Assembly (NCBI GenBank): GCA_903861645.1
Contig: CAIOVE010000017.1
Span: 1 to 62,232 of the forward strand
Length of the DNA: 62,232 nucleotides
From: an uncultured Hyphomicrobiales bacterium
GTDB taxonomy: Bacteria; Pseudomonadota; Alphaproteobacteria; Rhizobiales; Beijerinckiaceae
Reading direction: 5' to 3'
Shown here: in pieces, positions 1-62,232 of the stretch
How the letters are laid out: each line of letters starts with the position of its first letter
How positions within the stretch are numbered: the first letter of the stretch is position 1
Program-made: the position numbers and the translations under genes
The notes under the pieces: model-generated
The model's database searches: none
Told to the model about the DNA's origin: nothing
The model's input: only the letters and a program-made list of their open reading frames with translations

Positions 1-1
1 C

Positions 2-139
2 ATCGAGCGATGCTTCAACAAACTCAAGAATGCCCGGCGCTTCGCGACGAGATACGACAAGCTCGCCGAAACGTTCGGAGGCTTCGTTCAAATCGCCTGC
101 ATCCGGCTATGGATGCGCTACTTTGTCAACGAGACCTAG
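2..139 (+). mobile_element. IS5-family transposase, C-terminal fragment
   Basis: An open frame enters from the left edge and ends in TAG at 137-139. It encodes 45 residues including ERCFNKLKNARRFATRYDK, which matches the conserved end of DDE transposases of the IS5 family (IS427-like group), where the Glu of the triad lies in a Y/E-R-x-F-x-x-L-K context. The rest of the element lies outside the window, so I cannot tell whether the copy is intact. The right inverted repeat should fall shortly after 140 but I could not fix it. Confidence 0.8.
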
Positions 140-327
140 GGAATTTTTGAGTAAGCCGCTGTTTTTATGCCGGAAACGCTGAAAATGTTGGCCGCTTGTC
201 GACTATTTGATCAAGTCGTCATCTTGCGTGTCGCGAGCCGGCGGTAATTGCACGTTGGACAATCCGTGGCATAAGTTTGGCGAAATATGGACAAGCCGAC
301 GGGGGAGTCGCGCTTCGGAGGTCGAAC

Positions 328-1662
328 ATGAAATTCATTCCGCTGAGATCAATCCTGCTTTCCAGCGTTTGCGTTTTCGCCATGGGCGCGGGCTCGGCCT
401 TCGCTGGCGCGTTCGGCTTGCATGAACAGAGCGCCGAGGCGCTCGGCGCGGCCTTCGCGGGCGTGTCGGCCGGCGCCGGCGGTTTGTCGTCGATGTTCTG
501 GAACCCGGCCACGCTCACGCAGAGCCCCGGAATTCAGACGTCCACCACGCTGTCGGCGATCGTTCCCTATGCGTCCGACACCTATATCGCCAGCACGCTG
601 CCGGGCAACGGCGCGCGTCCCTCGCCGGGCGCCGTCCTCAACACGCCCGTGGCGCTGCCCGCGTCATATGCGAGCTATCAGGTCAATGACCAGCTCTGGG
701 CCGGTATTTCCGTCAACACGCCATTCGGCCTGAGCACGAAGAACGCCTATGGTTCGGCGGCCGGGCCCTGGGGCCTGACGACGACCATCTTTACCGCCGA
801 CATCACGCCGGAACTCGCCTACAAGATCAACAACTGGATCTCCGTCGGCGTCGGCCTCCAGATCATGTACATGGAAGCCCGCGAGACCAGCGCCGCTGTC
901 GTCGTTCCGGCTTCGGCGACTCCGCCCGTCAATGTTCTCAAGGGCAACAGCTGGGGCGTCGGTTTCACCGCGGGCGTGACCCTCACCCCGATCGAGGGCA
1001 CGGAAATCGGCCTGGGCTACCGTTCGCAGGTGCGTCAGGGCCTCAAGGGAACCGTCGCCGGCAACACGCCGTTTCCCGGCCTAATTCCCTTCACCGCGCA
1101 GGTTTCCGCGCCCATCACCTTGCCCGACACGGTCAACCTTGGCCTGCGTCAGCGCATTACGCCGCAATTCACCTTGCTGGCCGGCATAGAGTGGACGAAC
1201 TGGAGCCGCGTGCAGTCGCTGTCAGTCACCTCGACGGCCGTCGCCACGCCTGTTCCGCTGCCGGCTGGCACGCTGCTGTACTTCCAGAATCTCGCCTACC
1301 GCGACGGCTGGATGTATTCGCTCGGCGGCGAATACAAGTGGGATCAGAACCTGACCCTGCGCGCCGGCGCCGCCTATGAAGTCTCGCCGATCACCAACAC
1401 CAATCGCGACGTCCGCCTGCTGGATTCCGATCGCATCTGGCTGTCGCTGGGCGCGAGCTACAAGGTTTCCTCCAAGCTCAAGCTCGACGTTTCCTACGCG
1501 CATATCTTCTACGCGTCTGGCACGATCGCCATTCCGGCCGCCGCCGCGCCTGGACTGCCGTTTTCCTACAACGGCTCGATATCGGCTCATGGCGACGTGA
1601 TTTCGGTTGGTCTGACCTACCGTTGGGACGAGCCCAAGGGCGCCGTTGTCGCCAAGTACTGA
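328..1662 (+). CDS. FadL/OmpP1/TodX-family outer membrane transport protein
   Basis: A 444-residue outer-membrane beta-barrel channel for hydrophobic compounds; TodX/XylN relatives bring in aromatic hydrocarbons and FadL brings in fatty acids. The ATG at 328 follows a GGAG at 317 and opens a clear signal peptide ending near AFAGAFG. The mature N-terminus (GAFGLHEQSAEALGAAFAG) is the family hallmark, an N-terminal plug region rich in small residues, followed by N-P-A-T and then alternating beta-strand sequence to an aromatic-containing C-terminus. An earlier in-frame ATG at 277 would add 17 uncleaved residues and lacks a ribosome site. A weak sigma70-like pair (TTGCAC at 248, ATAAGT at 271) lies upstream. 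In this catabolic setting it is a good candidate for aromatic entry, which is inference. Confidence 0.9.
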   Translation: MKFIPLRSILLSSVCVFAMGAGSAFAGAFGLHEQSAEALGAAFAGVSAGAGGLSSMFWNPATLTQSPGIQTSTTLSAIVPYASDTYIASTLPGNGARPSPGAVLNTPVALPASYASYQVNDQLWAGISVNTPFGLSTKNAYGSAAGPWGLTTTIFTADITPELAYKINNWISVGVGLQIMYMEARETSAAVVVPASATPPVNVLKGNSWGVGFTAGVTLTPIEGTEIGLGYRSQVRQGLKGTVAGNTPFPGLIPFTAQVSAPITLPDTVNLGLRQRITPQFTLLAGIEWTNWSRVQSLSVTSTAVATPVPLPAGTLLYFQNLAYRDGWMYSLGGEYKWDQNLTLRAGAAYEVSPITNTNRDVRLLDSDRIWLSLGASYKVSSKLKLDVSYAHIFYASGTIAIPAAAAPGLPFSYNGSISAHGDVISVGLTYRWDEPKGAVVAKY

Positions 1663-1704
1663 TTGACGAGGATATTCCGAACCGTTTGGCTGGGGGGCCG
1701 ACGG

Positions 1705-1740
1705 AAAAGGCCGGACGCGAGTCCGGCCTTTTATTTTTTC
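1705..1740 (+). terminator. Rho-independent terminator after the FadL gene
   Basis: A perfect 12-bp stem (1705-1716 with 1721-1732) closes a GCGA tetraloop and is followed by a T-rich run. It lies between two convergent genes. The minus-strand reading also ends in four T residues, so it can serve phaC as well. Confidence 0.9.
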
Positions 1741-1761
1741 AACGCGGTGTCGATCGACGGA

Positions 1762-3774
1762 TCAGGCCTTCACGAGCACGTATTCGCCGGGCGCGTCGCA
1801 GAGGGCTTTTAACTTGCCCGCGCCTGGCTCGCGGGCCGGGACTCTTTCCGGCGCCTGGGCGACGATCCACGCGATCCAGTCCAGCCACCATGTACCTGGA
1901 TGCTCCGTCGCCGCCGCGACCCAGTCCTCGAAGACGCCGGCTGGTCGGTCGCCGGTCCAATATTGATATTTCGGTTTGCCCGCCGGATTGACGACGCCAG
2001 CGATATGGCCGGACCCGCTCATCACATAGCGCATCTCGCCGCCAAACAGTTTCGCGCCGTTGAATACGGACTTGGCTGGCGCGATATGGTCTTCCCGCGC
2101 GGCGAGATTGTAGATCGGCAGGGTCACTTTCGACAGGTCTAGCTTTTCGCCGAGCAGTTCCAGCCTGCCGCGCGACAGGTTGTTTTCCAGATAGCAGTTG
2201 CGCAGATAAAACGAGTGATTGGCTTTCGGCATGCGGGTGGAATCCGAGTTCCACACCAGCAGATCGAAGGGCGGCGGCTCCACGCCCTTCATGTAGTTGT
2301 TGACGAAATAGCTCCAGATCAGGTCATTCGGACGCAGCAGGTTGAAGGCGCTGGCCATGCTCGCGCCTTCGAGATAGCCGTGCTCCTGCATCGAGGCTTC
2401 AATCGACTTGATGCGTTCGGCGTCGACGAAATGCTTGAGGTCGCCGGGGTCGGTGAAGTCGACTTGCGTCGTCAGCAACGTCGCGCTCGACAGGCGGTCA
2501 TCGCCCTTCGCGGCCATGTAGCAAAGCGTGATCGCCAGCAGCGTGCCGCCGACGCAATAGCCGATCGCGGTCGCCTGACGCTCGCCCGTAGCCTGTTCGA
2601 TCGCGTCGAGCGCGGCGAGAATGCCCTCGGTCATGTAGGCGTCGAAGCCCTTTTCCGCCTGTCGTTCGTCCGGGTTCACCCATGACATGACGAAAACAGT
2701 AAGCCCCTGCGCGACGCACCACCGGATGAAGCTTTTCTCCGGGTTGAGGTCGAGCACGTAGAATTTGTTGATCCACGGCGGCACGATCAGCAGCGGCCGC
2801 TTGTAAACCTGTGGCGTCGTCGGCGCGTATTGAATGAGCTCGAACAGATCGTTGCGGAAAACGACCTTGCCGGGCGTCGTGGCCATGTTTTCGCCGAGCT
2901 TGAATCTGGAGCCATCGCCCTGACGGATTTTGAGGCGGCCATGTCCGGCCTCGATATCCTCTGCCAGCATGTGCATGCCACGCACGAGATTCTCGCCGTT
3001 TTCGCGCAGCGTCGTGCGCAGCAACTCGGGATTGGTCGCCAGAAAATTCGAGGGCGAGATCGCGCCGGCGATCTGGCGCAGATAAAATCGGGCGCGCTCG
3101 CGCGTCGCGGGGTCGACGCTATCGGCGTGGTCGACCAGTTGGTTGGCCCAGTTGGTCGTCAGCGCGTAGGCCTGTCGGAGAAAATCAAAAAACGGGTTCT
3201 CGCGCCATTCCTTGTCGGCGAAGCGCTTGTCGCTCGGGTCATAGGGCACGACTTCCGGCGCGGGCTCGCCGGTGAAGCGGCGCAGCGTCGAGCCCCAGAG
3301 CTCGATGAAATTCGTGGCGATGCCGGATTGGGCTCGAATGGTGCGTTCCGGGTCCGCCAGCCAGAATTCGGCGATCTTGCCGAGCGTCTTGGCGGCGTCG
3401 CCGAGATTGTCCGCCGTCTCGTGGTCGACCTTGCCTTCCTCGATGGGCCGCAGATAGGCGCTCATGGCGCGCCCGCCTTCCTCGACCAGCCGGGCGAGAT
3501 TTACGGACAGGGCCTCGAAATCGGGCAGGGGAATTTTGCCCTCGTCGACGGGCGACGCGGGCGGCGCCTTGGCGCTGGCCGCCGCCGGCGCCGCCACCGC
3601 GGGCACGATCGAGCGAGCCTCGATGACCTCGGGCGCGGAGGGCTTGGCGGGCAGTTTGGCGCGCGTCTTCGCGCTCGCGCGACTGGATGTCGCCGAGGTC
3701 TTGCGCTTGGGAGCCTTGCTGGCGGGCTTGGCGGCGCTTAGGGCCTGTTCCGGCAATGGTTTCTTCGGGGCCAT
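1762..3774 (-). CDS. phaC: Class I poly(3-hydroxyalkanoate) synthase PhaC
   Basis: Polymerises 3-hydroxyacyl-CoA into polyhydroxyalkanoate at the surface of storage granules. The alpha/beta-hydrolase core has the synthase version of the lipase box, GYCVGG, with catalytic Cys at about residue 407; the Asp (EDHIAP, about 562) and the His (GSGHIAG, about 590) complete the triad. The protein is about 670 residues, longer than the usual 560-600, because of a Lys/Ala/Pro-rich N-terminal tail of about 75 residues. I chose ATG 3774 (GGA six bases upstream) over ATG 3822, which would add 16 residues and has a worse ribosome site. No phaA, phaB or phasin gene is nearby. It transcribes towards the FadL terminator. 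Confidence 0.95.
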   Translation of the reverse strand: MAPKKPLPEQALSAAKPASKAPKRKTSATSSRASAKTRAKLPAKPSAPEVIEARSIVPAVAAPAAASAKAPPASPVDEGKIPLPDFEALSVNLARLVEEGGRAMSAYLRPIEEGKVDHETADNLGDAAKTLGKIAEFWLADPERTIRAQSGIATNFIELWGSTLRRFTGEPAPEVVPYDPSDKRFADKEWRENPFFDFLRQAYALTTNWANQLVDHADSVDPATRERARFYLRQIAGAISPSNFLATNPELLRTTLRENGENLVRGMHMLAEDIEAGHGRLKIRQGDGSRFKLGENMATTPGKVVFRNDLFELIQYAPTTPQVYKRPLLIVPPWINKFYVLDLNPEKSFIRWCVAQGLTVFVMSWVNPDERQAEKGFDAYMTEGILAALDAIEQATGERQATAIGYCVGGTLLAITLCYMAAKGDDRLSSATLLTTQVDFTDPGDLKHFVDAERIKSIEASMQEHGYLEGASMASAFNLLRPNDLIWSYFVNNYMKGVEPPPFDLLVWNSDSTRMPKANHSFYLRNCYLENNLSRGRLELLGEKLDLSKVTLPIYNLAAREDHIAPAKSVFNGAKLFGGEMRYVMSGSGHIAGVVNPAGKPKYQYWTGDRPAGVFEDWVAAATEHPGTWWLDWIAWIVAQAPERVPAREPGAGKLKALCDAPGEYVLVKA

Positions 3775-3911
3775 GAAAATTCCAATCGCGCGCGGATGGT
3801 CCACGCGTCCCTTTTCCGACATAATAGATTTCTATTCCACCGGGATGAAATGATCCGATGGGCGAATACGGGGTTGTTTGATCCCCGGCGCTATTGACGG
3901 TTTGATGACAT

Positions 3912-4400
3912 ATGACGCGTTCGACGAACAGGGCCTTCGCCATATTTGGCGCCACCGTGGTGGCGCTTCTGCTCGCCGTGCCGGCTGCCTCCGCGCAGGC
4001 CTCGGGCGGTGGCGCATCGCCTTCGCCCGTTGACGCCATCGCCAATGGCTTGAAGTTGACCACGACGCCGCGCGAGCCCGAGGATTTTGTGCGTAAAACG
4101 CGCGGGCCCCAGGATTCGCTCGGATATGTGCCTGTTGTCGGCGAGCGCCGGGAACCCGCCAAGCGTCTGATGACGGGCGACGAAATCCGCGCGCGCGAGG
4201 CGGAACTGGATGCGGTTCGCGCGCGCCATGACGCCAGCGCTCGCCGTCGCCCGGCCGCCGGCCCCTTCCGTTCCGCCGCCCCGCCGGTTGTCGCGCGCAA
4301 GGAAACACCCGCGACAAAGTGCCTGATCACCTGCGGCGTCGCCTCGACGGTCGCCACCCGCGTGACATCGGCGGTCGCGCCCGCCGCGACCACGCCCTGA
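3912..4400 (+). CDS. Exported protein of unknown function
   Basis: A 162-residue protein with a clear signal peptide (basic start, hydrophobic core, cleavage after ASAQA). The mature part is rich in Ala, Pro and Arg and low in hydrophobic residues. It contains an acidic/basic stretch (EIRAREAELDAVRARHD) that could form a short helix, and two Cys near the C-terminus. I do not recognise a family. It diverges from phaC and precedes the aminotransferase gene by 63 bases. The composition fits a small periplasmic protein; a function cannot be read from sequence. Confidence 0.65.
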   Translation: MTRSTNRAFAIFGATVVALLLAVPAASAQASGGGASPSPVDAIANGLKLTTTPREPEDFVRKTRGPQDSLGYVPVVGERREPAKRLMTGDEIRAREAELDAVRARHDASARRRPAAGPFRSAAPPVVARKETPATKCLITCGVASTVATRVTSAVAPAATTP

Positions 4401-4463
4401 GCCTTCCACGTTGGACCGCTATCGGCGAATGGGCTAGGATTCGCTAAAACAAGGAATGAATCG

Positions 4464-5669
4464 ATGAGCGACTTTCATCGCGTCAAGCGCCTGCCTCCCT
4501 ATGTCTTCGAGCAGGTCAATCGGCTGAAGGCGCAAGCGCGCGCTGGCGGCGCCGATATCGTCGATCTCGGCATGGGCAATCCAGATTTGCCGGCCCCCGC
4601 CCATGTGATCGCCAAGCTCGTCGAGACGGCGGGCAAGCCGCGCACGGACCGTTATTCGGCTTCCAAGGGCATCGCGGGCCTGCGTCGCGCGCAGGCGTCC
4701 TATTACGAGCGTCGATTTGGCGTGAAGCTCAATCCCGACACGCAGGTCGTGGCGACGCTGGGCTCCAAGGAAGGCTTCGCCAACATGGCGCAGGCGATCA
4801 CCGCGCCGGGCGATGTCGTCATCGTGCCAAACCCGTCCTATCCGATTCACGCGTTCGGGTTTCTGATCGCCGGCGGGGCCATCCGCTCCGTCAACGCCGA
4901 CCCGACGCCGGAGTTCTTCACCCATCTCGAACGCGCCGTCGTGCACTCGATCCCCAAGCCGATCGCGGTTGTCGTTTGTTATCCCTCGAACCCCACCGCG
5001 AATGTCGCGAGCCTCGACTTCTACAAGGATCTCGTGGCCTTCGCGAAGAAACACGAGATTTTCATTCTGTCCGATCTCGCCTACGCAGAGGTCTATTTCG
5101 ACGACAATCCGCCGCCCTCCGTGTTACAGGTGCCCGGCGCCAACGACGTGACGGTGGAGTTCACGTCCATGTCGAAGACCTACTCGATGGCGGGTTGGCG
5201 CATCGGTTTCGCGGTGGGCAACGAGCGGCTGTTGTCCGCGCTGGCGCGCGTGAAGTCCTATCTCGATTACGGCGCCTATACGCCCATTCAGGTCGCCGCC
5301 GCCGCGGCGCTGAATGGTCCGGATGATTGCATCAACGAGATGCGCGCCATCTACAAGAAGCGGCGCGACGTGCTGGTCGAAAGCTTCGCGCAGGCCGGGT
5401 GGGAAATTCCCGCGCCGCGGGCGACCATGTTCGCCTGGGTGCCTCTGCCCGAGAAGTTCAAGCACCTCGGCAGTCTCGAGTTCTCGAAACTGATGATCGA
5501 GAAGGCGGATGTCGCGGTATCGCCGGGCATCGGCTTTGGCGAATTTGGCGACGAATACGTGCGCCTCGCCATCGTCGAGAACGAGCAGCGCATACGACAG
5601 GCCGCGCGCGGCGTGCGTAGGTTTTTCGACAGCGCGGATCAAATCCTGCACAACGTCGTGCGTCTCTAG
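4464..5669 (+). CDS. Class I/II aminotransferase (AlaC / LL-DAP aminotransferase-like)
   Basis: A 401-residue fold-type I PLP enzyme. The PLP lysine is K238 in SMSKTYSMAGWRIGF, the phosphate-binding Arg follows at 246, and the Asp that pairs with the pyridine nitrogen lies in LSDLAY. The N-terminal DLGMGNPDLP and the central CYPSNPTAN are typical of the AlaC/YfdZ glutamate-pyruvate aminotransferase group, which is close to LL-diaminopimelate aminotransferase. It is cytosolic. It stands alone between an exported unknown and a run of binding-protein genes, so context does not fix the amino acid used. Confidence 0.88.
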   Translation: MSDFHRVKRLPPYVFEQVNRLKAQARAGGADIVDLGMGNPDLPAPAHVIAKLVETAGKPRTDRYSASKGIAGLRRAQASYYERRFGVKLNPDTQVVATLGSKEGFANMAQAITAPGDVVIVPNPSYPIHAFGFLIAGGAIRSVNADPTPEFFTHLERAVVHSIPKPIAVVVCYPSNPTANVASLDFYKDLVAFAKKHEIFILSDLAYAEVYFDDNPPPSVLQVPGANDVTVEFTSMSKTYSMAGWRIGFAVGNERLLSALARVKSYLDYGAYTPIQVAAAAALNGPDDCINEMRAIYKKRRDVLVESFAQAGWEIPAPRATMFAWVPLPEKFKHLGSLEFSKLMIEKADVAVSPGIGFGEFGDEYVRLAIVENEQRIRQAARGVRRFFDSADQILHNVVRL

Positions 5670-5746
5670 GCGTCGCGCTGGCGCGTCGGCGCGAATATGG
5701 TAGTTTCCCCGACGCTCGCGACACATTCGCGGGCCCGGGAGGAAGC

Positions 5747-6793
5747 ATGAATACGTCGCGCGCCGCTTGCATCGCCGCTTTGGCCGGTATGGCCGTTCTT
5801 GGCGCGGAATCGCGCGTGAACGCGCAGACGACCGCCGCCGATTTCTACAAGGGCAAGTCGATCACCATTCTGGTCGGTTCCTCCGCCGGCGGCGGTTATG
5901 ACACCTGGGCGCGCTTGATCGCGCGCTACATGAGCAAGCACACGCCGGGCAATCCGAACTTCCTGGTTTCCAACATGCCCGGCGCCGGCAGTAACCTGGC
6001 GGCCAATTACATCTACAATGTCGCGCCGAAGGACGGCACGTTTGTGGGCGCCATTTACGGCGGCGCGCCGCTTGAACCGCTGATCGGCAAGACGCCGGTC
6101 AAGCACGATCCCTCGAAGACACAATATCTCGGCAGCGCCAACGACGATGTTTACGTCTGCGTCGCGCGCAAGGACGCGGCCGTGCAAAAGTTCGCGGATC
6201 TCATGACGAAGGAACTCGTGGTCGGCGCGAGCAATTCCAGCTCGACCGCGGATTTCCCGGCGGTCCTCAACGCGACTCTCGGCACGAAGTTCAAACTGGT
6301 ACTGGGCTATCCCGGAAGCCGCGAAATTTCGCTCGCAGCCGACAAGCAGGAAGTCAACGGCGCCTGCGGACTGGCGTGGCCATCCGTGTCCGTCACGAAC
6401 CCCGGCTGGTTCGGGCCAAACGGGACCATGCGTGTTCTCGCGCAGACCCATGTGAAGGGCCATCCCGACCTCAACAAGGAGGGCGTGCCCAACGCCATGT
6501 CCTTCGCCAAGACCGACGAGGAGCGTCAGGCGCTGGAACTGTTCTTCTCGCAGGAGGTTTTCGGTCGGCCCTACGTGCTCGCGCCGGAAGTGCCTCGGGA
6601 TCGCGTCGAGGCGCTACAAAAGGCCTTCATGGAAACGCTCGCCGATCCCGAGCTTCTGGCCGACGCCAAAAGGGCGAATTTCGATGTGAATCCGGTTTCG
6701 GGGCCGGATGTCGCCGCGTTGATCGCCAAGGCCTATGCCGCGCCGAAGTCCGTCGTCGAGCGGGTCAAGAAGGCGCTCGACACGGCTTACTAA
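5747..6793 (+). CDS. Bug/TctC-type periplasmic substrate-binding protein
   Basis: A 348-residue secreted protein. A signal peptide ending near VNAQT is followed by the Bug-family opening FYKGKSITILVGSSAGGGYD and the PGAGS loop that contacts a carboxylate of the ligand. Bug proteins feed tripartite tricarboxylate transporters (TctAB) or act as sensors, and bind organic acids, amides or aromatic acids. GGAGG at 5738-5742 sets the start. It is followed 15 bases later by a close paralogue (6809), a tandem duplication. No TctA or TctB gene is in the window. Confidence 0.88.
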   Translation: MNTSRAACIAALAGMAVLGAESRVNAQTTAADFYKGKSITILVGSSAGGGYDTWARLIARYMSKHTPGNPNFLVSNMPGAGSNLAANYIYNVAPKDGTFVGAIYGGAPLEPLIGKTPVKHDPSKTQYLGSANDDVYVCVARKDAAVQKFADLMTKELVVGASNSSSTADFPAVLNATLGTKFKLVLGYPGSREISLAADKQEVNGACGLAWPSVSVTNPGWFGPNGTMRVLAQTHVKGHPDLNKEGVPNAMSFAKTDEERQALELFFSQEVFGRPYVLAPEVPRDRVEALQKAFMETLADPELLADAKRANFDVNPVSGPDVAALIAKAYAAPKSVVERVKKALDTAY

Positions 6794-6808
6794 AACGGGA
6801 GAGCGGCA

Positions 6809-7852
6809 ATGAACGCGGCCTTGCGCTCGCTTCGCTCGTTCGTAATCGCCGCCATCGCGCTCGCGCCCATGGCGGCGCGCGCGCAGAACGCGGTGGCGCA
6901 ATTCTACAAGGGCAAGACGGTCACCATCGTCGTCGGCACGACGGCGGGTGGCGGCTATGACACTTACGCGCGCTTTATCGCGCGTTTCATGCCAAGGCAC
7001 ATTCCCGGCAATCCCGCCGTCGTCGTCGCCAACATGCCCGGCGCCGGCAGCAATCAGGCCGCGCAGCATATTTTCCACACCGCGCCCAAGGATGGCACAT
7101 GGATCGGTTCCATTTTCGCGGGCGCCGTTCTTGAGCCGTTGATCGGCACGACCTCGGTTCATCACGACCCCAGCAAGTTCCAGTATCTCGGTAGCGCGAA
7201 TGACGATGTCTACGTCTGCCTCGCGCGCAAGGACGCGTCCGTGCAAAAGTTCGCCGATGTGCTCGAACAACCGCTGATCGTTGGCGCGGGCATGGCGGCG
7301 TCCAGCGCCGATTTCGCCTCCATGCTCAATCACGCGGTCGGCGCGAAATTCAAGATCGTGCTGGGCTATGCGGGATCGAGGCCGATCATGCTGGCCATGG
7401 AGAAGGGCGAGGTTCAGGGCGCCTGTGGTTTCGCCTGGCCCTCGATCAACGTCACCAATCCCAACTGGTTTGGTCCCGAGGGCATGATGCGCGTGCTCGT
7501 GCAGACCCATAACAAGGGCCATCCGCAATTGAACGCCATGGGCGTGCCGCTGGCGGGCTCCTTCGCGCATAACGAGGAAGAGCGCGCGATCATGGATCTC
7601 TATTTCAGCCACACGAGTTTTGGCCGCCCCTATCTCGTGGCGCCCGGCGTGCCGACGGAGCGCATCAACGCCCTGCGGGCCGCCTTCATGGAAACCATGA
7701 AAGACCCTGATTTTGTCGCCGAGGCCAGAAAAGCCGGACTCGATATCGACGCGGTCGATGGCGCGGAGGTGCAACGGCTGATCGCGCGGATATACGCGGC
7801 GCCGCCGGAATTGATCGCCAAGGTCAAGAAGGCGCTGCAACCGGACTTTTGA
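6809..7852 (+). CDS. Bug/TctC-type periplasmic substrate-binding protein (tandem paralogue)
   Basis: A 347-residue paralogue of the preceding gene, similar along its whole length (shared blocks include YLGSANDDVYVC and NMPGAGSN). It has its own signal peptide ending at AARAQ and its own ribosome site (GGGAG). The differences concentrate in the middle of the protein around the ligand pocket, so the two copies may bind different acids; this is inference. It is probably cotranscribed with the first copy. Confidence 0.88.
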   Translation: MNAALRSLRSFVIAAIALAPMAARAQNAVAQFYKGKTVTIVVGTTAGGGYDTYARFIARFMPRHIPGNPAVVVANMPGAGSNQAAQHIFHTAPKDGTWIGSIFAGAVLEPLIGTTSVHHDPSKFQYLGSANDDVYVCLARKDASVQKFADVLEQPLIVGAGMAASSADFASMLNHAVGAKFKIVLGYAGSRPIMLAMEKGEVQGACGFAWPSINVTNPNWFGPEGMMRVLVQTHNKGHPQLNAMGVPLAGSFAHNEEERAIMDLYFSHTSFGRPYLVAPGVPTERINALRAAFMETMKDPDFVAEARKAGLDIDAVDGAEVQRLIARIYAAPPELIAKVKKALQPDF

Positions 7853-7951
7853 AAGTCGCGCCGCGCGGCTGGCGTTATACGCCCGCGGCGCTACATTGAG
7901 ATGATTGAAATTCGCTGTTTCATGCGAACAATGTTTCGGGAGGACTGACCC

Positions 7952-8923
7952 ATGGGCGTTTCGCGCGCGTCTCGCTTAACAAGCTTGCTGGCTGGTTGCC
8001 TGATGTTGGCCGTCGCGCCGGCGCGGGCGCAGGAGTCCTATCCGGACCGACCCATTCACGTCGTGATCGGCTTCGCCGCCGGCGCGGGCGCCGACATTCT
8101 GACGCGTTATATCGCGCACAAGCTCGAGGAACTCAGCGGTCAACCCGTCATTGTCGACAATCGTCCGGGCGCGAGTGGTAACATCGCCATCCGCTTCGCC
8201 GCCGCGGCGCCGCCCGATGGCTACACGCTCATGTTCAATGCTAATTCCGGCATGGTCGGCTCGAAATTCCTGTTCAAGGAATTGCCCTTCGACACGCTGA
8301 AGGATTTCAAGCCGATCGCCACCTTCGCGCAGATCGGCTTCATGCTGGTCGTCGCGCCCAACTCGCCGTTGAAAACGGTGGAGGATCTGACGGCCTACCT
8401 CAAGAAGAAGCAGGACAATATCTTCGGCTACACCAACCCAACGGGGCTCATGTCCGCCGAACTCTACAAGCAACTGACAGGCGCGCCGGCGAAGTCCGTT
8501 TCCTACAAGACAACGGCGGACGCCATGCGCGATCTTCAGGCGGGACAACTTGATTTCATGTTCATGGATGGCACCTTCGCCGCCGGGCAGGTGCGTCAGG
8601 GGCAACTGAAGGCGCTTGCGGTCATCACCAGCGCCCGCGTGGCGACCGTGCCCGACGTGCCGACCATGCAGGAGGCGGGTCTGGCCTATGATTTCGCCCC
8701 GTGGTGGGCCGCTTGGGCGCCGAGCGGCACGCCGCAACCCATACTCGACAAACTGGAGAAATGGATTCTCCAGATCGACGAGATGCCCGACACGCCGAAG
8801 TTTCTCGAAACCATCGGATCGGTAGGCCAGCACGACGACCAGAAGGCCGTGATGAAGCGCTTCATCGCCGAGTTCGACAAATGGCCGCCGCTGGTCAAGG
8901 CGGCGGGCATCGTGCCGGAATAG
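7952..8923 (+). CDS. Bug/TctC-type periplasmic substrate-binding protein
   Basis: A 323-residue protein with a signal peptide (cleavage near ARAQE) and the classical Bug start SYPDRPIHVVIGFAAGAGAD, then DNRPGASG, one of the two ligand-gripping loops. The length is standard. It belongs to a different Bug subgroup from the two upstream genes, being closer to those beginning YPxRPI. It has its own GGGAGGA ribosome site, and a 99-base gap separates it from the pair upstream. Confidence 0.88.
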   Translation: MGVSRASRLTSLLAGCLMLAVAPARAQESYPDRPIHVVIGFAAGAGADILTRYIAHKLEELSGQPVIVDNRPGASGNIAIRFAAAAPPDGYTLMFNANSGMVGSKFLFKELPFDTLKDFKPIATFAQIGFMLVVAPNSPLKTVEDLTAYLKKKQDNIFGYTNPTGLMSAELYKQLTGAPAKSVSYKTTADAMRDLQAGQLDFMFMDGTFAAGQVRQGQLKALAVITSARVATVPDVPTMQEAGLAYDFAPWWAAWAPSGTPQPILDKLEKWILQIDEMPDTPKFLETIGSVGQHDDQKAVMKRFIAEFDKWPPLVKAAGIVPE

Positions 8924-8934
8924 TTCGGGGATCG

Positions 8935-9900
8935 CTATTTCGGCAGGTAACCCGGATCGACGAATTGAGCCTTCGCGGCGTTGGCGTTCTTGACGACGCC
9001 ATTTTCCTTGAAGGCCTTCAGCACGTTGTTGAAGTCGTCGTCGGGAATGGCGAGGCCGCGGCTGAAGGGCTTCAGGTCCGTGATGTAATAGGCGTAGGTT
9101 TTCTCCACGACATCGCGCTCCTGCTTGGTCTCCCTCATCAGGATGTCGATGGCCTTCTCGCGGTTGGCGGGATCGTAAAGCCAGTCGATGCTTTTCGACA
9201 GGGCGCGGAGATAGGCGCGCGCGGCGTCGCTGTTTTTCGCCAACCAGTCCTTGCGCGAGACAACGCCGATGAAGCCGTAGCCATGCACGAAGGAGCCGAA
9301 GTCAACGAGCTTGTGATAGCCAGCCGCCAGCGCGGTGAAATCCAGCGGCGAATTCACCGCAGCCGCGGCCACGGCGCTCGCAACGAGCGCTGCGTAGCGA
9401 TTGGTGGATGAACCGTCATAGACGCGATCGACGTCGGCTTCCTTCAAGCCGTTTCCCGCCGCCCACATGCCAAAAAAGTTGTCGATATCGTTTTTCTTGA
9501 CTGGCAGGATGACCGCCTTGCCCTTGAGATCGGCCGCTGATTTGATCGCCGCGCCCGCCATCAGCGAATAGGGATATTTGATCGTCGTTGATCCGATCAT
9601 CGCGATCGGCGCCCCCGCGTCCATCGCCGTGATCGCCATTTCGAATGTCGTATTGCCGATGTCGAGCGAGCCAGCCGTGGTCTGCTGGGCGATGGCCGCG
9701 ATGCTTCCGACATAGATGGGTTCGACGACTAGATTTTCCGCCTTGAAGAACCCCATGGTCTCCGCGACATACTCGGGCCAGTTCGGCGCGCTGCGCGAGA
9801 CGACGCCGAGCGTTATCTTGTTTTGCGCCATGGCGGGCGCGACCGCGCCCGCGGCGAGCGCGGCCAGCAACAACGCGCGACGCGCCACTTTCATCGACAT
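8935..9900 (-). CDS. ABC-type substrate-binding protein, SsuA/THI5-like (NitT/TauT family)
   Basis: A 321-residue secreted binding protein. A signal peptide ending at APAMAQ precedes a two-lobe fold with a SsuA/THI5/NMT1-type opening (LGVVSRSAPNWPEYVA). The family binds sulfonates, nitrate, taurine, pyrimidine or aromatic acids such as phthalate. It most resembles the binding protein at 24716-25690, sharing the layout around TNRYAAL and SIDWLYDPANRE. It stands alone on this strand, convergent with the Bug gene 11 bases away, with no ATPase or permease gene. Confidence 0.85.
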   Translation of the reverse strand: MSMKVARRALLLAALAAGAVAPAMAQNKITLGVVSRSAPNWPEYVAETMGFFKAENLVVEPIYVGSIAAIAQQTTAGSLDIGNTTFEMAITAMDAGAPIAMIGSTTIKYPYSLMAGAAIKSAADLKGKAVILPVKKNDIDNFFGMWAAGNGLKEADVDRVYDGSSTNRYAALVASAVAAAAVNSPLDFTALAAGYHKLVDFGSFVHGYGFIGVVSRKDWLAKNSDAARAYLRALSKSIDWLYDPANREKAIDILMRETKQERDVVEKTYAYYITDLKPFSRGLAIPDDDFNNVLKAFKENGVVKNANAAKAQFVDPGYLPK

Positions 9901-10061
9901 GAATTCCTCCCCCGGTTTATGGCGTCAGTTAAGCATCGGCTGGGATCGCGCACAATATTGAGGCGCTGATTGCCCGCCCGCCGCGCCTCGGCTAGGCTTG
10001 ACGGGCAAACAGAGGGCGGCGCGCCATTGTTGGCGATGACGTCCCGACCAGGGAGGCTTCA

Positions 10062-11018
10062 ATGCTGTCACGCCGGATGGGTATCGTCCTCGGTTTGGGG
10101 TTGGCGCTGTCTGGCGCGCCCGCGCTGGCGCAGGATCTCGTCAGGGTCGCCGTGCCGCAACGCGGCGGCTGGGAAACGGGCGTGCCCGACATGGGGCAAC
10201 GCGCCGGCTTCTTCGCCAAGCATGGCGTCAAGCTCGAAGTGCTCTACACGTCGGGCGGTGGCGAAACCATGCAGGCGCTGATTTCCGGAAGCGTCGACGT
10301 CGCCATCGCCACGGGCACGACGGCGGTCATGGCGGCCTACGCGAAGGGCGCGCCCATCAGGCCGATCGCCGCGTCCGTTACCGGTCCTTCCGATATTTAT
10401 TGGTATGTGCGGGCGGATTCCCCGATGAAGTCGTTGAAGGACGCGGCGGGCAAGACCATGGCCTTTTCTGCCATCGGTTCATCCTCCAATCTCGCGACGC
10501 TTTCGCTCATTCGCCATTCCGGCGTTGACATCAAGGCGACGCCAACGGGCACGCCATTGCCGACCTATACGCAGGTCATGTCGGGCCAGATCGATATTGG
10601 CTGGTCGACGCCGCCCTATGGGCTTGATGAACTCAAGGATGGCAAGATCCGCATCATCGCCAAATACACCGATATTCCCGAATATCGCGACATGACCGCG
10701 CGATTGCACGTGGGCAATCTCAATTTCATCACCTCGAAGCCCGATGTGCTCAAGCGCTTCCTCGCCGGTTACGACGAGACGATCGACTGGATGTACAAGG
10801 GCGACGACGCCTTCAAGGTCTTCGCCGAGGTTTATGACGACAAGCCCGAGCACGCCCGCGCCACGCGTGATGGATTCTATCCCGAGCGGCGGATGCTCGA
10901 CCTGCGTCGTCTCGGCGGGCTCGATCAGGCCATGAAGGACGCGCAGGAACTGAAGTTCATCGCCAAGCCTTTCTCGAAAGCCGAACTCGACGACATGTTC
11001 AAATACTTCATCAAATGA
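10062..11018 (+). CDS. ABC-type substrate-binding protein, SsuA-like (NitT/TauT family)
   Basis: A 318-residue secreted binding protein (signal peptide to PALAQD). It starts VRVAVPQRGGWETG and carries a Ser-rich GSSSNLATL loop in the likely ligand cleft. It is a clear paralogue of the gene at 51361-52314, which shares AVPQRG, GAPxRP and the SGQIDIGWS block. A strong GGGAGG site precedes the ATG, and it ends at a palindromic terminator. No transporter partner is adjacent. Confidence 0.86.
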   Translation: MLSRRMGIVLGLGLALSGAPALAQDLVRVAVPQRGGWETGVPDMGQRAGFFAKHGVKLEVLYTSGGGETMQALISGSVDVAIATGTTAVMAAYAKGAPIRPIAASVTGPSDIYWYVRADSPMKSLKDAAGKTMAFSAIGSSSNLATLSLIRHSGVDIKATPTGTPLPTYTQVMSGQIDIGWSTPPYGLDELKDGKIRIIAKYTDIPEYRDMTARLHVGNLNFITSKPDVLKRFLAGYDETIDWMYKGDDAFKVFAEVYDDKPEHARATRDGFYPERRMLDLRRLGGLDQAMKDAQELKFIAKPFSKAELDDMFKYFIK

Positions 11019-11046
11019 AAAATCCGTCCGGCGCGCCGGACGGATT
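11019..11046 (-). terminator. Palindromic terminator between convergent genes
   Basis: A perfect 26-base palindrome at 11021-11046 starts three bases after a plus-strand stop. Read on the minus strand it is followed by five T residues, so it most likely ends the luciferase-like gene transcript and may also end the convergent binding-protein transcript. Confidence 0.85.
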
Positions 11047-11073
11047 CCAATTTCCCTTATTCCCGCGACGCCG

Positions 11074-12213
11074 CTATTTGCGGAAGTGCGGCATTACCTC
11101 GGAGGCGAACATTTCCATGTTGCGCTTGGTGAGATCATCCGGCAGCACGCCGAATTGCAACATGGTCACGAGGCTGTTGACGCCCGTGCGATCGACCATT
11201 TCGCTGATCTTGCGGCGCACGGTCGCGGGGCTGCCGATGAGCGCCGTGCCGCTGTCGATGAGTTGATCCGCCGTCGGGCGCACCTTGCCGAGCGACGAGC
11301 GCAGCTTCATGGTCGTCTTCATCGACGACATCGACGTGTAGCCCGGCGGCAACAGCATTTCCCACGGGTTGGGCAGATAATCGCCGAACAGGGATTCAAT
11401 CGCGCGTCCGGCTTCCGCCTTGGCGCGTTCGTCCGTGTCGGCGACATAGACGGGCACGGCCCAGCCCATCTGATCGCCCGATGGCTCGTAACCGAACTCG
11501 CGCGCCTGCGTGCGATACGCGTTGAGGTAGCGCGTGACCAGTTCCGCCGACGAGAAGGTGACGAGGAACTGATACTTGCGGCTCGGGTCGGCGGCCCATT
11601 TCACGGTCTCGGACGAGCCCTGTGAGGGCACCCAGATCTGCGGGCGTGGCTGCTGATAGGGGCGCGGCCAGCAGTTCACATATTTGAAATTGTAGTGATC
11701 GCCCTCGAACTCGAACGGGCCGGGCTTCGTCCACGCCTGCACGATGAGATCGTGCGCTTCGTGGAACCGCTCGTGCGAGAACACGGGATTGACGCCCGTC
11801 GCGTGATACTCGGTGCCGATGCCGCGCACGAAGCCCGCGATCAGCCGCCCGCGCGACATATTGTCGAGCATGGCGAACTCTTCCGCGATGAACAGCGGAT
11901 TGTTCGAAAGGGGCAGGGCGCGGCCGAGAACGGCGATCTTCACGCGCTTCGTGCGCTGGATGAGCGCGCTGGCGATGAGGTTCGGCGCGGGCATCATGCC
12001 ATAGGCGGTCTGGTGATGCTCATTCACGCCGATATTGTCGAAGCCAAGCTCCTCCGCGTAGGCGAGCTGGTTGATATAGGACTCGTATTCGTCCGCGCCC
12101 TTGACCGGATCATACAGCCTGTTGGGCAGCACGACCCAGGCGGAGCGTTCCTTGTGGCGCGCCTCCATGTCGAGGGGACGATAGGGCATCAGGGTGAAAC
12201 AGGTGAATTGCAT
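11074..12213 (-). CDS. LLM-class flavin-dependent oxidoreductase (bacterial luciferase-like)
   Basis: A 379-residue TIM-barrel flavin monooxygenase of the luciferase-like family, which uses reduced FMN supplied by a separate reductase and O2. Family marks are NEHHQTAYG near residue 65, AILGRALPL-like strand sequence, AEEFAMLDNMSRGR and GFVRGIGTEYHATG. It is paralogous to the enzyme at 27266-28426. It sits four bases after an alpha/beta hydrolase gene, the same pairing as in the other copy, which suggests the two proteins act on one substrate. No flavin reductase is obvious nearby. Confidence 0.9.
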   Translation of the reverse strand: MQFTCFTLMPYRPLDMEARHKERSAWVVLPNRLYDPVKGADEYESYINQLAYAEELGFDNIGVNEHHQTAYGMMPAPNLIASALIQRTKRVKIAVLGRALPLSNNPLFIAEEFAMLDNMSRGRLIAGFVRGIGTEYHATGVNPVFSHERFHEAHDLIVQAWTKPGPFEFEGDHYNFKYVNCWPRPYQQPRPQIWVPSQGSSETVKWAADPSRKYQFLVTFSSAELVTRYLNAYRTQAREFGYEPSGDQMGWAVPVYVADTDERAKAEAGRAIESLFGDYLPNPWEMLLPPGYTSMSSMKTTMKLRSSLGKVRPTADQLIDSGTALIGSPATVRRKISEMVDRTGVNSLVTMLQFGVLPDDLTKRNMEMFASEVMPHFRK

Positions 12214-12217
12214 GTCC

Positions 12218-12994
12218 TTACCTCCCGGCGAGGAATGAGAGGATCGTGGCGGCGCAGGCGTCGCCCTTGTCGGCGGTCACGGCATGGCCGCACTCGGGAA
12301 TGATCTCGACGCGCGCGCCGGGTATGCCTTGTTTCCACGGCTCCGAATAGACCGAGGGGAAGAGCTTGTCGTTCGCGCCCCAGATGATCTGCGTCGGCAC
12401 GGACACGCGATGCAGCCAGCGGGCGAGGGCGGGGTCATGCCAGCGCGGCTCCCAACCCATGCGCGCGGCCATGAAGCGGTTGGCGAGCGCGCGGTCCATG
12501 TCTTCCTCGCTCTGCGGCATGGCGAGAATGGCGTCGGCGATCTTCTGGTTGTGGAACATGTTGCGGACGCTTTCCTCCGCCGACCAGATGAAATTGTCGC
12601 CGGATGGCACGCCCTTCACGCGCAGGCCCGCGGGGGCGATCAACGTCAGATCCTTCAGATGCCCACAGTTGCGGATCGCCACTTCCGCCGCCGTCCAGCC
12701 GCCCAGCGAGTGCCCGACAAGATGCACCTTGCCGACGCCGAGCGTGTCGAGGAAGTCGAGATAGTACATCGCCATGTCGCCGATGTTGCGAATCCACGCC
12801 GGGCCCGCGGTGTCGCCAAAGCCCGGATGCTCTGGAATGATCACCTCATATTGCGCGGCGAGCTTGTCGAAGAACGGCGTCCAGACGGGAAATCCACCCG
12901 CGGAATGCAGAAACAGCAGGGGCGCGCCGGAGCCCGCCCGCATCATTCTTGCCTCGATATCGCGGACCTTGTGCCTTTGGATGGGCGGGGCCAT
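12218..12994 (-). CDS. Alpha/beta hydrolase (MhpC-like)
   Basis: A 258-residue hydrolase related to meta-cleavage-product hydrolases and esterases. The nucleophile elbow is GHSLGGW (Ser96), the oxyanion-forming LHSAGG lies at about 29-34, the acid is in WGANDKLF and the His in ECGHAV. ATG 12994 was chosen because GGAGG stands ten bases upstream; an earlier in-frame codon would add 19 residues. It is part of the minus-strand operon with the MFS carrier and the luciferase-like enzyme. A paralogue at 26478-27269 lacks the Ser. Confidence 0.9.
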   Translation of the reverse strand: MAPPIQRHKVRDIEARMMRAGSGAPLLFLHSAGGFPVWTPFFDKLAAQYEVIIPEHPGFGDTAGPAWIRNIGDMAMYYLDFLDTLGVGKVHLVGHSLGGWTAAEVAIRNCGHLKDLTLIAPAGLRVKGVPSGDNFIWSAEESVRNMFHNQKIADAILAMPQSEEDMDRALANRFMAARMGWEPRWHDPALARWLHRVSVPTQIIWGANDKLFPSVYSEPWKQGIPGARVEIIPECGHAVTADKGDACAATILSFLAGR

Positions 12995-13090
12995 GATGAT
13001 TTTCCTCCAATTGACTGATGCTAGATTTGCCCGTCGCCGCGACGAAATCAATCGTCGCGGCGCGCATGGCGGCGATGCGTCGCGGTCAGG

Positions 13091-14410
13091 CTAGACGCTG
13101 GCCGTCGCCTTGTCGGCGACATCCTTGCTTTCGATGACGTCGAACCGGCGTCCGGCGGTCTCGGGCAAGGTCATGGTGAAGGCGAGGCTGATTGCGGAGC
13201 CCGCGAGCGCCAGCATCATGCCGTTGAGCAGGCCGAAACTCTCGGCCAGCACGGGCACCAGATAAGGCGCGATGGCGCCGACCAACCGGCCCATGGTGAA
13301 GATGGTCGAGGCCGCCGTGGAGCGCAGTTCCACCGGATAAAGCTCCGCGAACCATGGTCCGAACTGACCGATCGAGCCTTGCCCGAGGCTCCACAGCGCG
13401 AAGGCCCACAGCATCGGCCAACTGAAGATATCGCCGGGAAATTTCGAGCCGCCCGACATGTAGATTGCCACGACGCCGCAAACGCCCACGAGCGTCGAGA
13501 CGATGATCGCCTTGCGCCGACCCCACGCGTCGCTGAGATAACCGGTGCACAGCATGCCGATGGCCGCGATGACGGCGGTGAACAGCGTCACGCCCAGCAG
13601 GTTGTTCTGCGAGGCGCCGAGGCCGCGGATCATCAGACCGGGCATGAAGACGCTGATGCTCTGATAGTTGATGATGTAACCGCCAGCCACGATGGTGCCG
13701 AAGATGAAATATTTCAGCGAGGCGCCCGTCATGATCTCGATCAGCGGCGAGCGTTCGCGCTTCTTTTCCTCGGGCAGCTTGCCCGCGGCCTCGAGCGCGT
13801 GGAACTCCGACCACAGGCGCGATTCCGGCATGCCCTTTCGCACGGCGAACATCAGAATGATCGGCAGGGCGCCAACCAGCAACGCCACGCGCCAGGATTT
13901 ATCCGGGCCAAAGCTTTGCAACGCCCAGGTCGCCACGAGCGCGGCGAGGATAAGCCCGATCGAGGAAGCCGCCTGCACGATGGCGCTGCCAAAGCCGCGA
14001 CGGTTGCGATCCCAGACTTCGTTGAAGAGCACCATGCCGGCGCCCCATTCGCCGCCAACGCCAATGCCGGCGATGACGCGGAAGATGAGCAACGACCAGA
14101 AATTCCAGGCGCAAGCCGACAGGATGGCGCCGCCCGATAGCAGAACAAGCGTGAAGAGCAGGGCGTTCTTGCGGCCCCAGCGATCGCCGGCCCAGCCGAA
14201 CAGAATGCCGCCGAGCACCGATCCGGCCAGCGTCATGGCGACGATCAACCCGACTTCCGGCAGGGTCATCGTCAGGTCTTTCTGAATGACGGGCATCAGA
14301 AAGGCCAGCACGATGAGATTGTAGAAATCGAGCCCGTAGCCCAGCACCGCCGAGACGGCGACAAGCCGCCGTTCGCTCGACGTGTAGTCGAGCCTGCCTG
14401 TATCGGTCAT
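13091..14410 (-). CDS. MFS transporter, aromatic acid/H+ symporter type (PcaK-like)
   Basis: A 439-residue, twelve-helix carrier. The loop 2-3 motif GWAGDRWGRKNAL is the MFS signature and is repeated as LSDAWGRRKA in the second half. GYGLDFYNL in helix 1 and PESRLWSEF in the central loop are typical of the PcaK/MHS group, which imports benzoates and related acids. ATG 14410 has a GGGGGG site; an upstream frame extension was rejected. It lies 24 bases downstream of the maleate-isomerase-like gene in the same operon, and probably imports the acid that the operon consumes. Confidence 0.88.
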   Translation of the reverse strand: MTDTGRLDYTSSERRLVAVSAVLGYGLDFYNLIVLAFLMPVIQKDLTMTLPEVGLIVAMTLAGSVLGGILFGWAGDRWGRKNALLFTLVLLSGGAILSACAWNFWSLLIFRVIAGIGVGGEWGAGMVLFNEVWDRNRRGFGSAIVQAASSIGLILAALVATWALQSFGPDKSWRVALLVGALPIILMFAVRKGMPESRLWSEFHALEAAGKLPEEKKRERSPLIEIMTGASLKYFIFGTIVAGGYIINYQSISVFMPGLMIRGLGASQNNLLGVTLFTAVIAAIGMLCTGYLSDAWGRRKAIIVSTLVGVCGVVAIYMSGGSKFPGDIFSWPMLWAFALWSLGQGSIGQFGPWFAELYPVELRSTAASTIFTMGRLVGAIAPYLVPVLAESFGLLNGMMLALAGSAISLAFTMTLPETAGRRFDVIESKDVADKATASV

Positions 14411-14433
14411 TGAATGTATCCCCCCGAAGTTTC

Positions 14434-15192
14434 TTAGTGTTCGCTGAACAGGCGACCAAAACCCGCGACCTTGTCGCGGACGCCGCCCGTTCGCAGAGCA
14501 TGCCATGCCATGGCTTGATTGCTCGTGACAACCGGTTTTCCCAGATCGCGTTCAAGCGCCTCGATCACGGGCGTGGAGCGTATCGTCGTGCAGCTCAGGA
14601 AATAGGCGTCCGCGTTGATGTCGCGATGTTGCATCGCCAGTCGATACCACGCGCCGGGCTCGACGCCCGCGAAGGCGTTGCCGCCGTCGAGCGCGAGGCC
14701 ATGTTCCTTGATGACGTCGATCTGGTTATGCGCGAAATACTCGACCTCGCGCTGATTGACGTCTTGCTTGTAGGGCGAGATCAGCACGATCTTGCGCGCG
14801 CCGAGCGCGCGAAACGCCGTCGTCAAAGCCTCCGATGTGGCGATGGAGGGCTTGCCGGTCGCCTTGCGGATGCGCTCGCCGATGCGCTTTTCCATCCCGG
14901 CGTCGAAGGTCGACACCGCCGTGCAATGGAACACGATGAGGTCGGCGCCGGCGTCGGCGACGAGTTCGGCGGCTTCCTCGATCTTCTCGGTCATGCGCAG
15001 CAGCTCATCGCGCCCGCCGCCCGCGAGTTTCAGGCGCGTCGTGTGCACGGCGACGCCATCGGGCAGCATGGAGGGCAATTCCGGCTCGGCGACCTGATTG
15101 CTCGATGGCAGCAACATGCCCAAACGCAGCCGCCAGCCAAACCGCACCGGCCCCTGCACGATCGAACCCTTGTGACGCGTCGTCGCGTTCAT
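14434..15192 (-). CDS. Maleate cis-trans isomerase / arylmalonate decarboxylase family enzyme
   Basis: A 252-residue member of the Asp/Glu racemase superfamily. It opens GMLLPSSNQVAEPEL, the N-terminal strand-loop of maleate isomerases, and has a Cys in FHCTA and a second in SCTTIR; both Cys are used by maleate isomerase, whereas arylmalonate decarboxylase needs only one. ATG 15192 follows GGAGG by five bases. It is the first gene of an operon with an MFS carrier, a hydrolase and a luciferase-like enzyme. Maleate to fumarate is the best guess, but the family also contains racemases and decarboxylases. Confidence 0.8.
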   Translation of the reverse strand: MNATTRHKGSIVQGPVRFGWRLRLGMLLPSSNQVAEPELPSMLPDGVAVHTTRLKLAGGGRDELLRMTEKIEEAAELVADAGADLIVFHCTAVSTFDAGMEKRIGERIRKATGKPSIATSEALTTAFRALGARKIVLISPYKQDVNQREVEYFAHNQIDVIKEHGLALDGGNAFAGVEPGAWYRLAMQHRDINADAYFLSCTTIRSTPVIEALERDLGKPVVTSNQAMAWHALRTGGVRDKVAGFGRLFSEH

Positions 15193-15334
15193 GCGCTTCC
15201 TCCACGTTTTCATTGAAATGATGCCGTTATGATCGGCGCTGGGCGCGGTCCTTGTCAAATGGCGCCCGCTTGCCAAGCCGCGCGCGCTCGACGCATGATC
15301 CGGCATCCGCTCAATGTCGCTTCCGGAGGACGCC

Positions 15335-15973
15335 TTGTCGATTGAACTGCACACATGGGACACGCCGAACGGCCGCAAGATCAGCGTCGCGCTCGAGGAA
15401 ATGGGGTTGAATTATTCGATCCATCCGATCGATATCAGCAATGGCAAGCAGTTCGATCCGGCCTTTCTCAAGATCAGCCCCAACAATCGCATTCCCGCCA
15501 TCATCGATACGGATGGTCCCGGCGGCAAGCCGGTCAGTGTTTTCGAGTCCGGCGCCATCTTGCTCTATCTCGCCGAGAAGACCGGCAAGTTCCTGCCGGC
15601 GTCGGGTCCGGGGCGCATAGCCACTTGGGAATGGTTGATGTGGCAGATGGGCGGCTTCGGCCCCATGCCCGGTCAGGTTCATCATTTCCTGATGGTCAAG
15701 GACGAAGCGGCGAAAGCCTATGGCTACGATCGCTATCACAAGGAGACGCTGCGCTTGTATGGCGTCGCGGACCGGCGACTGGCGAATGTCCCGTATTTCG
15801 CCGGCGATATTTCCATCGCCGACTTCGCCATCCTCGGTTGGGCGTGGCGCCACGAGCGCCACAACGTCGATTTCGCCGACTTCCCCAACGTCCAGCGCTG
15901 GTACGAGGCGATGATGGCGCGCCCCGCCGTTCAGCGTGGATTGACCGTGGACCTCAAGACGCCGCGCGCCTGA
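15335..15973 (+). CDS. Glutathione S-transferase (YfcG/Nu-class-like)
   Basis: A 212-residue, two-domain GST. The thioredoxin-like half has TWDTPNGRKI, then NGKQFDPAFLKISPNNRIPA, and ESGAILLYLAEK with the E-S pair that holds the glutathione gamma-glutamyl group; this pattern is that of YfcG/YghU disulfide-bond oxidoreductases. The helical half ends in the usual IADFAI(L)GW. I chose the TTG at 15335 because a perfect GGAGG stands five bases upstream; the ATG at 15314 would add seven residues and has no site. It is not the zeta-class type expected for maleylpyruvate isomerase. Confidence 0.87.
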   Translation: MSIELHTWDTPNGRKISVALEEMGLNYSIHPIDISNGKQFDPAFLKISPNNRIPAIIDTDGPGGKPVSVFESGAILLYLAEKTGKFLPASGPGRIATWEWLMWQMGGFGPMPGQVHHFLMVKDEAAKAYGYDRYHKETLRLYGVADRRLANVPYFAGDISIADFAILGWAWRHERHNVDFADFPNVQRWYEAMMARPAVQRGLTVDLKTPRA

Positions 15974-15983
15974 GGCCTCTCGT

Positions 15984-16997
15984 TCAGCGCCAGTAGGCGA
16001 AGCCCATGCCGCTACCGGTCCCCGCGAGGGACCGGTAGAGCGGCTGGTAATCAACCAGCGTCATCTTGAGACCCGCCGCGTCCATGGCCGACTTGGTGGG
16101 AATCCAGTTTTTCAACTCTGAATTTCCCGACACATAATAGTTCTCGGGAAACGACAGCAGCGGGCCGGGATCGCGATTGGCGAAGGCCTCGAGGAATTCG
16201 CGGTCGAATTTCTCGTCGACGACGAAATGCGACATGCCGCCCGAGCCGATGATGGCGACGCGCAGATCCGAATCCCATGCCTCGACGGCGCGCGCGATGG
16301 CCGTGCCGAAATCAAGGCAGCGTCGCGCCGTCGGCTGGTTCGGCGGATAGAACGTGTTGGTGAAAACGGGCACCGTCGGCGGAGCGGTGTCGCCCATCAC
16401 GCGCTGATAAAAAAATCCGAAGGCGTGCGGCAGGCCGGTCAGCCGGGACTCCGGGCGCTCCGGCAGCACGCGGGACGACGCGACATCGAAATTCTGCTCC
16501 ATGAGCTTGCGGATCAGGTGCAGGCCAAGGGCCGGATGGCCGGGATAGGTCTTGGGTGTCGAGGGGTGATGGTTCGGCTCGGCGACCGCGACGCCGGGGC
16601 CGAGACGCTTCTTCTGTTCCTCCGAGAAAGGCACGTTGTCGAGCCGGTCCGCGTGACAAACCATGAAGGCCGGCTGGTTGTCGTCGCCCATGATTTCCAT
16701 CTGGTCGTTGCCGAGCATGACGACCACGTCGGGGCGGGTCTCGGCGAACACGCGCGCCAGTTCGGCGATCGCTTTCTGGCAGGCGTCATAACGCTTCTGG
16801 CGAACTGGCAACTCGATCTGCGGACCGAAATTTTCCGCCTCGCGCAACTTTGACAGCGCCTCGAAATCGTAGGTCTTGCCGCGGAAGGCGAGCGCCGGAT
16901 TTTGAATGTCGGCCTGCACGCGCCCCGTCCAGAGCTCCGGCGGCGTGCCGAGCAGCGGGCCATGCGAGGCGACCATGCCGAGAACGATTTTGGCCAT
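15984..16997 (-). CDS. Class III extradiol dioxygenase, LigB-type catalytic subunit
   Basis: A 337-residue LigB-fold protein of the protocatechuate 4,5-dioxygenase/gallate dioxygenase group, which opens catecholic rings next to the diol using Fe(II). His12 in ASHGPLL is the first metal ligand; LPHAFGFFY contains the likely acid-base His, and GSGGMSHFV is the conserved C-terminal block. At residues 96-100 the sequence reads GNDQM where LigB has an NDH-type ligand, so the second His is not evident. No LigA-type small subunit is fused or adjacent. A GGGAG site precedes the ATG. Confidence 0.85.
   Translation of the reverse strand: MAKIVLGMVASHGPLLGTPPELWTGRVQADIQNPALAFRGKTYDFEALSKLREAENFGPQIELPVRQKRYDACQKAIAELARVFAETRPDVVVMLGNDQMEIMGDDNQPAFMVCHADRLDNVPFSEEQKKRLGPGVAVAEPNHHPSTPKTYPGHPALGLHLIRKLMEQNFDVASSRVLPERPESRLTGLPHAFGFFYQRVMGDTAPPTVPVFTNTFYPPNQPTARRCLDFGTAIARAVEAWDSDLRVAIIGSGGMSHFVVDEKFDREFLEAFANRDPGPLLSFPENYYVSGNSELKNWIPTKSAMDAAGLKMTLVDYQPLYRSLAGTGSGMGFAYWR
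16012..16038. repeat. Perfect inverted repeat inside the 3' end of the LigB-like gene
   Basis: An 11-bp perfect stem (16012-16022 with 16028-16038) around a five-base CGCGA loop lies in coding sequence about 30 bases before the stop of the minus-strand dioxygenase gene. No T run follows on the minus strand. It may be chance in GC-rich coding DNA or an mRNA-end structure. Confidence 0.5.
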
Positions 16998-17017
16998 GAT
17001 GGGTCTCCCTTGATGGG

Positions 17018-17956
17018 TCAGCTTTTAGCGCGCTTCCGATCGGTTAGCACCAGATAAATCGACGCCGCGACGATGAGGGCCATGCCGGCAAGGCTCCATG
17101 GTCCCGGTATTTCGCCAAAAAGAATGTAGCCAATGGCCGCCGCGTAAACGATGCGCGAATAATCGAGCGGCGCCAGCGCGGTTGCGTCGCCGAGAGTCAG
17201 CCCCTTGGTGATCATGCTTTGCCCGGCGATGCCGAGGAAGCCGATGAGCAACAGTGGGAAAATCTCCGAGGCGTGGGGCGTGACCCATACCCACCACGCC
17301 AGCGGAAGCGAGAAAACGCTGTTCCACACGGCGTAGTAAAACATGATCACGCGGGGCGATTCCGTCGTCGAAAGCTGCTTGATCGACACGACGACCAGCG
17401 CGCCGAAGAATGCGCCGGTCGCGCCCACGAGCGCGTTGGCGTCGAAGCCCGCCGTGAACGGGCGCGCATAGAGGAGCACGCCCACGAAGCCCACGATGGA
17501 GACCATCGTGCGCCGGATATTGCCGGCGTCGCCGAGGTAGAGCAGGGCGAGCGGGATGGTGAACAGCGGCCGCGAGAATTGCAGCGCCATCGAATCCGCC
17601 AGCAGCATGTGCGTGATGGTCCAGAAGAAGCAGGCGTTGCCAAAGGCGCCGAAGCCGCCACGCACGAAATGCATGCCGAAACGCTTGGTGCGGAATGGCT
17701 CCAGCGGCGCCTTGATGAACACGGGCAGGACGAAGAGAAATCCCACCGCGGAGCGGAAAAACATCAGCTCGAAACTTGGCAGGCGGACGCCGAGCTCCTT
17801 CGTGACCGAGGCCATGACAACCAGCAGTAGCGAGCCGAACGAAACGAAGGCGGCGCCCTGCGCCTGCGGACTCATCAGGCTGAAACGCGCGTGGGCCCGC
17901 CCCGCCGCTCCCGCGCGCGCCGCCAGTCCGGCTCCCCATGATTCTCGTTTTTCCAT
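17018..17956 (-). CDS. EamA/DMT-family permease
   Basis: A 312-residue membrane protein with about ten hydrophobic helices and the two internal EamA repeats (first at about 30-165, second at about 175-305). DMT permeases export amino acids, metabolites or drugs. The ATG at 17956 gives a short cytosolic tail; ATG 17875 (MSPQAQG) is an alternative, and frames extending beyond 18000 would overlap the divergent gene. It is the neighbour of the LigB-like gene on the same strand, so export of an intermediate is possible but unproven. Confidence 0.82.
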   Translation of the reverse strand: MEKRESWGAGLAARAGAAGRAHARFSLMSPQAQGAAFVSFGSLLLVVMASVTKELGVRLPSFELMFFRSAVGFLFVLPVFIKAPLEPFRTKRFGMHFVRGGFGAFGNACFFWTITHMLLADSMALQFSRPLFTIPLALLYLGDAGNIRRTMVSIVGFVGVLLYARPFTAGFDANALVGATGAFFGALVVVSIKQLSTTESPRVIMFYYAVWNSVFSLPLAWWVWVTPHASEIFPLLLIGFLGIAGQSMITKGLTLGDATALAPLDYSRIVYAAAIGYILFGEIPGPWSLAGMALIVAASIYLVLTDRKRAKS

Positions 17957-18041
17957 CGCGCGACGATAGGAGCCGCGCCCGGGCGAGGCAAATGGTCGCG
18001 ATTCCCGCGCCCTGTCGGACGCGGCACCTTGGAGCGGCGGC

Positions 18042-19151
18042 ATGATCGCTGCTATTATGCCCTCAACGGCGGTAAAGCCGGCCCTGGAGACGCCCTTGAA
18101 CGCCATCGATTGCGACGTGCATCCCAACGTCCCGAATTTGCGCGCGCTGATCCCCTACATGGAGCCTTACTGGCGCGATTCCATCGTGGATCGCGGCATC
18201 GACGCCATCGATTCGGCGAGTTATCCGCCGAATTCGCCGCTGACCGCGCGCGCCGACTGGCGCGACGCGGACAAGCGCGTCGCGACCCGCGTCGAGGACG
18301 TCCAGAAGCACGTGTTCGATGGTCTCGGCGCCGATATCGCGATCCTCAACAGCCTCTACGGCGTCCAGCTCGTGCTCAACGAGGACATGGCGCGCGCCTT
18401 CACCCGCGCCCTCAACGACTGGGTGCGCGCCGAGTGGCTCGACCGCGACCCCCGGCTGCGCGCGTCGATCATCCTGCCCATGCACAATGTCGAGCACGCC
18501 GTGGACGAACTGGAACGCTGCGCCGGCGATCATCGCTTCGTGCAGGCCATGATGCTGGTTGGCGGCGAGACGCCGCTGGGGCGCCGGCACTACTGGCCGA
18601 TCTACGAGCGTCTTGAAAAACTCGGGCTGCCGCTGGGTGTGCACGCGGGCTCAAGCTATCGCAATCCCGTGACGTCGCTCGGCTGGCCCTCCTATTACAT
18701 GGAGGATTACACCGCGCAGGCGCAGGGGTTTCAGTCGCAGTTGACGAGCCTGATCACGGAGGGCGTGTTCGCCCATTGCCCCGGCCTCAAGGTCGTCTTG
18801 ATGGAGTCGGGCGTCACGTGGTTGCCGGGCTTCATGTGGCGCCTGCAAAAGTTCTGGCGCGGCCTGCGATTTGAAACGCCGTGGGTCGACCGGCCGCCCA
18901 TGGACATCGTCAGGGACAACGTGCGCCTGACCATGCAGCCGCTCGACGCGCCCGACGATCCCGAGATCGTCGCGAGGCTCATTGACCATTTCAATTCCGA
19001 TGACATGCTGCTGTTCGCGAGCGATTATCCGCATTGGCAATTCGATGGCGCGGCGGCCATGCCGGCGGGCATTTCCGCCGCGCTGGCGCGCAAGATCAAG
19101 GTGGACAACCCGTTGGCGACCTATCCGCGATTGAGGGAGACGACCGCATGA
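18042..19151 (+). CDS. COG2159 amidohydrolase-family enzyme (decarboxylase/hydrolase)
   Basis: A 369-residue TIM-barrel metal-dependent enzyme (PF04909). CDVHPN near residue 27 replaces the common D-x-H-x-H, a variant seen in many members; later marks are GVHAGSSYR (metal His), LMESGVTWLP and ASDYPHWQFD with the catalytic Asp. The group includes gamma-resorcylate, 5-carboxyvanillate and ACMS decarboxylases. GGAG at 18031 sets the start. It overlaps the next gene by ATGA and is its paralogue, suggesting a heteromer or two sequential reactions. Confidence 0.87.
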   Translation: MIAAIMPSTAVKPALETPLNAIDCDVHPNVPNLRALIPYMEPYWRDSIVDRGIDAIDSASYPPNSPLTARADWRDADKRVATRVEDVQKHVFDGLGADIAILNSLYGVQLVLNEDMARAFTRALNDWVRAEWLDRDPRLRASIILPMHNVEHAVDELERCAGDHRFVQAMMLVGGETPLGRRHYWPIYERLEKLGLPLGVHAGSSYRNPVTSLGWPSYYMEDYTAQAQGFQSQLTSLITEGVFAHCPGLKVVLMESGVTWLPGFMWRLQKFWRGLRFETPWVDRPPMDIVRDNVRLTMQPLDAPDDPEIVARLIDHFNSDDMLLFASDYPHWQFDGAAAMPAGISAALARKIKVDNPLATYPRLRETTA

Positions 19152-20251
19152 CGCGCGAAAGCCTGCATCCCGACCCCGAGCGCGCGACGAACCGCCTGTG
19201 CGTCATCGATTGCGACATTCACCCCAAGACCTCGATGGAGGATCTGAAGCCCTTCATGGCCCGGCATTGGTGGGACACGCTCGATACGTTCGGCGCCCGC
19301 CCGCGCCACGGTTTCGCCAGCGGGTTTCCCTATCCCAAGGCGCAACCACAGGCCGCGCGCCGTGATAGCTGGCCGCCGTCGGGCGGCCTGCCGGGCAGCG
19401 ACCTCAAGTTCATGCGCGATCAGCTGCTCGACTTTTACGACCTGGACTACGGCATCATGAACTTCCTGTCGCCGACCGGGCAGGGGTTCCAGAATTCCGA
19501 TCTCTCCGTCGCCATGGCCTACGCGGCCAACGAGGCCGCGCGCGTGCGCTGGACAGGGCCCGAAAAGCGCCTGAAGGCCTCCATCGTCGTGCCCTACGAG
19601 GATGGCGAGGAATCCGCGAAGGAGATCACGCGGCTCGCCGGCATGCCCGATTATGTGCAGGTGCAGATGCTGAGCCGCACGAGCGAGCTCGCCGGCAAGA
19701 AGCGCTACTGGCCCATCTACGAGGCCGCGAGCGCCCACGGCCTGCCGGTCAGCTTCCACGTGTTCGGCTACAGCGGCTGGCCGTCCACGAGCGGCGGCTG
19801 GGCGTCCTATTATATCGAGGAAATGGCGGAGCATTGCACCTCCTGCCAGTCGCTGCTCGCGAGCCTCGTCATCGAGGGCGTGTTCGAGCGTTTTCCGCGG
19901 TTGAAGGTGGTGTTGATCGAGGCGGGTTTCGCCTGGCTGCCCGCGCTGGCCTATCGTCTCGACCGCAACTGGCTGCGCCTGCGCGCCGAGACGCCCCATC
20001 TCAAGCGCCGCCCGTCCGAATACATCCGCGAACATGTTTTCGTGACGACGCAGCCGATGGAGGAGCCCGAGAAGCCGGAGCATCTGATGGATGTGCTGGA
20101 CTGGATCGGCTTCGACCGGATTCTGTTCGCCACCGATTATCCACACTGGGATTTCGACGATCCGCGCCACGCGCTCCCGGCCGCCCTCACGCCGTCGCAG
20201 CGCCGCATGATCCTGTCCGAAAACGCCCGTAAACTCTATGGTTTTCCCTGA
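19148..20251 (+). CDS. COG2159 amidohydrolase-family enzyme, second tandem copy
   Basis: A 367-residue paralogue of the preceding gene. It begins with VIDCDIHPKTS, continues with VSFHVFGYSGWPSTS, IEAGFAWLPAL and ends with FATDYPHWDFDD; the metal and catalytic positions match those of the first copy, so both could be active. The start ATG overlaps the previous stop (ATGA), and the stop overlaps the next start (TGATG), which shows tight translational coupling. Its partner downstream is a Rieske protein. Confidence 0.87.
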   Translation: MTRESLHPDPERATNRLCVIDCDIHPKTSMEDLKPFMARHWWDTLDTFGARPRHGFASGFPYPKAQPQAARRDSWPPSGGLPGSDLKFMRDQLLDFYDLDYGIMNFLSPTGQGFQNSDLSVAMAYAANEAARVRWTGPEKRLKASIVVPYEDGEESAKEITRLAGMPDYVQVQMLSRTSELAGKKRYWPIYEAASAHGLPVSFHVFGYSGWPSTSGGWASYYIEEMAEHCTSCQSLLASLVIEGVFERFPRLKVVLIEAGFAWLPALAYRLDRNWLRLRAETPHLKRRPSEYIREHVFVTTQPMEEPEKPEHLMDVLDWIGFDRILFATDYPHWDFDDPRHALPAALTPSQRRMILSENARKLYGFP

Positions 20252-20664
20252 TGGCCAGACATGTCGTGGCGGCGTCGAGCGAGATCGCGCCGGGTGATCG
20301 CAAACTGGTCGACGCTGGCGGTCGCGCCATCGTGATCTTCAATCTCGGCGGCGAGTTCTTCGCGCTCGCCAACCGCTGTCCTCATCAGGCCGGCGAGTTG
20401 CACAAGGGCAAGCTGTGCGGCCTCGTGCGCTCGCCCGAACCCGGCGTGTACGAATACACCCGCGAGGGCGAAATGATCCGATGTCCCTGGCATTCCTGGG
20501 AATTCGACGTGCGCACGGGCAAGAGCTGGTGCGACCCGGCGCGCATTCGCACGCGCCGGTATGACGTCAAGGTCGAGCACGGGGCCGATCTGGTCGAAGG
20601 CCCCTATGTCGCCGAAACCTTCAAGGTCGCCATCGAGAATGACTATCTTGTGATCGACGTCTGA
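20251..20664 (+). CDS. Rieske [2Fe-2S] protein
   Basis: A 137-residue soluble Rieske protein. The cluster ligands are CPH (Cys43, His45) and CPWHSW (Cys78, His81), with the usual loop between them. It is somewhat longer than a simple ferredoxin (about 105) because of a loop insertion at about 55-72 and a C-terminal extension. No oxygenase alpha subunit or reductase is in the operon. It may therefore carry electrons to an enzyme elsewhere, or work with the amidohydrolases; the latter would be unusual. Confidence 0.9.
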   Translation: MARHVVAASSEIAPGDRKLVDAGGRAIVIFNLGGEFFALANRCPHQAGELHKGKLCGLVRSPEPGVYEYTREGEMIRCPWHSWEFDVRTGKSWCDPARIRTRRYDVKVEHGADLVEGPYVAETFKVAIENDYLVIDV

Positions 20665-20768
20665 GCGCGGCGCATGTGGCGATTGCCCGACCGATTGCCG
20701 CTGACGCGGCGCCTGTGTAGGTTGCGCCCGGTTCGCGCCGGGCGCGGGCAGGGGAAATCATTGGAGCC

Positions 20769-21290
20769 ATGACCGCGAAGCCTCAGGAGCCATCGCCCTT
20801 CTGGACGTTCTCGTTGCGCATCTATGGGCGCCCGGGCGTTCCGGCGGCGTGTCTCGCCTTGCAGAACGGCTCTGGCGTCGATGTCAACGTCATGTTGTTC
20901 GGCCTGTTTCTGGCCAATGCCGGCCGGAGCCTTGACGCCGCCGACGTCGCCGCCATCGCAAGCGCGGTTGAAGCGTGGAAGGCCGATGTGGTGGTTCCTC
21001 TGCGTCGCGTTCGCACCCTGCTGAAATCGCCGCCAGCGGTGGTCGATTCCGCGGGCGCCGCGGCGCTGCGCGACCGCGTCAAGGCTGTCGAGCTGGAGGC
21101 CGAGCGCTTGCAGCAGGAAGCCCTGTTCGCCGCCTTTCCCGCGGCGACGACCGGCGCGCCACGCGCGCGCGACACCGCGGCGCGCGACGGCCTTCTCGCC
21201 TATCAAACCCATCTGGGCGTCGTGTTCGACGCCGCCGCGGTCGGGACGATTCTCGCCGCCTTCGCAACCCTTGAGGACACCAGGACGTGA
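20769..21290 (+). CDS. TIGR02444/DUF2390 family protein
   Basis: A 173-residue cytosolic helical protein. The opening (PFWTFSLRIYGRPGVPAACL) and VNVMLFGLFLA are the family marks; the rest is amphipathic helix with a final coiled segment. The biochemical role is unknown. It is common in proteobacteria and often stands alone. Here its stop overlaps the ubiX GTG start, so the two are cotranslated. It could be a housekeeping passenger of this operon rather than a catabolic gene. Confidence 0.82.
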   Translation: MTAKPQEPSPFWTFSLRIYGRPGVPAACLALQNGSGVDVNVMLFGLFLANAGRSLDAADVAAIASAVEAWKADVVVPLRRVRTLLKSPPAVVDSAGAAALRDRVKAVELEAERLQQEALFAAFPAATTGAPRARDTAARDGLLAYQTHLGVVFDAAAVGTILAAFATLEDTRT

Positions 21291-21868
21291 GTGAAAGACA
21301 AAAGCGTATCATCGTCGGCATCAGCGGCGCTTCGGGCATCATCTATGGCGTGCGCGCGCTGGAACTGCTCAAGGCCGCGGGCGTGCATACCCATCTGGTC
21401 GTCAGCAAGGCGGCCGAGATGACGCTCGCCTATGAGCTGGATATGACCGCGAAGGAATTGCGCGGGCTCGCCGATGAGTACCATCCCTCGACCGACATCG
21501 GCGCCTCGATCTCCTCGGGCTCCTTCAGGACCGTGGGCATGCTGATCGCGCCCTGTTCCATCCGCTCGATGAGCGAGATCGCGACGGGCGTCACGGGATC
21601 GCTGATGAGCCGCGCCGCCGACGTGGTGCTGAAGGAGCGACGCCGCCTCGTGCTCGCCGTGCGAGAGACGCCGCTGCACACCGGTCATCTGCGCACCATG
21701 CTGCAATTGTCGGAAATGGGGGCGGTGATCTGCCCCGTGGTTCCGGCCTTCTACAACAAGCCCAAGACGCTGGATGACATCGTCAACCACTCGGTGGGCC
21801 GCATGCTCGACCTGTTCGACATCGAGGTCGGCGCGGTCAAGCGCTGGAAGGACGATGAGGAAGCCTAG
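21287..21868 (+). CDS. ubiX: Flavin prenyltransferase UbiX
   Basis: A 193-residue flavoprotein that adds a dimethylallyl group to FMN, making the prenyl-FMN cofactor of UbiD decarboxylases. All landmarks of UbiX are present: VGISGASG (FMN phosphate loop), SSGSFRTVGM, APCSIRSMS, AADVVLKERRRLVLAVRE and PLHTGHLRTM. It starts at GTG 21287, overlapping the previous stop. No ubiD is in the window. It could serve ubiquinone synthesis or a UbiD-type aromatic decarboxylase encoded elsewhere. Confidence 0.93.
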   Translation: MSERQKRIIVGISGASGIIYGVRALELLKAAGVHTHLVVSKAAEMTLAYELDMTAKELRGLADEYHPSTDIGASISSGSFRTVGMLIAPCSIRSMSEIATGVTGSLMSRAADVVLKERRRLVLAVRETPLHTGHLRTMLQLSEMGAVICPVVPAFYNKPKTLDDIVNHSVGRMLDLFDIEVGAVKRWKDDEEA

Positions 21869-22089
21869 TCGAGCGACATGTAATACCAGAGGCCGGCGAA
21901 CAGGATCGCCGAGACGACCGTCGTGCAGGCCGCTTTCAGCAACAGCCGCGGGTTGCTCGGCGCGCCGGGGTCGGTGCCCTGAGCATAATCCGTTTCCTCG
22001 TGCTGGGAGCGGACGCCGAAGGGCAGGACGGCGAACAGCACGATCCACCACATGGTGAAATAGATCGCGATTCCCATCGGCAGGGTCAT
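21865..22089 (-). CDS. DUF1467-family small membrane protein
   Basis: A 74-residue protein with two membrane helices (about 5-25 and 50-70). The middle loop HEETDYAQGTDPGAPSNP is characteristic of the DUF1467 family of Alphaproteobacteria. Its function is unknown. The ATG overlaps the stop of the upstream cyclic-nucleotide-binding gene by four bases, so the two form an operon. It converges on ubiX with a four-base overlap. Confidence 0.82.
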   Translation of the reverse strand: MTLPMGIAIYFTMWWIVLFAVLPFGVRSQHEETDYAQGTDPGAPSNPRLLLKAACTTVVSAILFAGLWYYMSLD

Positions 22090-22706
22090 GATGTCTGGCT
22101 TTCCTTGACGAGATTGGCCTCGTACCTCTGGACGATGACGCGGGCAAGGTGAAGCGAGAATTCAGGGTTTTGCAGGCAAAGCTGTTCAAGTTCGCGATAG
22201 TTGACCTTCCAGGCGCGCACATCGGTCCGGCAGATCGCCGAAGCCGTGCGCCTGTTGCCCGCCGTGAGCAGGCCGATTTCGCCAAGCAAGGCGCCCGGTC
22301 CCACGCTCGCGTCGTGTTCGGGGATGGCGATCTCGCCGGCTCCGATCAGATAGGCCTCCGCGCCCACGTCGCCCTTTTGGAACAACGTCTGGCCGGCGGT
22401 GAATTGCGCCGGGTGCATGAAGGGCTTCAGCCATTCAAAGCCGGACGGGCGGCCGACGGCGGCTTTTGAATCGACGATGAGCCGCCGCATCTCGATGAGG
22501 CGCTTAAGATTGAGCGGCAGCAGGACGGCGTTTGCGACGACATTCGGGTAATTGCCCTTCGACAGCCCCCAGATCAGCCCAAGCGCGCAGGCCAGCGTCG
22601 CGGCCACGCGCAGCGGGATCATCGTTTTGGCGTTGAACGCATAAACGCCGGCCGCCGCCGAAGCCCACCCAGCCGTCAGGAAAACGGCATTCCAGTAATC
22701 GTTCAC
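22086..22706 (-). CDS. Membrane protein with C-terminal cyclic-nucleotide-binding domain (Popeye-like layout)
   Basis: A 206-residue protein: two or three N-terminal hydrophobic helices (about 5-60), a linker, then a cNMP-binding domain from about 90. The phosphate-binding cassette is LLGEIGLLTAGNRRTASA, with the Glu (143) and Arg (153) that hold the cyclic nucleotide ribose and phosphate. There is no DNA-binding domain, so it is not a Crp-type regulator. A GTG start at 22706 with a GGGGGC site is preferred; an ATG frame starting at 22868 would run into the divergent gene. This layout resembles Popeye proteins. Confidence 0.8.
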   Translation of the reverse strand: MNDYWNAVFLTAGWASAAAGVYAFNAKTMIPLRVAATLACALGLIWGLSKGNYPNVVANAVLLPLNLKRLIEMRRLIVDSKAAVGRPSGFEWLKPFMHPAQFTAGQTLFQKGDVGAEAYLIGAGEIAIPEHDASVGPGALLGEIGLLTAGNRRTASAICRTDVRAWKVNYRELEQLCLQNPEFSLHLARVIVQRYEANLVKESQTS

Positions 22707-22866
22707 GCGTCGCCCCCGGTGATGTCGCGGACTTGTAGCGCGAGCGGCGCCGTGGAGCCAGCCAGCCCGCCGGGCGCGCGACGTCGGCGTGGGTTGCGAA
22801 GCACCCCGGGCAGGGGCTACGATTTCGGCGGGGGCCGATGTGCTCGATTGTTCCGGGAGAAACGCC

Positions 22867-23469
22867 ATGGCCGATGACGCCGTCGCATCGAAAGCGGTCG
22901 CCGACGACAGGGCGCCGCCCGCGCCAAAGCTGGCCTTCGCGCATTGTGGTTTTCACTGCGTCGATTTTCCGCGCATGGTGGATTTCTACACGCGCGTTCT
23001 CGGCTTCACGGAGACGGATCGCGGCGTCGTGCGTGGTTTCGACATCGTCTTCCTGAGCTGGGACGCCAGGGATCACCATCAGGTCGCGCTTGTATCGGGC
23101 CGACCGGATACGTCCGGTTTCAATCACATCAACCAGATCTCGTTCCGCGTGCCCTCGATCCACGAGGTGCTGGCGGTCTATCATCGCGTGAAGGACGAGC
23201 CGGGCGTGCATGACACGCGCGGCACCAATCACGGCAACGCCTTCGCGTATTATTTCCGGGATCCCGAGGGCAATCGCATCGAGATATTCTGCGATACGCC
23301 ATGGTATATTTCACAACCCTGCATCGAGTTGCTGGATCTGACGAAATCGCCCGAGGCCATTCTCGCGGAGGCGGAGGCCTTTTGCCGGACGCAGCCGGGC
23401 TTCAAGCCGGTGCGCGAATGGGAGGCCGAAACCGCCCGCCGTATCGACGAGCACGCGCGGGGCGGCTAG
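22867..23469 (+). CDS. VOC-family extradiol dioxygenase-like protein (single domain)
   Basis: A 200-residue vicinal-oxygen-chelate protein. The facial triad is visible as His30, His87 (FNHINQ) and Glu139 (NRIEIF), the arrangement of type I extradiol dioxygenases and glyoxalase-fold enzymes. YYFRDPEGNRIE is the classical VOC C-terminal block. It is shorter than biphenyl-diol dioxygenases (about 290), so it may be a one-domain enzyme or a dimer. The ATG follows GGGAG. It overlaps the next minus-strand gene end by four bases. Confidence 0.85.
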   Translation: MADDAVASKAVADDRAPPAPKLAFAHCGFHCVDFPRMVDFYTRVLGFTETDRGVVRGFDIVFLSWDARDHHQVALVSGRPDTSGFNHINQISFRVPSIHEVLAVYHRVKDEPGVHDTRGTNHGNAFAYYFRDPEGNRIEIFCDTPWYISQPCIELLDLTKSPEAILAEAEAFCRTQPGFKPVREWEAETARRIDEHARGG

Positions 23470-23684
23470 CTCGCGAAGTGGCGCAGCCAGCGCCGGAACG
23501 CGACCAGCGACCAGACGCCCTCGACGACGCCAAAGGGCCAGGCGCCCTGCAGGAAGCCATAGGTCGACGCCAGAACGCACGTGCCGGCGAAGGCGAGGAT
23601 GAACCAGTGGCTCCTGTGTTCGAACGCGTAGCAGACCATCATGGCGCTCACGGCGAACAGTCCAAACAGCGTTAGCGTATCCAT
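23466..23684 (-). CDS. Small conserved membrane protein (DUF6552-like)
   Basis: A 72-residue protein with two hydrophobic helices. YAFEHRSHWFILAFAG and YGFLQGAWPFGVVEGVW form a pattern I recall from short conserved proteins of the DUF6552 type, which are predicted to be integral membrane proteins of unknown function. It lies between two VOC genes. The family assignment is from memory and should be checked with a profile search. Confidence 0.65.
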   Translation of the reverse strand: MDTLTLFGLFAVSAMMVCYAFEHRSHWFILAFAGTCVLASTYGFLQGAWPFGVVEGVWSLVAFRRWLRHFAS

Positions 23685-23749
23685 ATGCTAATCGTAGGGC
23701 CGGCGCGTCTGGCGCGCCAGCGGGCCCCGCCTGATCGCCGCCGCGAGGG

Positions 23750-24706
23750 CTATTCAGCCTCGAAATTGCGAGCGAAGTCATCCGGCGGATCGCCGGCCCA
23801 CAGATAGAACGAATCCTCGCCGTCGTGGAACTCGGTCTTCCAATCGCGATCAACTGGCACATAATCCATGTCGGCGGTGTATTCCGCGTAGGAGCCCCAG
23901 GGGTCGCGCACATAGTGGAAGTAATTCGAGCCCAGCACGTGACGGCCAAGGCCCCAGCCGCGCTTGTGGCCCTTGCGCGACATTTCCATCGCGCCCAATC
24001 CGATATTCTGCACCGAGCCCATGTCCCAGCTTGAATGATGCAGGCCGGAGCCATTCGAGGTGATCAGCGCGAGCATGTGGTGATCGCTGCCGTGTATGCC
24101 GTAGAGGAAGCAGATGATGCTTTCCGCGCGGTCGGCGAGCCGCAGGCCCAGCGCCTTCTCATAGAAGGCAATCGACCGGTCCATGTCGCGGCAATACATG
24201 GCGAGATGGGAAAAACGTCGCGGCCTTGCCACGGGCGTTCTCTTGCGGGGCAGGGCGCCGCGCTCGTTGGGGCCCGACGAGGGACATGCGAACGGGGCTT
24301 TCTCCGTCGGCGATGTTTTCTCCGCCGCGCGTATTTCGATCAGCAACCCGTCGGGGTCGCGGAACCATAGTCCGTTGCTTTCGAAACCCTTTGGCGCCGG
24401 CAGCAATTCGACGCCGAGGTCGGCGAGCCGCTTGCGGAAGGCCGGCATATCCTCGGCGTAGGCGCCGAAGGACAGATAATAAAGCTGCTTCTTGCCGGCT
24501 TCGCCAATGCGCGCCCAGCAATGCGCATTGCCGGGCGTATAGAGTTCAAGTTGATTGCCAACAGTCTTCGTGTCGAGGCCAAAGGAGCCATAGAACTCCG
24601 CCGCCCTGGCGAGGTCCGGCGCGATCAGGGCATGGTGGTCGAGCGAGTGAACCCCGAGTTCGCCGGGGCGTTTGATCGCCGATATGTGGCCCGTGATCGC
24701 GGTCAT
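23750..24706 (-). CDS. Two-domain VOC extradiol dioxygenase (BphC/catechol 2,3-dioxygenase-like)
   Basis: A 318-residue type I extradiol dioxygenase. Two VOC domains lie at about 17-125 and 165-280. The metal triad is in the second: His167 (FSHLAMYC), His223 (LHHSSWDM) and Glu275 (YAEYTAD). His/Tyr residues at about 256-265 fit the conserved catalytic region. The linker (about 128-160) is longer and more charged than usual. It should open a catechol-type ring between C2 and C3. A ribosome site GGAGGA precedes the ATG. It heads a possible unit with the two short genes downstream. Confidence 0.88.
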   Translation of the reverse strand: MTAITGHISAIKRPGELGVHSLDHHALIAPDLARAAEFYGSFGLDTKTVGNQLELYTPGNAHCWARIGEAGKKQLYYLSFGAYAEDMPAFRKRLADLGVELLPAPKGFESNGLWFRDPDGLLIEIRAAEKTSPTEKAPFACPSSGPNERGALPRKRTPVARPRRFSHLAMYCRDMDRSIAFYEKALGLRLADRAESIICFLYGIHGSDHHMLALITSNGSGLHHSSWDMGSVQNIGLGAMEMSRKGHKRGWGLGRHVLGSNYFHYVRDPWGSYAEYTADMDYVPVDRDWKTEFHDGEDSFYLWAGDPPDDFARNFEAE

Positions 24707-24715
24707 TGCATCCTC

Positions 24716-25690
24716 CTATTGGGGTCTGAACGTCAGGTCTTTCACGCTCGCCGGAAGCGTCGTGCCCTTGGGCGCGTCGCCGAGCGCGATGACGCCTTCG
24801 AGCGTGCGCTGCAAAAACGCGTCGGGCAGGTCGAGCGTCCGGTCGTAAGGCTTTTGTCGCGCCACGAGATCGTCGTATGTCGCCGCAGAGATATCGCCAT
24901 CCTGGCGGGTGTCCTTCGCCAGAATGGCGATGGCTTCCTCGCGGTTGGCGGGGTTGTAGAGCCAGTCGATGGCGTCCTGGATCGAGGCGAGATAGGCCTT
25001 CACGGCGGCGGGGTTGGACGCGAGAAAGTCCGGCCGCGCGGCGACCACCGCCATGGCGTACCCTTGCGAAATCGGGCCGAATTCCAGCATCGTCTTGAAG
25101 CCCTCGGCGCGGGCGCGCAGATCAAAGGGCGCGTTGAGCATGGAGGCGAGCGCGCTGCCATTCGCCAGCGCCGCATAACGGTTGGCGGCCTGCGCGTCGT
25201 AAATCTGGTCGATATCGTCCGGGTTCACGCCCTGGCCCTTCACCCATTCCCTCCACATCAGCGTGATGACGTCCGTTCTGAAGCCGAGAATGACCGGCTT
25301 GCCGACGAGTTCCTTGACGGAGGTCAATTTGGGCGACGCGACCATCGAATAGGGGAGCGTGTTGACGATGCAGCCGACGAGCCGCAGGTTCGCGCCATGA
25401 GCCAGCGCGTTGACCGCGACATAGAGCGTCGGGTGGGCGATATCGATCGACTTGCCGATGAGTTGCTGCACGCCGCTGACCGGGCTGCCAACGAGAATGA
25501 CGTCGGCGTCGAGTCCGTGGCTGGCGAACATGCCCTTGGCGCGCGCCACATAGGTCGGCCAGTAGATCGCCGTCAGCGAATTGATGCCAATGGTGACATT
25601 GACGCCTTCCGCCCGACTTGTTGTCGCGTGCGCGGCGAAAAGCACGGGAACGACCAGCGCGGCGATGGCCGCGCGAACGAATTTCAACAT
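24716..25690 (-). CDS. ABC-type substrate-binding protein, SsuA/THI5-like
   Basis: A 324-residue secreted binding protein (signal peptide to about residue 27). It is paralogous to 8935-9900, sharing ANRYAALAN and AIDWLYNPANRE. It lies nine bases upstream of the extradiol dioxygenase gene on the same strand, so it is probably cotranscribed with it, a hint that it binds an aromatic acid. No ABC ATPase or permease gene accompanies it. Confidence 0.85.
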   Translation of the reverse strand: MLKFVRAAIAALVVPVLFAAHATTSRAEGVNVTIGINSLTAIYWPTYVARAKGMFASHGLDADVILVGSPVSGVQQLIGKSIDIAHPTLYVAVNALAHGANLRLVGCIVNTLPYSMVASPKLTSVKELVGKPVILGFRTDVITLMWREWVKGQGVNPDDIDQIYDAQAANRYAALANGSALASMLNAPFDLRARAEGFKTMLEFGPISQGYAMAVVAARPDFLASNPAAVKAYLASIQDAIDWLYNPANREEAIAILAKDTRQDGDISAATYDDLVARQKPYDRTLDLPDAFLQRTLEGVIALGDAPKGTTLPASVKDLTFRPQ

Positions 25691-25747
25691 GTGTTTCCTC
25701 GCTATCGAAAGATGCAGGTGTCGCGAACCTGTCGGACGCGGATTTTT

Positions 25748-26341
25748 TCAGGGCGCCAGCCAGGCCTTGCCACGCGCGTAGAGCGCCTCGACCTCCGGCC
25801 CTCTCAGGCCCGGCATGTTGCGCTTGACCGGCAGGCCGCGCTTAACCTGAATATAGCCGAGATGCCGATAGCCCTCGGGGATGGATTCGTAAACCTCGGG
25901 ATCGAACCGCGGCATTTTCGCTGGATCGAGCGGGTCGAGCCGGTCCTTTTCGTAGATCGGTTGGCGCTCGACGATGGCCCAGCGTCCGGCGCGCTTTTCA
26001 AAGAAGTCATAGAAACGGCCCGTGCAGACGATGTCGCAAGCCGCGCCATCCACCTCGTCGCGGCTGGAGATCATCATCTTGGTCTGCGCGATGGCGCGCG
26101 ATCCCCGCAGCGCGATGGCCGTTCCGCCGAGGAAATGCACGCTGCCCGCTCCGCCCTTGGCGAAGGCCTTGGCGGCGTTGGCGATGAATTGCTCGCTGTC
26201 GCCCTGAAACCACGTGGCGTTCATGATCGCGCCGTCGTGCCAGCAGGTGCGCAGATTGTCCCAGTCGCCGCTGTCGCGCCAGATCGCCCAGCCCTCGATG
26301 ACGTCGCGAATGGCCTGCCTGTCTTCTGATTCCATCGCCAT
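25748..26341 (-). CDS. NTF2-like (SnoaL-like) protein
   Basis: A 197-residue protein with an NTF2-type cone fold in the first 130 residues (IRDVIEGWAIWRDSGDWDNL then CWHDGAIMNATWFQGD). This is the same scaffold as SnoaL cyclases, ketosteroid isomerase and ring-hydroxylating dioxygenase beta subunits. The C-terminal 60 residues (IYEKDRLDPLDPAKMPRFD and on) form an extension rich in Pro and Arg that I do not recognise. GGGAGG precedes the ATG. It is probably cotranscribed with the downstream binding-protein gene. Confidence 0.8.
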   Translation of the reverse strand: MAMESEDRQAIRDVIEGWAIWRDSGDWDNLRTCWHDGAIMNATWFQGDSEQFIANAAKAFAKGGAGSVHFLGGTAIALRGSRAIAQTKMMISSRDEVDGAACDIVCTGRFYDFFEKRAGRWAIVERQPIYEKDRLDPLDPAKMPRFDPEVYESIPEGYRHLGYIQVKRGLPVKRNMPGLRGPEVEALYARGKAWLAP

Positions 26342-26477
26342 GTGTTCCTCCCGGTTCGGTTGCGGCGAGCATGCCGTTTCCGCGACGGTTTTGACAAGAG
26401 CGCGGCGCGCCGCTTGACCCGCGATGGTCGGACTTCTAGCGTGTCTGAAACAACGTTTCGTCGGGTCGGAGGCGCAA

Positions 26478-27269
26478 TTGGGCGAGTGGTCCAGGTCTGT
26501 GGTTGATGTCAGGGGCTATGGCGTCGCGGTGAGCGAGGCTGGCGATGGCGCGCCGGTTTTGCTGCTCGACGACGTGCTGGGACCGTATGGCCGGGACTCC
26601 TTCGCTCAGGCGCTTTCGGCGCGGCATCGCGTTTCCATTCCGACCCATCCCGGTCACGACGGCTCGCCCTTGCCCGAATGGCTCGACAACGTTTCGGACC
26701 TCGCCAATTTCTACCTCGATTATCTCTCCGCGCGTGGATTGCGCGGGGTTCATCTGGTCGGCTGCGGGCTCGGCGGATGGATCGCCGCCGACCTCGCGAC
26801 ACGGGACTCCTCGCGTCTCGCGAGTCTGACGCTGGTCGCCGCGGGCGGGCTACGCCTGAACGGCGTGCCGCAATGCGACATCTTCCTCGGCGGCGACGAG
26901 GAGGTGCTGCGCAAGATCATCCACGACCGCGCGCTCGCCGATCGCGTCGCGACCGAGACGATCACGCCGGACACCGAGGATACGCGCCTGCAAAACCAGC
27001 AATTCGCCGCGCGCCTGATGTGGCAGCCGCGCTTGCATGATCCCAACCTACGCAAGTGGCTGCATCGGATCGACGCGCCGACATTTGTCGTCTGGGGCGC
27101 CAATGACGCGTTGTATCCCGCGCCCTACGGCGAGGCATGGCGAGACGCCATTCCCGGCGCCCGGCTCGAGGTCATCGCTGATTGCGGGCATTTGCCGCGC
27201 GTCGAGAAGCCCGGCGCGCTCGCGGAACTTGTAACGGCATTCATCGCGAAGCAGAGGGTCGCGGCATGA
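26478..27269 (+). CDS. Alpha/beta hydrolase-fold protein lacking the nucleophile serine
   Basis: A 263-residue protein paralogous to the hydrolase at 12218-12994, similar over its whole length (WLHRIDAPTFVVWGANDALYP against WLHRVSVPTQIIWGANDKLF). The nucleophile elbow reads GCGLGGW, so the catalytic Ser is replaced by Gly, and the oxyanion loop LHSAGG has become LDDVLG; the acid and His remain. It is therefore probably not a standard hydrolase. I prefer the TTG at 26478 (GGAGG five bases upstream) to the ATG at 26424. It overlaps the following luciferase-like gene by ATGA. Confidence 0.85.
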   Translation: MGEWSRSVVDVRGYGVAVSEAGDGAPVLLLDDVLGPYGRDSFAQALSARHRVSIPTHPGHDGSPLPEWLDNVSDLANFYLDYLSARGLRGVHLVGCGLGGWIAADLATRDSSRLASLTLVAAGGLRLNGVPQCDIFLGGDEEVLRKIIHDRALADRVATETITPDTEDTRLQNQQFAARLMWQPRLHDPNLRKWLHRIDAPTFVVWGANDALYPAPYGEAWRDAIPGARLEVIADCGHLPRVEKPGALAELVTAFIAKQRVAA

Positions 27270-28426
27270 AAATCTTTCACTTCCACCTCATGCCCTACGC
27301 GAACGTGAACCTCGACGCGATCCGCAAGGCGGGCGCGGCATGGGTCACCCTGTCCAACGCGGAATACGATCCGGTGAAGGGCGCGGAACTCTACAACCAG
27401 TTTCTCGACCAGATGGAGTTCGCCGACAGTCTCGGTTTCGAGGGCCAGATCGTCAACGAGCATCATCAGACGGCCTATGGGCTGATGCCCGTGCCCGCCG
27501 TCATGGCGGGCGCGCTGGCGCGTCGCATCAAGGGCAAGCTGGCGGTGCTCGGACGCGCCCTGCCGCTGGTAAACAATCCGCTGACCATCGCGGAGGAATT
27601 CGCGATGCTCGACAACATCACGCGCGGACGCTTCATCGCGGGTTTCGTGCGTGGCATCGGCGCCGAATATCATTCGTTCGGCGTGAACCCGGCCGAATCC
27701 CTGCCGCGATTTCTCGAGGCGCATGATCTCATCATCCGCGCCTGGACCGAGCCGGGACCTTTTGTCCACGAGGGCAAGTATTTCAACTTCAAATACGTCA
27801 ATCCGTGGCCGACGCCCTATCAGAAGCCGCATCCGCCGATTTTCTGCCCGTCGTCCGGTTCGCTCGACACGATCCGGTGGGTCGCGCAAAAACGCTACAC
27901 CTATTGCCAGACGCTGGCGCCCTTCGACATGGTCGCCAAGACCTTCGATATCTTCCGAGAGGAAGCGTTGAAGGCGGGCTATGAATCCTCGCCGGATCAA
28001 CTCGCGTGGTCGAATGCCATCTTCGTGCGCGAGACCGACGAACAGGCGCTGCGCGATGTGCGACCCCATCTCGAAGCCTACATGAACGAGTTCCTCACGC
28101 GCGATCCCGCGATGATGATGCCGCCGGGCTATTCGAGCCCCGCGTCAATCAAGCGCGTGCGCGCCATGCGCGGCTATCGCAACGCGCGCCAGACCGCCGA
28201 GGACATTCTGGACAAGGGTATCGTGATCGTCGGCAGTCCCAACACCGTGCGCGAGAAACTCGCCGCGGCGCAGGATCGCGCCAAATTCAATCTCTCCCTG
28301 ACCAAGACTCAGTTTGGCACCATGCCGCACGAACTGGTGCGCGAAAACCAGATCGCCATCGCAGAGGAAATTCTTCCCTATTTCCGTGATCGCGCCCCGG
28401 CCGCGGCGAAGATCGCCGCGGAATAG
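27266..28426 (+). CDS. LLM-class flavin-dependent oxidoreductase (paralogue of 11074-12213)
   Basis: A 386-residue luciferase-like monooxygenase. Shared blocks with the other copy are NEHHQTAYG, VLGRALPL, AEEFAMLDN and GFVRGIG, and both continue with FNFKYVNPWP-type sequence, so this is an old duplication. It has an Ala/Pro-rich C-terminal tail. Translational coupling to the preceding hydrolase-like gene is tight (ATGA), which suggests that the two proteins form a complex or act in sequence. No flavin reductase gene is nearby. Confidence 0.9.
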   Translation: MKIFHFHLMPYANVNLDAIRKAGAAWVTLSNAEYDPVKGAELYNQFLDQMEFADSLGFEGQIVNEHHQTAYGLMPVPAVMAGALARRIKGKLAVLGRALPLVNNPLTIAEEFAMLDNITRGRFIAGFVRGIGAEYHSFGVNPAESLPRFLEAHDLIIRAWTEPGPFVHEGKYFNFKYVNPWPTPYQKPHPPIFCPSSGSLDTIRWVAQKRYTYCQTLAPFDMVAKTFDIFREEALKAGYESSPDQLAWSNAIFVRETDEQALRDVRPHLEAYMNEFLTRDPAMMMPPGYSSPASIKRVRAMRGYRNARQTAEDILDKGIVIVGSPNTVREKLAAAQDRAKFNLSLTKTQFGTMPHELVRENQIAIAEEILPYFRDRAPAAAKIAAE

Positions 28427-28495
28427 ACGTCCCACCGCGAGAATTCATGACGTCGCGCGGCTCCGCGCGGCGTTTCCCCATGTAAGGAGTTGCAA

Positions 28496-29368
28496 ATGGG
28501 TGCGTTGCCCGAACACGTATTGAAGGCCATTCGAGAAGGCGGCGCCAGCGCCGACCCCGCGCTGAACCAGATGACGAAAGCGCTTTTCGCCACCCTGATC
28601 GATCCGCCCGGCGGGGTGAATGAGAAGCTCGACATCGCCTATGGCGATCACGCCCGGCAGAAGCTCGATGTCTATCGCGTCGACGACGGCAAGACCGGCA
28701 AGACCGTGGTGATCTACATCCCCGGCGGCGGTTTCGTCGGTGGCGACAAGCGTCAGGATCCCATTTATTTCGCCAATGTGGGGCGCTTTTTCGCCCGCCA
28801 TGGCTTCGTTGGCGTCTGCGCTAATTATCGATTGGCGCCCGAATTCAAATGGCCCGCCGGCCCGAGCGACGTGCAGGCGGCGATCCGCTGGGTAAAGGCC
28901 AACGCCGCGAGCCTTGGCGCCGACGCCGGCAAGGTTGTCGTATTCGGTCATTCGGCCGGCGCCGCGCACGTGGCGAGCTATCTTTTCGATCCGGACATCC
29001 GGGGCGGCGAGGAAGTGCTGGCTGGCGTGCTGGCAAGCGGCATGTACGCGCTGCGCAAGGGCGAGATCAGGGCGAATGTCGCCCAGTATTTCGGCGACGA
29101 CGAGGCGACGTTTGATCGACGTTCCGCCCTTTCGCACGTAAAGAACTTCAAGGTTCCCGTTTTCGTGGCGCTATCCGAGTTCGATCCCACCTATCTCGCG
29201 ACGCCCGCGTTCGAGATGGCGCGCGCGCTGACCCTGCGCGACAACAAGTCGCCGCCCTTCGTCAGGCTCGATGGGCACAACCATTTTTCCAGCATGTGCA
29301 CCTTTGGCACGGTGGACGACAGCTTTTCGGCGCCTGTTCTCCGCTTCATCAAGGCGGTCGGCGGCTGA
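28496..29368 (+). CDS. Alpha/beta hydrolase, esterase/kynurenine-formamidase type
   Basis: A 290-residue hydrolase of the hormone-sensitive lipase/BNA7 type. The oxyanion motif is IPGGGF (about 75-80, in place of HGGG/HGGxW), the nucleophile is Ser153 in GHSAGAAH, the acid lies in SEFDPTY and the His in GHNHFS. The ATG at 28496 was chosen because AGGAG stands six bases upstream; a TTG at 28490 is too close to it. It lies between the luciferase-like gene and a CoA-type pathway and probably removes an ester or acyl group. Confidence 0.88.
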   Translation: MGALPEHVLKAIREGGASADPALNQMTKALFATLIDPPGGVNEKLDIAYGDHARQKLDVYRVDDGKTGKTVVIYIPGGGFVGGDKRQDPIYFANVGRFFARHGFVGVCANYRLAPEFKWPAGPSDVQAAIRWVKANAASLGADAGKVVVFGHSAGAAHVASYLFDPDIRGGEEVLAGVLASGMYALRKGEIRANVAQYFGDDEATFDRRSALSHVKNFKVPVFVALSEFDPTYLATPAFEMARALTLRDNKSPPFVRLDGHNHFSSMCTFGTVDDSFSAPVLRFIKAVGG

Positions 29369-29436
29369 GGCGCTTGTCGGCCGGCGCGCTGGCGGGCTAA
29401 CCTGACATCATCATCAAACACATTCGGGAGGACGCC

Positions 29437-30267
29437 ATGTCCGACAAGACCTACGAGAACATCAAGATCGAGCGTCGCGGGCATATTACCTTCGTGACGC
29501 TCAACCGACCGGAAAAGCGCAACGCCATGAGCCCGGGCCTGCATTATGACATGGAGGACGCCTTGATGCGCCTCGATGACGACCCGCAAACGCGCGTTCT
29601 CGTGCTGGCGGGCGCCGGCGAGGCGTGGTGCGCGGGGCAGGATCTGAAGCTCTACTTCCGCGAGACGTCGAACAATCCCGCCGAGCGCAAGAAGTCGAAC
29701 ACCGCGAGCCATCATTGGCGATGGGAAATCCTCTCGCGTTTCAGCAAGCCAACCATCGCGATGGTGCAGGGCTATTGCTTTGGTGGCGCGTTCACGCAGC
29801 TTTGCGCTTGCGATTACGCCATCGCGGCCGACGACGCGACCTTCGGCCTGTCTGAAGTCAATTGGGGCATTCTGCCCGGCGGCATCGTAAGCTGGAACCT
29901 GACCGACACGATGTTGCCGCGTCACGCGCTCTACTATGCGACAACGGGCGAGCCCTTCTCGGGCAAGCGCGCCGAGGAAATCGGTCTCGTCAATTTCGCC
30001 GTGCCGAAGGATCAGTTGATGGCGCGCACGCTCGAACTCGCCGAAAAGCTGCTCAAGCTGAATCCCTCCGTGGTGCGATACACGAAGGAGGCCGTGAAGG
30101 CCGTGCGCCACATGCGCGTCGACGAGGCGCGCGATTATCTTGGCGTCAAGCAGGAAGGCCTCGCGCGCGCCGACAAGGAAATCGGTGACAAGGTCGGCAT
30201 GAAGAAGTTCCTCGACGAAAAGTCCTATCGTCCCGGCCTTGGGCCGTATCAGCGTCCGACCGACTAG
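29437..30267 (+). CDS. Crotonase-family enzyme, feruloyl-CoA hydratase/lyase-like
   Basis: A 276-residue enoyl-CoA hydratase/isomerase relative, closest in my memory to hydroxycinnamoyl-CoA hydratase-lyase (same length; shared NRPEKRNAMSP, GAGEAW, KPTIAMV, ATFGLSEVNWG, GMKKFLDEKS). The catalytic Glu is kept (Glu140 in LSEVNWG). However, the Tyr that grips the phenol (Tyr239 in the Pseudomonas enzyme) is Gly236 here, and the Ser near the thioester is Thr120. The substrate may therefore lack a 4-hydroxyl. It is 12 bases upstream of an ADP-forming CoA synthetase gene, the same pairing as FerB/FerA. Confidence 0.87.
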   Translation: MSDKTYENIKIERRGHITFVTLNRPEKRNAMSPGLHYDMEDALMRLDDDPQTRVLVLAGAGEAWCAGQDLKLYFRETSNNPAERKKSNTASHHWRWEILSRFSKPTIAMVQGYCFGGAFTQLCACDYAIAADDATFGLSEVNWGILPGGIVSWNLTDTMLPRHALYYATTGEPFSGKRAEEIGLVNFAVPKDQLMARTLELAEKLLKLNPSVVRYTKEAVKAVRHMRVDEARDYLGVKQEGLARADKEIGDKVGMKKFLDEKSYRPGLGPYQRPTD

Positions 30268-30279
30268 GGCGCCGCCAGC

Positions 30280-32421
30280 GTGACGCGACCTTTTGACATC
30301 GGCGCGCTGATGGCGCCGCGCAACGTGGCGCTCGTCGGCGCGTCCGATCGCAATTGGTCGCCGCGCGTCTGGGACAATCTGGTTCGCTTTGGCTTTGCCG
30401 GCGGGGTTTACCCGGTCAATCCAGGCCGCGCCGAAATCTGGGGCGCGCGCTGCCATGCGAGTCTCGAGGATCTGCCCGAGCCGCCGGATCATCTCGCGCT
30501 GTTCGTGCCCAACGAACAGTCCATCGAGGCCATCGCTTCTGGCGCGCGGCTCGGCGCGCGAAGCGCCACTATTTTCGCCGCTGGTTTTGGCGAGGGCGGC
30601 GACGCGGAAGGCCTCGCGCGCGCAACGCGTTTGCGTGACATCCTTCTTGCTTCGGGCATTGCCGCGGTCGGGCCGAATTGCATGGGGCTGGCGAGCGGCC
30701 GTTCACGCTTTTCCACGTTGCCCGACGAGCAGTTGCATGAGTTGAAGACCGGGCCAGTGGCCTTGATGACGCAGAGCGGCATGCTGGCCCAGACGCTCTC
30801 GCGCGGAGTCGCCGACGCTGGTCTCGACCTCGGCTATATCATTTCGCTCGGCAATCAGCTTGGCCTGCAATTCGCCGATTATATTGACCACGTGGCCGGC
30901 GATCCGGATATCAAGGTCATCATCTGTTACATCGAATCCGTGAAGGACGCGGATCGGTTTTTCAGCGCCGCGCGCAAGGCCCGCGCCTCCGGTAAGAAGA
31001 TCGTCGTCGTCAAGGCGGGCGGTTCCGAGGAATCGCGCAAGGCTGCGTTGGCGCATACGGGTTCGCTGGCCGGCAGCGCCGAGGTTTTCGACGCCTTCGC
31101 CCACGACGCGGGCGTGCTGCGCGTCGACAATCTTGAGGACATGATCGAGGCGGCCGAGTTTTTCGCGCGCGCCAGGCCGTTGAAGGGCCGGCGCGTCGCG
31201 GTGATGACGAATTCCGGCGCGCTGAAATCCCTGATGACGGAAGCCGCCGAGACCCATGGCGTCGAACTTGCGCGGCTCGCGCCCGAAACGACCGACCGCT
31301 TGCGCGCCGCGCTGCACGACGCGGAAGTCGCCAACCCCTTCGACACCAAGCGCACCATTCGCGCGGATGAATATCTTGGCTGCGTCAGGGCGCTGCACGA
31401 CGATCCCGGCGTCGACCTGGTCCTGTTCGCGGAGGAATTGCCGCGCGCCGCGGGTATCGAACGCAAGGTCGCCAATCTGACCGCGCTGAATCAATTCACG
31501 ACGGGCGAGGCGACCAAGCCCGTCGCCGTTTTTTCGCCGCTGACGTTTCGCGAAACGGATTACATGCTCGATTTGCGCGCGCGCTGGCCTGCGCTGCCGT
31601 GGCTGCGCGATGTCGGCAAGACGTTTCGCCTGTTGGGACACGTCGCCGCGCCCGTACTGACGCCCGTTGATGCATCCGGCCCGAAGCGCGACGAGATGAA
31701 GTCGGTCATCGCGAAATGGCGCGCGCGCGCCGCCTCCCTGTCTGGGCCATCCGCGTTGAATGAAGCGGAATCCAAGGCGCTGCTCGCTGATTGGGGGCTA
31801 CGCGCGCCAGAGGAGCGCGTCGCCGCGACGGTCGAAGAAGCCGTCGTGATCGCCGCGCGCATCGGTTTCCCGGTCGTTATGAAGGCTGTCTGCGCCGCCA
31901 TTCCGCACAAGAGCGACGCTGGTCTCGTGTTGCTTGGCCTTGGCGACGAGGCCGCGGCGCGCGCGGCGGCGCAAACCATCCAGTCGCGTTGCCACGCCTT
32001 GGGAGCCGAGCTCGAAGGTTGGCTGGTCGCCCAGCAAGTGACCGACGGCGTCGAGATGGTGCTGGGCGTCCATCGCGATCCCGAAATGGGCCCGGCCATC
32101 ATGGTCGGCATGGGCGGCGTCTGGCTCGAATTGTTCAAGGATGTCGCCTTCGCGCCGCCCGGACTTTCGCGCGCCCGCGCGCTTGAATCCATTGGCCGGA
32201 CGCGGGCGAGCAGATTGCTCGCCGGTTATCGTGGCGGCGCCGCGCGCGACATTAACGCGCTCGCCGACGCCATGGTGGCGCTTGGCCAATTGGCCATGGA
32301 TCTTGGCGACGTGATCGAGGCCATCGACATCAATCCAGTGAGCGTTCGAGCGGAGGGGCGGGGCGCGTGCGCGCTCGACGCGCTCGTCGTATTGCGGCCG
32401 CCTGCGAGGGAAAGCGCTTAA
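30280..32421 (+). CDS. ADP-forming acyl-CoA synthetase
   Basis: A 713-residue NDP-forming synthetase, a fused form of the succinyl-CoA-synthetase-like family that includes the feruloyl-CoA synthetase FerA of Sphingobium. It has a CoA-binding Rossmann domain (about 5-130; VALVGASDRNWSPRVW), a ligase domain with the phosphorylated His (His259 in LAHTGSLAG), and a C-terminal ATP-grasp domain (about 485-705; GFPVVMKAVCAAIPHKSDAGLV). The start is GTG, 12 bases after the crotonase stop. It should activate the acid that the crotonase then acts upon. Confidence 0.9.
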   Translation: MTRPFDIGALMAPRNVALVGASDRNWSPRVWDNLVRFGFAGGVYPVNPGRAEIWGARCHASLEDLPEPPDHLALFVPNEQSIEAIASGARLGARSATIFAAGFGEGGDAEGLARATRLRDILLASGIAAVGPNCMGLASGRSRFSTLPDEQLHELKTGPVALMTQSGMLAQTLSRGVADAGLDLGYIISLGNQLGLQFADYIDHVAGDPDIKVIICYIESVKDADRFFSAARKARASGKKIVVVKAGGSEESRKAALAHTGSLAGSAEVFDAFAHDAGVLRVDNLEDMIEAAEFFARARPLKGRRVAVMTNSGALKSLMTEAAETHGVELARLAPETTDRLRAALHDAEVANPFDTKRTIRADEYLGCVRALHDDPGVDLVLFAEELPRAAGIERKVANLTALNQFTTGEATKPVAVFSPLTFRETDYMLDLRARWPALPWLRDVGKTFRLLGHVAAPVLTPVDASGPKRDEMKSVIAKWRARAASLSGPSALNEAESKALLADWGLRAPEERVAATVEEAVVIAARIGFPVVMKAVCAAIPHKSDAGLVLLGLGDEAAARAAAQTIQSRCHALGAELEGWLVAQQVTDGVEMVLGVHRDPEMGPAIMVGMGGVWLELFKDVAFAPPGLSRARALESIGRTRASRLLAGYRGGAARDINALADAMVALGQLAMDLGDVIEAIDINPVSVRAEGRGACALDALVVLRPPARESA

Positions 32422-32422
32422 A

Positions 32423-33157
32423 TTGGAAAATCCATTCACCCCCGACCGCGACATCGTTGTGGTTCATACGTCGGACGTTCATGTGGATCATGAATATTCC
32501 GCCCGCCAGAACAATGGCGATGGCGCGAAGCCGCTGGCTGTCGTGTTGAAGGCCGCGCGCGAGGTGAAGGCGGATGTCGTGTTGCTCTGCGGCGATACGT
32601 TCGACTGCCACAACATTCCGATCGCGCTTGTGCAACGCGTGGCCGATATGGTGCGCGCCGTCGAAATACCCGTGGTTCTGCTGCCGGGCAACCATGATCC
32701 CGCCATTGAAGAGGCCATATGGGGTCCGGGCGGTCTGACCGCGGTTGAAAACATGCACATTCTCGGCGTCACGCATGACGAAGCCGTTGTGTTTGATCGG
32801 CTCGGTCTCGAGGTCTGGGGCCGTCCGCATCGCGACTACGGCGACATGAATCCGCTCGAGACGGTGCCGGCGCGTCGCGCGCGCTGGCGCATCGCGATCG
32901 CCCACGGCCATTACGACCCCGTACCCGATCGCAGCAAGCGCCCGCGCGCCTCGTGGCTGATCGGCGATGACGAAATCACCGCCTCGGGCGCGGACTATCT
33001 CGCGCTTGGACACTGGAACAGGGCGATCAAGGTCGGCGCGGGGCCGGTTCCCGCCTATTATTCAGGGTCGCCCGATTACGCCCAGACCGTCAACGTCGTG
33101 CGGCTGCGAACGCATGGCGCGGTTGATGTGGAGCGTCATCCGCTCGACTGGAGTTGA
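32423..33157 (+). CDS. Calcineurin-like metallophosphoesterase
   Basis: A 244-residue protein with all five metallophosphoesterase motifs: HTSDVHVDH, CGDTFD, GNHDP, AHGHYDP and LGHWN. The arrangement is like SbcD/MPP nucleases and YfcE-like phosphodiesterases, without an extra domain. The start is TTG at 32423, directly after the CoA synthetase stop, so expression is coupled. The role in a catabolic operon is unclear; a phosphorylated or CoA-derived side product is one guess, without evidence. Confidence 0.85.
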   Translation: MENPFTPDRDIVVVHTSDVHVDHEYSARQNNGDGAKPLAVVLKAAREVKADVVLLCGDTFDCHNIPIALVQRVADMVRAVEIPVVLLPGNHDPAIEEAIWGPGGLTAVENMHILGVTHDEAVVFDRLGLEVWGRPHRDYGDMNPLETVPARRARWRIAIAHGHYDPVPDRSKRPRASWLIGDDEITASGADYLALGHWNRAIKVGAGPVPAYYSGSPDYAQTVNVVRLRTHGAVDVERHPLDWS

Positions 33158-33200
33158 TTGTTTTTGCCGCGCCGCCGGTCAGGCCACGAAAGGAGCGCCC

Positions 33201-33737
33201 ATGTCTAATGAAAAGCCGCAGCCAATCCGTCGCATCGTCACCGGCCATGCCGCCGACAACACGGCGACGGTGCTCATTGACGGGCCCGCCGCCAACATCC
33301 GTTTGGGAAGGCCGGGGCAGTTCACCACGCTCATGTGGTGCACCGACAGCGCGCCATGCACGATGCCCGTGGGCGCGGACGCCGAGGACATGGGTGATCG
33401 CAAGCTCGGCACCTATCCGCCTGTCAACGGCACGCGCTTCATGATCTCGGAATATCCGCCGAGCAACAATCCAATCATGCACCGCACGGAAACGATTGAT
33501 TATATCATCGTCCTCTCCGGCAAGATCGACATGGAGCTCGACAAGGGCGAGGTCGTCACCCTGAAGCAGGGCGACGTGATGATCCAGCGCGGGACCAATC
33601 ACGCGTGGATCAATCGCTACGACGAGACCTGCCGCATGGCTTTTGTTTTGATCGACGCAGTGCCGCTGGGTTTCACCGAGCACCTTCGCTCCCGCGAGAA
33701 CGAACACGCGAAGCTCGCCCATGGCGCGAAGGGTTAA
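33201..33737 (+). CDS. Cupin-domain protein
   Basis: A 178-residue protein with a C-terminal conserved cupin barrel (about 90-160). The first motif has HRTETIDYIIVLSGKIDMEL and the second QGDVMIQRGTNHAW, giving His/Glu/His metal ligands. The N-terminal half resembles the region before the barrel in proteins of this size class. An ATG at 33201 with AAGGAG is a clear start. It closes the 26.5-33.7 kb operon. Isomerase, dioxygenase or sensor roles are all possible. Confidence 0.83.
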   Translation: MSNEKPQPIRRIVTGHAADNTATVLIDGPAANIRLGRPGQFTTLMWCTDSAPCTMPVGADAEDMGDRKLGTYPPVNGTRFMISEYPPSNNPIMHRTETIDYIIVLSGKIDMELDKGEVVTLKQGDVMIQRGTNHAWINRYDETCRMAFVLIDAVPLGFTEHLRSRENEHAKLAHGAKG

Positions 33738-33834
33738 CCCCGCCCCGGGCGCGCGCGAGGTCTTGCCGAATTCCGCTTTGGCGCTACGATGTGCTTAACG
33801 GCCCAACTCATGAGGTCAGTTGGAGGAGTCCCAC

Positions 33835-35562
33835 ATGCGCCCCCATATTCATTTTTCCGCTAAAATTCATCGTGCATCGATTGTCGCCTTGTGTGTCGCG
33901 GCGGGCGCGTGGACGCTTCCCGCTTTGGCCGCCGACGTCACGGCTGAACGTCTCGCCAATCCGGAGCCGGGCAACTGGCTGATGAACCATCGCACATACG
34001 ATGGTCAGCGCTATTCGCCGCTCGACAAGATCAACAAGGGTAACATCAGGGGCCTGAAACTCGCCTACGCCGTCGCGATCGGCGGCGCGTCGCCAAACGA
34101 AAACTTGCAAGCCACGCCGCTCGTCGACGATGGTTACATGTATATCGTCGACCAGTGGGGCGTTGTTTACAAGATCGACGCGCGTTCGGGCGAGACCGGA
34201 CGCATTCTCTGGCGCATGGACCCCGGTCAGGAAAAGCTGCCCCTTTCGAACCGCGGCGCGGCGCTTTGGGGCAATATGGTCATTTCCGTCGCCAACAGCC
34301 CCGCGCGTGTCATCGCGACAAACAAGGATACGGGCAAGGTCGTGTGGGAAACCAACATGCACGACCAGCCGGATTTGCAGATCACGGCGGCGCCCCTCGC
34401 GGTCAAGGACAAGATCATGGTGGGCGCCGCTGGCGGCGACCGCGGTGTGCGCGACTGGATCGCGACGCTCGACGCCAAGACCGGCAAGGAACTCTGGCGC
34501 AAATATATCATTCCCGCGCCTGGCGACCCCGGCAGCGAGACATGGAAAGACAAGAATAACGCCTGGCAGACCGGCGGCGGCGCCATGTGGGTGACGGGCA
34601 CCTATGATGTCGCCAGCAATCAGGCGATCTGGGGCTCGGGCAATCCCGTGCCAATGTTCGATCCCACCTATCGTCCCGGCGACAACCTCTACACCAACAG
34701 CGCGATCTCCTATAATCCCGACGACGGCAAGATGAACTGGTACTTCCAGTTCACGCCGGGCGACATGTGGGATTATGACGAAATCGGAACCCACATCATG
34801 TTTGACGCGACGGTGAACGGGCAGAAGCGCACCCTCGTCACGCATTCCGCGCGTAATGGCTTCCTCTACACCTACGAGCGCGCCAATGGTCAGAACGTGC
34901 TGGCCAAGCCCTACCTTGAAAACATCAACTGGACGAAAGGCATCGACCAAAAGACCGGCAAGCCCGTCGACTATGATCCGTCGAAGGATATTCAGGTCTA
35001 TTCGGGCCTGCAAAACCAGACGCCGCAACAACCCACGCGCAAGATGTGTCCGTCGCCATCGGGCGGCAATAACTTTTGGCCGTCGAGCTACAGCCAGCGC
35101 ACGAAAATGATTTACATACCCGCGCTGATCGCCTGCGTGGATATCACACTGCGGCAGGATCTGAGCAACAAGGCGGGCGACTGGAAGGGCGGCGCCTATA
35201 AGGCGACCGACCGCTACGAGACCGAAGTGTCCATGGCGGATCCCCTGACCGGCGACATCAAGAAAAAAGTCAAGATTCCCTACGCCGATTATTCCGGCGC
35301 GCTGTCGACGGGCGGCGGTCTTGTCTTCACCGGCTTTAACGATGGCACGTTCACGGCGTTCGATGATGAAACGCTGGAACAGGTCTGGAAGATCAACGTG
35401 GGCACGGGGTTCAACGCGCCGCCGATGACGTTCGAGGCCGGCGGCAAGCAGTATGTGGCCATCCTCTCCGGCCTCAGTCCGATCGCGAAGGGCAAGAACG
35501 CCAACGCGCCGGAATTGAAGGAACAACGCAACCAGACGATGCTCTGGGTCTTCGGACTCTGA
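33835..35562 (+). CDS. PQQ-dependent alcohol dehydrogenase (quinoprotein), unusual metal site
   Basis: A 575-residue periplasmic eight-bladed propeller quinoprotein with a signal peptide to about residue 33 (PALAADV). WDYD at 312-315 supplies the catalytic Asp313 and a second Asp315, the D-x-D of lanthanide-dependent enzymes. Asn270 (GSGNP) is kept, but the Glu ligand of the usual GGE motif is Asp202 (GGDRGVRDW), and the adjacent Cys-Cys pair of methanol/ethanol dehydrogenases is missing (LSNRG follows directly). The two later Cys (KMCPSPSGG, LIACVDI) remain. The ATG at 33835 has GGAGGAG; a TTG at 33820 was rejected. A cytochrome gene follows. Confidence 0.92.
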   Translation: MRPHIHFSAKIHRASIVALCVAAGAWTLPALAADVTAERLANPEPGNWLMNHRTYDGQRYSPLDKINKGNIRGLKLAYAVAIGGASPNENLQATPLVDDGYMYIVDQWGVVYKIDARSGETGRILWRMDPGQEKLPLSNRGAALWGNMVISVANSPARVIATNKDTGKVVWETNMHDQPDLQITAAPLAVKDKIMVGAAGGDRGVRDWIATLDAKTGKELWRKYIIPAPGDPGSETWKDKNNAWQTGGGAMWVTGTYDVASNQAIWGSGNPVPMFDPTYRPGDNLYTNSAISYNPDDGKMNWYFQFTPGDMWDYDEIGTHIMFDATVNGQKRTLVTHSARNGFLYTYERANGQNVLAKPYLENINWTKGIDQKTGKPVDYDPSKDIQVYSGLQNQTPQQPTRKMCPSPSGGNNFWPSSYSQRTKMIYIPALIACVDITLRQDLSNKAGDWKGGAYKATDRYETEVSMADPLTGDIKKKVKIPYADYSGALSTGGGLVFTGFNDGTFTAFDDETLEQVWKINVGTGFNAPPMTFEAGGKQYVAILSGLSPIAKGKNANAPELKEQRNQTMLWVFGL

Positions 35563-35576
35563 CCGAATTTCGTCGT

Positions 35577-35609
35577 GGGGAGGGTCGCCGGCGCGATCCT
35601 CCCCGTTTT
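35577..35609 (+). terminator. Hairpin with T run between the dehydrogenase and cytochrome genes
   Basis: A 12-bp stem (35577-35588 with 35593-35604, one G-T pair) with a CGGC loop is followed by GTTTT. It lies 14 bases after the dehydrogenase stop and 14 before the cytochrome start, so it may lower downstream expression relative to the dehydrogenase or protect the 3' end. Confidence 0.75.
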
Positions 35610-35618
35610 CATGGACGG

Positions 35619-36074
35619 ATGATTGCGATGTTTTCCTGCGTTGCTGTTTGGTCGACAATTGCGCGTGGCGCTCGCGCGGCGGCGCTTGTCGCCTCGGCGA
35701 CGTCTTGCGGCGCGGCGCTGGCGCAGGACGTTTCATTTGGTCAGCGCGTTTTTCAGGAAAAGGCCGATTGCAAGTTCTGCCACGGCGCCGACGGTGACGG
35801 GCGCGGCGACCCACGCTCGCCGGGCGCGGCCGCCAATCTTCACAAGACCATTCTGACGAAGGCGCAGATCGTCGAGGTCGTCGCCTGTGGCCGCCCCGGA
35901 ACGGAAATGCCGCATTTCGACAAATACGCCTATGACGATGACACGCCTTGCTACGGCATGAGGGAAAAGGATGTGGGCAAGGATATTCCACCCATCCCGC
36001 ATTCGACTTCGTTGGTGAAGCGCGAGATCGAGGCCGTCGCCGATTACGTGATCGCGACCTTCGTGGGCAAATAA
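35619..36074 (+). CDS. Periplasmic c-type cytochrome of the PQQ dehydrogenase system
   Basis: A 151-residue protein: signal peptide to about residue 36, one heme site CKFCH (Cys51, Cys54, His55), a likely axial Met97 (GTEMPHF), and two further Cys at 90 and 111. Four Cys plus this size match my memory of the methanol-metabolism-related four-cysteine cytochrome family (TIGR03874). It probably takes electrons from the quinoprotein encoded just upstream. A second ATG at 35628 is possible and would not change the mature protein. Confidence 0.87.
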   Translation: MIAMFSCVAVWSTIARGARAAALVASATSCGAALAQDVSFGQRVFQEKADCKFCHGADGDGRGDPRSPGAAANLHKTILTKAQIVEVVACGRPGTEMPHFDKYAYDDDTPCYGMREKDVGKDIPPIPHSTSLVKREIEAVADYVIATFVGK

Positions 36075-36083
36075 GCCCGTCGA

Positions 36084-36788
36084 CTAACGCGGCGCGGCGA
36101 TCAGATCGAAACGCACGAGACTCTCGAACTGATTAAAAGTCTGCTTGCCGCTACGAGGATCGATGCGCGACTGGCCAGCCTTGCGTAGATGACGGACCCA
36201 CATTGTCGCGACGCCTTTTTCGCCGAGATCCCTGGCGCATCGTTGCTTGATATAGAGCCCGTCGACGGCGGTTTCGCCTTCTTCGCGTGGCAAATCCTCG
36301 CACGTCCAGCCATCGCGACCAAAGCGCGCGGTGAGAAAATTCTTCAGAACGTATGCTTCATCGCGATTGGCGTCGTAACGCGGATCGCTCACGATCCTCA
36401 AGCCGCGAAGGACGCCATCCTCGGAGACGAGACCGGATGTGACGATGGGAAAGCCGTAGGTTTTGGTGCCGCCATAACGATCGATTTCGCCGGGCAGGTT
36501 ATTCGCGCGCGCCCAATATTCCATTTCATCGTCGTAGCGGAAATAGACCTCCCGCAAGCCCGTGTCTTCCGTCCGACACCGCTTGAACTCCGACCATCCA
36601 CGTAGCGGAATGGATGGCGGACCGCCGATCGTGCCGCAGGCGAAATCGACGAAATCGTCGGGTTGCGCGGCGAGTGGCGCGCCAATTTTCAAATCCCAGA
36701 TTTCGGAACGGGCGGGGCGCGCCGGCGTTTGAGCGAGCGCGCCACATCCGAGCGAAATGAAGACGAACAGCGCGGAGAAACGCATCAT
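36084..36788 (-). CDS. Exported protein of unknown function
   Basis: A 234-residue protein with a signal peptide ending at GALAQT. The mature part has four or five Cys (FACGTIGG, KRCRTED, WTCEDLP, QRCARDL), compatible with disulfide bonds in the periplasm, and a mixed alpha/beta pattern. I do not recognise the family. It lies antiparallel between the cytochrome and pentapeptide-repeat genes in the PQQ cluster and ends ten bases from the cytochrome stop. Confidence 0.75.
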   Translation of the reverse strand: MMRFSALFVFISLGCGALAQTPARPARSEIWDLKIGAPLAAQPDDFVDFACGTIGGPPSIPLRGWSEFKRCRTEDTGLREVYFRYDDEMEYWARANNLPGEIDRYGGTKTYGFPIVTSGLVSEDGVLRGLRIVSDPRYDANRDEAYVLKNFLTARFGRDGWTCEDLPREEGETAVDGLYIKQRCARDLGEKGVATMWVRHLRKAGQSRIDPRSGKQTFNQFESLVRFDLIAAPR

Positions 36789-36893
36789 CGCGGGGCTTCC
36801 AAGGCACGGGTGGAGAGCCTATCGCAACAAGCGCGCGCTAACAATCTTGCGCGCGCGCGCCGATGCGCTAGCCTGCGCGAAGGGAGCGCCAGA

Positions 36894-37670
36894 ATGTGGA
36901 CTTTTCAGACTCGAGCGGCGGCGGCGTTGTTTCTGACGGCTGGTCTGTTTTGCGCGCCCAGGCAGGGCCGTGCGGACGACGAAGCGGCGTTCGTCGATGG
37001 CAAATCCCGGCAATGCGTGGGCTGCCAACTGGATGAGCATCGGTTCAAGGCGGACGATCTTTCCAAGGCCGATCTGTCTGGCGCGCATTTGCGCGCGGCG
37101 GTTTTTCATCGCGCGCGACTGTCTGGCGCCAAATTCAACAACGCCGACCTTCGCGACGCGAATTTCAACAAGACCGACATGAAGAATGCATCGCTGGTAA
37201 AGGCCAATCTCGCGAACGCAATGTTTTACGAGGCCGATCTTGGTCTCGCGAATTTCTCGGACGCCAACCTGATGATGGCCAAGATGGGCAAGGCGCGTCT
37301 CGTGCGCGCGCGCCTCGATGGAGTCGTGGCGACAGAGGTCGTGCTGGCCGAGGCGCGTCTCGACGACGCCAGCGGCCACCGAGTGGACTTTTCGAATTCC
37401 AATCTCAATGGCGCTTCCTTGCGGCGCGGCGATTTTGTTGGCGCGCGCTTCGAGAATTGTGGACTGGTCGGCGCTCAATTCAGGGAGGCGAAACTGGCGG
37501 GGGCCAAATTCAATGACGCCGATCTGTACGACGCGGACTTCGGCGACGCCGATCTAACGGGCGCGGACTTTTCCGGCGCGCGTTTGACGCGCGTCAACAT
37601 GGAAGGCGCGAAAATAGACGGCGCCACTTTCAAGGGCGCGCTGATGCCCGATGGGACGGAACACGAATAA
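36894..37670 (+). CDS. Secreted pentapeptide-repeat protein
   Basis: A 258-residue protein: signal peptide to about residue 28 (GRADDE), a short segment with C-x-x-C (QCVGCQL), then about 190 residues of A(D/N)LxX pentapeptide repeats forming a right-handed quadrilateral beta-helix (DLSKADLSGAHLRAA and on to the C-terminus). GGGAG precedes the ATG at 36894. Secreted members of this type recur near PQQ dehydrogenases in my memory, but the role is unknown. It lies between the dehydrogenase half and the transporter half of the cluster. Confidence 0.88.
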   Translation: MWTFQTRAAAALFLTAGLFCAPRQGRADDEAAFVDGKSRQCVGCQLDEHRFKADDLSKADLSGAHLRAAVFHRARLSGAKFNNADLRDANFNKTDMKNASLVKANLANAMFYEADLGLANFSDANLMMAKMGKARLVRARLDGVVATEVVLAEARLDDASGHRVDFSNSNLNGASLRRGDFVGARFENCGLVGAQFREAKLAGAKFNDADLYDADFGDADLTGADFSGARLTRVNMEGAKIDGATFKGALMPDGTEHE

Positions 37671-37679
37671 TTCAGGGCG

Positions 37680-38492
37680 TCAGCTCGCCGGTCCACGCGC
37701 GCGTCGGATCATGCCGCGTTGCGGGTCATAGCCGATCATGGCCGCGAGGAAGAACGCGATGGCGGCGCCCACCACGACGAGCGCGGATATCCAGTTGAAC
37801 ATGCCGTAAAGCGCGAAGCGGCAAAGCTCGACGGCATGCGTGAACGGGTTGATGGTCGCCGCGATGTAAACGAGTTCCGCGCCGCCCTCGCGCAGTTTCC
37901 ACAGCGGATACAGGGCGGACGATGTAAAGAACATCGGGAAGATGACGAAATTCATTGCGCCAGCGAAATTCTCGAGCTGGCTGATATAGACCGATAGCAC
38001 GAGTCCCATGGAGCCCAGCATGAGGCCGGCCGCGACGAGCGCGGGAAAAACCGTGATGTAGCCGCTCCACTCGAAATCAACATCGAAAAACGACGCGATC
38101 AGCAGGAAGACATAGCACTGGATGACCGAAAGGGCGGTGCCCGCGACAAGCTTGCACGCGAGCAATATCCAGCGGGGCAGGGGCGCGGTGAGGAGCAGGC
38201 GCATCACGCCCATTTCGCGATCATAAACCATCGAGAGCGATGAAAGCATGCCGTTGAACAGCAACACGATACCGAGCAAGCCTGGAATGATGTAGGTTTG
38301 ATACGTGATGTAGGTCTTATAGGGCGGAATGATCGAAACGCCGAAGACGTTCTGGAATCCCGCCGCGAAGACGGCCAGCCAGAACAGCGGGCGCACGATT
38401 CCCGAAAGCAATCGACCGCGTTGCTGGGCGAATTTGACCACTTCGCGGGTGGTGACGGCGCCCATGGCGCGCCAGACGTGAGCCAGTCGCAT
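37680..38492 (-). CDS. ABC-2-type permease of the PQQ alcohol-dehydrogenase system (PedC-like)
   Basis: A 270-residue membrane protein with six hydrophobic helices and an ABC-2 fold (TREVVKFAQQRGRLLSGIVRPLFWL at the N-terminus is the usual amphipathic entry). It matches the PedC family that accompanies PQQ-dependent dehydrogenases. The ATPase that should pair with it is encoded divergently at 40780-41541. It is five bases downstream of the binding-protein gene. The cargo is unknown: toxic alcohol or aldehyde export, or a signal, has been suggested for the family. Confidence 0.86.
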   Translation of the reverse strand: MRLAHVWRAMGAVTTREVVKFAQQRGRLLSGIVRPLFWLAVFAAGFQNVFGVSIIPPYKTYITYQTYIIPGLLGIVLLFNGMLSSLSMVYDREMGVMRLLLTAPLPRWILLACKLVAGTALSVIQCYVFLLIASFFDVDFEWSGYITVFPALVAAGLMLGSMGLVLSVYISQLENFAGAMNFVIFPMFFTSSALYPLWKLREGGAELVYIAATINPFTHAVELCRFALYGMFNWISALVVVGAAIAFFLAAMIGYDPQRGMIRRARGPAS

Positions 38493-38496
38493 TAGT

Positions 38497-39690
38497 TTAC
38501 CTGTTCAGGTGGCAAGGCGTCTCGGCGTCGTCGTCGCCAAGCGTGTCGAGCACGTCGCGTTGATGCAGAAATCCCTCGATTGGCGCGTTGGCCACGACGG
38601 AAAGAGGGCTCGCCAGAATGACCGATTGGCGCAACTGATGATCCCAGGGGCGCACGCTCATCGCCTCGCCCTTGTCGCCATCGAAAGCGCCTGGGCCCAG
38701 AATGAAATCCCGGCGTGGCTTGAAGTCGACGGCGCCGGCGCGCAACGCGGACTGCGTGATCATCTTTACGGCCATCCACGCGGCCCAGTCCGGGCTATCC
38801 ATGTGGCGACCGCCTGAATAGCGCGCGAAGCGCGTGTTGACCTGCGGCGCGCCATTGTGATCCCACGTCCAGTGCCACGCGACGGGCTCGAGATCGATCG
38901 CGCCGACGACCGGGCGGGGCCGGACGGTGCGGTACGAAACCTCGCGCGCGAAATCGAAGTTGGCGTCGGCGACGAAGGTGACGTCCCAATCCTTGTTGAT
39001 GGCGCTGAGCAACGCCGGATTGTTTTTCTCGCGCTCGCGCGGGTCGGTTCCCGGCGTGAAGTCCCGCGTCGCGACGATGCGGCCGCCGAATTTTTTGGCC
39101 GAGCGCGTGAACGCGTCGACCGTCTCGCGATCTTGTGGCAGTGGTCCGCGAAAGATCAGGTAATCGCGCCACTTTTTCGATACGAGAAACTGCGTCAGGC
39201 CGTCCATCAACTGCGCGCGGCTAGGCATCGCGTGCACGACTTCCGCCGAGCAAAGGTCGCGCCGCAACCAGTCCTCGGGCGCGCTGACGTTGAACAGCAG
39301 AAGATCGCGGCCCTTCACGGCCGCGGCGACCGCCTTGTAGGCCTCCGCCGGCGCGTCGAGCAGGAACCACGCGACACCCGCGTCGTTGGATCTGATGATT
39401 GCCACGACCATGTCGTCGATTGAGTTCGCGGTGATCCGCTCAAGCTGGTGATCGGCGCCGCTGGCCCGCGTCAGCGGACGCGCATCCTCGATCCCGACCT
39501 GCGCGCCGGCGTAGGGATGATCCAGAGCCTTCAGGACGAAACGCCCAAATGCGCGCACGGGCTCGTAGCGCGCGTCATCCGCGAGTTCGAGGAAGACGAT
39601 CGGCACGCGCGTGGGCGCCGCCTGTGTTTGCGCGCGGGCCGTGATCGCGCCCGCGAGGACGACCGCCAGCGCGATGACTGTTCTATTCAT
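38497..39690 (-). CDS. Substrate-binding-like protein of the PQQ/ABC system (TIGR03863-like)
   Basis: A 397-residue secreted protein (signal peptide to about residue 21, ARAQT). The fold resembles branched-chain amino-acid binding proteins (type I periplasmic fold) and the sequence fits the PQQ-dependent-dehydrogenase-associated binding subunit. It has the family start with a FLELADDARYEP stretch. The ATG at 39690 overlaps the stop of the beta-propeller gene (39683). It precedes the permease gene in the same transcript. Confidence 0.84.
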   Translation of the reverse strand: MNRTVIALAVVLAGAITARAQTQAAPTRVPIVFLELADDARYEPVRAFGRFVLKALDHPYAGAQVGIEDARPLTRASGADHQLERITANSIDDMVVAIIRSNDAGVAWFLLDAPAEAYKAVAAAVKGRDLLLFNVSAPEDWLRRDLCSAEVVHAMPSRAQLMDGLTQFLVSKKWRDYLIFRGPLPQDRETVDAFTRSAKKFGGRIVATRDFTPGTDPREREKNNPALLSAINKDWDVTFVADANFDFAREVSYRTVRPRPVVGAIDLEPVAWHWTWDHNGAPQVNTRFARYSGGRHMDSPDWAAWMAVKMITQSALRAGAVDFKPRRDFILGPGAFDGDKGEAMSVRPWDHQLRQSVILASPLSVVANAPIEGFLHQRDVLDTLGDDDAETPCHLNR

Positions 39691-40690
39691 CGATGACAAC
39701 GCCCCAGGGTATGCGACCGACGGGCACTGATTGCGTGGCCTTGCGCGTCGCGACATCGACGATGGTGATATCGTCGCCAAGTCCATTGGCGACATAGAGC
39801 GTCTTTTCGTCCTTGGTCAGCGTGGCTCCCCACGCGCGCTTGCCGACAAGCACGTAAGCCAGAACCTTGCGGCTGGCGACATCGACGAAGGCGAGTTGGC
39901 CGGCGTGACCCAGCGTGACAAAGGCCGTCCTGCCATCGCGCGTCATGGCGATGCCAACCGGCGTGACATCCGTTTTGCGCATGCCCGGCGGCAGGAATTC
40001 GATCTTGCCGGCGACGACGAACCTGGCGCGGTCGATGATCCAGACCTCGCCCGACATTTCCGTTGTGACCCACAATTCCTTGCCATCTGGCGTCGCGGCG
40101 AAGCGGCGCGGTCGCGTGCCAACGACAACATCGTTGATGACGGCGCCCGCCTCGGGGTCGACGAGGTGCACGAGATCGCCGACCTCCGACGTCACATATA
40201 CACTCTTGCCGTCCTCATGGACGAAAACGCCCTCCGGTTCGGCGCCGGTCGGCACCTCGTGAACCGTGATGCCTTGATCGATATCGATGACGGACAGCGA
40301 GGAGCCTTCCTCATTGGAGACGTAAAGACGATGACGCGCCTCGTCGAGCGCGAAGGTTTCCGGGCTCGCGCCCGTGGCGATCTTCTTGACGACCTCGAGC
40401 TTCGCGACATCAATGACATCGATGACGTCGTCATCGCCGCACGCGACGTAGAGCAATGAATGATCCGCGTTGAAGTGCATGTCGCGCGGCCGGCGCGAGA
40501 CCTTCAGATCCTTGACGATCTTGAGCGTTTTGGGATCGAGTATGACGAGATTGTTGGTCTTTTCATTGCTGACGAATATCAGGCCGGTGTCCTTCGCGAT
40601 CGCTGGCCAAGCGAGTGTCGCCGTCGCCATGGCGATCATCAGGCAAATTCGCGCGGAACACTGATGGAACGCCGTTGTCCGTCGCCTCAA
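39683..40690 (-). CDS. YVTN-type beta-propeller protein of the PQQ system (TIGR03866-like)
   Basis: A 335-residue periplasmic seven-bladed propeller built from about seven repeats of the type YVAN-GLGDDITIVDVATRK or YVSNEEGSSLSVIDI. It belongs to the PQQ-catabolism-associated propeller family. I chose the TTG at 40690, which has GGGAGG five bases upstream and gives a basic start (RRR) followed by a good signal peptide to about residue 31 (WPAIAKD); an ATG at 40639 would lose the basic part. It is the first gene of the minus-strand transporter operon. Confidence 0.86.
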   Translation of the reverse strand: MRRRTTAFHQCSARICLMIAMATATLAWPAIAKDTGLIFVSNEKTNNLVILDPKTLKIVKDLKVSRRPRDMHFNADHSLLYVACGDDDVIDVIDVAKLEVVKKIATGASPETFALDEARHRLYVSNEEGSSLSVIDIDQGITVHEVPTGAEPEGVFVHEDGKSVYVTSEVGDLVHLVDPEAGAVINDVVVGTRPRRFAATPDGKELWVTTEMSGEVWIIDRARFVVAGKIEFLPPGMRKTDVTPVGIAMTRDGRTAFVTLGHAGQLAFVDVASRKVLAYVLVGKRAWGATLTKDEKTLYVANGLGDDITIVDVATRKATQSVPVGRIPWGVVIDE

Positions 40691-40779
40691 AAATTCCTCC
40701 CGTGGCCATCTGTTCGATTGGTTCCAGCGCTTGTAATGTAGGCCCAACGCCGCGCAAGCGGCAAGCGTTGGGAGAAGCA

Positions 40780-41541
40780 ATGTCCGAGGGGATTTCAGCG
40801 CCGCCGCCGCCCGCCTTGCGCCTCGCGGATGTCGTGCGCACCTATGGCCCCGTGCGCGCCGTCGATGGCGTGAGCATGGATGTCGCGGCCGGCGAGTTCG
40901 TCGCGCTACTGGGCCCCAATGGCGCGGGCAAGTCCACGCTGTTCCAGCTTTTGTCTGGTCTCTTCACGGCCGACTCCGGCAGCATCGAGGTCATGGGGCA
41001 CGACATGGGGCGCGATCCCGTGCCCGCGCTCGCGGGGCTCGGCATTGTATTTCAGCAACCGACGCTCGATCTTGAATTGACCGTCATACACAATCTTCGA
41101 TTCCACGCGGGCTTGCATGGATTGTCGCGCAAGGTCGCTGACGAGCGTATCGCGCGAGAACTGGCGCGGCTGGGTTTGACCGATAGCGCATCGAAGAAGA
41201 CAGCCACGCTTTCCGGCGGCAATCGCCGCAGGGTCGAGCTTGCCCGCGCCCTGTTGCACGAGCCCAAGGTTTTGTTGATGGACGAGGCGACCGTTGGCCT
41301 TGACCCCGCCAGCCGGGTCGATCTCCGCAAGCTGTTGCTGGCGCTTCGTCGCGAGCGCGGCGTCGCCGTTCTGTGGTCCACCCATCTATGCGAGGAAGTC
41401 GAGGACGCCGATCGCGTCGTCGTTTTGCACAAGGGCAAGAAGTTGATGGATTGCCCGCCGTCCGAACTGCTGGCGGCGACGGGACAACCGACGATCGAGT
41501 CGGCTTTCCTGTCGCTGACCGAAGCGCGCAAGGCTGCTTAG
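40780..41541 (+). CDS. ABC transporter ATPase of the PQQ alcohol-dehydrogenase system (PedA-like)
   Basis: A 253-residue ATPase: Walker A GPNGAGKST, Q-loop FQQPTLD, signature LSGGNRRRVELA, Walker B VLLMDEATVGLD and switch His in STHLCEE. It belongs to the drug/ABC-2 ATPase type and is divergent from the transporter operon, sharing an 89-base promoter region with the propeller gene. It should energise the ABC-2 permease at 37680. GGGAG precedes the ATG. It continues into the cupin gene 13 bases later. Confidence 0.9.
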   Translation: MSEGISAPPPPALRLADVVRTYGPVRAVDGVSMDVAAGEFVALLGPNGAGKSTLFQLLSGLFTADSGSIEVMGHDMGRDPVPALAGLGIVFQQPTLDLELTVIHNLRFHAGLHGLSRKVADERIARELARLGLTDSASKKTATLSGGNRRRVELARALLHEPKVLLMDEATVGLDPASRVDLRKLLLALRRERGVAVLWSTHLCEEVEDADRVVVLHKGKKLMDCPPSELLAATGQPTIESAFLSLTEARKAA

Positions 41542-41554
41542 GGGAGATTGTTCC

Positions 41555-42139
41555 ATGCTGCCAGCCGTCAAGGCGTTCATCGCCGAAGTTCGCGCCATCT
41601 ACGCCGCGCATGACGACATGGAGACGCGTTTCGCGCGCGTGCGACCATTGCTTGAAGTTTTGTTGAAGGACGAGGCTCTCAACGAGCGCTCGACTCATTG
41701 GCCCTTTCGCAATGATCCGGCGCGGCGATATGTCGAGAACCTGCTTTTTTACGAGGATCCCGATCATGGCTTCGTGTTGAACTCGCTGATGAAAAAGCCG
41801 GGCGAGGTCACGGCGGTGCACGATCACGCGCATACGTGGACGCTGTACGGCGTTTTGCGCGGCGGCGAGCGCGTCACGCGTTATGTCAGGCGCGACGATG
41901 GTTCAAGCGACACGCGCGCCGATCTCGCGCGCGTGGACGATCGTCTTGTTGCGCCGGGTTATATCGATTTCGTGCGCCCCTATGAAATTCATGTCGAGGC
42001 GACCGGCGATCAGCCCACGGTTGGCGTCATCTTTCGCAGTCATCGCGTTGGCGATTTCTGGCAAAATTATTACAACGTCGAGACCGGCGACATCGCGAAA
42101 TCGAAAGGGCCGGTGCAAATACCCTTCGATCTCTCCTAG
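41555..42139 (+). CDS. Cysteine dioxygenase-like cupin protein
   Basis: A 194-residue non-heme iron cupin. VTAVHDHAHTWTLYGVLRG gives His89 and His91, the first two ligands of the three-His site of cysteine dioxygenase-type enzymes, with His146 (PYEIHVE) as the third. The W-T-x-x-G-V-L block is diagnostic for the thiol dioxygenase-like group, which includes 3-mercaptopropionate dioxygenase. It follows the ABC ATPase gene by 13 bases, so it may be part of its transcript. The thiol substrate is not evident. Confidence 0.83.
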   Translation: MLPAVKAFIAEVRAIYAAHDDMETRFARVRPLLEVLLKDEALNERSTHWPFRNDPARRYVENLLFYEDPDHGFVLNSLMKKPGEVTAVHDHAHTWTLYGVLRGGERVTRYVRRDDGSSDTRADLARVDDRLVAPGYIDFVRPYEIHVEATGDQPTVGVIFRSHRVGDFWQNYYNVETGDIAKSKGPVQIPFDLS

Positions 42140-42145
42140 TCGGCT

Positions 42146-43282
42146 TCAGCGCAATCCCGCCTGCACGACAAGCGGGTATGTCACGCGCTGGAACTCCTCC
42201 ATCCCGGCGATGTAGCGCGGCCATGACAGCAGGCAGCCGTCGAGCCCGACATCCGACAGCTTGCGCAATCCGTCCACGATCTGCTCCTTCGTGCCGACGA
42301 GGGGCGCGCCGCCCCAGCCGGCGATGAAGTGTTCCTTCAGGGGTTCGATTGCTTCGGGCGGCAATGTCTGCGCGTTGAGGCCAAGCGTGTCGAGCAGATT
42401 GCTCGCGGCGACCCAGTCGCCCTGTTCATGCACGTAATGCTTGTAGAAGTCGCGCGCTTCCTTTTCGGTCTCGGCCTGCACGCAATAGGCGTAGCTCCAC
42501 ACCTTGATATCGCGCCCATATTCCTGGCGCGCGAGATCGCGATAGGCGGCGACCTGCTTTCGCATCTGATCGGGGTCATGGGAATTGAAAACCACGAAGG
42601 CGACGTCGCAGTATTTCGCGGCATAATGGCGACCGGCTTCCGAGCCTCCCGCGTTCATGATGGGCGGATAAGGCTTGTGCAGGGGCTTGGGCTGGCACCA
42701 TCCGCCCTTGATCTGGAAGAAGCGCCCGTCGTGATCGAACTCGGCGTCCTCGGTCCATAGCCGCTTGACGAGGTGCAGCCATTCCTCGGCCATCTTGTAG
42801 CGATCGGCATGGTCGAGTTGCGCGCGCCCGAACATTTCGATTTCCGGCTTGAACCAGCCGGTGACGATGTTGAGCACGAAGCGCCCGTTCGAGACATGAT
42901 CAATGGTGGTGCCCATCTTCGCCGCGAAAATCGGATGAATGGTGGGCACATGCGTCGTCGCGAAAACGCCGGAATGGCGCGTCGACGCGGATACCGCGGA
43001 TGCCCAGGAAAAGCTTTCGAATCCGGCGCCATTGAAGTTCGTCTCGCCGCCGAACCCCTTCCAGCGACCGACGGGCACGAGGGCCTCGAAGCCCATCTCG
43101 TCGGCGAGTTGGGCGAGCCGCAGCGTCGATGGCCAGTCGGCTTTCAAAACCCCGTCGATTTTCGAAATCGCGCAACCGCCCGACAGGTTTGTCGAGAAGG
43201 TGCCGAGCTTGAGTTTGCGATCGTTGAAAAGCGGGTGCCCCGCCACGCCTAGCGCCTCCGCGCGAACCGAATTCACGGCCAT
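42146..43282 (-). CDS. LLM-class flavin monooxygenase, SsuD/SfnG/RutA-like
   Basis: A 378-residue luciferase-like enzyme of the alkanesulfonate/dimethylsulfone monooxygenase type. The marks are LGTFSTNLSGG, LADEMGFEALVPVGRWKG, TTHVPTIHPIFAAKMGTTIDHVSNGR and LNIVTGW. It requires FMNH2 from a separate reductase. It differs from the two paralogues at 11074 and 27266, so it is a third type. GGGAGG precedes the ATG. It converges on the thiol dioxygenase-like gene, six bases apart. Confidence 0.87.
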   Translation of the reverse strand: MAVNSVRAEALGVAGHPLFNDRKLKLGTFSTNLSGGCAISKIDGVLKADWPSTLRLAQLADEMGFEALVPVGRWKGFGGETNFNGAGFESFSWASAVSASTRHSGVFATTHVPTIHPIFAAKMGTTIDHVSNGRFVLNIVTGWFKPEIEMFGRAQLDHADRYKMAEEWLHLVKRLWTEDAEFDHDGRFFQIKGGWCQPKPLHKPYPPIMNAGGSEAGRHYAAKYCDVAFVVFNSHDPDQMRKQVAAYRDLARQEYGRDIKVWSYAYCVQAETEKEARDFYKHYVHEQGDWVAASNLLDTLGLNAQTLPPEAIEPLKEHFIAGWGGAPLVGTKEQIVDGLRKLSDVGLDGCLLSWPRYIAGMEEFQRVTYPLVVQAGLR

Positions 43283-43361
43283 CGTCGCCTCCCGGATTTT
43301 GTTTATGCGCCGATTATTGGCGAGCGGGCGAGGAGTGGCAAGAATTCATTTGGCGTCGACG

Positions 43362-43396
43362 CAAACAAAACCCCGCCGCGTGGCGCGACGGGGTTT
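43362..43396 (-). terminator. Rho-independent terminator after the gentisate dioxygenase gene
   Basis: A 16-bp stem (43368-43383 region with 43384-43396, three-base loop) pairs completely only on the minus strand, where a U-G pair replaces a C/A mismatch. It is followed by TTTTGTTT. The orientation fits the end of the gene at 43421. Confidence 0.85.
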
Positions 43397-43420
43397 GATC
43401 ATTGTCGATGCGTCGAGCGA

Positions 43421-44467
43421 TCAGCGGCGCTCTTCGCGATAGATGCCGAGTTTCTCCTGCGCGGAGCGGTCGGACATGGTGAACACCACCGTATCCTTCG
43501 TCGCGCGCATCTTCTTCCACATCCACGAGGGCACGCAGGCGACATCGCTCTCGCCCGCGGTGAAGGTCTTGCCGTCGATGTCGAAGGCGATCTCGCCTTC
43601 AAGAACGACAAGCGATTGCCCGTCGGTCGAACGAATGGCTTGTGTCTCGAAACCCTTGGGCAGGTGGGTCAACCACGTCGCGATCGTCGGCATGGCCCAG
43701 CCGCCATCCTGGGGATTGACGTAGCGCAGGGCGTGGCCGAGGTGCGGATCGGGCGCGCCCGCGGAGGCGACGCGCATCAGCGCGGGACGCGCGTTGGCGT
43801 AGCGATAGTTGAAGATCGGCGATGTCTGACCGAACGGGCGGCGCGGCTCCATCGGCGCGAAGCCCGAGCCGAACTCGCTTTCCGAATAGCCTTCCGGCTT
43901 CGACAGGATCTGCGACTTGTCGTTGAAGTGGTCCATGAAGGCCGCTTCGTAGAAATTGACCGTGTGCAGATCGAGGCCGTCGACCCAGATCACCGGCTTC
44001 TTTTCTTCCTGGCCGTGATCGTGCCACGTCATCGCGGGCGTGATGACGAGATCGCCGCGGTTCATTGTCGTCTTCTCGCCGGCGACGGCCGTGTAGCCGC
44101 CATTGCCCTCGAGCACCATGCGCAGCGCCGACGCCGTGTGCCGGTGCGCGGGCGCGATTTCGCCGGGCATGATCAACTGATAGCCGGCGTACATGGTGGC
44201 GGTGATGCGCGAGCCGCCGGGCAGGGCGGGGTTTTCCAGCACGAGCACGCGGCGCTCGGCTTCCTCGGCGGTGAGCAGGTCGCCGGCTTCCATCAGCAGT
44301 GGGCGGGCTTCCGCGAATTTCCAGACGTGGGCGGCGAACTTGCTTTTGGGTTGCTCGGGCACGAGGCCTTTCAGCACTTCCCAGAGGGGCGCCATGGCGC
44401 GCGGCGAAAGACGATCATAAAATTTCTGACGGGTGGCTGCGACGTTGTCTGCCGTGGCGGTCTGCAT
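43421..44467 (-). CDS. Gentisate 1,2-dioxygenase-like bicupin
   Basis: A 348-residue, two-cupin iron dioxygenase. The N-terminal cupin has the ligands His108, His110 (APAHRHTASALRM) and the later WHDHG (His149, His151), as in gentisate and 1-hydroxy-2-naphthoate dioxygenases. The family opens gentisate between carboxyl and hydroxyl carbons to maleylpyruvate. A 3-hydroxybenzoate 6-hydroxylase gene, which makes gentisate, lies 2 kb upstream on the same strand with an MFS carrier between them. GGGAGC precedes the ATG. Confidence 0.9.
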   Translation of the reverse strand: MQTATADNVAATRQKFYDRLSPRAMAPLWEVLKGLVPEQPKSKFAAHVWKFAEARPLLMEAGDLLTAEEAERRVLVLENPALPGGSRITATMYAGYQLIMPGEIAPAHRHTASALRMVLEGNGGYTAVAGEKTTMNRGDLVITPAMTWHDHGQEEKKPVIWVDGLDLHTVNFYEAAFMDHFNDKSQILSKPEGYSESEFGSGFAPMEPRRPFGQTSPIFNYRYANARPALMRVASAGAPDPHLGHALRYVNPQDGGWAMPTIATWLTHLPKGFETQAIRSTDGQSLVVLEGEIAFDIDGKTFTAGESDVACVPSWMWKKMRATKDTVVFTMSDRSAQEKLGIYREERR

Positions 44468-44530
44468 GGTGGGCTCCCTGCCTTCTTGAAAGGGCTTGCG
44501 CGGCTTCTACCATCGCTGGCGGTCGCGCGC

Positions 44531-44562
44531 AAAAGAAAGGCCCCGCGTCTGGCGCGGGGCCT
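44531..44562 (-). terminator. Rho-independent terminator after the MFS gene
   Basis: A perfect 10-bp stem (44538-44547 with 44553-44562) and a five-base loop are followed on the minus strand by TTCTTTT. It lies 19 bases beyond the stop of the carrier gene, so the gentisate dioxygenase gene further on probably has its own promoter. Confidence 0.87.
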
Positions 44563-44580
44563 CATGTTCAAAGCGCTGGA

Positions 44581-45843
44581 TCAGGCCTTGCCAACCACAT
44601 CCTTCGGGATCACGAAGACGAAGAGGTTGGCGAGCACGATGGTGAAGGCCATGAAGTAGAAGGCCGACAACAATCCGTAATGATCGGCGATGACGCCGCA
44701 GATCAGCAGGCCGATCGACTGGCCGACCGCCTGAATGGCGAACAGCAGGCCGATGGCGCTGCCACCCATGCCCTTGGGCGTGGCGTCGAGCGTCCAGGCT
44801 TGCAGCACGGCGCGCACGGCGAAGAGGAAAAAGCCGAGCAGCGCGACGAACAGCACAAAGATCGGCGTGCCGCCGGCGAAGACCATCATCAGCAGCACGA
44901 TGGCCGTCATGGCCATGGCCGAGGCCATGATGTTGCGGCGGCCAACCTTGTCGGACATGGCGCCGGCGATCGGCGCGGCGATGAAGCCGCACAATTGCAG
45001 GCTCATCATCACGAAACCCGTGGTGCGCGGCGAATAATGCATTTCGTTGGCGAGGTAGAGCGGCACGAAAACCAGCAACGCGCTTTGCGTCATCGAACGG
45101 AAGGCCGAACTTGTCGACAGCAGCATCAACGTCTTGTTTTGCAGCAGCCCCGCGAAGCCGCGCAGCACGTCGCCGATGGGCAGGGACTTCTCGGACGACT
45201 TGCCCTTTCCCTTGCCGGTCACCTGCATCCTGCCGAGATACCAGAGGATCATCGCCGACATGAAGATGCCGGGTACGACGTTGTAGATCATCACCTGCCG
45301 CCAGGTGAGATCAAAGTGGATCGCCATGCCGCCGATCGCGACGCTGCCCAGCAGCGTGCCGGCGATGAAGGGCGCGACCGCGTCGCCGATGTTGCCGCCC
45401 ATGCCGTGGATCGACACGACGAGACCCTTGCGCTCGGGAAAGCGCGCGGCGAGCGTCGGAATGGCGGTCGGGTGCCACAGCGTGTTGCCGACGCCGATGA
45501 GCACGGCGCAACAAATTAGCAGCCAATAGGCATGGGTATTGGCCATCAGCATGTAGGGAATGCCGATCCAAGCCAGCGACGTCGCCATCAGCAGGCCCTT
45601 GCGGCCAATGGAATCTACAAGGATGCCGCCGGGGATATTGGAGACGGCCGAGGCCAGCGCCTGCGCCGTGACGATGGACGCCGACTGCGTATAGCTAAGC
45701 CCAAGTTCATGACCGATGATCGGCAGCAGGACGTAGAACGTGGCGGGATACCAGTGCGTCAGCGCATGGCCGATCGTGATGACCCAGACCTCGAGAAATG
45801 AGCGTTTTTCGATGGTTTCGGAAGCGGTCGCCACGGCCGTCAT
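44581..45843 (-). CDS. MFS transporter
   Basis: A 420-residue, twelve-helix carrier. Loop motif LVDSIGRKGLLMAT is the MFS signature, with a second in the middle (MSDKVGRRNIM). Its neighbours (3-hydroxybenzoate hydroxylase, gentisate dioxygenase) suggest an aromatic or organic acid, but the sequence alone does not show the substrate. It is distinct from the PcaK-type carrier at 13091. A weak GGGAT site precedes the ATG; upstream is a long CG dinucleotide run. Confidence 0.87.
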   Translation of the reverse strand: MTAVATASETIEKRSFLEVWVITIGHALTHWYPATFYVLLPIIGHELGLSYTQSASIVTAQALASAVSNIPGGILVDSIGRKGLLMATSLAWIGIPYMLMANTHAYWLLICCAVLIGVGNTLWHPTAIPTLAARFPERKGLVVSIHGMGGNIGDAVAPFIAGTLLGSVAIGGMAIHFDLTWRQVMIYNVVPGIFMSAMILWYLGRMQVTGKGKGKSSEKSLPIGDVLRGFAGLLQNKTLMLLSTSSAFRSMTQSALLVFVPLYLANEMHYSPRTTGFVMMSLQLCGFIAAPIAGAMSDKVGRRNIMASAMAMTAIVLLMMVFAGGTPIFVLFVALLGFFLFAVRAVLQAWTLDATPKGMGGSAIGLLFAIQAVGQSIGLLICGVIADHYGLLSAFYFMAFTIVLANLFVFVIPKDVVGKA

Positions 45844-45930
45844 GTGCTAATCCCCTCGCGCGCGCGGAAGCTCTCGCGGCCAATCGAGCCGGGGCGAGTC
45901 CCGCCTGTTCTACTTTCGACTCACGATAAA

Positions 45931-45948
45931 CGCGCGCGCGCGCGCGCG
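45931..45948. repeat. (CG)9 dinucleotide repeat
   Basis: Eighteen bases of alternating C and G lie about 90 bases upstream of the MFS gene and 30 bases after the DoxX stop. Such runs can form left-handed DNA and vary in length by slippage. It sits in a promoter region, so copy-number change could affect transcription; this is inference. Confidence 0.9.
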
Positions 45949-45979
45949 CAATCTCGCTGTCCCACCGCGCCCGATGCCG

Positions 45980-46444
45980 TCAGAGTTCCTTGCCGATCAG
46001 GCGATCCAGCGAATAGGGACCGCCGCCCCGCAAGGCGATCGCGAGGCACATGAAGCCCCAAAGGAGGACATATTCATAGCCGCGATTGAGCCACGAAAAG
46101 CCGTTCGTCCAGTAGAGCCAGGTCAGGAAAGCCATCTCGATGGCGTTGGCCGCGCCGAAAAAACGGGTGAACAGGCCAAGCAAGATGCACAGGCCGCCAA
46201 GCCCCTCAACGAACGTGAGGAAATAGGACAGGGGATAATTGAAGTCGCCAAAAAACGGCGTGGTGGCCATCATGGACTTGGTCTGCGCCTCCATGCCGCG
46301 CATGACCTTGCCATAGCCGTGCACCAGCAGAACCCAGCCGACGCCAATGCGCGTGATCAGCCATGAGAGGGGAATCATCCGGTCATAAAAACCGCGAAGC
46401 CCCGGAATCAGCAGCTTCGGCTCTTCGCCATATTGAATGCCCAT
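45980..46444 (-). CDS. DoxX-family membrane protein
   Basis: A 154-residue protein with four membrane helices; RIGVGWVLLVHGYGKV and FVEGLGGLCILLGLFTR are the DoxX hallmarks. Members support redox homeostasis or thiosulfate:quinone oxidoreductase activity; the role next to aromatic hydroxylases is not known. The ATG at 46444 follows GAGGGG; a longer frame would reach into the hydroxylase gene. It is 52 bases downstream of the 3-hydroxybenzoate hydroxylase gene. Confidence 0.85.
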   Translation of the reverse strand: MGIQYGEEPKLLIPGLRGFYDRMIPLSWLITRIGVGWVLLVHGYGKVMRGMEAQTKSMMATTPFFGDFNYPLSYFLTFVEGLGGLCILLGLFTRFFGAANAIEMAFLTWLYWTNGFSWLNRGYEYVLLWGFMCLAIALRGGGPYSLDRLIGKEL

Positions 46445-46496
46445 GGTCCCCTCCCTCGACGTCGGGGGAGCGTCCAGGCTCCCTCTCGCGACGACA

Positions 46497-47687
46497 TTAG
46501 TCGCCGATCGGCGGCGGATCGTAAAGCCACGCCATCGACTCGAAGGCCTGCTCCATCGTGCGGGCGCCGAGCACCGCGTTGCGCAGATCCCGGGTCGCGC
46601 CGGACGCGTGGTAAACCTCGCCATAGAGCTTGGCGGTCAACTGCACGCGGGCGGTGCGCAGGTAGCGTTCATCGCGATAGGCGAGGAAGGCGGCGGCGTT
46701 ATCGCCCTTGGCGTGGACAAGCTTGCTGGCGAGGCACACCGAGTCCTCGATCGCCATGTTCGCGCCCTGCGCGAGATATTGCAGCATGGGATGCGCGGCG
46801 TCGCCGAGCAGAACGATGTTGCCCTTGCTCCAGTCGCGGATTGGCGGACGGTCGCACAGCACCCACATGCGCCAGCTTTCGATCTTGCCGAGCAGGGTCT
46901 TGACCGGCGCGCAGGCGGCGGCGAACCGTTCGTGCAATTCGGCGGCGTCGCCGAAACTGTCCCAGCCCTCCGAGAACTTGTCGGAGTGAAAGGTCGCGAC
47001 GAGGTTGAACATCTCGCCGCCGCGCACCGGATATTGCACCAGATGGGTTTTCTCGCCCGCCCAGATGACCATCATCTGCCAGCGCAATTCCTCGGGCATG
47101 TCGCTCGTCTTGAGGACGGCCCGATAGGTGATGTGGCCGGACACATTCGGCTTGCCGTCGCCAACGATCTTCTGGCGCACGGTCGACCACAGGCCATCAG
47201 CGCCAACAAGCGCCCGACCCTCGTGCGTGGCGCCCGCCTCGGTCTTCACGACGACCTTGTCGCCGCGGTCGTCGATGTCGACGACCTTGCTGGCGGTATG
47301 CAGTTTCACGAGGTCCGGCTGCTTCTGGCAGGCTTCCAGCAGAACGCGGTGGATATCGGCGCGATGGATGACGCCATAGGGATATTTGAACCGGGCCAGA
47401 AAAGCTTCGTTCAGGGGCAGTGTGGTGACTTCCTCGCCGGTGATGCAATCGCGCATCATCAGCCCCTTGGGATACACCGCGTATTTGTTGATTTCGTCGG
47501 TGATCCCGAGTTTTTCGAACATGCGGAAGACGTTCGGGCCGAGCTGGATGCCGGCGCCGATTTCGCCGAACTCCGGCGCCTGCTCCAGCACGATGCTGGA
47601 GAGGCCCTTGCGGGACAGGGCAAGCGCGCAGGCGAGGCCGCCAATGCCGCCGCCGGTGATGACGAAGGGCAGTGAATTAACGCTCAT
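46497..47687 (-). CDS. 3-hydroxybenzoate 6-hydroxylase-like FAD monooxygenase
   Basis: A 396-residue class A flavoprotein monooxygenase. It has the FAD-binding GGGIGGL at 12-18, the DG motif VGADGLWS and the second FAD block GDAAHPMLQYLAQGANMAIED. The overall sequence and C-terminus (YDPPPIGD) resemble NagX/XlnD/MhbM, which convert 3-hydroxybenzoate to gentisate with NADH and O2. The neighbouring gentisate dioxygenase and FAH-family hydrolase fit this. GGGAGC precedes the ATG. Salicylate or another hydroxybenzoate as substrate cannot be excluded. Confidence 0.88.
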   Translation of the reverse strand: MSVNSLPFVITGGGIGGLACALALSRKGLSSIVLEQAPEFGEIGAGIQLGPNVFRMFEKLGITDEINKYAVYPKGLMMRDCITGEEVTTLPLNEAFLARFKYPYGVIHRADIHRVLLEACQKQPDLVKLHTASKVVDIDDRGDKVVVKTEAGATHEGRALVGADGLWSTVRQKIVGDGKPNVSGHITYRAVLKTSDMPEELRWQMMVIWAGEKTHLVQYPVRGGEMFNLVATFHSDKFSEGWDSFGDAAELHERFAAACAPVKTLLGKIESWRMWVLCDRPPIRDWSKGNIVLLGDAAHPMLQYLAQGANMAIEDSVCLASKLVHAKGDNAAAFLAYRDERYLRTARVQLTAKLYGEVYHASGATRDLRNAVLGARTMEQAFESMAWLYDPPPIGD

Positions 47688-47711
47688 GTCGCTTGCTCCC
47701 GGAAACGCTGA

Positions 47712-48569
47712 TTATGCCGCGCGGACCTTCACCGAAATCGCGCCGAGCTTGTCGATGCGCGCGTCGATCGTGTCGCCCGGAATCACCGGACCAACGCCGT
47801 CAGGCGTGCCGGTCATGAAGATGTCGCCGGGTTGCAGCGTGTAATAGGTCGAGGCCCAGGCGATCAGTTCGCGCACCTTGATCAGCAGGTTGCCGGTGTT
47901 GTTGTTCTGCCGCGGCTGGCCGTTGACGGTCAGCACGAGTTGCAGGCTGTGGGGGTCGCCGATTTCATCGGCCGTCGTCAGCCACGGACCGAGCACCGTG
48001 TAGGTGTCGATGGACTTGCGCATCGAGCGTTCCTCGGGGCCGCGCACGGTCATGTCGAGGCCGATGCAATAGCCCGCGACATAGTCCAGCGCGTTCTCGA
48101 CCGACACATTCCGCGCCGGCTTGCCGATGACGGCGACGAGTTCGATCTCGTGATCGTTGCGGCGGTCGGCGTGGTTGATGACCACGCCCGCGCTCGCGCC
48201 CTGAACGGACGAGGTTGCCTTGAGGAACAGGCCGATGGTCTGGATCTTGACGATTTCCTTGCCGAACCGGATGCCCTCGTCGGCTTCCGCTTCGTCGAAA
48301 TGGGCCTGATAGTTCACAGGCGCCGCGACGACCTTGCCGGGATTCGCGACCGGCGACAGCAGGGTGACGCCCGCCAACGGAATGGACTTCGCGCCCTTCG
48401 CGGCCTCGAGAATTTTGGGGCGAAGCATGTCGATGTTTTCAATAAGCTGATCCGTGTTCGGCAGCGGATAGCGATAGGCCGGCAACGCGTCGAGCGCCGC
48501 GGTCACATCGAGCAGGTGATCGCCCTCGACGAGGCCGAGGCGGTTGTCATTGAAACGGCAGAGCTTCAT
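47712..48569 (-). CDS. Fumarylacetoacetate hydrolase-family enzyme (fumaryl/maleylpyruvate hydrolase candidate)
   Basis: A 285-residue FAH-fold enzyme. The metal ligands are the two Glu in DHEIELVAVIG and the Asp in GLDMTVRG; the C-terminal GDIFMTGTPDGVG is the conserved family end. In gentisate pathways this enzyme cleaves fumarylpyruvate (NagK) or maleylpyruvate. It lies 24 bases upstream of the 3-hydroxybenzoate hydroxylase gene in the same operon, which supports that role. AAGGA precedes the ATG. Confidence 0.88.
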   Translation of the reverse strand: MKLCRFNDNRLGLVEGDHLLDVTAALDALPAYRYPLPNTDQLIENIDMLRPKILEAAKGAKSIPLAGVTLLSPVANPGKVVAAPVNYQAHFDEAEADEGIRFGKEIVKIQTIGLFLKATSSVQGASAGVVINHADRRNDHEIELVAVIGKPARNVSVENALDYVAGYCIGLDMTVRGPEERSMRKSIDTYTVLGPWLTTADEIGDPHSLQLVLTVNGQPRQNNNTGNLLIKVRELIAWASTYYTLQPGDIFMTGTPDGVGPVIPGDTIDARIDKLGAISVKVRAA

Positions 48570-48602
48570 GGCTGGTCCTTGTTTTCCGAGGCATTGAAGG
48601 GA

Positions 48603-49394
48603 TCAGAGCTTGCCTTCGGCGCGCATGCGCCAGAAGTCCCAGGCCCTGTTGATCTGGCTGGAAATGTTGCCGGCGGAGACGCGCGCCTCGCCTTCGGTCA
48701 GGAAGGTCGGCTCGCCGAGCCGCATGGCTTCCGACTGCAAGCGGGCGTTCACCTCGGTGTAAACGGCGCGGAAAACGGCTTCGCGCAGGGTCGGGCCAAC
48801 GCACGTCGAGCCGTGGCCGCGCATCAGGGCGCAGTTGCAACCGCCGAGCTTTTTCGCGAGCGCGGCGCCAAGCCGCGAGTTGGTGATCAGGAGGTCGCTG
48901 CTGTCGCCCGCGTGATCGCGAATTTCGAAGTTTGGCACTTCCTCGCCGAGGAAACCGCTCATATGGCAGATCGGCCGCAGCGGCGAGGATTTGACTACGC
49001 TGAAGGGCACGACGGCTGGCGAATGGCTGTGCACGACCGCCATGACATCGGGCCGCGCGCGGAAAACCTCGGCGTGAATGAAACGCTCGAGATAGACGGT
49101 GCGGCCTTTCGCGTTGACGGGGTTTCCGTCGAAGTCGAACTCGACGATATCGTCGGGCGTCACCAGCGCCGGAGCCATGTTGCGCGCCAGCAGGAAGCGA
49201 TCGGGACGTTTGTCATGGCGCACGCTGACGTGGCCGAAGCCGTCAACAACGCCCTCGCGAAAGAGAATGTGATTGGCGAGCGCCAGTTCCTCGACGAGCG
49301 AACGGCTGGGCGCCTCGCCGACGTCGCCGGTGTCCGCGACCAGCGAGGTGAAAGACTTTCCCTCGCCCGAATGGTTGCTGGCGATTGCGCTCAT
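48603..49394 (-). CDS. Class II aldolase/adducin-family protein
   Basis: A 263-residue zinc enzyme. The conserved pattern is GHVSVRHD, VHSHSPAVVPFS and RGHGSTCVG, giving the three zinc His of the family. Relatives are L-ribulose-5-phosphate epimerase, fuculose aldolase and aromatic decarboxylases. It is the promoter-proximal gene of the gentisate-type operon (33 bases before the FAH gene), so a carbon-carbon cleavage or decarboxylation step in that pathway is possible. It diverges from the TPP enzyme gene. Confidence 0.87.
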   Translation of the reverse strand: MSAIASNHSGEGKSFTSLVADTGDVGEAPSRSLVEELALANHILFREGVVDGFGHVSVRHDKRPDRFLLARNMAPALVTPDDIVEFDFDGNPVNAKGRTVYLERFIHAEVFRARPDVMAVVHSHSPAVVPFSVVKSSPLRPICHMSGFLGEEVPNFEIRDHAGDSSDLLITNSRLGAALAKKLGGCNCALMRGHGSTCVGPTLREAVFRAVYTEVNARLQSEAMRLGEPTFLTEGEARVSAGNISSQINRAWDFWRMRAEGKL

Positions 49395-49533
49395 GCGACG
49401 CGTCCTCTCCCGATCATTGTACGTATGCGGAGTATCTGAGCCCGGACCAATTGACAGGTCGCGAGCGGTCAGTCAACTGTCGCCGCATTCTATCAGGCCA
49501 GACCGGCCCAACAAGTAAATCCGGGAGAAATTC

Positions 49534-51306
49534 ATGACCGCCAAGGGCAACACAGGGGAGACGTCGCCGCTGGCGCCGGGCGTGGAAGCGCCGCGCGGAG
49601 CGTCGCGCGAAGGCGCTATTTTCGGCAGCGATGTGATGGCGGAAGCCCTTCGCGCCCTTGACGTTCCCTATATCGCGCTCAATCCCGGCGCCAGCTATCG
49701 CGGCCTGCACGACAGCATCGTCAATTATCTCGGCAACGAGAACCCGCGAATGCTTCTGTGCCTGCACGAGGAGCACGCGGTCGCCATCGCGCAGGGCTAC
49801 GCCAAGGTCACCGGCAAGGCGATGGCCGCCGCCGTCCATTCCAACGTGGGCCTCATGCACGCTTCCATGGCGATCTTCAACGCATGGTGCGACCGCACGC
49901 CCGTGGTCATTATCGGCGCGACGGGTTCCGTCGACTCGCAAAAGCGCCGGCCATGGATCGAGTGGATCCATACGTCGCGTGATCAGGCCTCGATGGTTCG
50001 CCATTACGTCAAGTGGGACGATCAGCCGGGCTCTGTTGGCGCCGCGCGCGAATCCATCCTGCGCGCGGGCTGGATCGCCAATACCGCGCCCATGGGGCCG
50101 ACCTATGTCGTGCTCGACGTCGAATTGCAGGAAAAAAGCCAGTCAGAGCAACTGCCGCCCATCGAACCGGCGCGCTACATGCCGCCGGTTTCCCACGGTG
50201 TCGACGCCGGTCAGGTCAAGGCGGCGCTCGACATGCTGCTCGCCGCCAAGCGCCCGCTCATCATGATGGGACGCGTATCGCGGAGCGAAACGGCGTGGGC
50301 GGATCGCGTGGCGCTTGCCGAGAAACTCGGCGCGCGCGTGATCACCGACACCAAGGTGGGCGCCGCCTTTCCGACCGACCACGGTCTGCACGTCGGCGCC
50401 TACGGATCGGGTGGCGCTCAGGATACCTTGCAGGCGATCAAGGAAGCCGACGTCATTCTGAGCCTCGACTGGGTCGATCTCGGCGGCACGCTCAAGACCG
50501 CGCTGGGGACGGAGGAGACCAAGGCCAAGGTCATTCAGGTGACGCTCGATTACGTCATCCATAATGGCTGGAGCATGGACTACATGGCGCTGCCGACCGT
50601 CGACCTGCTGCTGTCGACGGAAACCGACGTCGCCGCCTCCGCCATGGCCAGGGCGCTGGAAGGCAAGCCGTCGAAATTCACGGGCGGCAAGGGGCCGGAC
50701 GCCATCGACCCCGCGCGGGTCGCGGGTCCGATCACCGTCAATCAGACCTTCGCCGCCTTGCGTCATGTCGTCGGCGACAAGCCGGTGTCCCTGTTGCAGG
50801 CGCCGTTGTCCTACAATTCAAAGAGCTGGCACTTCCGGCATCCGCTCGACTACATCGGTTCGGACGGCGGTGGCGGTATCGGCTCGGGCCCCGGTCTTTC
50901 GATTGGCGCCGCGCTGGCGCTCAAGGATTCCGGGCGTTTGGCGATTTCCGTCTTCGGCGACGGCAATTTCCTCATGGGCTGCCAGGCCGTGTGGACGGGC
51001 GTTCATTACAAAATTCCGTTGCTGATCATCGTCTGCAACAACCAGTCCTTCTACAACGACGAGTTGCATCAGGAGCGCATGGCGCGCATGCGCAATCGCC
51101 CGGTCGAGAACAAGTGGATTGGCCAGCGCATGGCCGACCCGGAACTCGATCTGGCGACGATCGCGCGCGGGCAGGGCGCGGTGGGCCTTGGCCCGGTGAA
51201 GGACGCGACGGAACTCGAGGGCGTCTTCAAGGAAGCGCTGCGCGAACTCGAGGCCGGCAAGGTTGTCGTCGTCGACGTGCGCGTGCTGCCCGGTTACGCG
51301 CCCTGA
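49534..51306 (+). CDS. Thiamine-pyrophosphate-dependent enzyme, acetolactate synthase/benzoylformate decarboxylase-like
   Basis: A 590-residue TPP enzyme with the three-domain layout. N-terminal LHEEHAVAIAQGYAK carries the catalytic Glu (79/80), the middle domain is FAD/nucleotide-like in sequence, and the C-terminal GDGNFLMG (from about 474) with CNNQSFYNDE is the Mg-diphosphate motif. It is not paired with a small subunit, so true acetolactate synthesis is unlikely. It diverges from the aldolase/FAH/hydroxylase operon over a 139-base region, and a 2-oxo acid decarboxylase role fits. Confidence 0.88.
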   Translation: MTAKGNTGETSPLAPGVEAPRGASREGAIFGSDVMAEALRALDVPYIALNPGASYRGLHDSIVNYLGNENPRMLLCLHEEHAVAIAQGYAKVTGKAMAAAVHSNVGLMHASMAIFNAWCDRTPVVIIGATGSVDSQKRRPWIEWIHTSRDQASMVRHYVKWDDQPGSVGAARESILRAGWIANTAPMGPTYVVLDVELQEKSQSEQLPPIEPARYMPPVSHGVDAGQVKAALDMLLAAKRPLIMMGRVSRSETAWADRVALAEKLGARVITDTKVGAAFPTDHGLHVGAYGSGGAQDTLQAIKEADVILSLDWVDLGGTLKTALGTEETKAKVIQVTLDYVIHNGWSMDYMALPTVDLLLSTETDVAASAMARALEGKPSKFTGGKGPDAIDPARVAGPITVNQTFAALRHVVGDKPVSLLQAPLSYNSKSWHFRHPLDYIGSDGGGGIGSGPGLSIGAALALKDSGRLAISVFGDGNFLMGCQAVWTGVHYKIPLLIIVCNNQSFYNDELHQERMARMRNRPVENKWIGQRMADPELDLATIARGQGAVGLGPVKDATELEGVFKEALRELEAGKVVVVDVRVLPGYAP

Positions 51307-51321
51307 TCATCCCGTGAGCAA

Positions 51322-51349
51322 CGTCATCCCCGTGAAGGCGGGGATGACG
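51322..51349. terminator. Hairpin of the CGTCATCCCCG repeat type between convergent genes
   Basis: A perfect 11-bp stem (51322-51332 with 51339-51349) around TGAAGG lies between converging genes and is followed on the plus strand by TTGTTTTT. This sequence resembles the dispersed palindromic repeats of many alphaproteobacteria and probably acts as a bidirectional terminator. Confidence 0.78.
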
Positions 51350-51360
51350 GCGCCTTGTTT

Positions 51361-52314
51361 TTACTTCGCGTAGAACTTCAGAAAGTCTTCCATCTGCGTC
51401 GCGGTGAACGGCGCGTTGATGAACTTCAACGCCTGCGCGTCGGCCATGGCGTGGTCGAGGCCCGACAGGCGCGTCGGCGACAGGTTGTTCTTGGGGAAGA
51501 ACTCGTCGCGGATCAGCTTGGCCTTCTCAACCGGAATTTCCGCGAAATCCGCGTAGGCCTTCAGCGCGGCTGGATCATCGGAATAGAGAAAGTCGATGGT
51601 CTGCGTATAGGCCAGCAGGAACCGCTTGATCTGATCGGCCTTGCCCGTGAGCGTGTCGAGCCGGGCGAAATTCATGCGCACGGTCTGGTTCCTGAAGGCT
51701 TCGAGATCGCTCTCGCGCGCCACCAGGCGCACGCGCCCGGACTTGATGTCATCGATCACATAGGGCGGCGCCGACCAGCCGATGTCGATCTGGCCGGACA
51801 TGGTCTGCGTGAAGGTCGCTGGCGGCGTGCCCGCGGCGATCGCCTTGATGTCCACGCCCGACTGCTTGATGAGCGCGAGCGCGCCGAGGTTCGATGATGA
51901 ACCGTTCGACGAATAGGCCATCGTCTTGCCGGCGGCGTCCTTGAGTGTCTTGATCGGCGAATTGGCGGGCACATACCAGAAAATATCGTCCGCGCCGGTC
52001 ATCTGGCTGGAGAAGGGCCGCACCGGCGCGCCCTTGCTGAAGGTCGCCATGATGCCGCTGGTGCCCGTGCCGACGCCAATGTCGACGCTGCCGGAAATCA
52101 CCGCCTGCGTCGTCTCGCCCGCGCCGGCGGTGTAGAGCATTTCAAGCTTGAGGCCGTTCTTGGCGAAAATACCCGCCTTCTGGCCGACGTCGGCAATGGA
52201 TGTGTCCCACGCGCCGCGTTGGGGCACCGCGAGTTTCAGCAAATCCTCGGCCCGCGCGGCATTGGCGGCGAGCGCGGCCAGCGCGGACGCCGCCAGCAAA
52301 CGAAACAGGTTCAT
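51361..52314 (-). CDS. ABC-type substrate-binding protein, SsuA-like (paralogue of 10062-11018)
   Basis: A 317-residue secreted binding protein with a signal peptide to about residue 22 (ARAED). It shares AVPQRG, GAPVRP, GSSSNLGAL and SGQIDIGWSAPPY with the protein at 10062, so both probably bind related ligands. GGAGG precedes the ATG. It has no transporter partner. It lies 60 bases downstream of a Bug-type binding-protein gene on the same strand. Confidence 0.86.
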   Translation of the reverse strand: MNLFRLLAASALAALAANAARAEDLLKLAVPQRGAWDTSIADVGQKAGIFAKNGLKLEMLYTAGAGETTQAVISGSVDIGVGTGTSGIMATFSKGAPVRPFSSQMTGADDIFWYVPANSPIKTLKDAAGKTMAYSSNGSSSNLGALALIKQSGVDIKAIAAGTPPATFTQTMSGQIDIGWSAPPYVIDDIKSGRVRLVARESDLEAFRNQTVRMNFARLDTLTGKADQIKRFLLAYTQTIDFLYSDDPAALKAYADFAEIPVEKAKLIRDEFFPKNNLSPTRLSGLDHAMADAQALKFINAPFTATQMEDFLKFYAK

Positions 52315-52374
52315 GTCGGGTTTCCTCCATTGGCCAATTGGCCGGAAATGTCTCTCGGCGGCAGCCAGCGCATC

Positions 52375-53343
52375 CTATTCGATCTGGATGCCCAGTTCCT
52401 TGACCGCGGCGCCCCATCTGTCCTGTTCCTTGGCGACAAAGCCCTGAAACTCGGACAGTCCCATAGGCGACGGCTCAAGCCCGCCGGTGGTGAAGACCTT
52501 CAGTGTGTCGGGCGAGGCCATGGCCTTGTTGACTTCGCGATGGATGATCTCCACCGCCTCGCGCGGCGCGCCGCCCGGCGCGACAACGCAGAACCATGTC
52601 GTGGAGATGAGATCGGGATAGCCGAGTTCCGCGACGGATGGAACGTTCGGCAGCGCGGCGGAGCGCTTGGCGCCGGTGACGACCAGCGCCTTTACCTTGC
52701 CCGCCTTGACGAATTCAACCGTCGCGGGAACGGCCATGATGCCGAGCTGGATCTGGCTGCCCATCAGCGCGTTCAGCGTCGGCATGTCGCCGCCATAGGG
52801 CACATGGGTCATCTCGAACCCGAGCCTGCGCTTGATCATTTCCGCCAGGATATGGGACGAGGAGCCCGGCCCGTTGGTCGAGTAATTCATCTTGTCCGGC
52901 GACTTCTTCGCGTAGGCGACGAGGCCGGCGAGGTCATTGGCGGGAAAATCAGCCGGGACCGCCAGCACCATGGGCAGTTCGGTCAGCATGGCGATCGGCG
53001 TGAAGTCCTTGCGTTCGTCATAGGGCTGAACCTTGGCCAGCGGCGCGCTGAGGGCGAGGGTGGATAGCGTGCCAAGGCCAAGCGTGTAGCCGTCGGCGGG
53101 CGCATGGGCAACGAACGCGGCGCCAACGACGCCCGCCGCGCCGCCGCGATTTTCCACGACGACGGACTGGCCAAGCTCGGACGTCATTTTCTGGGCGATG
53201 GAACGGGTCAGCAGGTCCGCCGATCCGCCGGCGGGAAACGGCACGACGATCTTGATCGGCTGTCTCGGAAATCCCTGAGCCAGCGCGACGGGGGCGCTGG
53301 CGAGGGCGAGCGCCGCGCAGGCGACGGCGACCAGATACTTCAT
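52375..53343 (-). CDS. Bug/TctC-type periplasmic substrate-binding protein
   Basis: A 322-residue secreted Bug protein with a signal peptide to about residue 22 (VALAQG). It starts FPRQPIKIVVPFPAGGSAD and has VENRGGAAG, the two ligand loops. The ATG at 53343 follows GGGGGGA; an upstream frame would add 26 residues and was rejected. It stands back-to-back with the transhydroxylase-like operon, 250 bases from its first gene, and might bind that enzyme's substrate; this is inference. Confidence 0.87.
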   Translation of the reverse strand: MKYLVAVACAALALASAPVALAQGFPRQPIKIVVPFPAGGSADLLTRSIAQKMTSELGQSVVVENRGGAAGVVGAAFVAHAPADGYTLGLGTLSTLALSAPLAKVQPYDERKDFTPIAMLTELPMVLAVPADFPANDLAGLVAYAKKSPDKMNYSTNGPGSSSHILAEMIKRRLGFEMTHVPYGGDMPTLNALMGSQIQLGIMAVPATVEFVKAGKVKALVVTGAKRSAALPNVPSVAELGYPDLISTTWFCVVAPGGAPREAVEIIHREVNKAMASPDTLKVFTTGGLEPSPMGLSEFQGFVAKEQDRWGAAVKELGIQIE

Positions 53344-53593
53344 CGATTCCCCCCAATCGTCGGCCCGTCGGCCGGATTTCAGGAATGTAAGCATTGGGGC
53401 CGGCATCCGTCCAGCGATCAAACGTCGGGTGCAACCATCGCGGCTTGGGTCGAGCCATGCATTCCTCGCATTGGCCTCGAATGTTGCTTGCGCACCTTGC
53501 CGGCGCTAGAGAGGGCTGGCCGCTCGATGGAGCTGGCGAATTCAGGGCGAAACGGCGGCGGGGCGCAGACCTCGACGCCGCCGAGGAGGGAAC

Positions 53594-56500
53594 ATGTCCA
53601 TCGCCACCGGCAAATTCAGGATCATTCTGTTCGGCCTCAATCAGGTGCTTCGGCACACCGCGCGCAAATATCCCGAGTTCCGGGCGCGCCTCGCCGAGCA
53701 CGATGTCATCGCCCAGATGCTGGCGCGCGACGAGGAGGTTGGCCGCTGGTTCCAGATCAAGGGCGGCGCGTTGACGAGCGGCGCTGGCCTGCATCCCCGG
53801 CCGGACATCACGATCGCCTTCAAGAACGCGCGACTCGCCGCCGAACTGCTGACGCCGCCCTTCAATTGGCTGAACCAGATCAACGCCCAGAAGGACTTCA
53901 CCATGACGGTGGAGGGCGACGACGGGTTGCTCAACTGGTTCGCGCAGACGGTCATGCTGACCCAGAGCATCGGCGCCGACATGGGCATTCCGCAGGCCGA
54001 TGGCTCCATCCGCTATTGCAATATGGCCAACGGCGGTCCGCTGTTTGTCTATGTGAAGGACGGAAAGATCATCCGCACCACGTCGATCGATTTCGACGAC
54101 AACGATCCCCAGCCCTGGACCATCGAGGCCAAGGGCGTGAAGCTGACGCCGCCGCGCCGCACGACCCTCGCGCCGCACGGGCAGAATTCCAAGGCGATGG
54201 TCTATTCGCCCGACCGTCTTCTGTATCCGATGAAGCGCGTCGACTTCGATCCCAAGGGCGAGCGTAACCCGCAAAACCGCGGCAAGTCCGAATACGTCCG
54301 CATTTCCTGGGACGAGGCGCTGGAGCTCGTTTCAAGCGAGATCAAGCGCACCAAGCAGACCTACGGGCCCGGCGTCATGGCCGTGTCGCATGGCTCGCAT
54401 CACACCTGGGGCAACATCGGCTATTACCTCAGCGCGCTCTATCGTTTCCGCAACGCCGTGGGCCATACCGCCGTCCATCACAATCCCGATTCATGGGAAG
54501 GCTGGTACTGGGGCGCCGCCCATCACTGGGGCTATTCGCTGCGCGTCGGCCAGAGCGAGACCTACGGAACGGTCGAGGACTGTCTGCAAAATTCCGACAT
54601 GATCGTCTTCTGGTCCGCAGACCCGGAGACGACGTCGGGCTCCTATGGCGCGCAGGAAGGAACCGTGCGGCGTCAATGGCTGAAGGATCCCAAGCTCGGG
54701 ATCAAGATCGTCCATATCGACCCCTTCTATAACTCGTCCGCGCAGTTCCTGCCCGGCAAGTGGATGGCGCCGCGACCCACGACCTCCGTCGCGATGGCGA
54801 TGGCCATCGCCTACGTCTGGATCAAGGAAGGCCTCTACGACAAGGATTACGTCGCGACCCACACCGTCGGCTTCGACAAGTGGAAAGCCTATGTCATGGG
54901 CAACGAGGACGGCGTGCCCAAGACGCCGGAATGGCAGGAGGCCGAAACCGGCGTGCCCGCCAAGGACGTGCGCGCGCTGGCGCGCGAATGGGCCAGCAAG
55001 CGCACCTATCTGGCGCCGGGCGGCTGGGGCAATGGCCACGGCGGCGCGTGCCGCAACCAGACGGGCATCCAGTGGGCGCGCGTGATGGTGTGCCTCATCG
55101 CCATGCAGGGCCTTGGCAAGCCGGGCGTCAACATGGGCAACCTGCAATGGGGCTGCCCGGTCGACCTCAATTTCTATTTCCCCGGCTACGCGGAAGGCGG
55201 CATGTCCGGCGACATCGAGGGCACCTCGCTGCCGGTCGAGCTCTATCAGCGCATGCCGCAACTGCCGACGATGAACACGTCGAACCAGAAGATTCCACGT
55301 ATCTTCATGCCCGAGGCCATCCTCGACGGGAAGGCCGAGGGCTATCTGTGGAATGGCAAGTCCATCGAACACCAGTTCGCCAAGGTGAGCTATCCGGCGG
55401 CGGGCCACGCCCCCGTGCGCATGCTCTACAAGTATGGCGGCTCGATGATCGCGACGATGAACAACACCAATCGTCACGTGAAGATGTATCAGTCCGAAAA
55501 TCTCGAATTCGTCGTCAACCAGTCGATCTGGTTCGAGGGCGAGGCGAAATTCGCCGATCTCATATTGCCTGCCTGCACGAATTTCGAACGTGTCGATATT
55601 TCCGAATGGGCGGCGCTTGGCGGCTATGGCCACCACGGCCAGCAGCAGGTCAACAACCGCGTGGTGATCTTCCAGGCGCCGGCGATCAAGCCACTTGGCG
55701 AGTCAAAATCCGACTACTGGATCTTCACGGAAATCTGCAAGAAGCTTGGCTTGTCGAACTACTTCAACGAGGGCATGAACGAGATCGACTGGGTCAAGCG
55801 CCAGTTCGAGGCCTCCGACCTGCCCAAGCACATCTCGTGGAAGAAATTCATCAAGAAGGGCTACTTCGTCGTTCCGACGGAGAAGGAAAAATTGCGCGCT
55901 CCCGTGTCGTTCCGCTGGTTCTGGGAGAACCGCAAGAAGGACGTGCCGGAGCCCCTGCCGCTACCCTCCGATTATTCGAGCGAATATCTCAAGGGCCTGC
56001 AGACCCAGTCCGGCAAGCTTGAGTTCGAGTGCAATTCGCTCATCCGCGCGAAGGATCCCGAGCGTCCGCCGATCGTCAAATACGAGCCCTCGTGGGAGGG
56101 GTCGCATTCCGGCGAGATGTTCGAGAAGTTCCCGCTGCAACTCATCACGCCGCATTCCAAGTATTCCTTCCATACGCAGGGCGATGGCAAGGACTCCTAC
56201 CTGATGAACATCGAGGATCATCGCATCAAGGTCGGCGACTGGTACTACTGGATCATGCGCATGAATCCGGAGGACGCGGCCGAGCGCGGCATCAAGAAGG
56301 GCGATCTCGTCAAGGTTCATAACGACCGCGGCGCCGTTCTCTGCGCCGCCATGCCCACGGCGCGCCTCGCGCGCGGCGTCGTTCACGGCTATGAATCCTG
56401 CGCCATTTACGCGCCGATGGGCGAACCCGGAAAGTCCATTGATCGCGGCGGCTGCCTGAACTTGCTGACGCCGCATCGCACGCAGACCAAGTCGACCCAT

Positions 56501-56644
56501 TCGCTCGCCGGCGCCAACGCGCTCGTCGAGGTCGAGCTCTGGGATGGCAAGATCGAGCACATGTCGGAGGCCTTCGCGACCGCTTCGCCCGCCGCGCAGG
56601 CCATCATCACGCAGCGGTTCTCCGAACTCGCGCCCGCCACGTAA
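53594..56644 (+). CDS. Molybdopterin transhydroxylase-like large subunit with N-terminal SCP2-like domain
   Basis: A 1016-residue protein. Residues about 130-1000 resemble the large subunit of pyrogallol-phloroglucinol transhydroxylase of Pelobacter (DMSO-reductase family, MGD cofactor, no N-terminal iron-sulfur cluster): [40 protein letters not shown] (Asp299, Ser300 as probable Mo site), [23 protein letters not shown] and the end [13 protein letters not shown]. Residues 1-125 are an extra domain resembling SCP2 ([17 protein letters not shown], then [15 protein letters not shown]). No Tat signal is present, so it is cytosolic. GAGGAGGG precedes the ATG. The small subunit follows after 66 bases. 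The substrate is unproven. Confidence 0.88.
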
Positions 56645-56710
56645 CCCGGAATATCAGCGCGTCGATGGCGGGCAGCCCACGGGCGCCGCCATCCGCCGGA
56701 GAGATAGACA

Positions 56711-57547
56711 ATGTCCAAATGGAACATGATCATCGACGTCGCCGAATGCACGAACTGCCATCTGTGCACGCTCGCGACATCGGACGAATACGTCGGCAAT
56801 GAATTCAAGGGATATTCCGCGCCCATGCCCAAGCACGGGCATAAGTGGATCGACATTCTCAAGAAGGAGCGCGGGCAGGGCACAATGATCGACATCGCCT
56901 ACGTGCCCACCATGTGCAACCACTGCGACGACGCGCCCTGCCTCAAGTCCGCGCGCGACAGCGCGGTGAGAAAGCGCGACGATGGCGTCGTGCTCATTGA
57001 TCCCGTCAAGTCGAAGGGGCAGAAGCAGATCGTCGACGCGTGCCCCTATGGCCACGTGTGGTGGAACGAGGAATTGCAAATACCGCAGGCGTGGAATTTC
57101 GACGCGCATCTGCTCGATGCCGGCTGGAAGCAGACCCGCGGCGGACAGGTTTGCCCGACGGGCGCCATGAAGGCGGTGAAGCTCGACGACGCGGACATGG
57201 CGGCCCGCGCCGCCGCCGAAGGACTCGAACAAATGAAGCCGGAACTCGGCACGAAGCCGCGCGTCTGGTATCGCAACCTCGCGCCGTTCAAGACGGCCTT
57301 CGTGGGCGGCAGCGTCGCCAGGATCGTTGACGGGCTTGTCGAATGCGCCGAGGGCGAAACCGTCGCGCTCAGCAAGGACGGCAAGGAAGTGGCGCGACTG
57401 ACGACCGACAATTACGGCGATTTCAAATTCGATGGCTTGCCGGAAAATTCCGGCGCCTATGTCGTCGAAATCAGGTCGGCGGGCGGCGCCAAACGTGTCG
57501 ACGTCGTGGTAAAGGATAGCGTTAGCCTCGGCGAAATCAGGTTGTAG
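56711..57547 (+). CDS. Iron-sulfur small subunit of a transhydroxylase-like molybdenum enzyme
   Basis: A 278-residue partner of the preceding subunit. The ferredoxin half has CTNCHLC (Cys13, 16, 19), CNHCDDAPC (69, 72, 77), CPYG (111) and CPTG (148). The C-terminal 80 residues (KAFVGGSVARIVDGLV-type start to GEIRL) form the transthyretin-like domain known from the Pelobacter small subunit. Compared with that protein as I recall it, Cys23 is Thr and the KCTMC pair is replaced by Trp128 and Asp131. Eight cluster Cys remain, enough for at most two [4Fe-4S] clusters. GGAGAG precedes the ATG. Confidence 0.88.
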   Translation: MSKWNMIIDVAECTNCHLCTLATSDEYVGNEFKGYSAPMPKHGHKWIDILKKERGQGTMIDIAYVPTMCNHCDDAPCLKSARDSAVRKRDDGVVLIDPVKSKGQKQIVDACPYGHVWWNEELQIPQAWNFDAHLLDAGWKQTRGGQVCPTGAMKAVKLDDADMAARAAAEGLEQMKPELGTKPRVWYRNLAPFKTAFVGGSVARIVDGLVECAEGETVALSKDGKEVARLTTDNYGDFKFDGLPENSGAYVVEIRSAGGAKRVDVVVKDSVSLGEIRL

Positions 57548-57578
57548 CGCGATTGGCGCCGGCGGGCGGAGGACGGCC

Positions 57579-58664
57579 ATGCGAACAACATTGCGGTCCT
57601 CTCTATGCGTCGCCGCCGCGATGGCGTTCTTGTTCGTCACCGGGCGCGCGCCCGCCGCGGCTGATGGCTATTTCGCCGGCAAGACGATCACGATTCTCGT
57701 TGGCGTCGGCGCTGGCGGCACGGTCGACACCTTGACGCGCGGCTTCGCGCAATATCTGCGCGCGCACCTCAGCGGCGCGCCCAATATCCTCGTGCAGAAC
57801 ATGCCGGGCGGCGCCGCCGTGGTCGCGACGAACTATCTCGCCGAACGCGCCAAACCCGATGGACTGACGTTGCTGTTTGGACCGTGGGATCCACTATTGC
57901 AGGCGCTCAACGCGTCGACCCTGCGCGCGCGCTACGACCAGTTCGCCTATATCGGCGGCGTCGGCGACATCAGGGTTTTGTACGCGCGAACGGATGTCAT
58001 TCCCGGCGGGCTGAAGACGCCCGCCGACATCGTCAAGGCGAAGGATCTCGCGCTGGGCGCGCTGAACGCCAGCGATTATTCCGGCCTTTTGCCGCATCTG
58101 GCGCTCAACGAACTCGGCGTCTCCCATCGCTACGTGCTGGGCTATCCCGGCGGCAACGAGGTGTTTCTCGCGATGCAACGCAACGAGACGCAGTTTCATT
58201 CAACGGCGATCTCGACGTTTCGCGGCCGCACGGCGCCCTTCATCAAGTCAGGCGCGGGCATGGCGATCGCCTATCTCACGCCCGTCCAGGCCGATGGCTC
58301 GTTTGAACGCGTGGCGGGCATCGACGACATGCCCGCGTTTCCCGATCTTTACCGCGAAATTTTCGGCCGCGCGCCCTCGGGCGCCAACTGGAATGCGTTG
58401 AACTGGCTCACGCGCGAGGCGGGCGAACTCACCTTCGCCATGTTCGCGCCCCATGGCGCGCCCGACGCCGCCGTGGATGAACTGCGCCGCGCCTACGCCG
58501 CGGCTGCCAACGACCCGGAGTTCATTCGCAAGACGACCGAGACAAACGGGCTGGCCTATACTTACGTCGATCCTGCCAAGGGCGCGGCGATCTTCGGCGA
58601 TCTCGCCAACGCCCCGCCGGCGGTCATCGAAACCCTCCGCGCCGATATCGAACACTATCGCTAG
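57579..58664 (+). CDS. Bug/TctC-type periplasmic substrate-binding protein
   Basis: A 361-residue secreted Bug protein, 31 bases after the transhydroxylase small subunit and probably in the same transcript. It has a signal peptide to about residue 29 (PAAADG), then YFAGKTITILVGVGAGGTVD and QNMPGGAAV. It is longer than average (about 320) and closest in layout to the pair at 5747 and 6809. GGAGG precedes the ATG. Linkage to the Mo enzyme suggests that it senses or delivers that substrate. Confidence 0.87.
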   Translation: MRTTLRSSLCVAAAMAFLFVTGRAPAAADGYFAGKTITILVGVGAGGTVDTLTRGFAQYLRAHLSGAPNILVQNMPGGAAVVATNYLAERAKPDGLTLLFGPWDPLLQALNASTLRARYDQFAYIGGVGDIRVLYARTDVIPGGLKTPADIVKAKDLALGALNASDYSGLLPHLALNELGVSHRYVLGYPGGNEVFLAMQRNETQFHSTAISTFRGRTAPFIKSGAGMAIAYLTPVQADGSFERVAGIDDMPAFPDLYREIFGRAPSGANWNALNWLTREAGELTFAMFAPHGAPDAAVDELRRAYAAAANDPEFIRKTTETNGLAYTYVDPAKGAAIFGDLANAPPAVIETLRADIEHYR

Positions 58665-58742
58665 TTCGCGCGCCGTTCGCACGCGACCGCGCATCGTGGT
58701 TTTCGGGTTTACCGGCGCGCCTGAAACTGCTCTACCAGCGAC

Positions 58743-59963
58743 ATGCCGATGACCGCCACGACCACTGAAAGCACTGACGATCGCGCGCGCCGCGATGGTT
58801 TTATCGACGCCCGCGGTCGCCGCGAATTCTCGGTCGTCGCCCTGAGCAGTCTGCTCTTCTCGATCACGACCACCCATTCCACGCTGGTCGCCGTCGCGCT
58901 GGGCCATGTCGGCTATTCCCTGCAAACCATCGGCGTTCTGATCAGCGCCGTCGGCGTCACCGCGCTCGCTGCCACGCTTGGCTCGGGCTTCGTCGCGGCG
59001 CGCCTGGGCGCCGTTGGCGCGTTTCGCCTCGCCATGGCGCTCGCCGCCATCGGCGTCGCCTCGCTCGCCGTCACGCGCGACATGTTCTGGCCCGCCCTTG
59101 TCTCGCGGCTGGTGTGGGGCGCGGGCGTGGGCCTGTTTCTCGGACCCGTGAATCTCTACATCCAGAGCCGCATCAACAAGGCGCGGTTCGTTTATCTCGT
59201 TACCGCTTTTTCCTCGACCATTCCGCTCGCGCTCGCGGTCGCGCCGCCGGTCGGCGAATGGGTCATGAATCATTTTGGCGAAACGGCCTTGTTCATCGAG
59301 GGCGGCGTGCCCGCCGCGCTCGCCTTGCTCATCACCATCGGTATCCGGCCCCTGCCGCCGCCGCCCCGGCCAGCCGGGCTCGGCATCGCCGCCGCGTGGC
59401 GTGGCTGGCATCCCTTGCCCGTCGCGACCCTCGTGCTGGGTGGCGCGCAGTTCGGTTATGTCGCCTCCTATCTCGCGCCGGAATTGCGCGAGCAGGGCAT
59501 CACGCTCGGCTGGTTCTTCATTCCCATGACCATCGTGATGATCGGTTGCCGCGTGGGCGCCATGCGTCGCCTCTCGGCGCTGCATCCGCGCACGCTGGCG
59601 GCGAGCGGCCTCATCACCGGCGGCCTGTCGCTTGCCGCGGCGTCGGCGGCGTCGCTCGCGGGACCGTGGATGGTCGTGCTGGCCGGCGCGTTGCTCGGCT
59701 ATGGCAATTCCATGATGTTTCCGATCATGTCGGCGTGGCTGGGGCGATGGGCCAACCCGGCCGAGGGGCCGGGCGTGCAGGCCATCGTTTCGACGGCCTT
59801 CTATTTCGGCATTTACTGGACGCCTTCGCCCATCGCCGGGGTCATCGAACTTGGCGGCTTCAGGGGCGCGGAATGGCTGCTCGCCCTTTCCGGTGTCGTG
59901 CTGGGCGTTTGGTTGATCGTCTCGCGCGTCGATGGCGGCTCGGACAAATCGCGCGCCGCCTGA
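58743..59963 (+). CDS. MFS transporter
   Basis: A 406-residue carrier with twelve hydrophobic helices. The first loop (GSGFVAARLGAVGAFRL) is a degenerate MFS motif, and the central loop is short and Pro-rich (PLPPPPRPAGLG). The substrate is not evident. It follows the Bug gene by 78 bases with no terminator, so it is likely part of the transhydroxylase operon. A second ATG at 58749 is an alternative start. It ends seven bases before the convergent Bug gene. Confidence 0.85.
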   Translation: MPMTATTTESTDDRARRDGFIDARGRREFSVVALSSLLFSITTTHSTLVAVALGHVGYSLQTIGVLISAVGVTALAATLGSGFVAARLGAVGAFRLAMALAAIGVASLAVTRDMFWPALVSRLVWGAGVGLFLGPVNLYIQSRINKARFVYLVTAFSSTIPLALAVAPPVGEWVMNHFGETALFIEGGVPAALALLITIGIRPLPPPPRPAGLGIAAAWRGWHPLPVATLVLGGAQFGYVASYLAPELREQGITLGWFFIPMTIVMIGCRVGAMRRLSALHPRTLAASGLITGGLSLAAASAASLAGPWMVVLAGALLGYGNSMMFPIMSAWLGRWANPAEGPGVQAIVSTAFYFGIYWTPSPIAGVIELGGFRGAEWLLALSGVVLGVWLIVSRVDGGSDKSRAA

Positions 59964-59969
59964 TCCCGG

Positions 59970-60926
59970 TCATTCGAGTTTGATATTGGCCTCGCGCGCG
60001 ATGGTCGCGATCGACTCCATCTGTCGGCGCATGAAATCGGCGACGGGCGCGCCGCAAACGCCGGTCGGCGTGTATTGATGCAACGCGAGTTTCGCGCGCA
60101 GGTCGGGCGACTTCAACGCGCCCATGAACAGCTTTTCCACGCGCGCGACGACGTCTGGCGGCGCTTTCGCGGGCAGTGCGACGCCGTGCCACGAGGTTAT
60201 GTCGAAATCGACGCCTTCCTCGCGCGCCGTGGGCGTGCCCGAGGCGGCGGGAATACGCTGGTTCGCCGTGGTCGCCAGCGCGCGAATTTGTCCCGCGTCG
60301 ATCTGCGCGTGAACCTCCGAATAATTGGCCGCGACCGCCGTGATATGGCCGCCGATCACAGCGTTCACCGCGGGCGCGCCGCCGGGGTAGGGCACATACG
60401 TCATGTCGGCGCCGGCGACCCGCTTGAACATTTCGGCGACGAGTTGTTGCGTGGAGGCCGGGCCATTGCTGCCAATGGTCAGCGCGCCCGGCGCGCGCCG
60501 CGCCGCGGCGACGAGATCGGCGAGCGATTTATAGGGCGCGTCGGCCTTGACCACGATGACTTGCGGTGATTCCGCGAGATTGCACACGGGCGTCAGATCG
60601 CGCGTCGGATCGAACGCGGATTTGCGCAACACCGGCGTGATCAGCGTGGAGTTCGACGAGATCAACACCGTCGCGCCATCGGGCGCGGCGCGCGCGACAT
60701 ATTCCGTGCCGATCATCGAGCTCGCGCCGGGGCGATCCTCCACGATGACGCTGGTTTCGCCGGAGCGGCCGATCTCGTCGGCGAGCAGGCGCGCGAAAAT
60801 GTCGATGCCGCCGCCCGCCGCGAAAGGCACGACGATCGTCAGGCGACCCTGCGCGAGCGCTGCTTGAGCAAACGCGAGCGCCAGCAGCGCGGTCGCGGCC
60901 TGGAAAATCCGCCTCACGCGCCCCAT
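59970..60926 (-). CDS. Bug/TctC-type periplasmic substrate-binding protein
   Basis: A 318-residue secreted Bug protein: signal peptide to about residue 25 (AALAQG), VPFAAGGGID and VEDRPGASS ligand loops. The start may be ATG 60926 or GTG 60917; the latter would overlap the upstream stop as GTGA, and both give the same mature protein. A much longer open frame upstream is antisense noise. It is coupled to the Old Yellow Enzyme gene, which hints at a shared substrate. Confidence 0.87.
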   Translation of the reverse strand: MGRVRRIFQAATALLALAFAQAALAQGRLTIVVPFAAGGGIDIFARLLADEIGRSGETSVIVEDRPGASSMIGTEYVARAAPDGATVLISSNSTLITPVLRKSAFDPTRDLTPVCNLAESPQVIVVKADAPYKSLADLVAAARRAPGALTIGSNGPASTQQLVAEMFKRVAGADMTYVPYPGGAPAVNAVIGGHITAVAANYSEVHAQIDAGQIRALATTANQRIPAASGTPTAREEGVDFDITSWHGVALPAKAPPDVVARVEKLFMGALKSPDLRAKLALHQYTPTGVCGAPVADFMRRQMESIATIAREANIKLE

Positions 60927-62086
60927 GCCTTCACGCTCGTCTCCTGTTCCTGCTGGAACATGTGCAGCAATTGCTGCTTCTTTTCGCGTGTATCGGTGAA
61001 ATTGAGAGCTGAACCCATTTTGGGATGGCAGACGCGATAACGCGGCGGATATTTGAGGAACTGCTGGAAATGCACCGCCGCCATCCACGCCCACCGGGGA
61101 TTGGCGAGCAGCCGGCGCGCGATGGCGATCATGTCGGCGTGCCCCGCTTGCAGAATATCCTCGGCCTGCTGGGGCTCGGTGATCTGACCGACGGCCATGG
61201 TGGCGATATCGGCGCCCTTGCGCACCGCGTCGGCGAAGGGAACCTGATAGCCCGGTCCCGCGGTGATCTTTTGCGCCAGCGACACGCCGCCGCTCGACGT
61301 GCAGATATAGTCGCAGCCGCGCTTCCGGAGTTCCGCGGAAAAGGCGACGGAGTCCTCCAGCGTCCACCCGCCCTCGACCCAGTCGACCGCGGAAATGCGC
61401 GCGCCGATCGGACGGTCGGCGGGGAAGGCGGCGCGGCAGGCCTCGAAAATCTCAAGGCCGAAGCGCATGCGGTTCTCGCGCGAGCCGCCATAGGCGTCGT
61501 CGCGCGTGTTGATCAGCGGCGACAGGAATTCGTTGACGAGATAGCCATGGGCGAAATGCATCTCGATGAGATCGACTCCGATGCGCGCCGCGCGCCGGGT
61601 GGAATCCACCCACGCGGCCTTGACTTCCTCGATGGCGGCGAGATCCATGGCGCGCGGATTGGGATGCACGCCATCCTCGTAATAGGACGGCGACCACGGT
61701 ATCCAGCCGCCCTTTTCCGGCGTCACCGCCTCGCGGATCATGAATGACGGCGTGACCGACGATTTGCGGCCCGCGTGCGCCAGTTGCACGCCGAACTTGC
61801 TGTCGCCCTGCGCCTTGCAGAAGCGGATGACGCGGGCGAGCGCCTCCTCCGTCTCGTCGTTGTAGAGACCGATGCACCACGGCGAGATGCGCCCCTTCGG
61901 CTCGACGCCGCAGGCTTCCGTGATGATGAGGCCGATGTTGGAGCAGGCGTACTGGCCCAGATGCATCATGTGCCAGTCGGTCGCCTTGCCATCCTCGCCC
62001 GCGTACTGGCACATGGGCGACAGAACGATGCGGTTTTCAAGGGTCAGCCCGCGCATCGTATAAGGCGAGAACAACAGCGACGACAT
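60914..62086 (-). CDS. Old Yellow Enzyme-family NADH:flavin oxidoreductase (YqjM-like)
   Basis: A 390-residue FMN TIM-barrel ene-reductase. The opening YTMRGLTLENRIVLSPMCQYAG is that of the YqjM class with the redox-tuning Cys26; QLAHAGRKS (His104) contacts the flavin, and MHFAHGYLVNEFLSP has the substrate-binding pair His177/His180. The family reduces activated C=C bonds, including those in quinone- or dienone-type intermediates. The stop overlaps the Bug gene start. Another 94 bases separate its start from the IS3 element. Confidence 0.92.
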   Translation of the reverse strand: MSSLLFSPYTMRGLTLENRIVLSPMCQYAGEDGKATDWHMMHLGQYACSNIGLIITEACGVEPKGRISPWCIGLYNDETEEALARVIRFCKAQGDSKFGVQLAHAGRKSSVTPSFMIREAVTPEKGGWIPWSPSYYEDGVHPNPRAMDLAAIEEVKAAWVDSTRRAARIGVDLIEMHFAHGYLVNEFLSPLINTRDDAYGGSRENRMRFGLEIFEACRAAFPADRPIGARISAVDWVEGGWTLEDSVAFSAELRKRGCDYICTSSGGVSLAQKITAGPGYQVPFADAVRKGADIATMAVGQITEPQQAEDILQAGHADMIAIARRLLANPRWAWMAAVHFQQFLKYPPRYRVCHPKMGSALNFTDTREKKQQLLHMFQQEQETSVKAWGA

Positions 62087-62179
62087 AACGTTAGAGCTGG
62101 CCCGGCGAATCTACACAGCCCGATAGGTGGATTTTCTGCCTGACAACCGCGAGCATTGGCTCGCGAATCAGGAGAGATC

Positions 62180-62232
62180 ATGAAGAGGCGAGCACGCAGA
62201 AACCACACAGCGGCGTTCAAGGCGAAGGTGGC
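62180..62232 (+). mobile_element. IS3-family transposase OrfA, N-terminal fragment at the window edge
   Basis: An ATG with a GGAGAG site opens MKRRARRNHTAAFKAKV, the start of OrfA helix-turn-helix proteins of IS3-family elements. The frame runs off the right edge. A left inverted repeat should lie between about 62090 and 62160 but I could not fix it. Confidence 0.85.

Follow-up and report, generated by a model that had tools for sequence, protein, structure and literature searches.

A predicted SCP2-like domain fused to a transhydroxylase-type molybdenum enzyme in an uncultured Hyphomicrobiales bacterium

Molybdenum hydroxylases of the transhydroxylase/resorcinol hydroxylase group are known for small, water-soluble phenols, so that a lipid-carrier-type fold in one of them is unexpected and raises the question of what such a domain would do there. 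The case considered here lies in a 62,232-nucleotide stretch of DNA from an uncultured Hyphomicrobiales bacterium, referred to below as the window. An open frame that starts with ATG and occupies exactly positions 53594..56644 of the forward strand, three bases after a likely ribosome binding site read directly from the DNA (gaggaggg, 53583..53590, forward strand), encodes a protein of 1016 residues, which the ORF, Pfam and a phmmer search of PDB identify as a Mo-bisPGD hydroxylase large subunit of this group with an N-terminal extension. In the phmmer search, residues 139-986 aligned with residues 5-870 of the 875-residue chain of the Pelobacter acidigallici enzyme PgtLS (AthLS; PDB 4v4c; E 6e-287), and residues 1-138 had no counterpart there. 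An earlier note on this DNA, which had pointed to an N-terminal part absent from the Pelobacter transhydroxylase, was therefore right about its presence but put its length at about 125 residues; because homology to the Pelobacter chain begins at residue 139, the extra part measures about 138. The SCP2-like domain itself, as delimited by AlphaFold2, Foldseek and hhalign, takes up residues 1-125 (53594..53968, forward strand) in the order helix-helix-four strands-helix-helix-strand-helix, and contains the two motifs quoted in that note (residues 70-85 and 102-110). It is joined by a linker (residues 126-138; 53969..54007, forward strand) to the Mo part, where homology to 4v4c starts. The Mo part comprises, on the same strand, PF21423, 'Pyrogallol hydroxytransferase large subunit-like, domain 1' (residues 148-202; 54035..54199; E 9e-24), the molybdopterin oxidoreductase domain PF00384 (residues 208-717; 54215..55744) and the molybdopterin dinucleotide-binding domain PF01568 (residues 848-965; 56135..56488).

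The fusion is real. The extension stands in one frame with the Mo part in the window and in most relatives, namely 107 of the 122 family ORFs examined (several of which represent one place fetched twice), and so is not an assembly artefact. The extension is truly missing from 13 (10 distinct) of the other 15; of the remaining two, L063 runs into a contig end and L158 is interrupted by an insertion. A contig end also accounts for its absence from L012. The split gene, from Sinorhizobium terangae, was rejected as an extension-free copy: its extension was found about 1.5 kb upstream with a 371-aa ORF in between, which makes it an interrupted gene and not a case of loss. The intervening ORF is, we presume, an IS110-type transposase from its appearance. 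The set of 80 genome loci is biased towards the extension, which itself contains one of the two patterns used to find them. Less biased is a query with the entire window protein, scoring at most two candidates per genome: 399 genomes from the order of L104 (an uncultured Sterolibacterium) gave six matches, all starting at query residue 3-7. The same query found, among the plasmid matches listed, eight with more than 50% identity, seven of which start at residue 5-8, the eighth being the split gene. In the tree, the 93 rows with the extension all lie beyond one and the same branch (SH-aLRT 100), so that a single gain accounts for them, and the resulting clade reaches from Alphaproteobacteria to Moorella and Dehalococcoidia. 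Its members include Magnetospirillum sp. SS-4 (L093) and Moorella sulfitireducens SLA38 (L106), both apparently isolates. Far from being the local novelty that the earlier note implied, the extension belongs to the regular make-up of a widespread clade; short free-standing cousins of it also exist.

Several comparisons indicate that the extension adopts the SCP2 fold and is homologous, at the profile level, to the SCP2 superfamily. The AlphaFold2 model (pLDDT 90.1, pTM 0.80) retrieved by Foldseek only SCP2-type or alkylsulfatase-type chains among its top 35 matches, the best being the alkylsulfatases SdsA1 and Pisa1 (E 3e-6 to 6e-5) through their C-terminal domain PF14864. We take that domain to be an SCP2-like module attached to an enzyme that acts on amphiphilic compounds, a hydrolase of the metallo-beta-lactamase type. 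Within the extension, Arg51, Lys100 and Trp115 are invariant. With hhalign, the profile of the extension matched PF02036 proteins over 108 columns (P 2.8e-8, against 0.056 for the best of 22 decoys), and the best-scoring PF02036 subset was one containing a member identified as UbiT. Weak Pfam SCP2 matches were obtained for the extensions of 16 of 77 relatives (best E 0.0018), and the free-standing cousin L230 scored above the Pfam SCP2 cut-off (23.0 versus 21.3 bits), which lends transitive support. The window copy alone gave no Pfam SCP2 match at the curated cut-off, and residues 1-135 matched nothing in NCBIfam at E 0.01, including UbiT (NF047962) and UbiJ (NF047938), and gave chance matches only against PDB sequences, whether searched alone or as a profile; a Pfam match of the extension to LRV_2 was dismissed as chance. 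These failures would fit an SCP2 resemblance that is itself fortuitous, a view contradicted by the model, the Foldseek matches, the decoy-controlled alignment and the Pfam match of L230, and one that we consider extremely improbable. Since fold and profile comparisons succeed, the failed sequence searches appear to reflect divergence, and the earlier suggestion of an SCP2 fold within the first 130 residues is borne out by structure prediction and profile comparison. The domain thus shares its fold and detectable profile homology with UbiT, UbiJ, AF1534 and SCP2 (PF02036), which are mostly free proteins, whereas the window copy is fused and falls below Pfam and NCBIfam thresholds.

The Mo part, homologous to PgtL over its full length, carries the serine and the His, Asp and Tyr residues expected of the RhL/PgtL subfamily, as judged by alignment. 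Ser300 aligns with PgtL Ser175, presumably the Mo ligand, and His269, Asp299 and Tyr532 align with His144, Asp174 and Tyr404, which we take to be catalytic. The positions of H144, S175 and Y404 are kept in 96/96 extension-clade rows and that of D174 in 95/96, counting the window, the split gene and the contig-cut L063. Near the active site the full-length model has low confidence (pLDDT below 50 at residues 268-276 and 297-321). The position of PgtL Arg153, a presumed pocket residue, is occupied by Tyr278 in the window enzyme, which therefore lacks the Lys/Arg that we use, as an unofficial criterion, to recognise the PgtLS type. Near relatives without the extension have Lys or Arg at this position (5/5), and rows with the extension have Trp (9) or His (1) in the 10 basal rows and Tyr (83), Trp (2) or His (1) in the 86 derived ones. 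Lys/Arg is not general for enzymes without the extension, because six far relatives have Pro, Ala or Leu.

The large subunit of resorcinol hydroxylase, RhL, is placed in the RhL/PgtL subfamily of Ser-ligated MopB enzymes and has resorcinol, a phenol that is small and soluble, as its substrate (PMC10100899). By that description, RhLS of Azoarcus anaerobius falls in the same subfamily as the window enzyme. Nearest in function among characterised enzymes are probably RhLS and the 3,5-dihydroxybenzoate hydroxylase DbhLS of Thauera aromatica AR-1, and their large subunits RhL and DbhL may carry the same SCP2-like domain. If RhL does have the extension, a greasy substrate is not required.

We put at about even the chances of the following reading, which we prefer. 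The enzyme would be a cytosolic, two-subunit Mo-bisPGD hydroxylase of the RhL/PgtL group that hydroxylates a phenolic ring without O2, the hydroxyl coming from water or from another phenol. Its large subunit would have acquired the SCP2-like domain once, as a hydrophobic-ligand or membrane-facing module that takes up a phenolic of low solubility (or a quinone) and passes it, as the substrate, to the Mo pocket of the same chain. The SCP2 homology, the PgtL-like catalytic positions, the single gain, the change at the Arg153 position and the gene context of plasmid relatives and of one free-standing cousin favour it. A precedent comes from PMC6747719, which reports hydrophobic ubiquinone intermediates as ligands of the UbiJ SCP2 domain and describes UbiT, also an SCP2 protein, as a companion of the O2-independent hydroxylases UbiU-UbiV. 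Against the preferred reading stand the small-subunit gene as the only conserved neighbour, the presence of porins in plasmid loci only, the Pro, Ala or Leu of far relatives at the Arg153 position, the weakness of the full-length model near the active site and the small soluble substrate of RhL.

A possible though less than probable alternative is that the enzyme is an ordinary resorcinol or dihydroxybenzoate hydroxylase, like RhL or DbhL, whose SCP2-like domain is a scaffold or membrane dock that plays no part in substrate choice, hydrophobic helix 1 holding a soluble enzyme at the membrane. Resorcinol- and alpha-resorcylate-hydroxylating activities have been reported as membrane-bound, RhL and PgtL share one subfamily, and all six matches in the order of L104 carry the extension. 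Helix 1 is very hydrophobic (mean Kyte-Doolittle 19-residue maximum 1.29, with 18/77 copies reaching 1.6), and the SCP2 domain of UbiJ touches the membrane in simulations (PMC9499169). For helix 1 of the window copy, however, the value is no more than 1.09, and among three free-standing members of the UbiT-type group two exceed the fused mean (1.75, 1.72 and 1.27), so that helix 1 offers no special evidence for docking. The difference at the Arg153 position, which sets near relatives that lack the extension apart from those that have it, also argues against this alternative, as it suggests a change of substrate.

A second alternative concerns the electrons. The small Fe-S subunit (56711..57547, forward strand; 278 aa) is homologous to PgtS over its entire length (4v4c_B, E 4e-66) and was found by tblastn near the large subunit in 84 of 95 sequences, L110 and L181 representing the same place. 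PgtLS keeps 12 cluster cysteines, whereas the window subunit retains eight, reading CCCT CCCC WDGC at these positions; the four assigned to one cluster are gone, and the full ligand set of the three [4Fe-4S] clusters of the PgtLS type is thus lacking. We compared 79 distinct small subunits found at loci belonging to the derived branch or its kin, and every one has Trp/Tyr and Asp where PgtS has Cys126 and Cys129; Cys23 is lost in 57 and Cys145 in 62, and 78 keep all eight ligands of the other two clusters. As read from this alignment, the Pseudomonadota branch has lost the ligands of one Fe-S cluster. In the basal rows the extension occurs together with all 12 cysteines, which indicates that the extension was gained before the cluster was lost.

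These losses, and their order, would be consistent with an SCP2-like domain that binds a quinone accepting the two electrons of the hydroxylation, in place of the Fe-S wire of the small subunit; UbiJ-type SCP2 domains offer a reported precedent for ubiquinone intermediates as ligands (PMC6747719). Such a role, at a putative quinone site, is improbable in our estimation, given that members from Moorella and Dehalococcoidia keep both the full cluster set and the extension. Moreover, the clusters of PgtLS may be too distant from Mo to play a part, in which case their loss may mean nothing. Equally doubtful, and bolder, is the idea that the domain turned a transhydroxylase, whose hydroxyl transfer we take to be redox-neutral, into an oxidising membrane hydroxylase, in which a lipid-like phenol or quinone would be held near Mo and the Fe-S wire would become dispensable, one cluster then being lost in the Pseudomonadota branch. 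If true, this would extend to molybdenum the idea behind UbiT and UbiU-UbiV: a lipid carrier built into an enzyme that hydroxylates rings independently of O2.

The preferred reading, in which the domain delivers a poorly soluble phenolic to the Mo pocket, can also be set against gene context. Just downstream of the small-subunit gene in the window lies a gene for a tripartite tricarboxylate receptor-like protein (TctC, 24.0 bits, below the cut-off of 27; 57579..58664), which possibly shares a transcript with the Mo enzyme genes, followed by one for an MFS transporter (58743..59963), both on the forward strand. Upstream, also on the forward strand, a thiamine-pyrophosphate enzyme (49534..51306) scores under the cut-offs of the two families that it resembles, benzoylformate decarboxylase and acetolactate synthase. 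The reverse strand encodes gentisate 1,2-dioxygenase (43421..44467; TIGR02272, 443.6 bits, cut-off 442.1), 3-hydroxybenzoate 6-monooxygenase (46497..47687; NF006021, 528 bits, cut-off 459), a fumarylacetoacetate-hydrolase (FAH) family protein (47712-48569) and a class II aldolase family protein (48603-49394). The dioxygenase places an aerobic ring-cleavage pathway near the Mo enzyme, by proximity only and on the opposite strand. No OmpW or FadL/TodX porin was seen among the window genes scanned.

The relatives have mixed surroundings. We examined six of the eight listed plasmid matches with more than 50% identity. Within 12 kb, FAH and VOC-family genes lie in all six, an acyl-CoA synthetase gene in five and an OmpW or FadL/TodX porin gene in five. 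By tblastn, porins are absent from the 80 genome loci and found in plasmid loci only; over 95 sequences, FAH queries matched 14-16, VOC queries 1-13, OmpW 2 and FadL 1-2. Neighbour ORFs chosen by a simple rule of our own were tallied by Pfam in two sets, which covered 118 of the 161 eligible ORFs in one case and 84 of the 344 in the other. The first gave enoyl-CoA hydratase (6/118), TctC receptors (5/118) and acyl-CoA dehydrogenase (4/118), the second enoyl-CoA hydratase and FAH (3/84 each). Neither tblastn nor these tallies revealed a conserved neighbour family common among relatives besides the small subunit, so that the conservation of neighbours about which the earlier note had asked is confined to that gene. 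A pyruvate-dehydrogenase-E1-type gene, considered as a sign of the hydroxyhydroquinone pathway, was rejected; it occurs near 8/95 sequences, which include four close kin and the duplicate pair noted above. The free-standing cousin L126 adjoins a linalool dehydratase/isomerase-like gene.

The acyl-CoA synthetase genes at five of the six plasmid loci, and the rank of enoyl-CoA hydratase and acyl-CoA dehydrogenase among the commonest neighbours, would suit a domain whose ligand is a substrate in the form of an acyl-CoA or CoA thioester, a possibility that the earlier note allowed. We regard this as highly unlikely: the neighbours are mixed, CoA-related genes are common in bacterial genomes, and the catalytic pocket retains the free-phenol residues of PgtL. 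The new substrate class proposed in that note is accordingly supported in part, by the difference at the Arg153 position and the porins near plasmid relatives; nothing points specifically to CoA, any ligand is conjectural, and RhL and DbhL may have the domain as well. An alkylresorcinol was considered as substrate because of the cluster of porin, acyl-CoA synthetase, VOC and FAH genes; it is a guess, and a literature search on it gave nothing to the point by title and abstract start.

Among the papers listed by a further literature search, none reports, judged by title and abstract start, an SCP2/transhydroxylase-type fusion; most subscription papers lay beyond its scope, so this is no proof of novelty. 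As a clade from Alphaproteobacteria to Moorella and Dehalococcoidia keeps the domain, enzymes with no annotation beyond molybdopterin-dependent oxidoreductase, as among the plasmid relatives, gain a testable lead on substrate or location. Together, the predicted fold, the change near Mo and the loss of a cluster site make it directly testable how RhL-type enzymes may find their substrates and dispose of electrons.

The open frame at 53594–56644 on the forward strand, preceded by a good ribosome site, encodes a protein of 1016 residues in which Pfam recognizes the pyrogallol hydroxytransferase large subunit-like domain 1 (PF21423, residues 148–202), the Molybdopterin domain (residues 208–717) and the Molydop_binding domain (residues 848–965). 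Its top match among solved structures is PgtL, the large subunit of the Pelobacter pyrogallol-phloroglucinol transhydroxylase (4v4c_A; residues 139–986 on 5–870 of the chain, E 6e-287), followed by TMAO and DMSO reductases at E 1e-77 and weaker. The fusion claimed in the earlier note is thus borne out: homology to 4v4c_A starts at residue 139 of a single 1016-residue frame. In an alignment on PgtL, the counterparts of His144, Ser175, Trp176 and Tyr404 are conserved in all 96 rows of the extension-bearing clade, which include the window, a copy cut by a contig end (L063) and a split gene of Sinorhizobium terangae (L158), and Asp174 is conserved in 95; PgtL-like catalysis at a Ser-ligated Mo is well supported by these aligned residues.

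This is the single enzyme of its family in the 4.18-Mb genome (108 contigs), where two further matches (27–29% identity) cover part of the Mo domain only. As only 10 of the 50 same-genus genomes searched encode a family member scoring above 700 bits, the gene is accessory in the genus. Among the matches listed, the nearest named locus is L033 (92%), which belongs to an uncultured Rhizobiales bacterium.

Searched on their own, residues 1–135 matched no SCP2 entry in Pfam, in NCBIfam or among PDB sequences. Among 77 aligned N-termini, 16 had a weak match to PF02036 (best E 0.0018), compared with 5 for the next-commonest family; the alkylsulfatase C-terminal family was matched by two. With this alignment, AlphaFold2 modelled the extension at pLDDT 90.1 and pTM 0.80, predicting helices at 3–25 and 27–33, strands at 38–44, 49–56, 59–64 and 72–76, helices at 79–86 and 92–100, a strand at 104–108 and a helix at 110–125. 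The first 35 Foldseek ranks against PDB (E values from 3e-6 to 7e-3; query-length TM-scores up to 0.60) comprised 22 SCP2, UbiJ-SCP2, AF1534 or SCP2-like chains, 10 alkylsulfatase-named chains and three YjcS chains, which we take to belong to the alkylsulfatase family; the match to these chains presumably involves their C-terminal SCP2-like domain. Rank 36 was an unrelated methyltransferase (E 0.014). Comparison of the 77 N-termini with 27 PF02036 proteins by hhalign gave a probability of 95.2 (P 2.8e-8, 108 columns), while the best P among the decoys (11 Mo-part slices, 10 column-shuffled alignments and the SCP2 alignment in reverse) was 0.056. By subset, the probability was highest for a 14-member shared-motif group (87.7), one member of which is UbiT according to NCBIfam, followed by short SCP2 proteins (78.9; the one checked in NCBIfam received no name), a second motif group (13.6) and two UbiJ-like proteins (0.2), one of which resembles UbiJ below the NCBIfam cut-off. 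The structure prediction and profile comparison proposed beforehand therefore recovered the SCP2 fold and homology despite the lack of a single-sequence Pfam match.

The implied local novelty of the fusion did not hold, as 107 of 122 family ORFs carry the extension. At least 535 of the 596 candidate stretches in the contig search encode a relative at E 1e-3, and the best 80 loci were kept. In the proposed search of other genomes, a profile of the N-termini matched in 14 of 387 genomes of a class sample (12 fused copies in frames of 993–1044 aa and two short frames) and in 25 of 398 genomes of a phylum sample (the window copy plus 26 short frames, 123–248 aa long, for 27 places in all), all lower bounds since no more than 10 candidates were scored per genome. 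The fusion is confirmed as widespread and old rather than a local oddity, and the short frames show that the module also exists alone.

These free-standing relatives (L222–L231 and L196–L221; open frames of 123–248 codons) form a family for which we know of no function. One of them (L230) scores 23.0 bits, above the Pfam SCP2 cut-off. Across 28 such cousins, Asp46 is shared by 25, Arg51 by 24 and Trp115 by 21 (with five gaps); none has Lys100, a residue that does not vary among the 77 fused copies. Judging by eye from the sequence, neighbours of some copies appear to be recG, oxyR-like, HU, rubredoxin and rubredoxin reductase genes, and ubiC-ubiA-looking genes lie near L227. At L126:609-2481, a free-standing copy directly adjoins a gene resembling linalool dehydratase/isomerase (PF18566, 41.4 bits).

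A tree built on the Mo part had 108 rows (106 family members and two outgroups, after dropping duplicates and cores below 600 residues), with the window represented by L033. All 93 extension-bearing rows fall on one side of a single branch (SH-aLRT 100; none of 500 label shuffles gave as low a count); 13 rows lack the extension and two (L063 and L158) were unlabelled. This topology indicates that the extension was gained once. Next out are the Pelobacter enzyme and then an extension-less Dehalococcoidia copy with copies from the Moorella phylum, but with a quick method and flagged long branches the exact sister is less certain than the one-time gain. Both kinds of enzyme occur together in a Moorella genome (G532) and a Dehalococcoidia genome (G533). 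On the Sinorhizobium terangae plasmid pCB3126_1 (L158:10076-14538), an insertion with a transposase-like frame splits the fused gene between its two domains.

A small Fe-S subunit is encoded at 56711–57547, 66 bases downstream of the large-subunit gene (4v4c_B; 1–278 on 1–274, E 4e-66). Going by the ligand arrangement typical of ferredoxins, Cys23, Cys126, Cys129 and Cys145 of the Pelobacter small subunit PgtS are assigned to one cluster. Among 99 distinct small subunits, PgtS and the window included, 79 carry W/Y and D where PgtS has Cys126 and Cys129; 22 of these retain Cys23 and 17 Cys145, and 78 retain all eight ligands of the other two clusters. The window has Thr, Trp, Asp and Gly at the four positions. 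All 12 cluster cysteines are kept in PgtS and 19 others, the latter belonging to basal rows of the extension clade (Moorella, Chloroflexi, Myxococcota and others) and to non-extension rows; the CxxC is absent from every small subunit found at derived-branch loci. By these alignments, one entire cluster site is degraded in the Pseudomonadota branch (CxxC to WxxD). Because basal extension rows have the full cysteine set and the derived branch lacks the CxxC, gain of the domain preceded loss of the cluster site, which took place in a branch of about 85 rows.

Position 153 of PgtL, which we assume lines the pocket, also changes with the extension: it is K/R in all five near relatives without it, W (9) or H (1) in the 10 basal extension rows, Y (83), W (2) or H (1) in the 86 derived ones, and P, A or L in six far relatives without the extension.

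In the window, the Mo enzyme is flanked by transport genes. A gentisate-pathway set (43421–49394, reverse strand) encodes 3-hydroxybenzoate 6-monooxygenase, gentisate 1,2-dioxygenase, FAH, a class II aldolase and an MFS transporter; the first three of these make up a gentisate-type ring-cleavage set about 4–10 kb upstream on the opposite strand. Six plasmid relatives (53–59% identity) were inspected, out of eight among the listed matches above 50%: Cupriavidus, Sinorhizobium, Burkholderia, Ensifer, Paraburkholderia and Salipiger, the first two unannotated there and read by tblastn. Within 12 kb, FAH and VOC-family genes are present in all six, an acyl-CoA synthetase in five and a porin in five (OmpW in two, FadL/TodX in three), raw counts that represent four tree lineages (L170; L157; L158 and L168; L167 and L169) and hence not six independent cases. 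No porins were detected in the 80 genome loci by tblastn, which is weak for such proteins.

The fold, the change at position 153, the porin context and the precedent of UbiJ and UbiT together suggest that the SCP2-like domain may serve as a ligand carrier for the Mo enzyme. That precedent is provided by the SCP2-domain proteins UbiJ, reported to bind ubiquinone intermediates (PMC6747719), and UbiT (see also PMC9499169). The CoA-bound substrate suggested in the earlier note gained no specific support. Pyrogallol hydroxytransferases are mentioned for Chloroflexi and aquifer bacteria in PMC3971608, PMC4959651 and PMC5264521; the term SCP2 is absent from these papers and from PMC10100899 and PMC12366328. 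Against a carrier role, the subfamily's reference substrates, given as resorcinol and pyrogallol in PMC10100899, are small and soluble. The domain is also present in all six members found in the order of L104, a locus titled uncultured Sterolibacterium, so the resorcinol hydroxylase large subunit itself probably carries it. If it does, membrane docking or quinone handling by the domain would be as likely as capture of a greasy substrate. In Moorella sulfitireducens, a copy that has the domain and another that lacks it are separated by about 7 kb (L106:10001-12964 and L106:20291-22822), and the pair would be useful for direct comparison of the two forms within one organism.
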